Source: Candidatus Saccharimonadota bacterium (GTDB lineage Bacteria > Patescibacteriota > Saccharimonadia > Saccharimonadales > Saccharimonadaceae). Taken from it: DNA of 37,119 bases. Within the stretch, counting starts at the first letter, position 1. Each line of letters starts with the position of its first letter. This document shows positions 1 through 37,119 of this stretch, in pieces. Location: assembly GCA_028289095.1 (NCBI GenBank), contig JAQGGY010000004.1:1-37119 (forward strand), given 5' to 3'. The notes under the pieces were generated by a model. The model searched no databases, was not told the origin of the DNA, and saw only the letters and a list, made by a program, of their open reading frames with translations. A program made the position numbers and the translations under genes.

Positions 1-32
1 GCGATAATTATTAATGTTTCTACTGTTTCCAT
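1..32 (-). CDS. N-terminal start of a downstream CDS (METVETLIII...), truncated by the window edge; probably membrane protein
   Basis: ATG on the minus strand at 32-30 followed by an open frame with hydrophobic residues to the window edge; lies just downstream of radA on the same strand. Confidence 0.35.
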   Translation of the reverse strand, partial: METVETLIII

Positions 33-47
33 GTTAGTTCTTTCTGA

Positions 48-1400
48 CTATTGCAAATAGTCAATTAAGGCTTGGCGTAAATCACCGACACCTTTGATAA
101 ATGAGTCCTTTTGCCCTGATTTTGGAGCAATTGCCTGGGTAAATCCAAGCTTTTTTGCCTCGGCGATACGACGGTCTGCGCTGTGAACACTACGGATTTC
201 GCCACCGAGTCCTATTTCACCGAAAACAACAAGTTCGTCACCTAGTCGTTTACCTGCCGCTGCGCTGGCAATCGCCATACAAATCGCAAGATCAGCTGCT
301 GGATCGTTTAATTTTAGCCCGCCGACAACATTTATATAAATGTCTTTATCTGATAAATTTAACTTCGTTCGTCGTTCAAGGACGGCAATCAAAAGGTTGA
401 GGCGGTTTAAATCAAAACCCGAGGCTGTACGCTTAGGATATCCGAAACTGGTTGGATTGACAAGTGCCTGAATTTCAACAAGCAACGGCCGAGTACCTTC
501 TAGCGTCGCCATAACGACCGATCCGTCCGCATTTTGGCGCTCGGCAAGCAACGCCGCTGATGGGTTTTCAACCACACGTAGCCCTTGTTCGTACATCTCA
601 AATATCGCTGCTTCATTTGTTGATCCAAAGCGGTTTTTCACCGCGCGTACCACCTTAAAGCCACCGTAGCGATCACCTTCGAATTGCAACACAACATCCA
701 CTAGATGCTCTAGTACCTTCGGTCCCGCAATGCTACCCTCTTTCGTGACATGTCCAACCAGCACAACAGCGGCACCTGCTTCTTTGGCGGCGCGGATAAT
801 CACATTACTACTATTTGTAATTTGGCTGACCGTACCTGGAGCAGATGTAATTTCATCCAGACTTAGCGTCTGAATCGAATCAATAATGACTAATTTATAA
901 GCACCCGAACGGATAGTCGCCGCAATGTCATCCGCGCTAGTACTTGCCACAAAATGTAATTGTTCGCGAGTATTCGCACCCAATCGCTCAGCACGCAACT
1001 TAACCTGACTAGCGGACTCTTCGCCACTGGCATACAATACTGTCTGCGTCTTACCGACTTCACTAGCCACCTGCAATAGCAGTGTACTTTTTCCAATACC
1101 CGGCTGCCCAGCCATCAACATAACGCCACCTGGCAAGATTCCACCACCAAGTACGGCATCTAGATCGCTATACCCTGTCGTCAGACGCATTGCAGTTTCT
1201 TCTATGGAAATTGACTGCATCGTCTGAGGCGTTAACACGCGCCCGCTACTTGCGCTTTTTGCTACCGCTGATTTGCCTTGACTGACCGCGGCCTGTTCAA
1301 CCAGCGTATTCCATTCACCGCAATTATCACACTTACCTATCCATTTCGGATATGACGCGCCACAGTTTTGACAGATAAATTGTGTTCTACTTTTAACCAT
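48..1400 (-). CDS. radA: DNA repair protein RadA/Sms
   Basis: N-terminal zinc finger CQNCGASYPKWIGKCDNCGEW, Walker A GQPGIGKSTLL, RadA KNRFGSTNE motif, Lon-like C-terminal domain. Confidence 0.97.
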   Translation of the reverse strand: MVKSRTQFICQNCGASYPKWIGKCDNCGEWNTLVEQAAVSQGKSAVAKSASSGRVLTPQTMQSISIEETAMRLTTGYSDLDAVLGGGILPGGVMLMAGQPGIGKSTLLLQVASEVGKTQTVLYASGEESASQVKLRAERLGANTREQLHFVASTSADDIAATIRSGAYKLVIIDSIQTLSLDEITSAPGTVSQITNSSNVIIRAAKEAGAAVVLVGHVTKEGSIAGPKVLEHLVDVVLQFEGDRYGGFKVVRAVKNRFGSTNEAAIFEMYEQGLRVVENPSAALLAERQNADGSVVMATLEGTRPLLVEIQALVNPTSFGYPKRTASGFDLNRLNLLIAVLERRTKLNLSDKDIYINVVGGLKLNDPAADLAICMAIASAAAGKRLGDELVVFGEIGLGGEIRSVHSADRRIAEAKKLGFTQAIAPKSGQKDSFIKGVGDLRQALIDYLQ

Positions 1401-1429
1401 TATGCCTATTATAGCATTTGACGTTAGTG

Positions 1430-2431
1430 TTACAGACTGGGCGCTGGTGCCAAGCTACTGTCGATGCTTTTGTTTAACGCTTCCGACTCGCTAGCAATAA
1501 TCAATAATTCTTCACGCAATGCGTCAAACCTCTTCCTCTCTTGGTTAATACTTTCGCGCATAGCGTCAAGTGAAGCCGCACGAGAGACTAAATTCGCCCT
1601 TTCTTTGTCAAAATCAGCTTGTGACGAAAAATCACCATCGCTAGCGCGGCCGTTAAAGTCAGAAATATCCTGATTTAGCTGATTCACTTGGCGGTTATAG
1701 CTGGCGGTACTTATTTCTATACTTTCCTTTAATGCCGTCAGCTGATTACTTAGCTCTTCGCTACGTATCTGCAATTCAGCAAAAATACTGGCATACCGAG
1801 TATGTAACGCTACTACTTGACTACGATCGGTGAAATATTTTTTATAATGCGCTTCTAATTCAGCACTAACATTTATAACCTCGGTGCCGATGATTGAATG
1901 CAATTCGTTATCACGTTCGCCAGGCTCAGTACGAGCATAGAATGCCATCCGCTCCGCAAAGTCACTGTCTCTACTAAGTTTCGCATACTCAGCTTCAACC
2001 AACGAATTGACCGCATTACGCTCGGCGTCACCCATGCGCAGATATGCCGCATGTAACATTTCATGAGCCGAGGTTACCTCGCGGATTCCGTCAAGCTTCG
2101 GATTGGGGACATTATAGATATATATTCTGTCACTGTCATAGCAGCCTAAAATAGCCGTGCTTTTTTCGATTCGCGAACACTTGTCATTGAACGCCTGCGT
2201 CCTTTCAAGGGAGGGACGGCTTGCGTAAAATAAGAATTCGCCCTTCTCACTCATAGCAGTCCGGCCAACAAAGCCTGCAATTTCTTCGGTAGGCTTGTAC
2301 TGCCACACCGCAATGTGGTCAAGAATAAGTTGACGATTCCCTAAAAGGACCAGTGTAATCGCAACAGATATGAGCGTAACAACCAAACTGGCAATGTAAC
2401 CAGCAGATTTAAACTGTTTCGTGTCTAACAT
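1430..2431 (-). CDS. Membrane-anchored protein with an HExxH (HEMLH) motif and C-terminal coiled coil; putative zinc metalloprotease-like
   Basis: N-terminal TM segment (YIASLVVTLISVAITLVLLG); HEMLH at 2051-2065; long E/Q/R-rich C-terminal helix. Confidence 0.65.
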   Translation of the reverse strand: MLDTKQFKSAGYIASLVVTLISVAITLVLLGNRQLILDHIAVWQYKPTEEIAGFVGRTAMSEKGEFLFYASRPSLERTQAFNDKCSRIEKSTAILGCYDSDRIYIYNVPNPKLDGIREVTSAHEMLHAAYLRMGDAERNAVNSLVEAEYAKLSRDSDFAERMAFYARTEPGERDNELHSIIGTEVINVSAELEAHYKKYFTDRSQVVALHTRYASIFAELQIRSEELSNQLTALKESIEISTASYNRQVNQLNQDISDFNGRASDGDFSSQADFDKERANLVSRAASLDAMRESINQERKRFDALREELLIIASESEALNKSIDSSLAPAPSL

Positions 2432-4889
2432 TAATTACTATTTTACCCTTTTGTGCGCCAACTTCAAGCACACTGCCTTTTTCATATTCACCCGACAGTA
2501 TACCATCAGCGATTCCATGTTCAAGTTCATCTTGGATCGCACGTCGAAGCGGACGGGCACCGAATTTTTCATCGTAGCCTTTTTCAATCAACAAACGCTT
2601 TGCAGCCGGTTTAATGACCAAGTGTATGCCCTTACGAATAACGCGTTCCTGCAACTCGTTAATTAGATTGTCAAAGATTCTGCTAATTTCCTTGCGTGTC
2701 AGCGCTCGGAATGTGACAATGCTATCAAAGCGGTTGATTAACTCTGGCCGCATCATTTTTGATAGCGCCGCTTTAGCTGAAGCCGCGTTTTCTTCGTGGA
2801 TGGCGTCTAGCTTTTGCGCGTCGTTTTTTGAACTAGCATGGAAACCTAAACTTGATTCTTTCATCATACGGTCTGCACCTAAGTTGCTCGTCAGAATGAT
2901 AATCGTGTTTGTAAAATCTATGCTTCGATTTTTTGAATCAGTCAATTTTCCATCTTCGAGCAACTGCAATAACAATTGGAAAACATCTGGATGTGCTTTT
3001 TCGATTTCATCAAATAGCACGACACTGTACGGCTGTCGCCTAATCTTGTCGGTTAATTGCCCGCCATCGTCATAGCCAACGTATCCTGCTGGCGCGCCTA
3101 CTAATCGACTGCTGGTGTGTTTCTCTCCAAATTCGCTCATATCAATTTTTATCAATGCATCATCACTGCCAAATACTTCACGCGCAAGCACGCGAGCAAG
3201 TTCGGTTTTACCTACACCGGTCGGACCCATAAATACGAATGAACCGATTGGTCGTTTCGTACTTGCCACGCCACTACGGCTACGTCGTATCGCCTGAGCA
3301 ACTTTTTCGACTGCTTCATGTTGACCAATAATATATTTACCAAGGTGTTTTTCAAGTGTACGAAGCAACTTTGCTTCTGATTTTTGTACTCGCTCGACAG
3401 GGATACCTGTCATAGTTGCGATTGCATGTGCAATATCGTTATCCGTTAATTTAATCGGGGTATTTTGCTCGTAATCTTGGCGCGTTTCTTCGAGTTTGAC
3501 GCTGATTTGACTGATACGTGTTTTGTATAACGCCGCGCGCTCGTAATCTTCGCTAGCAACCGCATCTTCCATTTTTTCGTTCAGATTTTTTAATTGCCTA
3601 GTAAAGTCGCGTAGCTTGCTTGGTTTGCGACCAGATTTTACACGGACCAACGCAGACGCTTCATCAATCACATCGATTGCCTTGTCGGGCATGAACCGTT
3701 CACTAACATAGCGATCGGCCATATAGACAGCGTCTTCGATCACCTCGTCACTCATCGTGACGCCATGGTGACTTTCGTAATGGCTGCGCAGACCTTTCAT
3801 AATAGCAATCGTATCCTTGATATTAGGTTCGGGAACAATAATCGTTTGAAAGCGTCGTTCAAGGGCACTATCCTTTTCGATATGCTTGCGGTATTCATCC
3901 AGTGTCGTTGCGCCAATCAAGTGCAGTTCACCGCGCGCAAGCGCAGGTTTAAGCATATTAGCTGCATCTAGCGCGCCTTCAGCCGCACCAGCACCAACAA
4001 GCAAATGTAGTTCATCGATAAAAATAATGACATTCTTTTGCTGCTTCAATTCTTCGACAACCTTTTTTAGGCGCTCTTCAAATTCTCCACGGTATTTCGT
4101 ACCCGCGATCATCGCCGCAAGGTCAAGCTGTATTACGCGCTTGTCTAGCAAGTGGTCAGGCACATCTTCGCGAGCAATACGCTGCGCCAGGCCCTCAACG
4201 ATCGCCGTCTTGCCAACACCAGGCTCACCAATAAGTACAGGGTTATTTTTTGTACGACGGCTAAGGATAGTGACAAGACGCTCTTCCTGCTCGTCACGTC
4301 CAATAACTGGATCGAGTTCATTCTGCTTAGCTTTGCTAGTCAGATCAATGCCGAACGTTTCCAACATGCCACCGCGTCCAGCGCGGCGCTTTGTCGGATT
4401 TACTGCTGTGGTATCATTGTCGCCATATGAACCATTTTGACGATCAAAAAACTCTTCAAGTTCGCTGGTTAGCTCTGTAACATCTATATTCATGTCACGA
4501 AGCAGTACGGTCGCACGTGCATTTTTTTGACTAAGGATACTATACAAAATATGTTCAGTACCTAGATAATCGTGATGGAATTCTTGGGCGATATCCCAAC
4601 CCATTTTTAAAGTCAGTTTTGCTGTTTCAGACAAGCCTTTTGCGCCAGTACTGACGACAAGTGTTCGCGGCGTTAAATTCAGTGCAAGTTCTGCGCGGTC
4701 TAGCGTTATACCCGCATCAGCAAGTACCTTTGCGCCAACCGACGATCCTTGCGCTAAAACACCGAGTAAAAGATGCTCGGTGCCGATATATGCACTCCCA
4801 TACCCACGCGCAATTGCGTCGGCATGCTGCAGACTGACACGTGCGTTGTCAGTTAAGTGCGATAGGAAATCAGCGAAATCATCTGCCAT
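2409..4889 (-). CDS. clpC: ATP-dependent Clp protease ATP-binding subunit ClpC
   Basis: Two Clp N repeats, two AAA+ domains ([33 protein letters not shown]), UVR-like middle region. Start set at MADDFADFL (4889) rather than the longer tracked ORF. Confidence 0.96.
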
Positions 4890-4958
4890 AATTCTATTAT
4901 CAATCCTCCCTAGCGGTAGCGCAAGCATTTTATGCTATTACCCACCTTACTATCAATT

Positions 4959-4988
4959 ATTATAACCAAAAGTTAGCACTCAAGTCAA
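4959..4988 (-). promoter_or_regulatory. clpC promoter (TTGACT-N18-TATAAT) overlapping CIRCE
   Basis: Minus strand: -35 TTGACT at 4988-4983, -10 TATAAT at 4964-4959. Confidence 0.7.
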
Positions 4989-4999
4989 TAGAGTGCTAA
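4973..4999. promoter_or_regulatory. CIRCE operator (HrcA binding site)
   Basis: TTAGCACTC-AAGTCAATA-GAGTGCTAA: exact match to the TTAGCACTC-N9-GAGTGCTAA consensus. Confidence 0.95.
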
Positions 5000-5003
5000 T
5001 AAT

Positions 5004-5032
5004 TTGACAACACTAGCTTTTCGCATTAAATA
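5004..5032 (+). promoter_or_regulatory. Divergent promoter TTGACA-N17-TAAATA
   Basis: TTGACA 5004-5009, TAAATA 5027-5032, 4 bp from the CIRCE. Confidence 0.65.
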
Positions 5033-5082
5033 GGCGCATAATGAATACAACTAATGTACCAAGTACATGGAAGAGGACAAAT

Positions 5083-5151
5083 ATGGCGAAGAGTACTGAT
5101 CGAAGAAAAGAAACGAAGAAACCTAAGCAAAAAAAGGTTACGGCCGTTTAA
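5083..5151 (+). CDS. 22-aa very basic small protein MAKSTDRRKETKKPKQKKVTAV
   Basis: ATG with upstream GAGG; stop overlaps the next start (TAATG). Below the ORF-track length cutoff. Confidence 0.55.
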   Translation: MAKSTDRRKETKKPKQKKVTAV

Positions 5152-5372
5152 TGCCACCTCTAATGACCGTCGATGAAATCACGACTAAGTTAGAACAATT
5201 ACAATCTGATCCAAAGATGGTTACAAAAAGTGCCTATAGTCCATCTGCCGTCGACTACCCTGACAACAAACTACCGTTTGTCCAGATTCACCTTGCCTAC
5301 CTAAAAAAGCACCACCAGGTTAACCCTGCACAGTATATTTCTAATTTAGAAATCATGATCAAGCAGCGATAG
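5151..5372 (+). CDS. Hypothetical protein, 73 aa
   Basis: Start overlaps the stop of the 22-aa ORF; followed by a terminator. Confidence 0.65.
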   Translation: MPPLMTVDEITTKLEQLQSDPKMVTKSAYSPSAVDYPDNKLPFVQIHLAYLKKHHQVNPAQYISNLEIMIKQR

Positions 5373-5388
5373 ATTCGTTCAACCAATT

Positions 5389-5418
5389 AAAAACCTCCGC
5401 AGTGCTGCGGAGGTTTTT
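5389..5418. terminator. Bidirectional intrinsic terminator between the 73-aa ORF and nusA
   Basis: AAAAACCTCCGCAG-TG-CTGCGGAGGTTTTT. Confidence 0.9.
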
Positions 5419-5433
5419 AATTGCAGTAATAAT

Positions 5434-6564
5434 TTACTCTTCCGTTGATTCCTCGACGGCGTTCATCAAACTGTCTTCAATGTTTTTACGTGGTTTAGCG
5501 TCGGCTGGCTTTTCAGCAGCGACCTGTGCAGTTTCGATATCTAGTTCATAACCAGTCAAACGACTAGCAAGGCGTACGTTCTGTCCGCCACGGCCGATAG
5601 CAATAGATTGCTGATCTTCGTAAACAAATACTTTGGCACGTTTAGCAGCTTCATCGATTTCGACTCTGACTACTTCCGCAGGACTAAGCGCGTTACGAAT
5701 GAATTGTTCGTTGTTTGCATCATATGTAATGATGTCGATTTTTTCTTGGTCGCCAATTTCGTTCATTACGGCCTGGACACGAGTACCATGACCGCCAACG
5801 AACGTACCGACTGGATCAACACCAGGAACGGTAGAAACGACAGCTAGTTTTGTACGGCGACCAGCTTCGCGGGCAATCGCTTTGATTTCAACAGCGCCTG
5901 ATTCCATTTCTGGCACTTCTTGGCGGAAAAGGTATTCTACAAACGCTTCGTTGCCACGTGACAAAATCAATTGTGGACCACGATTGTCGCGCTCGATGTC
6001 TTTAATAAATACCTTGATGCGGCTACCTATGCTATAAAATTCGCCCTGGATCTGCTCGCTCTGGGGAATAATTCCCGTCGCTTTGCCTAGTTCCACGCGG
6101 ATAACACGCGGTTCGACACGTTGGACAATACCGTTGACGATCGTACCGATTTTATCTTCGTATTCTTCCAAAACAACTTCACGTTCTGCTTCGCGCAGAC
6201 GTTGCAATACAACCTGTTTTGCCGTCTGTGCAGCAACACGGCCAAAGCTAACTACTTCGAATTTCTCTTCAATCGTATCGCCCATAACTGCATCTTTTTT
6301 TACTTTTTTAGCGTCTTCTAAGCTAATTTCAACAGCGTCGCTGCCAACTTCTTCGACAACTTCGCGAGCGACGAATACATTTGCAGTACCGTCATTAACA
6401 TTCAGTTCAGCACGTACTTCTTGGTCACGTTCACCGTTGTCACGGCGCCATGCAGCAGCAATTGCCTGTTCGATCACAGACAATACGACTTCTTCTGGTA
6501 AGTTTTTTTCTTCTGCAATCGTGCGGACTGCTAATGTCAATTGTTTGATATTTATATCTTCCAT
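5434..6564 (-). CDS. nusA: Transcription termination/antitermination protein NusA
   Basis: NusA N-terminal, S1 and KH domains (VGTFVGGHGTRVQAVMNEI; SIAIGRGGQNVRLASRLTGYELDI); SD AAGGAGA. Confidence 0.96.
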   Translation of the reverse strand: MEDINIKQLTLAVRTIAEEKNLPEEVVLSVIEQAIAAAWRRDNGERDQEVRAELNVNDGTANVFVAREVVEEVGSDAVEISLEDAKKVKKDAVMGDTIEEKFEVVSFGRVAAQTAKQVVLQRLREAEREVVLEEYEDKIGTIVNGIVQRVEPRVIRVELGKATGIIPQSEQIQGEFYSIGSRIKVFIKDIERDNRGPQLILSRGNEAFVEYLFRQEVPEMESGAVEIKAIAREAGRRTKLAVVSTVPGVDPVGTFVGGHGTRVQAVMNEIGDQEKIDIITYDANNEQFIRNALSPAEVVRVEIDEAAKRAKVFVYEDQQSIAIGRGGQNVRLASRLTGYELDIETAQVAAEKPADAKPRKNIEDSLMNAVEESTEE

Positions 6565-6587
6565 GACGTGTTCTCCTTATTTTTATG

Positions 6588-6611
6588 AAAAAATCCGACC
6601 TGCTGGCCGGA
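6588..6611 (-). terminator. Intrinsic terminator in the nusA leader
   Basis: Minus strand TCCGGCC-AGCA-GGTCGGA then TTTTTT; directly upstream of the nusA SD. Confidence 0.75.
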
Positions 6612-6634
6612 ATTAATGTACTACACGTAGTATA

Positions 6635-7264
6635 TCACCTGTTACTACCCTTAGCAAGCAATTTCACTGCCGGCACTTTTACTGACACAAACGGATTATC
6701 CTGAATATAGAATCGCCAAAGCACCTCCTTGGCTTTACTTATTCCTATCCGCGTCGTGGCAACGATATCTGATTCAGGTAATTCAGGCTGTATGATAAGC
6801 CTAAGCGGAGGTTTTGATAAATCATGCCCATTCATATTCAAATCTATCCCCAACGCCTGGCAAAGTTTTGCCGGCCCATTCGTCACATCTATTCCCGTCT
6901 TACCTTTTCGCCGTACTTCCAACAAGCTGGCATTGGTGAGTGGCTCTACTGCGCGAATTAATACTCCAGCACCAAACCCTTCATCCCCGGCTACTATATT
7001 GCAACAATAATGCATACCATACGTAAAGTAGACATACGCGCGACCCGCTGGCCCAAACATCGTTTCGACGCGTTGCGTGCGTCCATTATAGCTATGGCTC
7101 GCCGCATCGGTTTGATCATATGCTTCGGTTTCAACGATTTTCAACTGAGCGGTCTGTCCGTCTATTTCACGCTCTAAAATACATCCCAGTAATCTTCTTG
7201 CTGCGGTACTAGCGTCGGTCTCGAGGACAGAAAAATCATCGCTTTTTATTCGATCGGATGCCAT
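6635..7264 (-). CDS. DNA-3-methyladenine glycosylase, AAG/MPG family
   Basis: KIVETEAYDQTDAASHSYNGRTQRVETMFGPAGRAYVYFTYGMHYCCNIV, typical of the AAG family. Confidence 0.93.
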   Translation of the reverse strand: MASDRIKSDDFSVLETDASTAARRLLGCILEREIDGQTAQLKIVETEAYDQTDAASHSYNGRTQRVETMFGPAGRAYVYFTYGMHYCCNIVAGDEGFGAGVLIRAVEPLTNASLLEVRRKGKTGIDVTNGPAKLCQALGIDLNMNGHDLSKPPLRLIIQPELPESDIVATTRIGISKAKEVLWRFYIQDNPFVSVKVPAVKLLAKGSNR

Positions 7265-7476
7265 TGCCCATCGTCACCTTTCTGATATTTGTGTTTAACG
7301 GCAGCCCATGCAACCCGATGCGACACTCCTTCACGATCGACATCATCACCACGATCCTGAGGGTTTTTATATTCGTCATAGGCACTATTAAACGCCGCTT
7401 TATAAATATCCTGCGCATGATCCGGCAACACGCGCTTTACATTTTCAGGCAAATCATCTACTTTTTTAAATGGCAT
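7246..7476 (-). CDS. ChaB family protein
   Basis: LPENVKRVLPDHAQDIYKAAFNSAYDEY...REGVSHRVAWAAVKHKY, typical of ChaB; SD AAGGAGGTG. Confidence 0.9.
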   Translation of the reverse strand: MPFKKVDDLPENVKRVLPDHAQDIYKAAFNSAYDEYKNPQDRGDDVDREGVSHRVAWAAVKHKYQKGDDGQWHPIE

Positions 7477-7527
7477 ATGTCACCTCCTTAATAATTTAGT
7501 TAGCTAATAAAGCCCCGAACCTCAGTC

Positions 7528-7854
7528 CTATAATCTTTCCTTCTCTCTTTCTTTTTCCGCAATCTTACTATCAGCTTCAGACCTAATTTGTTCTATTTCG
7601 GAATCGATCTGTCGCGCCCTGGCGTCCTGTAGTAACGATGCTTGTGATAATTGCTCCGACTCACTTTCATATCCATCAGCTTCGGCGATAAGGCGCTGCG
7701 CACGCTCGTCTTCGACTGCAGCCTTCGTTTCATCGCCATTTTTCCTGTATTCTTCAGCATTAAATGTAAAGCGTTCAGCTTGATGACGGTTACTAGCTGC
7801 TTTTGCCTGCAAATCCTGTGCCTGACTACCTAATTGTTGACTATTCATAAACAC
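7528..7854 (-). CDS. Hypothetical coiled-coil protein, 108 aa
   Basis: Charged Q/E/A-rich helical sequence; GGAGG upstream of the start. Confidence 0.65.
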   Translation of the reverse strand: MFMNSQQLGSQAQDLQAKAASNRHQAERFTFNAEEYRKNGDETKAAVEDERAQRLIAEADGYESESEQLSQASLLQDARARQIDSEIEQIRSEADSKIAEKEREKERL

Positions 7855-7929
7855 ATACCTCCTTCTCTGTATCTATTTTAACTCTTTCATAGATTCGTAC
7901 AAAATGCCGAATCATAGTAAAATAGAAAT

Positions 7930-8319
7930 ATGACTACAGAACAACAAACACCACTCGAGGGAACCAAGATGGCGAATTTTACGCCACTTTCATCCGTACC
8001 CGAGCTTCAAGTTATTGATATTACCGAAGGAACGGGCGAAACCGTACCTGCAAATGCCACGATTACTGCGCACTATACCGGAGCGCTATGTAAAGACGGC
8101 ACAATATTCCAAAGTTCACACGATTTTGGCAAACCAATTACGTTCGGTCTTGACCAAGTTATTACCGGCTGGTCAAAAGGCGTGCCTGGCATGAAAGTTG
8201 GCGGAATACGACGTCTGATCATTCCATCAGCAATGGCGTACGGATCTGTACGTGCTGCAGCGAATATACCTGCGAATTCTGATTTGGTTTTTGACATTGA
8301 ACTTGTCGAATTGAATTAA
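7930..8319 (+). CDS. FKBP-type peptidyl-prolyl cis-trans isomerase
   Basis: ITAHYTGALCKDGTIFQSSHDFGKPITFGLDQVITGWSKGVPGMKVGGIRRLIIPSAMAYG...IPANSDLVFDIELVEL; start may be 7969. Confidence 0.95.
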   Translation: MTTEQQTPLEGTKMANFTPLSSVPELQVIDITEGTGETVPANATITAHYTGALCKDGTIFQSSHDFGKPITFGLDQVITGWSKGVPGMKVGGIRRLIIPSAMAYGSVRAAANIPANSDLVFDIELVELN

Positions 8320-8332
8320 TACTATTTTAAAC

Positions 8333-8369
8333 AAAATATCCCCCTGGCAAAGCTAGGGGGATATTTTTT
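8333..8369 (+). terminator. Intrinsic terminator after the FKBP gene
   Basis: AAAATATCCCCCTGGC-AAA-GCTAGGGGGATATTTTTT. Confidence 0.9.
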
Positions 8370-8490
8370 ATAGATCAAGATGATTCTCAGCGTATACTCA
8401 CCTGTCTATATGCCTTTACAAATATTACAACACGAGTTATTATTAACATAACCAAGATAAACATTTCTATTTACTAAAAGTACCAATATT

Positions 8491-8540
8491 ACTAAATACA
8501 GGGAGGTTCATCAATACTCAACTAAATCAAGGAGGTTCAT
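8491..8540 (+). repeat. Direct repeat of the SD-containing leader upstream of the sortase operon
   Basis: ACTAAATACAGGGAGGTTCAT (8491-8511) versus ACTAAATCAAGGAGGTTCAT (8521-8540). Confidence 0.75.
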
Positions 8541-9137
8541 ATGAAAAAACTATTATTAGGATTGGCTATCGCCACACTAAGTCTAAGCGGCACAAGCGCA
8601 TCAGTAGGCGCAACGGATAGCTGTACAATATCGAATACCGGCCCCGATTCAACAAATTCATGCGTCGTCAAAGAAGACTTTACGTGTAAAGTCGAAAATG
8701 ACAACAAATTCACGGTAATCAATAAAAACAACCAAGAAGCCACTTCCGGCAGCGCCGCAGTCAGTGGAAACACGACCGGCGGCAGCGCAACTTCAGGCTC
8801 GGCAACCAATTCAAATGGCACCGTCATCGATGTGACGATTACAAATAGTGGCTGCGTTGTCGCAGCGGTCACACCACCAGCACCAGTCACTCCGGTCGGT
8901 GGCTCGGGTGGCGGCTCAGGTGGCGGTCAACCAGTCAGCGGCATGGGTGCAGCGCAACCACGACCAGTCGGTGGTATGGGCGCCGTAGCTGCTCCACAAA
9001 AAGCCGCACCAACAATGTTGCCAGACACTAGTGCAACATCAACAATTGGCATTACCGCAGGTCTTGTCGCGTTATTAGCGGCTGCAATTGTCGGATCACG
9101 ATTTGCCGTCGGCGCATATAGCAATATAAAATCCTAA
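8541..9137 (+). CDS. Secreted surface protein with signal peptide and C-terminal LPDTS-TM sorting-like signal
   Basis: Signal peptide MKKLLLGLAIATLSLSGTSASVGA; Gly-rich linker; LPDTS at 9018-9032; hydrophobic GITAGLVALLAAAIVG and short basic tail. Confidence 0.8.
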   Translation: MKKLLLGLAIATLSLSGTSASVGATDSCTISNTGPDSTNSCVVKEDFTCKVENDNKFTVINKNNQEATSGSAAVSGNTTGGSATSGSATNSNGTVIDVTITNSGCVVAAVTPPAPVTPVGGSGGGSGGGQPVSGMGAAQPRPVGGMGAVAAPQKAAPTMLPDTSATSTIGITAGLVALLAAAIVGSRFAVGAYSNIKS

Positions 9138-9154
9138 TAACATTTTAAGTAGCG

Positions 9155-9736
9155 ATGAGTAAAAGTACTGATTCAAAAGCGCAGTTTTACGGTCTAGTCG
9201 GACTACTAAATATTGCGGTCGGAGTAATGTTCTACACGATTAATATTACTCCGACACCAGTACTTGCCAATTCTGCTCCACACATACAGTCTACGGTGAT
9301 AAAGCCCGCCCCTGCTACGCAGGGGCTTCCTGTGCGTGTGGTTATTCCAAGCCTATCACTTGATTTACCTGTTGCAGTTGGCACCTATAACACAGATGAC
9401 GGCAGCTGGACCGTCGACAACACAAAAGCATATTACGCGGATGTTTCAATGCCGATTAATAACGCCAACGGCACTACATTGATCTACGGTCATGCACAGG
9501 CAACGATCTTTGAAACGCTCCCGCAGATTCAGCCCCAAGCTGATGTAATCGTCTATACCGATAACGGATACGCATTCCACTATACCTATACAACCGTCCA
9601 AGAAGTAGCGCCGACAGATGTGAGTGTCTTTACGTCAAATGGCCCGCCAAAGCTAGTGTTACAAACCTGCGTTGGTGCATACAGCGAACGGCGTGCCTTA
9701 TATTCATTCAGATTGGTGGCGATTGACGCATTATGA
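9155..9736 (+). CDS. Sortase family transpeptidase
   Basis: N-terminal TM; catalytic His in IYGHAQ; Cys in LVLQTCVG; Arg in YSFRLVA. Confidence 0.9.
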   Translation: MSKSTDSKAQFYGLVGLLNIAVGVMFYTINITPTPVLANSAPHIQSTVIKPAPATQGLPVRVVIPSLSLDLPVAVGTYNTDDGSWTVDNTKAYYADVSMPINNANGTTLIYGHAQATIFETLPQIQPQADVIVYTDNGYAFHYTYTTVQEVAPTDVSVFTSNGPPKLVLQTCVGAYSERRALYSFRLVAIDAL

Positions 9737-10347
9737 TAGAAGTATTCATCGTACGTATGACTGAAATTATGTTAAGCGCTACAGCATTTATTGGTATCGC
9801 TGTTATTTTCTTTGCAACGTTACATGACCTACGTGCGATCAATCAAAAAAACCGGGCGTCGGAATCCTACAAATCACCGACGGACATTCCTAAAGGTATA
9901 TCAGCATTAACTCGCCAATATCTGTATTTGAATAAAGCAATTTTTAAAAAAACCATACCGTCTCGCTTCCTACAGGATTTTTATCAACGGCACATCTATG
10001 TCATCAGGATAGTATCATTCACCGCCAGCTTATTTACAGTACTACTGGTCACGTATTTCTTTTATACCGCCGCTACTTTGCAGAGCAATACGTTTTTAAC
10101 ACTCAGTTGGCTTCTGGTAAGTTTGTGGCTAATAGCAATTATTTGGTCAGACAACAAGGTAGCGCTAGTGGGGAAAATTGACTTAACATTAGCAATTCCA
10201 TTTATGTATTTTATCCTTTACGTCACTTTACTACTGTATATTCTGATGACGATCTGGAAAGCAGCAAAGAACTTTTCATTACCATCCATTCAATACCGGA
10301 ATTTCCTTGCCGCAATCGAGCGCGAAGCTTACTCTACTCGGTACTAA
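9733..10347 (+). CDS. Multi-pass membrane protein in the sortase operon
   Basis: ATGA overlap with the sortase stop; several hydrophobic segments. Confidence 0.75.
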   Translation: MIEVFIVRMTEIMLSATAFIGIAVIFFATLHDLRAINQKNRASESYKSPTDIPKGISALTRQYLYLNKAIFKKTIPSRFLQDFYQRHIYVIRIVSFTASLFTVLLVTYFFYTAATLQSNTFLTLSWLLVSLWLIAIIWSDNKVALVGKIDLTLAIPFMYFILYVTLLLYILMTIWKAAKNFSLPSIQYRNFLAAIEREAYSTRY

Positions 10348-10349
10348 TG

Positions 10350-10763
10350 TTATGCAGCCGCGTCTAGTCCGTCAAATAAGTACCGGTTGATCATCGATGG
10401 CGGCAATAGTACCGGCGTTTCCTGACCATATTTGTCTAACTGATACACCGTGTTGCTAGTAACATCATAGCGGTATCGGTCACTTTGGTTTTTCATAAAT
10501 TCTTGCACCCGTAACGTAAATATCGCTGTCCGCCCAAAGCCTTGTTGAATCAAACGGATTTTCTCGTTATTGCTGCCGTCGTAGTCGGCATCGACTCGAA
10601 TCGTGTTTTCAGTACGATTAACACCACGTTGTTGAATAACCCTTTCACATAGTGATGAAGTAGACACTAGAACTAGCGCTTTAGATTGTTGACGTTCTAT
10701 CATATAGACCTGCTCGTTATCATAAATTATCTTGACTATATCATCATTTAACCAACGCCGCAA
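10350..10763 (-). CDS. Hypothetical protein, 137 aa (TTG start)
   Basis: Open frame filling the gap between the sortase operon and the Gam-like gene. Confidence 0.5.
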   Translation of the reverse strand: MRRWLNDDIVKIIYDNEQVYMIERQQSKALVLVSTSSLCERVIQQRGVNRTENTIRVDADYDGSNNEKIRLIQQGFGRTAIFTLRVQEFMKNQSDRYRYDVTSNTVYQLDKYGQETPVLLPPSMINRYLFDGLDAAA

Positions 10764-10853
10764 TATGGCCTATCGACTTGTTGACGGTAGCATAATGTGG
10801 GATAACGATATACAATAATATCACCCTCAAAGTGAACATTTACAGATAAGGAC

Positions 10854-11411
10854 GTGAGTTGGCTGATGACAGACCCAAAGCAGACAGTTGCAGAAGTACT
10901 GAATGCTGATTTGGAAAACCTGGCTGCGCTTCGGCAAAAGCGTGCCACTGCAGTAGCAGAGATGAACAATCAGGTTGCTACAACGAAAAAGACTCATCAG
11001 GATGCAATCGACAAAATCGATCAAGACATCGCAACGACAACATCGTCAATCGAAACAACGGCGACGGAAAATCGTATGCTGCTCACTAATAACGGGGCGA
11101 AAAAGACGATTTCACTTCGCGCCGGAAAGATAGCATGGCGCAACAGCACAGGTCTCGTCTTTGACTTCAATGATCAACGATTACTACGTTTGATTCGACG
11201 ACTTGGTGGAATGCGGCGCTTTGTCAAACGCAAACCCTCTATTCAAAAAGATGCCATCAAAAAAGACGATACGTTCGTGTCACAGCTGATACAGCGAGGT
11301 GCGGCACACTGGGATAGATCGGAAACGCTGACAATCGAGCCTATTTCCGTCAATGTTGACCTACTTGAAGGCGACAATCCTTTGAAAATAAAATCACCCC
11401 GAGAGGAGTAA
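10854..11411 (+). CDS. Mu Gam-like host-nuclease inhibitor / DNA end-binding family protein
   Basis: Coiled-coil N-terminus then ISLRAGKIAWRNS...LLRLIRRLGGMRRFVKRKPSIQKDAIKKD...RSETLTIEPI, resembling Gam. ATG at 10866 is an alternative start. Confidence 0.75.
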   Translation: MSWLMTDPKQTVAEVLNADLENLAALRQKRATAVAEMNNQVATTKKTHQDAIDKIDQDIATTTSSIETTATENRMLLTNNGAKKTISLRAGKIAWRNSTGLVFDFNDQRLLRLIRRLGGMRRFVKRKPSIQKDAIKKDDTFVSQLIQRGAAHWDRSETLTIEPISVNVDLLEGDNPLKIKSPREE

Positions 11412-11415
11412 AAAT

Positions 11416-11443
11416 GCCCCGGTCTAGCGTGCTAGACCGGGGC
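11416..11443. terminator. Strong hairpin between convergent genes, no U-tract
   Basis: GCCCCGGTCTAGC-GT-GCTAGACCGGGGC. Confidence 0.6.
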
Positions 11444-11463
11444 GCATTCATGCGCAGCGTACA

Positions 11464-12183
11464 TTACTGCGTTGGTAATTCTTGGCCTGGGCAAGTCGAC
11501 AACACACGAAACATCGCATCTTTTTCTGCGGCGGTTACCCACAATTGATACTTTGCCTTGATCGCAATCTGCCGCGCTACATACTGACACCGAAATGGCT
11601 TGTAGGGCGGCAGCCACGTCGCAGCGTCAGCATCGGACTTTTGCTGATTAGTTGGACCGTCAACCGCTAATAGTTCGAGTGGATCGTTTGCAAATTGCAC
11701 TCGCTGTTCATAGGTCAACGCCTGTGCGCCTGTTTGCCATGCGTTACTAAGGGCAACAACATGATCAATCTGAACGTCATCACTTGTGCTAGATCCGCGT
11801 GTAAACATCACCACTTTACCCGTATACGGGTCGTTTAATTGGCCACTGACAACCTTACATCCTTCCTCATCCGTCTGGACATTTGTCAGATCACGCTGCA
11901 ATATACGATTTCTTGAATCACATCCCAGCTCCGTCTCCCAGCCGTCGCCAAAATGCGTACGGTTATATTCGGAGTCGCCAGTCTTTGGCGCACGTCCTGC
12001 AACACGTAGCTTTTCCAGCGCTTCGGCCGCATCACCGCTTGCGTTAGCGATTGTTGTTGACGGTGTCTGTGGTGGAGACACAGTCGGCTGCTGCAAATTT
12101 GGATGATACGCGATTATCAAAGCCGCAATGACAAAGACGATAAATGCGATTATGGACCGCCTGGTTTTATGCGTACGTTTCAT
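11464..12183 (-). CDS. Secreted or membrane-anchored HNH endonuclease (DUF1524-like)
   Basis: N-terminal TM; GCDSRNRILQRDL, DVQIDHVVALSNAWQTGA, FANDPLELLAVDGPTNQQKSDADAATWLPP. Confidence 0.88.
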   Translation of the reverse strand: MKRTHKTRRSIIAFIVFVIAALIIAYHPNLQQPTVSPPQTPSTTIANASGDAAEALEKLRVAGRAPKTGDSEYNRTHFGDGWETELGCDSRNRILQRDLTNVQTDEEGCKVVSGQLNDPYTGKVVMFTRGSSTSDDVQIDHVVALSNAWQTGAQALTYEQRVQFANDPLELLAVDGPTNQQKSDADAATWLPPYKPFRCQYVARQIAIKAKYQLWVTAAEKDAMFRVLSTCPGQELPTQ

Positions 12184-12214
12184 AAACTTATTATACCTTT
12201 GTTATACTAGATAG

Positions 12215-14740
12215 ATGAAGACAGTATCAAGACTTATCCAACAATTTGTTCCAGGTCATTATCAGCTTTCGCTAACATTAGATCGCGAGGGTCGAGTTTT
12301 TAAAGGCACGATTACCATGAATGGTGATTCCACCGGTGATACCGGCAAAATCATTGTACATGCTAAAGATTTGATTGTCGAATCTGCGACAGTCGATGGC
12401 AAGCAGGCCGAATTTTCTGCTGGTGAAAACGACGAACTGTCCATGACCCATCCCGACATCAAAACCGGAAATCACATTGTCGTTATCGCTTTTAATGGCA
12501 AAATCACCGATGCAATGCACGGCGTATATCCTTGCTACTACGAGCACGACGGAGTGAAAAAAGAACTAATAGCTACTCAGTTCGAAAGCCATCATGCCCG
12601 CGAAGTATTCCCATGTATCGACGAGCCAGAAGCCAAGGCTACATTTGATGTCACCTTGACGACTGAAAAAAACGTCACAGTCCTAGGTAATATGCCTATC
12701 AGCGCGCAAAACGTTCAAGATAATATGCTAGTCACAACATTCGACACAACCCCACGAATGAGCACGTATCTACTGGCCTGGGTGACGGGTGAACTACACA
12801 AAAAGACCGCGACAACAAAAAGTGGTGTCGAGGTAAACATTTGGGCGACGCCCGCTCAGCCTGCAAGTAGCTTGGACTTCGCGCTAGATATCGGTACGCG
12901 TACGATCGATTTCTTTGATGAATACTTTGATACCAAATATCCTTTGCCGAAATCTGATCATGTTGCCCTGCCTGATTTTAGCAGTGGCGCAATGGAAAAC
13001 TGGGGGCTAATCACCTACCGTGAAACGACGTTACTTGCCGACCCTGCGACAACTAGCATCGGTAGCAAACACTATATCGCAACAGTCATCGCACACGAAC
13101 TAAGCCATCAGTGGTTCGGTAATTTAGTGACGATGGAATGGTGGAACAACCTATGGTTGAACGAAAGCTTTGCGACGTTAATGGAATATGTAGCGATTGA
13201 TGCGCTGGAACCAGACTGGAACGTATGGTTAGATTTTTCAACATCAGAAAGCATCATGGCGCTCCGCCGTGATGCAATTGACGGCGTTCAATCTGTCCAA
13301 GTTGACGTCCATCATCCAGACGAAATCAGCACGTTGTTTGACGGCGCAATCGTCTATGCCAAAGGCGCCCGATTACTGCGCATGCTACAGCAATATATCG
13401 GACATGAAGCTTTCCAGACGGGCTTAAAAGACTATTTCGCTGAACATGCCTACAAAAATACCACCGGTAATGATTTATGGCGCGCACTATCTAAAGCAAG
13501 CGGCAAAGATATCACCGAATTTATGGATACATGGATTACCCAATCTGGCTATCCGGTCGTCTCGGTTACGCATGATGGCACGAACGTTCATCTTACTCAG
13601 CAGCAGTTCTTTGTGGGCCCACATCAACCGTCAGAAAAACTGTGGCCAATTCCGCTCAATTCAGCTTGCAGCCAAATGCCAGAAATATTTACTGAACGCG
13701 AAGCAACGATCGAACGTACACATACAACTACGCTCCGCCTTAATGTCGGCGATACAGCTCATTTCATTACACACTACGACGTTAATTTACTACGTCAGAT
13801 TATTGATGACATCCAAGCTGGTAACCTGTCGCCACTTGATCGCCTACAACTGTTGAACGAACATACATTACTCGCACGCGGCGGCGTCATTACCAGCGCC
13901 GAGCTGATACCGTTACTTGACGCATATCGTAGCGAACAGACAGAATATGTATGGGATATCATCGCGATGACTATTGGCGAGTTAAAGAAATTTGTCGATA
14001 ATGATGATGAAAGCGAAAAAAACCTTCGTACACTATCAGCCAACCTTGCCCGAGAACAATATACTCGTCTAGGCTGGAAAACTGTCGATGGCGAGCCTGA
14101 ATCAGATACTAAAATGCGTCCGACGATCATTGGCATGATGCTGTATGGCGAAGACCCTGACGTCATTAAAACTGCAATCGACCGCTACCATGAATTACCC
14201 GTTGAACAACTAGACCCAGAGCTGCGTTCACTGATTATCAGCGCGACCGTACGACACAGCGGCGATGATTCAATTATCGATAAATTGATCACTATTCATA
14301 AAGCAACATCGTCGGCAGAATTACAGCAGGATATCGCCAGCGGCGTAACATCAACAAAAAATCCTGACCGTATTGCGATGCTACTTGATTTGATAAAAGA
14401 CGAATCCGTCATCCGCCCCCAAGACGCAGCACGTTGGTTCGTGTGGATTATCCGCGGACGCGAAGGCCGGCCATTCGCGTGGCAGTGGTTACAGAATAAC
14501 TGGGCATGGATTGAAAAAACATTCAGCGGAGATAAAAGCTACGACGACTTCCCTCGTTATGCAGCCAATAGCTTAGTGACGCGGCAGCACCTAGATGAAT
14601 ACCGAGCATTCTTTACACCAATGCAAGAAGTAGCCGCACTATCACGCGTCATTACTATGGGTATTAGTGAAATCGAAGGACGTGTCGAATTGATCGAACA
14701 CGACAAAGACGCAGTCCGTCAGGCGCTAGCCAAGCTTTAA
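12215..14740 (+). CDS. M1 family aminopeptidase
   Basis: GAMENWGLITYRE and HELSHQWFGNLVT...NESFA zinc site; ERAP1-like C-terminal domain. Confidence 0.97.
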   Translation: MKTVSRLIQQFVPGHYQLSLTLDREGRVFKGTITMNGDSTGDTGKIIVHAKDLIVESATVDGKQAEFSAGENDELSMTHPDIKTGNHIVVIAFNGKITDAMHGVYPCYYEHDGVKKELIATQFESHHAREVFPCIDEPEAKATFDVTLTTEKNVTVLGNMPISAQNVQDNMLVTTFDTTPRMSTYLLAWVTGELHKKTATTKSGVEVNIWATPAQPASSLDFALDIGTRTIDFFDEYFDTKYPLPKSDHVALPDFSSGAMENWGLITYRETTLLADPATTSIGSKHYIATVIAHELSHQWFGNLVTMEWWNNLWLNESFATLMEYVAIDALEPDWNVWLDFSTSESIMALRRDAIDGVQSVQVDVHHPDEISTLFDGAIVYAKGARLLRMLQQYIGHEAFQTGLKDYFAEHAYKNTTGNDLWRALSKASGKDITEFMDTWITQSGYPVVSVTHDGTNVHLTQQQFFVGPHQPSEKLWPIPLNSACSQMPEIFTEREATIERTHTTTLRLNVGDTAHFITHYDVNLLRQIIDDIQAGNLSPLDRLQLLNEHTLLARGGVITSAELIPLLDAYRSEQTEYVWDIIAMTIGELKKFVDNDDESEKNLRTLSANLAREQYTRLGWKTVDGEPESDTKMRPTIIGMMLYGEDPDVIKTAIDRYHELPVEQLDPELRSLIISATVRHSGDDSIIDKLITIHKATSSAELQQDIASGVTSTKNPDRIAMLLDLIKDESVIRPQDAARWFVWIIRGREGRPFAWQWLQNNWAWIEKTFSGDKSYDDFPRYAANSLVTRQHLDEYRAFFTPMQEVAALSRVITMGISEIEGRVELIEHDKDAVRQALAKL

Positions 14741-15679
14741 GTAATTTTTGACAACGGGTGGTTGGCCACTAACATCGATCGCAGCTAGCCGCAAATTTGT
14801 ATCTTTTACATTATTCTTTAATGCATAATATTCGGCGGCAAACTTCATTTGCCGATGTTTTTGAGCGGTAATCGCCGCCAAGCCACCACCTTGGTCGTCT
14901 TTTTTACGATATTTTACTTCGGTAAAGTATATGGTGTCGCCGTGATAAGAGATGATATCTATTTCACAAAACTTTGTACGCCAGTTGCGCTCGATAATTT
15001 CGTGTCCTTGTGTTATCAAATACTGCATTGCAGCTTTTTCACCTTCGTCACCAATTTGCTTGCTCGTGATCGTGTTGCGTCCTGTTGCAGTATTAGGCTC
15101 GCTAACGGGAACTGTAGTCCGATACTTGGCTAATGGCGCAAATGACAACCGATGAAGCGGCGTAACACCATACTCATCGATCGCCGCTCGATGTACAGCC
15201 GTTCCATAACCAACATGCGAACCAAACTTATATTCAGGATATAAGTTCGCTTGCTCTATCATATAATTATCACGTGCTACCTTGGCAATAATAGAAGCGG
15301 CCGACACGCTGGGGATAAGCAGATCAGCTTTTTTAAGTGTCGTTACATATTGCGCCTTCGACGTATCTTTTAAAAAGTTAATCGTGCCATCGATAATAAT
15401 TTCATGATATGGTACTTTCACCTGCTCGACCGCGCGTTTCGTTGCCAGCACTAGCGCAGCAGATAGGCCTATCTCATCAATCTCGCTCGCATCCACCCAG
15501 CCAAGTCCAAAGCCAGACGCATCTCGTCGAATAATGACATCTAATTCATCTCGTCGTTTTTTTGAAAGCTTTTTACTGTCAGTCAGCCCTTCTATTTCTT
15601 TGCCGCCTAAAACAACCGCGCCAATAACCAGCGGCCCTGCCCATGGCCCACGTCCGACTTCATCTATACCTAGTATCAT
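14726..15679 (-). CDS. rnhB: Ribonuclease HII fused to a C-terminal YraN/UPF0102 nuclease-like domain
   Basis: MILGIDEVGRGPWAGPLVIGAVVL...SIIAKVARD (RNase HII), then GDEGEKAAMQYLITQGHEIIERNWRTKFCEIDIISYHGDTIYFTEVKYR (YraN). Confidence 0.94.
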   Translation of the reverse strand: MILGIDEVGRGPWAGPLVIGAVVLGGKEIEGLTDSKKLSKKRRDELDVIIRRDASGFGLGWVDASEIDEIGLSAALVLATKRAVEQVKVPYHEIIIDGTINFLKDTSKAQYVTTLKKADLLIPSVSAASIIAKVARDNYMIEQANLYPEYKFGSHVGYGTAVHRAAIDEYGVTPLHRLSFAPLAKYRTTVPVSEPNTATGRNTITSKQIGDEGEKAAMQYLITQGHEIIERNWRTKFCEIDIISYHGDTIYFTEVKYRKKDDQGGGLAAITAQKHRQMKFAAEYYALKNNVKDTNLRLAAIDVSGQPPVVKNYLKLG

Positions 15680-15696
15680 GTACTTATGATACCTCA

Positions 15697-15725
15697 TTGA
15701 CAAAAGTGTAGATAACTACTATAGT
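15697..15725 (+). promoter_or_regulatory. Sigma70-type promoter TTGACA-N17-TATAGT
   Basis: TTGACA 15697-15702; TATAGT 15720-15725; upstream of the 103-aa ORF. Confidence 0.7.
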
Positions 15726-15774
15726 ACATATACTGCGCAGCCGCACAGTGCACCTCCGACAGATTGGAATATAA

Positions 15775-16086
15775 GTGTATAAAATAACCCTGCCGCAGAC
15801 TGCCGTGCAAGCGCCACGAAATCAGCTTATCAAGTCAGTACGCTTTCTTCCCGTTCTTTTTGACGAAGGAGAAATCGTTATAAAACTCGATGAAAGCGGA
15901 GCAAAAGCTTTGCTTCATGGCTTGACGTATACTCAACAAGTCGCGCTGAAAGCACAGCTATACGCAGTGACAGATGAAATATTACGCAACGCAATTAATG
16001 GCATCGGCGAGTCGCCTGACCAGGAAAACGACTACGAGCACAAACAGGTAAAAGCCGCCGACACGCCTATCAACTCTGTGGCATGA
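15775..16086 (+). CDS. Hypothetical protein, 103 aa (GTG start)
   Basis: Open frame behind a good promoter in the rnhB-rplS gap. Confidence 0.6.
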   Translation: MYKITLPQTAVQAPRNQLIKSVRFLPVLFDEGEIVIKLDESGAKALLHGLTYTQQVALKAQLYAVTDEILRNAINGIGESPDQENDYEHKQVKAADTPINSVA

Positions 16087-16168
16087 TCCCCTGATCAGTG
16101 TGTCTGTATATTTACTTATATTATCCCCCCATTGGGGGCAATCTGCCGGATACTTATCCATGTAACAA

Positions 16169-16195
16169 AAACGCCCGATATTACATCGGGCGTTT
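16169..16195 (-). terminator. rplS intrinsic terminator
   Basis: AAACGCCCGAT-loop-ATCGGGCGTTT, then TTTTTGTT on the minus strand. Confidence 0.85.
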
Positions 16196-16212
16196 GTTCG
16201 TATCAAGCGATA

Positions 16213-16635
16213 CTATTCTGCTTTTTCTTCTACAGGCGCTTCAACTTTTGGGGCTTCTGCTACTTTGTTAACCGCTTCACGGTCAAAGTTTTTAGCGACA
16301 AGACGAGCACTTTTACCACTACGGTTACGTAGGAATGATAGGTAGTTGCGGCGAACTTTCGCACGGCGAACGATTTCTACTTTTTCAACCAATGGGCTGT
16401 GAAGTAAAAAGCTCTTTTCAACACCGACACCGCTAGTGATCTTGCGAACAGTAATACGTGATGTGTGCGATTCTTTGTTGTCAGTACGCAGAACGACGCC
16501 TTCAAAGATCTGAATACGCTCTTTTGCGCCTTCTTTAATTTTTTGGTGGACACGAACAGTATCACCGCTTCGTGCGTCTACAACGCCGGCTTTCTTCTGC
16601 TCGTCATTAACTTTTTGGATTAGTGCAAAACTCAT
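16213..16635 (-). CDS. rplS: 50S ribosomal protein L19 with acidic/Ala-rich C-terminal extension
   Basis: SGDTVRVHQKIKEGAKERIQIFEGVVLRTDN...GVGVEKSFLLHSPLVEKVEIVRRAKVRRNYLSFLRNRSGKSARL. Confidence 0.97.
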   Translation of the reverse strand: MSFALIQKVNDEQKKAGVVDARSGDTVRVHQKIKEGAKERIQIFEGVVLRTDNKESHTSRITVRKITSGVGVEKSFLLHSPLVEKVEIVRRAKVRRNYLSFLRNRSGKSARLVAKNFDREAVNKVAEAPKVEAPVEEKAE

Positions 16636-16738
16636 TATGTCTCTCGCTTATCGTTTATAAATACAATCAGTTATTTACTATAGCATACTCTTAATGATTT
16701 TTAAAGAGGTTACGGCGACTATTTTTAGATATGAAAAG

Positions 16739-16808
16739 AGCTCGCTGAAAGAGCCCTGGCCAATTGGAATGATAGGATCCAACAGCGAGACATCTTTTCA
16801 AGCGAGCT
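16739..16808 (-). other. Structured 3' region with competing inverted repeats
   Basis: AGCTCGCT (16739-16746) pairs with AGCGAGCT (16801-16808); overlapping CTCGCTG (16741-16747) pairs with CAGCGAG (16783-16789); internal TTGGA/TCCAA pair. Confidence 0.5.
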
Positions 16809-17176
16809 TACAGGCTGATTTTACTAGCGCACGTTCGCATGTGCGACATTAACTCAAGAGTGATTACTCCATCCTTAATAAGCGAGCGTAGGAACTTCTT
16901 GTACCAGCGCTTTGCGGACGGCGTCGAGCCGGCATAAAATTCAGCAAGCTGCACCATTTGACCCGCACTAGACCTACGGTCCATCATCATCCAGCGGAGC
17001 ACCATGAGTAGTCGCACATAATCGCTTCGCACATTAAGGCGCGCATCTGGTCGACGAAGTCGCCTGCCCCTAACGTCATAAAGCCGATTGAAGTGATCGA
17101 GCAGTCGCTGCTTCTCTGCGTAATTATTGTCGCCGGGCTTTACGTCTTCTATCCACAACAGATTGACGTCTGGCAT
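16808..17176 (-). CDS. Hypothetical basic protein, 122 aa
   Basis: Open frame with AAAGGTG SD-like sequence upstream. Confidence 0.55.
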   Translation of the reverse strand: MPDVNLLWIEDVKPGDNNYAEKQRLLDHFNRLYDVRGRRLRRPDARLNVRSDYVRLLMVLRWMMMDRRSSAGQMVQLAEFYAGSTPSAKRWYKKFLRSLIKDGVITLELMSHMRTCASKISL

Positions 17177-17194
17177 CTAAATCACCTTTCACTA

Positions 17195-17222
17195 AAAGTA
17201 CGCTTAACGATAAGCGTACTTT
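17195..17222. terminator. Perfect 12-bp inverted repeat downstream of pilB/gspE; terminator or operator
   Basis: AAAGTACGCTTA-ACGA-TAAGCGTACTTT; minus strand continues TTTTAG. Confidence 0.6.
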
Positions 17223-17260
17223 ACCATGGTTTCAATACAATTACTAATCCGTATGATTGG

Positions 17261-18883
17261 CTAGATAACCCTATTGACTTCGTCTAGCGTCGTCTCTCCG
17301 CGAAGTGCCGCCAGGACACCAACCTGTAGTAGCGTCAGCATGCCACCTGCCCTCGCTTCTTTTTCAATAACCTCGGTATGAACGTCTGCTACATCACCAC
17401 GCAGGAATTTTTGAATGTTTTCATTCACTACCATTTGCTCCATGATCACCACGCGGCCTTTGTAACCGAATGGCACATCATCAGATGGTCTTGGTCGCCA
17501 TAATTTGAATGTATCCAAATCCGGCACATCAACGCCAGATGGCAAATCTTCTAGTACTCGCCGAACGTACTGCCGTGTTGCTTCGTCGGGTTCGTATTCT
17601 TCCTTGGTGGCATCATACAGACGACGAACAAGGCGCTGAGCAATCACTAAACGGATAGCCGAACTAAAAATTGGATTAACGCCGATTAGGTCAATCATAC
17701 GGCTGAATGCTGCACTAGTTGAATTAGCGTGAAAACTGGATAGTACCAAGTGTCCCGTAATAGACGCCTGGATGGCTGTTTTCGCCGTGTCTTGGTCACG
17801 AATCTCGCCGACCATCACAACATCAGGGTCAAGGCGCAAAACTGATCGTAGGCCATCACCAAAGCTTTTGCCGCCCGTGGTATCAATAGGAATCTGTGTA
17901 ATACCCGTCAGGCCATATTCGATCGGATCCTCTAGGGTGATTAATTTACGGTCATCAGTGTTAAGAGCATTTAGCATGCTATACAAGGTGGTCGATTTAC
18001 CCGATCCAGTCGGACCAACCATCAAAACCATACCGCGTGGATGGCTAATAACTTCATCAATTTGCCTGCGTTGCTCGGCAGGAATATTCAGTAGATCTAA
18101 GTCAAGCAACGTCTCGTCAAAATTAAACAAACGCAACACGGCATCTTGACCATACAAAGTCGGGACCGTTTCGACACGTAGGTTGAGTAAATGAGTCGCA
18201 CCGTCGCGGGTGATATCTTTTTGCATATGCCCAGATTGTGCTTCGGTTGCGGCCGTCGACACATTCGAACGGCTTGCTAGCGCACCCATCACGACACGGT
18301 AACGCTCTTTTTCTAGATTGGCTACCGCATGCAATGCACCATCGATACGCATACGTATACGTATGTAATTTCGTTCGTTTTCGATGTGAATATCGCTGGC
18401 GCCTAATTTATCTGCCTGATCAATCAAATAATCAAAGACTTCATCACTGCCAACGCTATTCAGTGTTTGGCTAACTTGCGAAATCGTATCACTATCGCCC
18501 TCTTTGGCGATTTCGATGTCATCGTAAATCACTTTTTTAGGTGGATCATAACGCAACATAAAAGCCTTGAAGCCACTATTGCTGATTAATAGGAACTGCG
18601 TTCGCTCGCCGCGATCATTATATTCTTGCTCCATCTTTTGGATTAAAGACTGAGGAGTCTGGCTAGTCACACCAAACCGGTACGGCTCATTACCATCGCC
18701 TGGCATCAATGGCATGATAAACCCCTTGTACATATCGGGGACGGCAATGATGTTAGTCGTTAACGGTAAGGTCTGATCAATTCCGCGGGTATCCAGATAC
18801 TGTAGTCCAAGAATAGCCGCACGCTGCTGTGTAGCTTGCTCGTCTTGATCACGACGCCGCTCTTGAATCTTGTCTTCGTCCAT
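17261..18883 (-). CDS. PilB/GspE-type secretion/pilus assembly ATPase
   Basis: Walker A GPTGSGKSTTLYSML, Asp box LITLEDPIEY, VMVGEIRDQDTAKTAIQASITGHLVLSSFHAN. Confidence 0.93.
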   Translation of the reverse strand: MDEDKIQERRRDQDEQATQQRAAILGLQYLDTRGIDQTLPLTTNIIAVPDMYKGFIMPLMPGDGNEPYRFGVTSQTPQSLIQKMEQEYNDRGERTQFLLISNSGFKAFMLRYDPPKKVIYDDIEIAKEGDSDTISQVSQTLNSVGSDEVFDYLIDQADKLGASDIHIENERNYIRIRMRIDGALHAVANLEKERYRVVMGALASRSNVSTAATEAQSGHMQKDITRDGATHLLNLRVETVPTLYGQDAVLRLFNFDETLLDLDLLNIPAEQRRQIDEVISHPRGMVLMVGPTGSGKSTTLYSMLNALNTDDRKLITLEDPIEYGLTGITQIPIDTTGGKSFGDGLRSVLRLDPDVVMVGEIRDQDTAKTAIQASITGHLVLSSFHANSTSAAFSRMIDLIGVNPIFSSAIRLVIAQRLVRRLYDATKEEYEPDEATRQYVRRVLEDLPSGVDVPDLDTFKLWRPRPSDDVPFGYKGRVVIMEQMVVNENIQKFLRGDVADVHTEVIEKEARAGGMLTLLQVGVLAALRGETTLDEVNRVI

Positions 18884-18937
18884 TGCCCCTATCGTACCAG
18901 AAAAGCACAAGCATTTATAGTGGTATACTATAGATTA

Positions 18938-19423
18938 ATGCCAGATATTATCGTGATTGCCCATAATATTCGATCGACACACAATGTGGGTGCTATTTTT
19001 CGTTCAAGTGAAGGTTTTGGGGTTTCTAAGATTATTTTGAGCGGCTATACACCCTACCCACATGTACAGGACGACCCGCGTTTACCGCACATTTTTCGCA
19101 AGTTAACTGATCAAATTCACAAATCTGCATTAGGGGCAGAGGAAATCGTACCATTTGAATATCAGGAATTGCCAGATATCGATAGATTAAAAAAAGCGGG
19201 TTATACGGTCGTTGGCCTAGAACAAGACGAGCGCAGCAATATGCTACCTAATTACCATCCACCGGAAAAAATCGCCCTACTGCTTGGCGAAGAAGTCAAA
19301 GGCATTACCGATGACATGCGTGACGTCTGTGACGATTTAATTGAAATCCCGATGGTGGGTAAAAAAGAATCATTCAACGTCAGCGTCGCTACAGGCATTG
19401 CATTATACGCACTAACGTCATAG
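18938..19423 (+). CDS. SpoU/TrmH family RNA 2'-O-methyltransferase
   Basis: IAHNIRSTHNVGAIFRSSEGFGV...ALLLGEEVKGIT...IEIPMVGKKESFNVSVATGIALYAL. Confidence 0.95.
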   Translation: MPDIIVIAHNIRSTHNVGAIFRSSEGFGVSKIILSGYTPYPHVQDDPRLPHIFRKLTDQIHKSALGAEEIVPFEYQELPDIDRLKKAGYTVVGLEQDERSNMLPNYHPPEKIALLLGEEVKGITDDMRDVCDDLIEIPMVGKKESFNVSVATGIALYALTS

Positions 19424-19447
19424 CCTATCTTAGGTTACGCTCTTTAT

Positions 19448-20563
19448 TTATTTAGCCAATCGTTCGACAGCATCCTCTACTGCCATCTCGGCTATAAAAG
19501 ATCCGGCGATCCGCTGCGTGACGACGTAATCATCAATCCGTTTTGCAGACATAAACCGCGCTTCACTGTCGCCCATGCCCATCGATTTGTATTCGTAAGC
19601 TAGCGCTAGACCGCGCTGACCGACGGCCGCATGAAGAGTCCGAATCATTGCATTATAATTTTTACCGTCCTTTTGCTCGCGGTACATATGAACGGCCACG
19701 TGATTTTGCGCCGCTTCCAGGTACGTATCTGGCGTATACGTTATTGGGACTTCATTGTGTCGTTGTATCGTTCGACGCTTGTTGGTCGCTAGTTTTTTAC
19801 CTTCCGCCCAGTTATCTGTCGTGAACGCAATATTCTTAGCTAAGTCATCGACTGGATCGATTGTTAGTACATCGTCGCTTTTCACACCAGTAATATATTC
19901 TTTTGGGATTGTCTGTGCGTTAAAAATGATTTTTCGCGACGCGGACATTAATCCGTTATCGTCAATTTCCCATTCGCTCTCATACGTCAGCGCCTGCGGA
20001 TTCATGTGAATTAAACCGGCAACATCCACAGGTACGTCATACACACCGTCTTCGTCGCGGTAACGGACAAGCGGATAGGCGTATAGCTCGCGCGCATACC
20101 CGCAGGTATAGCATGCATATTGATGATCCCCATTGCGGCAATTCGGACACGGCACCGTTTGATTCAGCCGGTCTGGCTGCGACGCGACTTTTGTTGCCGC
20201 CAATTCACGTACATCATCCAAGCTCATTTTATTTTCCGACGCCTTCCACTGCTTATACTCCGTAAGTGTTTCGGTGGGCATATCATTCAATCGCCAAGAA
20301 TTACGATACGGCGTTCGCACAAGTGTATTGCCTGTTTTTCCTACTAGATATTCAGATAAACTGGCATGCAAGGCTACTTCTGCTAGGCGCGGCAATACCA
20401 TTTTACCTATACGTTCCTGACCTTCAATACGACTCGGCAATCTAACGTCAACATTGACATTTGTTTGATCAAGCTCGCCCACACTGCCGTCAGGATATAG
20501 CATGACTGGATTGTAGATTTTTGAAAGGTAATAGGTATCTTGTCGTTCGCGTGGATGGTTCAT
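19448..20563 (-). CDS. Hypothetical protein with CxxC...CxxC zinc-ribbon-like motif
   Basis: CPNCRNGDHQYACYTCGYARE; otherwise unrecognised. Confidence 0.6.
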   Translation of the reverse strand: MNHPRERQDTYYLSKIYNPVMLYPDGSVGELDQTNVNVDVRLPSRIEGQERIGKMVLPRLAEVALHASLSEYLVGKTGNTLVRTPYRNSWRLNDMPTETLTEYKQWKASENKMSLDDVRELAATKVASQPDRLNQTVPCPNCRNGDHQYACYTCGYARELYAYPLVRYRDEDGVYDVPVDVAGLIHMNPQALTYESEWEIDDNGLMSASRKIIFNAQTIPKEYITGVKSDDVLTIDPVDDLAKNIAFTTDNWAEGKKLATNKRRTIQRHNEVPITYTPDTYLEAAQNHVAVHMYREQKDGKNYNAMIRTLHAAVGQRGLALAYEYKSMGMGDSEARFMSAKRIDDYVVTQRIAGSFIAEMAVEDAVERLAK

Positions 20564-20647
20564 TATATTCTCCTTGAATATTTATAGTCTGACACCACCT
20601 CCATTGTTTATCTAGTCGTATATTTTTGACTAAGGTATACTGACAGT

Positions 20648-21298
20648 ATGTTGCACCATATTCAAAAAAGTATTCTTGATACTTTAGCTACTGTCCAGTT
20701 GGCCCGCTACAGTGATATAAAACCGCACGATATAGACGGCAATATTTTTTCTTATCACCTGAAATTATTAGTTGCCGATCACTATGCGATCAAAAATGAG
20801 GACGGATTGTATTCCCTCTCGCCAAAAGGTAAAGATCATATCGTACACCGTTACGAAAACCCTCTTTATCAGGCACATTCGATTTTCTTGATAGCGATAC
20901 GGCGTGGCGATGAATGGCTCATGCGCGAACGATTAATCCAACCCCTGTTAGGAATGTCAGGGTTTATTCATGGCGAGCCCGTTGCTGGCGAGCCGTTACT
21001 CGAAACGGCTATGCGTCGGCTGCAAGTAAAGACAGGCATGGATGTGCCGCTATCAATTCATAGCAGTGGACTGATTCGGATATCACATGGTGGCATTATG
21101 GAAAGCTTTTCGCATGCGATCATACTCACGGCCGATACGAATGAAAGCCTCATAATCCAGAAGGACGAAACAGGGCGTAACTATTGGCTGCCTTCAGTCG
21201 AACTGCAAAAAGCAAATATCCTGCCTAGCTGCCCCGACATCATTTCATTATTAGCGCAGGCTCATGCCCGCCCCTTTGAATTCGACTACCGCCTGTAA
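20648..21298 (+). CDS. N-terminal winged-helix-like plus degenerate Nudix-like domain protein
   Basis: HTH-like first ~70 aa; Nudix-like box GEPVAGEPLLETAMRRLQVKTGM with substituted glutamates. Confidence 0.65.
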   Translation: MLHHIQKSILDTLATVQLARYSDIKPHDIDGNIFSYHLKLLVADHYAIKNEDGLYSLSPKGKDHIVHRYENPLYQAHSIFLIAIRRGDEWLMRERLIQPLLGMSGFIHGEPVAGEPLLETAMRRLQVKTGMDVPLSIHSSGLIRISHGGIMESFSHAIILTADTNESLIIQKDETGRNYWLPSVELQKANILPSCPDIISLLAQAHARPFEFDYRL

Positions 21299-21383
21299 GA
21301 TTAGGTGCTATATTGATATTTTATAAAGCGATGCTATAATATATTTATTATCTGTCCCACTCTCAAAAAAAGGTTGTGTTGGT

Positions 21384-21866
21384 ATGTCCTTAGAAACAAG
21401 TTTATGTATTGTCCATCGCCGGCTCATTCCGCCCGAAGGTAAAGTTGGAACACGTATTCGATTCAAAACATCAATGCCCGGTCGTTATTTCGATCAGGAA
21501 AAAGAGAAAATCAGAACATTTGAAGCAACGCTTTCTGACATCTCGACACAGCGCGACCTCGATGTAGGTGCTCCTCAATACGGTTTCGTACTGGATAAAA
21601 CGCCGGACAGCGCCGCGATCATTACGGAATTTCGTAGAATGTACGTGGAGGACTGTAAAAGTACACTAGAGACATGGGCAGACGATCCTAAGATCTTGCC
21701 ACTGATTCAGGAACAAGTGTCAAAACCACCTGTTTTTCGACTAGAAACATCGGCTCAGTACATATTCGCCGAAGGCGACAGAGTCAAAGTATCTGTCTGT
21801 AGTCCTCGTAAATTTCCAATCTATGAGCCACTTGGCGACATCGTCCAGCTCGAGGTTATCTGTTAA
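21384..21866 (+). CDS. Hypothetical protein, 160 aa
   Basis: Open frame ending in front of a terminator. Confidence 0.6.
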   Translation: MSLETSLCIVHRRLIPPEGKVGTRIRFKTSMPGRYFDQEKEKIRTFEATLSDISTQRDLDVGAPQYGFVLDKTPDSAAIITEFRRMYVEDCKSTLETWADDPKILPLIQEQVSKPPVFRLETSAQYIFAEGDRVKVSVCSPRKFPIYEPLGDIVQLEVIC

Positions 21867-21891
21867 CTTCGCAATGCGTTGAGTCTTTAAT

Positions 21892-21922
21892 AAAAAGAAC
21901 TCCGCGATGCGGAGTTCTTTTT
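21892..21922. terminator. Bidirectional intrinsic terminator between the 160-aa ORF and dnaE
   Basis: AAAAAGAACTCCGC-GAT-GCGGAGTTCTTTTT; touches the dnaE stop codon. Confidence 0.9.
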
Positions 21923-24900
21923 ATTTCAGGACGACGCAATCTTCGCCAAGTAATTTCACCAACGCACCGATCAGCTCGTCACTACCATCAATTTTGAATG
22001 GTAATTTAATAGCAGATTTTTTATCAGCACCTAACACCAAGATAATATCGGTTTTACCAACAAAATTACCGCACGTTTGTTTTAGTGCTAATAATGCGTC
22101 GTGATTGTCAGGGGTTTTAATATGAACAAATAACTTCTTGACTGTAGGGATATCCATAACTGGACGCGGCCTTTCGACAGCTACAGGTTTTTCCGGTTGG
22201 TCTGGGGGCATTGTAGTAGCGGGCGCACTGACGGAACCACCCGTGTGTTTAGCTCTAAATTCAGCGACGCGGATAGCTTTTACCTTGGCGCTCATTTTTG
22301 GTGCTTCCATTTTACGGCCGGTTGATTCGTAATCGCGAAGCTCTTTATCGGTCACTTCGACCACTTCGTCTGCAATCATCTTAGCGTCAGTACCCAAGTT
22401 GCCGTCGCGGTCGCGCGCACTAATTTTACCCGATACGCGAATTACCGCATCCTGCACTAATTTAGCCCCGACTTGCTCATACAGATTTGGGAAGATAATT
22501 ACTTCACCCTCGCCAGTTTTATCCTCTAACCCGACGAACGCCATCTTTGTGCCCGATTTCGTAATAATTGTACGAACTGTACTGATTAATCCGCCGATGG
22601 TCGCTTTTTTACCATCAACATCTGCGGTTATACGCATCAATGGAATTGTCTGCTCTTCAAAATATGCATCATAGTTATCTAGCGGATGCGCACTAATATA
22701 TAGACCGAGTAGTTCGCGCTCCCACATCAGTTTTTCCTTGTCGGTGTACTTGGACGGCGCGGTTTGCATAGTCATCGTCGACTGCACGCTTGCCGCATCG
22801 CCTAATCCACCAAACAAATCGCCTTGTCCGCTCAATGCGGCTTTTTGAACACGACTTGCAAATGCTTGGATAGATTCAAGATTGAATAACAGGTCAGAAC
22901 GTTCGCCAAACGCGTCAAACCCACCAGATTTTATTAATGAATCCCATGCTTTTTTATTAAACTTCTGCGTACTGACTCGTTTTGCAAAATCTTCGATATT
23001 GACGAATTTTCCTTCTTCACGTGCGCGCAATACTTCTTCGACGGCACCGACACCAACACCTTTAATTGCGGCCATGCCGAAACGTATCTCGTTTTTGTTC
23101 GGCACAATAGCGAATTCGACGAACGATTCATTCACATCCGGTGACAGTACCTTGATACCCATGTGATTACATTCATTAATTTCAATTGCTAAGCGGTCAA
23201 TATCATCCTGGTCGCTTGTCATTAGCGCCGCCATAAAGGCGTCAGGATAATGCGCTTTTAGATATGCCGTCCAGTAGCTAATCAAACCGTAACATGCGGC
23301 ATGGGACTTATTGAAACAGTAATTGGCAAACTCTTCTAGTTGCTCCCAAAACTTTTCAGCAACTTCACGCTTGGCACCACTCGTTTTGATAGCTCCTTCT
23401 ACAAAATCAACCTTCACCTTACGCATTAAATCGATCTTCTTTTTGCCCACCGCTTTACGTAGGGTATCTGCCTGCCCGCCGGTAAATCCGGACCATTCCT
23501 TTGAAATCTGCATAAACTGTTCCTGATAGACAAGGATACCGTAGGTTGCTTTTAATGAATTCTCCATACCTTTATCTAGGTATTCAATCGGCTCCTGACC
23601 ATGTTTACGTTTAATGAAACTGTCGATAAACTGCATTGGACCAGGGCGGTATAGCGCCACCATGGCAATAATATCTTCAAAAACGGTCGGCTTCAAATCG
23701 CGAAGATAACGTTTCATACCTGCCGATTCCAACTGGAAAACACCCGTCGTATCACCACGCTGAAAAAGTTCATACGTTTTCGCGTCGTCTAGCGGCATAG
23801 TTGCAAGGTCGATTTCAACTCCATATACCTTTTTAATAATACGTAGTGCATTATTAATCGTTGTTAGATTTGATAGGCCTAAAAAGTCCATCTTTAATAA
23901 GCCAAGCTCTTCAACTTCGCCCATTGGGAATTGGGTCGAGACCACGCCCTTTTGCGCCATTTCAAGTGGCAGATACTTTACCAGATCATCGGGTGCAATC
24001 ACGACACCGCAGGCATGGACGCCATGCGAGCGAATCGTACCCTCTAATCGCACTGCGTAATCAAATACCATTTTGGCAGTTGGGTTTGTCTCGTATTCCT
24101 TTTTCAGATCGGCATCTTCTTTGATACTCTCTTTTAGTGGAATGTGACGGCCCTGAGCAGGCGGTGGAATCATTTTTGAAAGGCGGTCAGCCTCGGCATA
24201 CGGAACTTCTAGCACGCGGGCGACATCACGCACAGCAGCACGCGCCGCCATCTTGCCGAATGTGACAATGTTCGAAACATGATCTGCACCATACTTATCG
24301 GAACAATACTGAATTACCTCGTCACGGCGAGTATCTTGGATGTCGACATCGATATCGGGCATCGAAATACGATCGGGATTCAGGAAACGCTCGAACAGCA
24401 ACCCATATCTCAGCGGGTCAAGATCGGTGATAGCCAGTGCATAGGCAATGATTGACCCAGCCGCGCTGCCACGCCCAGGACCAAAGATAATACCGCGATT
24501 TTTACCCCAGTTAATGAAATCCTGGACGATCAAGAAATACCCGTTATAGCCCATTTTATCAAGCACTCCCAGCTCCATATCTAGACGCGTGGCTACTTCT
24601 TCACTGATGATAGCCTTAACGTCATCGATCGACATTTGCGCTGCTTCATCGGGCGTCTTGCCGTTGTAGCGCATCGCAACACCGCGATATACTAATTTAT
24701 CTAGAAATGTCTTTTCGGTTTCGCCGTCTGGCACAGGGAACGTCGGAATCAGGATGCGCCCAAGCTCTAGTTCGACATTACAGCGATCAGCAATCATTTT
24801 TGTGTTTATAACCGCCTGCGGATGTGTCTTGCCCCAGCGTGAAATAATATCTGCAGGATCAGTCACATGTAGTTCAAAATCTTTCAGACTCATACGCTTT

Positions 24901-25664
24901 TCGTCACTCATAAACGACCCCGTACCGACGCATAATAAAATCTCGTGTGAATCCTGATCATCATGCGTCAAATAATGACCGTCACTGGTCACGACACATG
25001 GAATATCTAATTCTTCTGAAAGTCGCTCTAGGTGCTTATTGATGCCAACCTGGACATCCCATTTTGCAGGACAATCTGGATGTCCGTGGTCCTGCATTTC
25101 AAGATAGTATCGATCACCGAATACTTTCTTATACCAACTTGCGACCTTTTTTGCCTCTTCGTAGTTATCATTACGTAGCTGTTCACCAACTTCACCACTT
25201 GCGCAGGCAGACAATACAATCAGACCTTCGTTGTATTCTTCTAGCAAATCATGGTCGATACGCGGCTTGTAGTACATACCCTCAAGGTTAGCCTTCGTCG
25301 ATAGCTTCATTAGGTTTAGATAACCCGTCTCATTCATGGCAAGTAATATCAGGTGATACCTAGCTTTATCCTTTGCAGGATCACGATCATGACGACTCCG
25401 CGCCGCAACATACGCCTCCATACCCATGATTGGCTTAACGCCGCTGTCTTTGGCGGATTTATAAAACTCTACTAGTCCAGACATCGTCCCATGATCAGTA
25501 ATCGCAACAGCTTCCATACCCATATCTTTAACAGCACCGACAAGCTCGTTGACCTTCGTCATACCATCAAGCAAGCTATGGTGCGTATGATTATGTAGAT
25601 GAACATAATCGGCAGTGGTTAAACGCGTCGCTAGCGCGGTTTTATCTTGTGTTTGAACCCCCAT
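21921..25664 (-). CDS. dnaE: DNA polymerase III alpha subunit DnaE
   Basis: PHP domain HLHNHTHHSLLDG; polymerase motifs FGPGRGSAAGSIIAYAL and MPDIDVDIQDTRRDEVIQY. Confidence 0.98.
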   Translation of the reverse strand: MGVQTQDKTALATRLTTADYVHLHNHTHHSLLDGMTKVNELVGAVKDMGMEAVAITDHGTMSGLVEFYKSAKDSGVKPIMGMEAYVAARSRHDRDPAKDKARYHLILLAMNETGYLNLMKLSTKANLEGMYYKPRIDHDLLEEYNEGLIVLSACASGEVGEQLRNDNYEEAKKVASWYKKVFGDRYYLEMQDHGHPDCPAKWDVQVGINKHLERLSEELDIPCVVTSDGHYLTHDDQDSHEILLCVGTGSFMSDEKRMSLKDFELHVTDPADIISRWGKTHPQAVINTKMIADRCNVELELGRILIPTFPVPDGETEKTFLDKLVYRGVAMRYNGKTPDEAAQMSIDDVKAIISEEVATRLDMELGVLDKMGYNGYFLIVQDFINWGKNRGIIFGPGRGSAAGSIIAYALAITDLDPLRYGLLFERFLNPDRISMPDIDVDIQDTRRDEVIQYCSDKYGADHVSNIVTFGKMAARAAVRDVARVLEVPYAEADRLSKMIPPPAQGRHIPLKESIKEDADLKKEYETNPTAKMVFDYAVRLEGTIRSHGVHACGVVIAPDDLVKYLPLEMAQKGVVSTQFPMGEVEELGLLKMDFLGLSNLTTINNALRIIKKVYGVEIDLATMPLDDAKTYELFQRGDTTGVFQLESAGMKRYLRDLKPTVFEDIIAMVALYRPGPMQFIDSFIKRKHGQEPIEYLDKGMENSLKATYGILVYQEQFMQISKEWSGFTGGQADTLRKAVGKKKIDLMRKVKVDFVEGAIKTSGAKREVAEKFWEQLEEFANYCFNKSHAACYGLISYWTAYLKAHYPDAFMAALMTSDQDDIDRLAIEINECNHMGIKVLSPDVNESFVEFAIVPNKNEIRFGMAAIKGVGVGAVEEVLRAREEGKFVNIEDFAKRVSTQKFNKKAWDSLIKSGGFDAFGERSDLLFNLESIQAFASRVQKAALSGQGDLFGGLGDAASVQSTMTMQTAPSKYTDKEKLMWERELLGLYISAHPLDNYDAYFEEQTIPLMRITADVDGKKATIGGLISTVRTIITKSGTKMAFVGLEDKTGEGEVIIFPNLYEQVGAKLVQDAVIRVSGKISARDRDGNLGTDAKMIADEVVEVTDKELRDYESTGRKMEAPKMSAKVKAIRVAEFRAKHTGGSVSAPATTMPPDQPEKPVAVERPRPVMDIPTVKKLFVHIKTPDNHDALLALKQTCGNFVGKTDIILVLGADKKSAIKLPFKIDGSDELIGALVKLLGEDCVVLK

Positions 25665-25713
25665 AATATATATCTAGTATACCGAAGTTAGGTAGGGTTT
25701 GTCTGTAGTAAAA

Positions 25714-26004
25714 TTAGTTAGACTTTGGCTTGATCGTATCCGTCACGCCGTTAAAAAAGTCTTCCAAAGGAGGGATAAATCCAGCGACTGAGCTAAGCAC
25801 CCATATCAATAACGCAACGACAATAGTGCCGCCTATGACACTACCTAATCCAAAAAAGACACCGCGAAAAAAATTCATTTTATAAATTTGCGCGCGACTA
25901 GTGTTAAAATCGTAAAACAATTCTTCGATGACATTTTTTCGTGCTTCGTTTTCATTTTTAACTTTTGATTTATCCGCTACTTTCTTTACATGACGTCCAA
26001 ACAT
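25714..26004 (-). CDS. Small membrane protein
   Basis: Single TM VFFGLGSVIGGTIVVALLIWVL; start set at MFGRHVKK with AAGGAG upstream. Confidence 0.65.
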   Translation of the reverse strand: MFGRHVKKVADKSKVKNENEARKNVIEELFYDFNTSRAQIYKMNFFRGVFFGLGSVIGGTIVVALLIWVLSSVAGFIPPLEDFFNGVTDTIKPKSN

Positions 26005-26029
26005 TGCCACCATCTCCTTATAGTAAGTT

Positions 26030-26055
26030 GGCACACCGCTTTATTGCGGTGTGCC
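26030..26055. other. Intergenic hairpin without U-tract
   Basis: GGCACACCGC-TTTATT-GCGGTGTGCC. Confidence 0.7.
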
Positions 26056-26077
26056 ATTAATCATCAATAAAACTGAT

Positions 26078-26374
26078 TTATTTTTTTGATTCTTTAGAAA
26101 AGAAACCTTTTTTTGCGCCTTCGATCGCGCCGTCGATTGTTCGTTCACCACGGCTCTTGTATTCATCAGCCTTGTCTTTAACTTCACTGACAACTTGCGC
26201 TGATTTGTTTTTAGCATCGTCCGTGCGCTTTGCTGCTTCATCTTTTAATTCGGCTGCTTTGTTTTTAATATCAGCACGCGTCTCTTTACCTGATTTTGGT
26301 GCAGTTAATACACCTGCGATAACACCTGCTACTGCACCGATTACTGCGCCTAATGCGAATTTACCCTTGATCAT
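26078..26374 (-). CDS. YtxH-like small membrane protein
   Basis: ALGAVIGAVAGVIAGVLTAPKSGKETRADIKNKAAELKDEA. Confidence 0.8.
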   Translation of the reverse strand: MIKGKFALGAVIGAVAGVIAGVLTAPKSGKETRADIKNKAAELKDEAAKRTDDAKNKSAQVVSEVKDKADEYKSRGERTIDGAIEGAKKGFFSKESKK

Positions 26375-26387
26375 TGTTTAGCTCCTA

Positions 26388-26627
26388 TTATTTCTTGTAC
26401 TTTTTAATAAATTTCATCGCTGTCTGAAACATAACGAATGGCGATGTCATTGCGCTAAAACCTGCGACTGCTTTTTGAAAACTTTCCGCTGTCCGTGCCG
26501 CGCTACCCGTTACTTCTTTGATTTGACGGGTTACTTTGATTAGTAACACTGTCAAAATAATCGCTAGTAGTAAGAATATCGCGAGGAATACCGATAATAT
26601 GATGACAAGGATTTGCGCCCAGTCCAT
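26388..26627 (-). CDS. Small membrane protein, 79 aa
   Basis: N-terminal TM and amphipathic tail; GGAGGA SD. Confidence 0.65.
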   Translation of the reverse strand: MDWAQILVIILSVFLAIFLLLAIILTVLLIKVTRQIKEVTGSAARTAESFQKAVAGFSAMTSPFVMFQTAMKFIKKYKK

Positions 26628-26662
26628 AGTTCGTCCTCCTTTTTTATTTTATTATACGTCTA

Positions 26663-27535
26663 TTATAACCTTTTTCTCAGGTACGATGCAAACTCCGTCG
26701 CATACTCTTCGGTTTCTAACGCCATATCGACAACTGCTTTCAAATATTTTAATTGATCGCCTGTGTCATGCCACGTCCCTTCAATAAATTGACCATACAC
26801 AACATCAGATTGCGCAAGCTCATTAATACTATCGGCCAGTGTAATTTCACCGCCATTCCCTACCTTTTCCTGGGCAATAATAGGTAAAATATCTGCAGTA
26901 AGTAAGTACCCACCGACAGACGCAAAGGCGCTTGGTGTATTCGCTTCGCCTGGTTTTTCAATCAATTCGTCAATTTTGAATGTTCGCCCACCCAAATCAT
27001 CGCCAATTGCCGCCATGCCGTACTTATCTGCATCAGATTTATCAACTTCAATCAGTGAAATGACCGACTTGCCTGTTTTTTCATAAGCTGCCTTTAATTG
27101 AACAGCCCGTGGGATTGTACTGCGAAAAAAGTCATCGGCAAAAAAGACAAAAAAAGGTTCATCATCATCAATCAAATGCTGTGCGTTGAGGATCGGACGG
27201 GCGTTACCTTTTGGCGTGCCTTTTTGGCGGATATACACAAAATTTGCCAGTTCAGATATTGCTTTAATCTGATCGGCCTTATCATCTTTGCCTTTTTCGC
27301 GTAGTTCAAGTTCTAACTCTTCACTACGATCAAAGTGATCTTCGATAGCGCGTTTTGTACTGCCGGTAACAATAATAATATCCGTCACACCAGCAGCAAC
27401 CGCCTCTTCGACAATCAGCTGAATAACCGGCCGGTCAATGATAGGGAGCATTTCTTTTGGCATTGCCTTTGTCTGTGGTAAAAACCGCGTTCCAAGCCCT
27501 GCCGCGCATATAATTGCTTTCGTTGGTAATTTCAC
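26663..27535 (-). CDS. galU: UTP--glucose-1-phosphate uridylyltransferase
   Basis: KAIICAAGLGTRFLPQTKAMPKEMLPIIDRPVIQLIVEEAVAAG. Confidence 0.97.
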   Translation of the reverse strand: MKLPTKAIICAAGLGTRFLPQTKAMPKEMLPIIDRPVIQLIVEEAVAAGVTDIIIVTGSTKRAIEDHFDRSEELELELREKGKDDKADQIKAISELANFVYIRQKGTPKGNARPILNAQHLIDDDEPFFVFFADDFFRSTIPRAVQLKAAYEKTGKSVISLIEVDKSDADKYGMAAIGDDLGGRTFKIDELIEKPGEANTPSAFASVGGYLLTADILPIIAQEKVGNGGEITLADSINELAQSDVVYGQFIEGTWHDTGDQLKYLKAVVDMALETEEYATEFASYLRKRL

Positions 27536-27590
27536 TATTGTACCTCCGTTTTACTGCGTTTGCGTTATATATTCAGTATACTAGAGAATC

Positions 27591-29048
27591 TTATATCCGT
27601 TCACGAATCAATTTTTGTGCGAGTGCAGGGTTTGCTTTCCCTTGGGATTTTTTCATCACCTGGCCGACAAGGAATCCTATGACTTTATCGTTACCGTTCT
27701 TGATATCTTCGATAGCTTTCGCACTCGTAGGATCTGCCAGTACTTCATCAACGATAGCGGCGATCGCACCCTCGTCACTGACTTGTAATAGATTCTTCTC
27801 GCGTGCAATATCTTCGGGCATCTTACCTATGCTATCCTCATTGAATAATGCCAGGAATATTTCTTTTGCACCTGTCGAACTCAGTTTATTGTCGCCGACC
27901 ATTTGGGATAGTTCGACTAATCGACGCGGACCAACAAGTCCCGATTCGACAGCAGTAATGTTCATGTCGTCCGCCGATGCCGATGAAAACCAGTTAAAGA
28001 CGCGTTTCGTCACCTCGGCATCATACCTATCATTAATCGCCTCCAGTGTTACCGCAACAGGTGCATTATTCAAAACAGTATTTACAACCGAGCTATCGAG
28101 CTGTAATGCCTGCCATTTTTCGCGGTATTCCGGTGGCAATATCGGCACGGTTTCTTGAATGTCGGCAATTTCCTGATCTGTCAAAATGATTGGTGGAATA
28201 TCGGCGTCTGGCATATAGCGGTAGTCCTGCGCATCCTCTTTTGAACGCTGCGAACTAGTCGTTTGCTTGGCATCATCCCAGCCACGAGTTTCTTGGACAA
28301 CTTTTTCACCTTTTTCAAGCATTGCAACTTGACGGCGGAATTCGTATTCAGCTGCTTTTTCAACGCTACGGAACGAATTAAGGTTCTTCACTTCGGCACG
28401 CGTTCCAAGTTCGTTAGCACCCTTTGGCGCAACTGAAACATTCACATCAAAACGCATATTTCCATGATACAAATCGCCACGTGTCACACCAGCATAAGTC
28501 ATCAGGTGATGTAATTCGGTGGCGTACGCTTTCGCCTGGGCGGCAGAATGAATATCTGGGTCAGAAACAATTTCGATCAGCGGCGTGCCAGCACGGTTTA
28601 AATCAACCAGGCTGTAATCGCCATAGTGAGTCAGCTTACCTGCATCTTCTTCCATATGTGCATGATGGATCCGAACACGAACGTTCGTACCATCTTCAAG
28701 TGGCGCATCGATGTAGCCCGCTAAGATAATCGGGTTATACATCTGTGTCGTTTGGTATCCCTTTGGTAGATCAGGATAAAAATAATGCTTTCGATCAAAC
28801 CGACTAACGCGGGCAATCGGTGCATTCAAAGCTTTACCGGCTTTAATTGCCAGATTGACCGCCTCTCGGTTAAGGACAGGTAGCATTCCTGGTAGGCCAA
28901 AATCGATAGGACTCACCACACTATTTGGTGACTTATCGCGCGCGTCATTATCGGCGCCACTAAACAATTTAGTTGCTGTCGCAAGCTGTACATGACATTC
29001 AATGCCGATTGTCATATCATATTTATTCAAAATTTCGTCAGTTACCAT
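27591..29048 (-). CDS. gatB: Asp-tRNA(Asn)/Glu-tRNA(Gln) amidotransferase subunit B
   Basis: IGIECHVQLATATKLFSGADND...FDRKHYFYPDLPKGYQTTQMYNPI. Confidence 0.98.
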   Translation of the reverse strand: MVTDEILNKYDMTIGIECHVQLATATKLFSGADNDARDKSPNSVVSPIDFGLPGMLPVLNREAVNLAIKAGKALNAPIARVSRFDRKHYFYPDLPKGYQTTQMYNPIILAGYIDAPLEDGTNVRVRIHHAHMEEDAGKLTHYGDYSLVDLNRAGTPLIEIVSDPDIHSAAQAKAYATELHHLMTYAGVTRGDLYHGNMRFDVNVSVAPKGANELGTRAEVKNLNSFRSVEKAAEYEFRRQVAMLEKGEKVVQETRGWDDAKQTTSSQRSKEDAQDYRYMPDADIPPIILTDQEIADIQETVPILPPEYREKWQALQLDSSVVNTVLNNAPVAVTLEAINDRYDAEVTKRVFNWFSSASADDMNITAVESGLVGPRRLVELSQMVGDNKLSSTGAKEIFLALFNEDSIGKMPEDIAREKNLLQVSDEGAIAAIVDEVLADPTSAKAIEDIKNGNDKVIGFLVGQVMKKSQGKANPALAQKLIRERI

Positions 29049-29470
29049 CAGATCGCTCCTATATCTTTCAACGCTTGTTTAAATCCAGCAATCGCACGTC
29101 GAGCGTCGTCGAATGACAAATGATGATCGGATTCGTGCGCAATTTGATTACGTAGTTTATGTGCGCCCCATACTGCATTAGCATTTGACCATGTGTCTTT
29201 GGCTGCTTTCATACGCTCGCCCATTGTCTGACCTTTTACGCCGCGCTCGCGAAGTGCTTGGTCTAATAATTTGTCAGCATTTAACACTGCCAGCACGCAG
29301 CCAGACTGATCGTCTTTGTTCAGTTGTTTTTCAATCGCCATCCATTTTAAACGGTACTTATTAACGTCAAGTTGCGTAGCACCTTTTCTGGTTAGAATCA
29401 TGACGGCAACCAGCAATGCGCCAATCACTAAAATACCCATTAAAAAGCCAAGTAGTGAATTCTCTTGCAC
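29048..29470 (-). CDS. Membrane-anchored HEPN-like protein in the gat operon
   Basis: N-terminal TM; helical domain ending in LRNQIAHE (R-x4-H at 29135-29152); TGATG overlap with gatB. Confidence 0.75.
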   Translation of the reverse strand: MQENSLLGFLMGILVIGALLVAVMILTRKGATQLDVNKYRLKWMAIEKQLNKDDQSGCVLAVLNADKLLDQALRERGVKGQTMGERMKAAKDTWSNANAVWGAHKLRNQIAHESDHHLSFDDARRAIAGFKQALKDIGAI

Positions 29471-29471
29471 G

Positions 29472-30875
29472 TTATTTGCCCTCCACTGATTTTGCTAATG
29501 CAAGTAAGTTTGCGTCCGTTCGGCGTTGACCGATTAGCTGCACACCAATCGGAAGTCCTGCGCTCGTGGCACCAGCAGGCACACTTATCGCAGGGAGTCC
29601 CGCAAGACTTGGGGGAACGGTCATAATATCAGCCAGATACATCTTTATAGGATCGGCCGTATTTTCACCCAAACCAAACGCTGGTGTCGGAGCGACAGGC
29701 GTCAATAAAACGTCATAAGTTTTGAATAAATCTTCATAAGCATCAATCAAAAGTGTGCGAGCTTTTTGCGCCTGCAAATAATACGCATCGAAGTAACCGC
29801 TAGATAAGACATAGCTGCCGATCATTATACGACGCTTGTTTTCAGTAACAAAGCCTTCGTCGCGTGTTCGTCCGTACAATTCGGCAAGCGTCTGCACACC
29901 TTCGGCGCGGTGACCATAACGGATACCATCGTATCGTGCCAGGTTACTGCTAACTTCAGCTGGAACGATAATGTAATACATTGCCAGCGCATATTTTACT
30001 ATTGGCAAACTGACTTCATCAACGGTATGTCCGGCAGCGCGTAATTTTTCGACGTACCCATTTACCTTGTCTTGCACTTCGCCGTCAACAGCATCTGTCA
30101 TTGATTCTTTAATAATTCCGATTTTTTGCCCAGGCTTTAATTCGTCCAGTGGTGAAAAGAAATCTGGCAGCGTTGTCATATCATTCACATCACGACCACT
30201 CATAATATCCATGACTAATTCGGCGTCGGCGATATCTTTTGTAAAACAACCAATCGTATCAGTACTACTTGCCATTGCGACCACGCCATAACGGCTGACC
30301 ATACCGTACGTAGGCTTGACACCAACGACGCCATTAAAACTAGCGGGTTGACGAATCGAACCGCCCGTATCCGTGCCGAGCGCAAATGAAACGACATCCA
30401 ATGCCGTTACGACAGCCGAGCCACCACTACTTCCACCTGCTACTTTCGTCTGATCAAAGGCATTTTTTGTTGGACCGAATGCAGAGTTTTCCGTACTTCC
30501 CCCATGCGCAAAAGCATCAAGGTTCGCTTTGCCGATACAAATGGCACCTTGCTGCTCTAGTTTTTCAACGGCAGTTGCTTGCAACGGCGCATCAAATTTT
30601 TCCAGCATACGGCTGGCAGCAGTTGTCGGCGCACCAAAAGCTAAAAAGTTATCCTTGGCAACGAATGGTACACCAGCCAAACGGCCAACGTCTTCACCAT
30701 TTTTTATGCGCGCATCAATAGCATCAGCACGCTCTAACGCACGTTCCGCGGTCACACTTAGTAGGGCATGGTATTCATCAGTACTTGTCGCGCGTTGCAA
30801 TGCATTTTCTACTTCACTACGAGCGGATGATTCCCCGCTTTTAATTCGATCGACGATATCAGAAATACGACTCAT
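29472..30875 (-). CDS. gatA: Asp-tRNA(Asn)/Glu-tRNA(Gln) amidotransferase subunit A
   Basis: Amidase signature GGSSGGSAVVTALDVVSFALGTDTGGSIRQPASFNGVVGVKPTYG. Confidence 0.98.
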   Translation of the reverse strand: MSRISDIVDRIKSGESSARSEVENALQRATSTDEYHALLSVTAERALERADAIDARIKNGEDVGRLAGVPFVAKDNFLAFGAPTTAASRMLEKFDAPLQATAVEKLEQQGAICIGKANLDAFAHGGSTENSAFGPTKNAFDQTKVAGGSSGGSAVVTALDVVSFALGTDTGGSIRQPASFNGVVGVKPTYGMVSRYGVVAMASSTDTIGCFTKDIADAELVMDIMSGRDVNDMTTLPDFFSPLDELKPGQKIGIIKESMTDAVDGEVQDKVNGYVEKLRAAGHTVDEVSLPIVKYALAMYYIIVPAEVSSNLARYDGIRYGHRAEGVQTLAELYGRTRDEGFVTENKRRIMIGSYVLSSGYFDAYYLQAQKARTLLIDAYEDLFKTYDVLLTPVAPTPAFGLGENTADPIKMYLADIMTVPPSLAGLPAISVPAGATSAGLPIGVQLIGQRRTDANLLALAKSVEGK

Positions 30876-31174
30876 TATAATACCTTTGGCACTTTCACTT
30901 GATTATTTGCAGATTCGGTCGACAACGCTAGCATCTGTTCGCGGGTGACATCAGTAGAAATGACGGCATCATCCCGCCAGACATTTTCTAAACCGGTCAC
31001 CTGATACGTCGGCTCGACACCAGTCGTATCTAACTCACCTAATTGTTCGATATATCCTAAAATATTACCGATATCGGTCTGCAGGCTGTCTAATTCATCA
31101 TCTGTTAGCTGCAAGCTACTTAATTGTGCCAGATGCTGCACATCATCACGAGATATAACTGTCATATGACCCAT
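30875..31174 (-). CDS. gatC: Asp-tRNA(Asn)/Glu-tRNA(Gln) amidotransferase subunit C
   Basis: GatC-like VQHLAQLSSLQLTDDELDSLQTDIGNILGYIEQL; adjacent to gatA. Confidence 0.95.
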   Translation of the reverse strand: MGHMTVISRDDVQHLAQLSSLQLTDDELDSLQTDIGNILGYIEQLGELDTTGVEPTYQVTGLENVWRDDAVISTDVTREQMLALSTESANNQVKVPKVL

Positions 31175-31243
31175 TATATCCTATAACTGTATCTGTGCTA
31201 AAGTAAAAGTAGAGATATCATCGTAATTGGGGGGATTTACTTT

Positions 31244-31870
31244 ATGGAGAGAAACGTCATCGCTATCATAGGCATACATGGAAGCGGCAAAAGTCGTTTA
31301 GCTCGAAAAGTTACCCAGGAACTGCAACCGCATCTATCAATCGATCACGTACCAGTTGGCGATAGGATCCGTAAAATCGGGCGCAAGTTGATTGAAAGTA
31401 GCCAGTACGAAGCGATCAGTGATCACCTTAATGGCCCTCATGCCCTTAATCTACTTGATGATAACGTTATGTATTCTGTCATGAACGAAGCACTTAATGA
31501 TTACCGCGGATCAGATACAATCATCTTCGACGGCTTTCCGCGCACCGAAGACCAGGCCGAGCAACTTGATATGCTGGCGCTGGTTCATAAACGTCGACTT
31601 GCTGGATTTATCAGAACGGATACGACTGATGAAAATGCTGTTGAACGGATGCTGCTACGTAACCCGAGGGATTACGAAGGTACATACACCGTTACCGCTG
31701 CCCGGAAAAAAGTTCATGAAGATCGTGCACACTATCATGATATGGCCCTCGCGCTTAACTTTCCCGCTCTGCCACTCCATACCATTGACACGTCCGGAGA
31801 AAAAGAAGACACCATCACTGCTGGCCTACGAGCCACAAAGCAGATACTACATCTGCCTGACAGATTATAA
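31244..31870 (+). CDS. Adenylate kinase-like nucleoside monophosphate kinase
   Basis: P-loop GIHGSGKS; IIFDGFPRTEDQAEQLD. Confidence 0.8.
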   Translation: MERNVIAIIGIHGSGKSRLARKVTQELQPHLSIDHVPVGDRIRKIGRKLIESSQYEAISDHLNGPHALNLLDDNVMYSVMNEALNDYRGSDTIIFDGFPRTEDQAEQLDMLALVHKRRLAGFIRTDTTDENAVERMLLRNPRDYEGTYTVTAARKKVHEDRAHYHDMALALNFPALPLHTIDTSGEKEDTITAGLRATKQILHLPDRL

Positions 31871-31905
31871 AAAATAACCCTGCTATAACGGCAGGGTTAT
31901 TTTTT
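31869..31905. terminator. Bidirectional intrinsic terminator
   Basis: AAAAAATAACCCTGC-TATAACG-GCAGGGTTATTTTTT. Confidence 0.9.
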
Positions 31906-31916
31906 GATCGATACGA

Positions 31917-33176
31917 TTATCGTTGTTCGATAAAGGTATGAGCGTGACCACGGGCGCCACCACGACCTGTTCGGCCGATACGGTGCGTGTAATCTTCGTA
32001 TGTCTGAGGTGTATCAAAGTTAATAACGTGAGACACATTTGGAATGTCTAGACCACGGGCAGCAACGTCAGTTGCGACCAATACTTTGACGCGGTTGTCT
32101 TTGAATTGCTTCAAAGCACGTTGACGCTGGGATTGGTTTTTGTTGCCGTGAATCGCAACAGATGGGATACCAACGTTGTCCAAGTGATCAGACAGGCGCT
32201 GGACACCGAATTTTGTTTCACCAAAGATCAAAACCTTGTCGTATGGTGCAGTTTTTAACATCTCTTCAAGTAACTCGACTTTATGCATCTTGTCACGAGC
32301 TTCGATAACATCTTGTTCGACATGTTCTGATGTTTCAGATGTACGAACAGATACCGTAACTGGATCGTTCAAGAACGTATTAACAAGTGCCTGGATTTCA
32401 GGAGTAATCGTTGCGCTAAAGAACAATGTCTGTCGTTCACGAGGCATCTCGTTCACGATTTCGCGGATATCAGGCAAGAAGCCCATATCTAGCATGCGAT
32501 CAGCTTCGTCAAGAACAAGTGTTGTCATGTTCTTAAGTTGCAACACGTTGCGACGCATCAAGTCTTTTAGACGACCTGGTGTACCGATAATAACGTGTGG
32601 ACGACGCTTTAGGTCGCGAATCTGACGATCGATGTTAACACCACCAACAACAAGTGTTGAATACAGGTCAAGACCACGTGCAAATACACGGAACTCTTCG
32701 TCAATTTGCTGTGCTAATTCACGCGTTGGCGCCATGATCAATACAGATGGGCGAAGTGTAATGCCACTTTGGCGTTCGATAATCGGTAGCAAGAAAGCTG
32801 CGGTTTTACCCGTACCTGTGTTTGCTAGGCCAATAACGTCACGACCGTCAATGATGTGAGGAATCGCCTGGTCTTGGATTGCACTTGGCGTATCGTAGCC
32901 TTTGCCTGCAACGTTATGGTGCAATTGTGCGCCAAACGGAAAATCTGCAAACTTGTGCTTTGATTCGTAAAGAATCTCGTCAGCCTTAGTGACTGCTTTG
33001 TTGATAAATTTAGAAGGATGGATGTACTTTTTTGCTGGGCCGCGATTACCGCCGCCACGTCGTCCACCGCCACCACCGCCGCTACGACTACCGCCAAAGC
33101 TACGTCCGCCGCCTGCGCCGCCTTGTGGGCGTCCTTGATTAGGGCGTCCGCCCCTGCTGTTTTGTTGAAATGCCAT
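31917..33176 (-). CDS. DEAD-box RNA helicase with Gly/Arg-rich N-terminus
   Basis: ANTGTGKTAAFLLP, PTRELAQQ, DEAD, SAT, RGLDIPNVSHVINFD, HRIGRTGRGG. Start set at MAFQQNSRGG. Confidence 0.96.
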   Translation of the reverse strand: MAFQQNSRGGRPNQGRPQGGAGGGRSFGGSRSGGGGGGRRGGGNRGPAKKYIHPSKFINKAVTKADEILYESKHKFADFPFGAQLHHNVAGKGYDTPSAIQDQAIPHIIDGRDVIGLANTGTGKTAAFLLPIIERQSGITLRPSVLIMAPTRELAQQIDEEFRVFARGLDLYSTLVVGGVNIDRQIRDLKRRPHVIIGTPGRLKDLMRRNVLQLKNMTTLVLDEADRMLDMGFLPDIREIVNEMPRERQTLFFSATITPEIQALVNTFLNDPVTVSVRTSETSEHVEQDVIEARDKMHKVELLEEMLKTAPYDKVLIFGETKFGVQRLSDHLDNVGIPSVAIHGNKNQSQRQRALKQFKDNRVKVLVATDVAARGLDIPNVSHVINFDTPQTYEDYTHRIGRTGRGGARGHAHTFIEQR

Positions 33177-33407
33177 AGAAAATAACCCTTTCGTTAATTC
33201 TTGTTGTTTATTATGCAGTCTAGCGGCATCACCTATTAAATAGGGGCCATAAGAACAGCGAGAGGATATTTCGGTGGCTGCGCTATATATTTGGTTTCGT
33301 GCGCTAGTCTTTGAAAGAGGCTCGACATTCATTGAATGCAATGTATTAACAATAGCACAAGTGATCTATTTTTGCAAGCATTCATTCGCGATTCACTCTA
33401 TAACACC

Positions 33408-33436
33408 TTGACTATTGTTAGTTTTTCTGCTATAAT
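33408..33436 (+). promoter_or_regulatory. Consensus-like promoter TTGACT-N17-TATAAT
   Basis: TTGACT 33408-33413; TATAAT 33431-33436. Confidence 0.75.
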
Positions 33437-33511
33437 TAAAAGATAGCCCTTAGTCATGATGATTCCGCGGCTGCCCTTCAACAATCCGACTATTAGAAAG
33501 GATTACGCACG

Positions 33512-33751
33512 TTGGCCTCATCGACCGTAAAGATGAATCCTAACCGCGCGAAAAGCCATTCATGTGCTTTTCCCGGGCAGGCAAACCAAGCATTCAACCG
33601 GAATCGGTCTGCAACCAAACGCCAGTTCGCCCAGGCAAACAACAGATTGAGCATTCAGATACCCGTGGACTTTCCAAGTGAAGTAGAAACACTCGCACTA
33701 CAAATAGCCATGAGGCTGTCTGGATACGAAAAGGATGTGCTCCGATCATGA
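33512..33751 (+). CDS. Small basic hypothetical protein, 79 aa (TTG start; ATG alternative at 33533)
   Basis: GAAAGGA upstream; stop overlaps the next start (ATGA). Confidence 0.6.
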   Translation: MASSTVKMNPNRAKSHSCAFPGQANQAFNRNRSATKRQFAQANNRLSIQIPVDFPSEVETLALQIAMRLSGYEKDVLRS

Positions 33752-33975
33752 CCCACAACTCCTCGACCGAAGAGAACGTACCGTCCGCAAACACAGATTT
33801 CGTCGGCAAAAGTCTCCTTCGATTAATGAAGACGCCTACAGAATGGCAGCAGCCCCACGTGAACGGCTCAATAACCGTAAGCGAACCGGCAATATCTATC
33901 ATTGCGGGAGAATACGACAATGACCTTCCAGCCACCTGCAAAATGTACTTGGAGCCCTCGTACATCATCGATTAG
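33748..33975 (+). CDS. Small acidic hypothetical protein, 75 aa
   Basis: ATGA overlap with the preceding ORF. Confidence 0.6.
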   Translation: MTHNSSTEENVPSANTDFVGKSLLRLMKTPTEWQQPHVNGSITVSEPAISIIAGEYDNDLPATCKMYLEPSYIID

Positions 33976-34003
33976 ACTTCATTGATAACAATCGATGACC
34001 CTA

Positions 34004-34041
34004 GATCGCGCAGCCTTCGTACTAAAGAAGGCTGCGCGATC
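34004..34041. terminator. 15-bp perfect hairpin closing the small bicistron, no U-tract
   Basis: GATCGCGCAGCCTTC-GTACTAAA-GAAGGCTGCGCGATC. Confidence 0.65.
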
Positions 34042-34130
34042 GCAGTTGACCTAGCTAATAGATCGGATTGTTGACATACCTCCATAGATGCATATCTATG
34101 CTGACGAGCTGGAAACAGCGAAAGGTATAA

Positions 34131-36104
34131 CTACATCTTTGATTTGATATCCGCGATCATGTCGCGTATTTCTGCTGCCTTTTCAAATTCTAAGTTTGCG
34201 CTCGCTAGTTCCATTTGCCCACTTAAATCCCTAACGAGTGATTTGTATTCGTCTTTTGGAATCTTTTTTAGGTCTAGCTTTTGCGGCTTGCCTTTTTCCT
34301 TATCCGGAATAATCGCACGCAGCCCTTCGTCAATTTCCTTGGCGATGCTAGTTGGTGTAACGTTATGTTCGATATTATATGCCTCTTGAATACTGCGGCG
34401 ACGATTCGTTTCATCGATAGCAGCCTGCATTGAACGGGTAATTTTATCCGCATACATTAACACCGTACCTTCTTGGTGACGGGCGGCACGGCCAATCGTC
34501 TGAATCAATGCACTTTCACTACGCAAAAAGCCTTCTTTGTCAGCATCCATAATAGCCACCATACTAACTTCTGGCAGGTCCAATCCTTCACGTAGCAGGT
34601 TGATACCAATTAGTACATCATAAATACCCGTGCGCAGATCCTTCAAAATGTCACCACGTTCCAATGTATCGACTTCGCTATGGATATAGGCAGTTTTCAT
34701 ACCCAGTTCTAGTAAATATGAGCTTAAATCTTCGGCCATGCGCTTTGTTAGCGTGGTGACCAGGACACGCTGGTTTTTAGCGATACGGATGTTCAGTTCA
34801 GCAATCAAATCGTCAATCTGACCTTCAGTTGGACGGATTACGATTTCTGGATCAAGCAATCCAGTTGGGCGAATAATTTGCTGCGCCGGTTCGGGACTAT
34901 GCGACAGTTCATAGTCGCTCGGCGTTGCAGAAACATAAATAACCTTATTAATATGCTTGTCGAACTCGGCGAAAGTCAACGGGCGATTATCAAGCGCTGA
35001 CGGCAAACGAAACCCATGTTCGACGAGCACTTCTTTGCGCGCGCGATCGCCATTATACATACCTCTCACCTGCGGTAGAGTTTGGTGGCTTTCGTCAACA
35101 AGCAGTAAAAAGTCATCAGGGAAATAATCGAGTAATGTCGCAGGCTGTTCGCCAGGTTCGCGATTCGTTAAATAACGGCTATAATTTTCGATGCCCTTTA
35201 CAAATCCGGTTTCTTCTAACATTTCGATATCGTACTTTGTTCGCTGCGACAATCGCTGTGCCTCTAGTAATTTATCGTGTGATTCGAACCACTCCAATCG
35301 CTCCGCAAACTCACGTTTGATATTTTCGATTGCCACCGCCAACTTTTGTTTTGGCGTTACATAGTGACTGCTTGGAAAAATAGTACAGCTAGCTGGTTCC
35401 TGTAGAATTTCGCCAGTTAATGGATCGATCTGAGTAATACGATCAACCTCGTCACCAAAAAATTCAATACGGTAAGCAACATCGTGGCCCGCTGGAAATA
35501 CATCGACGACGTCACCTTTGACACGGAATGTACCACGGTGAAAATCAATATCGTTTCGTTGATACTGAATGTCTGTTAATAAACGAACGAATTTATCTTG
35601 TTGGCGTTTTTCGCCTTTGGTGACCATGATCGACATGTCACCGTAATCTTCTGGCGAACCAATGCCGTAAATACAGCTGACACTTGCAACAATAATAGTA
35701 TCGCGACGCGTTAATAATGCCGACGTTGCAGCATGGCGCAAGCGGTCAATTTCGTCGTTTATTTTGCTGTCTTTTTCGATGTAGGTGTCACTGCTACTAA
35801 TATAGGCTTCTGGCTGATAATAATCGAAGTAGCTGACAAAATAATGAACTTCACTGTTCGGAAAAAATGCCTTGAACTCGCTATACAGCTGTGCCGCCAG
35901 GGTTTTGTTATGTGCCATAACAAGTGTCGGCACTTGGCGGTCCTGAATAATATTCGCCATCGTAAACGTTTTACCCGATCCCGTCACACCTAAAAGTGTC
36001 TGTTCGCGCTCGCCCTTATTCAGTCCATCAATAAGTTGACCAATCGCATGCGGCTGGTCACCTGTTGGCTGATATTTAGTCTCTAAACGGAATTTGTCGC
36101 TCAT
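34131..36104 (-). CDS. uvrB: Excinuclease ABC subunit B
   Basis: [60 protein letters not shown]-terminal UVR motif. Confidence 0.98.
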
Positions 36105-36175
36105 TACTTATTATTATACGCTAGGTATTACGAGCGACCAAAAGCGCCCCGCACAGAAAATTACACAAATCATCC

Positions 36176-36298
36176 CTATCCGCTAAAGGCGCGAGTAATT
36201 AAAATAATTAGCCCCGTTATTGCAGCAATGGTCAGGACGATTACTATAATGGCACTACTCTGTGAGATCTTTTCTAAACTCTTCCGACTAGGAAACAC
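36176..36298 (-). CDS. Possible 40-aa small membrane protein (GTG start) VFPSRKSLEKISQSSAIIVIVLTIAAITGLIILITRAFSG
   Basis: Open frame with one clear TM segment in the otherwise unannotated uvrB-LOG gap; weak start context. Confidence 0.35.
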   Translation of the reverse strand: MFPSRKSLEKISQSSAIIVIVLTIAAITGLIILITRAFSG

Positions 36299-36400
36299 TT
36301 CACCGCTGCTGCCACTGTAGCTAAAATAACGATTGATATGAACGAAAATAAAATATACGAAGCAATTTGTTTCAACATACGATCAGTATACCTAATTGCA

Positions 36401-37009
36401 CTAGCCACGACCAGCACGGTCATTGCTGACCTGTGCGTCGGTACCGTCATGCTTGAAATCGGCGTATTTTTTATCTAATGCATCGATTACTTTTTGGACC
36501 AAACGAATGGGATCGGTGTCATAAATAACATCTCGGGCACCAGGAGCTTCGATATTTTCAAGTAGGACTGGCGTGTAATCAGCAAGGCCGCCGCTGCCAA
36601 GTAGTACGCCGCAGACTTTGCGGCTTTCTAATGCTGTTGATAGTTCGTGCAAGCTGCCCATGCGGCCACCGACGGTAATAACCGCATCAGCACTTCGTAC
36701 CAAGTGAACATCACGGCCGACATATTCCATGCCAGTAAAGTTGATGTAATCGAATTCTTTTGTTGGTAAACGATATGTAGCAACATGCTCACGAAACGAA
36801 GCAGCTGGTGAAAATCCAATTGATAGTCCACGCTCGCCTTCGGCCGCCATAACACCCATTGCAGCATAATGTGGCAAGCCAACAGTCGCACCGGTTAATA
36901 ACGTTTTACCTTGTTCAGAAATTGCTTTACCAAGTTCGAATGCTAACTTGTGTGAACGCTTAACTGTATCGCCACTGGCCGCACCCGATACTCAGATCTG
37001 ATAACGCAT
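36401..37009 (-). pseudogene. LOG/TIGR00725-like (lysine decarboxylase-like fold) gene with in-frame UGA at codon 6
   Basis: VSGAASGDTVKRSHKLAFELGKAISEQGKTLLTGATVGLPHYAAMG...SADAVITVGGRMGSLHELSTAL; SD AGAGGAGA and ATG at 37009, then TGA at 36992-36994 in frame. Confidence 0.7.
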
Positions 37010-37010
37010 G

Positions 37011-37119
37011 CTATTGAATCTCCTCTGAATGATAAAATTCTGGCGCTTCAGCAAGGAATTTTTCGATTTCTTCGCGGCGCAGCAATCCCGCCTGTGCACC
37101 AAGTTTCTGTACAACGCTC
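37011..37119 (-). CDS. C-terminal fragment of an upstream CDS (...SVVQKLGAQAGLLRREEIEKFLAEAPEFYHSEEIQ), truncated by the window edge
   Basis: Open frame ending in TAG at 37013-37011, one base before the LOG-gene ATG. Confidence 0.6.
   Translation of the reverse strand, partial: SVVQKLGAQAGLLRREEIEKFLAEAPEFYHSEEIQ

Follow-up and report, generated by a model that had tools for sequence, protein, structure and literature searches.

A gene between gatA and gatB in Saccharibacteria and other Patescibacteria encodes a predicted membrane-anchored HEPN-like protein

The DNA analyzed (the window) is a stretch of 37,119 nucleotides from a Saccharibacteria contig, on the minus strand of which an operon is read in the order gatC-gatA-X-gatB. 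Its flanking genes were identified with Pfam: gatC at 30875..31174 (GatC, 1.6e-19), gatA at 29472..30875 (Amidase, 7.6e-138) and gatB at 27591..29048 (GatB_N, 1.7e-110, and GatB_Yqey, 9.9e-34). X (29048..29470), which has homologues in relatives, was the subject of an original prediction describing a membrane-tethered, 140-residue HEPN-like protein placed between gatA and gatB with a 1-nt gap on the gatA side and a TGATG overlap (1 nt) on the gatB side; this placement is confirmed, and both junctions are operon-like. The reading frame itself is real: it starts with GTG, a Shine-Dalgarno-like GGAGGG read directly from the sequence (29479..29484, minus strand) lies 8 nt upstream, within the 3' end of gatA, and a homologue (L002) has ATG at the same codon. 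Scanning of the gatCAB operon for promoters and terminators gave matches not in excess of those in shuffled sequence.

The single N-terminal transmembrane (TM) helix that had been predicted is also found, as a hydrophobic stretch of residues 8-26 (GFLMGILVIGALLVAVMIL; 29393..29449, minus strand) with a 19-mer Kyte-Doolittle mean of 2.85, corresponding to helix 3-27 of the structural model. It contains no WP signature of the kind present in DUF4145-type membrane HEPN proteins. Among 60 homologues sampled phylum-wide, an N-terminal TM segment is present in 47 and absent from 13. The idea that an amphipathic N-terminal helix takes the place of the TM segment in the latter was dropped, as only 1 of 12 sequences beat its shuffles.

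Predicted fold and motif of X

AlphaFold models of X have pLDDT 90.5 with the order's sequences as input, and pLDDT 94.5 (pTM 0.78) with a phylum-wide alignment. The TM helix is followed by helices 36-51, 55-75, 83-89, 97-112 and 120-136, all of which except 83-89 make up an all-alpha four-helix core of HEPN type, the HEPN-like domain as a whole spanning residues 36-137 (29060..29365, minus strand). When both models were compared with the PDB by Foldseek, the top matches were HEPN-MNT toxins, AF0298 (2hsb) and the sacsin HEPN domain, with Las1 lower; nearly all of the ten best structures are HEPN proteins, mostly at probabilities of 0.8-1.0. Probability reaches 1.00 and TM-scores are 0.4-0.6, but E values are 0.05-0.2 and none is below 0.001. 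The two methods together point to a HEPN-like fold, as had been supposed. In sequence comparison no curated HEPN model scores above its cut-off for X or for the family members tested, the best for the window's X being RiboL-PSP (E 0.013; 15.9 bits versus a cut-off of 28.4), and PDB sequence searches with X found no meaningful match. Sub-threshold matches across the family are to Swt1 (13 members), RiboL-PSP, Cthe2314, pEK499 p136, DUF4145 (3e-4), Csm6 (5e-5) and CARF_HEPN (3e-6).

The R-x4-H motif is present in X as R107-N108-Q-I-A-H112 (29135..29152, minus strand), just as the original prediction had it. By itself the motif is weak evidence, since 0.22 matches are expected in X by composition alone; it is significant because it is conserved in divergent homologues. 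In a set of 88 of these, R107 is found in 84, N108 in 83 and H112 in 83 (phylum-wide, R107-N108-x3-H112 is retained in ~95%), together with H104 (87), D66 (86), W101 (85), G80 (83), D70 (78) and a K or R at position 74 (65). This set was used instead of an alignment (A2) prepared without three motif-lost members, whose "invariant" R, N and H were set aside.

In Anantharaman et al. 2013 (PMC3710099), the hallmarks of HEPN domains include a polar N, D or H after the R and an upstream conserved acidic residue, typically within Ex3[KR]. The polar N108 directly follows R107 in X, and the second, acidic motif is present as D70-x3-R74, with D replacing E, in helix 2 (D66...D70; 29261..29275, minus strand). 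Because its fold, its sub-threshold model matches, its R-N-x3-H block and its upstream D-x3-[KR] all agree with that description, X very probably belongs to the HEPN superfamily, within which its family, uncovered by any Pfam or NCBIfam model, would be new. Like the members treated there (HEPN-MNT toxins, AF0298, sacsin HEPN, Csm6/Csx1 and Swt1 HEPN), among which are its best structural neighbours, X is an all-helical domain of ~100 residues with R-N-x3-H on the penultimate core helix. It differs from them by family-specific invariants (W101, H104, D66, G-x-TMGER and a C-terminal LxDxGA), by scores under all curated cut-offs, by its housekeeping-operon context and by repeated loss of the motif with the gene kept.

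Three bacterial groups of membrane HEPN proteins are distinguished in the same source: DUF4145 with a WP-signature TM, Abi2/SWT1 after a TM and an N-terminal globular domain, and HEPN-2TM-Zn ribbon. X resembles these in that the HEPN domain is predicted on the cytoplasmic side of the membrane segment, but its one N-terminal TM is short and lacks WP, it carries no other domain and its gene lies in a gatCAB context; neither that context nor this architecture is among the membrane groups in the available part of PMC3710099. The closest solved structures belong to HEPN-MNT type VII toxin-antitoxin systems (8xdj, 8xeh, 7bxo, 8yuf), from which X differs by the lack of an adjacent MNT gene (its neighbours are gatC, gatA, gatB and a sugar NTP_transferase, PF00483) and by a vertical, single-copy, housekeeping distribution.

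Distribution of X and loss of its motif

The closest named matches are 82-71% identical, the window being a Candidatus Saccharibacteria contig, and the order gatA-X-gatB is found in 78 of 80 named Saccharibacteria loci. X is single-copy in all 41 order relatives; in G019 it is present as two fragments on two contigs. The genome G106, of the same order, has no X, and 18 bp separate its gatA from its gatB. With a broad profile and a phylum-wide sample, X is detectable in 177 of 287 Patescibacteria genomes and not in the other 110, versus 279 for GatB. In 60 phylum-wide loci, which are the stronger profile matches (weaker ones may show less linkage), gatA lies at most 500 bp upstream of X in 38 and gatB at most 1.5 kb downstream in 36; in 55, at least one of the two occurs somewhere within a ~12.5-kb stretch. 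An estimate from two targets, 12.5-kb stretches and ~0.9-Mb genomes gives fewer than 2 of 60 by chance. Where gatB has been relocated X usually remains by gatA, and the reverse is seen in several families. The gene order given in the original prediction is not confined to the window but widespread in the phylum.

Examples of X genes unlinked to gatAB lie in other translation-factor contexts: two, with extra N-terminal TMs, in pyrH-frr-X(-dnaE) (L091:6027-6614 and L117:5977-6561), and one adjoining pth, for peptidyl-tRNA hydrolase (L103:6076-6465). The X at L023:1501-1902, which is degenerate (RDQIARK) and has lost W101, sits beside a divergent gatA of 39% identity and is either a decaying second locus or an unusual copy.

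Non-synonymous divergence of X is low, little above that of gatA; pN alone was usable, dN/dS having been dropped owing to saturated synonymous sites. No relative of X was confirmed in viral contigs. A toxin-antitoxin or defence reading was rejected on these grounds together with the lack of an MNT partner and the single-copy, vertical pattern. Also rejected was a link between X and the loss of GlnRS: none of the 287 genomes has a GlnRS that passes the TIGR00440 cut-off, so that the comparison has no discrimination, and Patescibacteria seem to obtain their Gln-tRNA through GatCAB.

Within the window's own order, conservation of R and H, which holds over most of the phylum, fails in half of the copies: R-x4-H is missing from 59 of 118 X sequences (non-duplicate, two doubly fetched loci having been removed from the final counts). 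Among these 59, R is kept and H lost in 10, H is kept and R lost in 4, and both are lost in 45. On a GatB tree built by a quick method without bootstrap, motif state requires 10 parsimony changes, of which at least 5 are forced by branches with SH-aLRT of at least 95; an initial view of motif loss as a one-clade event (4 sequences) was overturned by this wider sampling. The gene nevertheless keeps its place: of the 59 motif-less copies, 58 are immediately flanked by gatA on one side and gatB on the other, versus 52 of 55 motif-bearing ones.

Comparison of motif-bearing and motif-less copies reveals two separable layers of conserved residues. The first is active-site-like, is kept together over most of the phylum and erodes together where R/H are lost: D70 falls from 100% (59/59) to 71% (Fisher 4e-6), T82 from 93% to 47% (5e-8), K105 from 98% to 51% (8e-10), N108 from 98% to 29% and E113 from 93% to 22%, these column-wise p values ignoring phylogeny. 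The second, comprising W43, D66, G80, W101, H104, L134 and G138, does not differ between the two sets (D66 is at 100% with the motif and 98% without), and the C-terminal LxDxGA tail also stays. Being kept regardless of the motif and in the same operon slot, this layer probably reflects a binding or tethering function. A lost motif need not mean an inactive protein, because in motif-less copies H104 with the nearby K108/K109 could make an alternative active site.

Possible role of X

Because the RNase signature was lost several times while gene and place stayed, X probably does something in the gatCAB operon beyond RNA cutting. The original prediction, which had read R-x4-H as a ribonuclease signature and proposed a membrane-anchored RNase or RNA-binding partner, is supported as to HEPN-like fold and motif, membrane anchor and gatCAB linkage; that X exists for RNase activity is only partly supported, given that gene, position and core outlast the motif. 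The reading preferred here, if at somewhat less than even confidence, is that the gatCAB operon of Patescibacteria has in X a conserved accessory gene, encoding a membrane-anchored HEPN protein that primarily binds a partner, with the RNase site second. In such a mechanism the N-terminal anchor would be followed by a cytoplasmic HEPN-family domain that works, probably as a HEPN dimer, on the inner side of the membrane. The conserved residues outside the catalytic site (W43, D66, G80, W101, H104 and the LxDxGA helix at the C terminus) would form a surface for one unchanging partner, with GatCAB or the tRNA it serves as the likeliest candidates, and through this contact Gln/Asn-tRNA formation would be held at the membrane or regulated there. 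A predicted HEPN RNase site (D70, K105, R107, N108, H112, E113) would be kept as well in most lineages, this genome among them, its activity being a second one that several lineages may have discarded without losing the protein. An adaptor with an RNase site is the simplest mechanism because it is consistent with both layers of constraint. Counting against this reading are the 110 genomes without X, although nearly all genomes have GatB, the close spacing of gatA and gatB in the X-less G106, the unlinked X genes, the 13 homologues without an N-terminal TM and the possible alternative active site in motif-less copies. A stronger version, in which X is a fourth, membrane-anchoring GatCAB component, derived from a recruited HEPN RNase that links RNA cleavage to the making of Gln/Asn-tRNA at the membrane and has repeatedly become a catalytically dead adaptor, is conceivable but doubtful.

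Equally doubtful, if still the best of the alternatives, is that X is primarily an active membrane-bound HEPN endoRNase, acting in tRNA or mRNA surveillance or as a switch to dormancy that responds to glutamine/tRNA status, with motif-less lineages being degenerate remnants or using the alternative site (H104 with K108/K109). The ~95% retention of R-N-x3-H in divergent homologues suits such an enzyme, as do the N after R and the upstream acidic residue, HEPN hallmarks in PMC3710099, and the residues that vanish with the motif (D70, K105, N108, E113) are those an active site would need. The same paper predicts RNA processing by membrane HEPNs on the inner side of the membrane and points out that AF0298-like HEPNs have an alternative histidine at the N terminus, AF0298 being among the best fold matches of X. 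Against this, about half of the order has lost the motif by different routes with gene, place and core kept over many families, and X has no MNT or other antitoxin-like neighbour.

A passenger role, in which X serves some unrelated housekeeping function at the membrane and is merely co-expressed with gatCAB in an order of old inheritance, is less probable again. It would accommodate the dispensability of X in many lineages that retain GatCAB, the X genes located elsewhere and the unrelated small membrane proteins that occupy the same slot in other genomes (a cyclophilin between gatA and X, a pilin-like protein between gatA and gatB), but not so readily the tendency of X, across many families, to stay with gatA if gatB has moved and with gatB if gatA has moved, nor the exact slot kept by 58 of 59 motif-less copies. 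That X is no HEPN protein at all but a generic bundle of four helices in which R-x4-H occurs by chance, as the unpassed curated cut-offs, the modest best Foldseek E values and the compositional expectation would allow, is highly improbable given that nearly all the best PDB matches are HEPN, that several independent HEPN models match across family members and that the R-N-x3-H block is strictly positioned and conserved.

A further comparison is with yeast mitochondrial GatFAB, a tRNA-dependent amidotransferase reported to be membrane-associated (PMC4027206); there, however, GatC is replaced by GatF, which lacks a membrane anchor domain, and there is no HEPN domain. The literature search found no paper joining HEPN, Patescibacteria and GatCAB, and HEPN and GatB are absent from the main text of a Saccharibacteria Tn-seq paper (PMC10633639) and of a second Patescibacteria paper. 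X would be a link, undescribed so far, that ties the HEPN RNase superfamily to the membrane and to a core pathway of translation, and the occurrence of motif-bearing and motif-less series in one order makes catalysis versus scaffold directly testable.

Other genes lodged around gatA and gatB

Further genes occur near gatAB. Several families have a second, longer paralogue (~200-215 residues) between gatB and dnaE (L066:8643-9275, L072:8544-9176 and L096:8987-9634; also L065, L069, L073, L080, L082 and L084), of which the three sequences inspected carry TM segments at the C terminus and lack R-x4-H; Pfam gave no match for the L066 copy. A membrane-anchored cyclophilin-type peptidyl-prolyl isomerase lies between gatA and X at L066:5431-6189, a slot shared by L072, L073, L080, L085, L089, L096 and L097. 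In X-less families (L294, L296, L305 and L306) the gatA-gatB gap is filled by another small membrane protein, which by eye resembles T4SS-pilin/VirB2. A gene with an MscS-like mechanosensitive channel domain is found beside gatB in many families (L066:8120-8668; also L072, L073, L079, L080, L094 and L097), and in the window itself a DUF5665 membrane protein is encoded at 25714..26034 (minus strand), adjoining dnaE.
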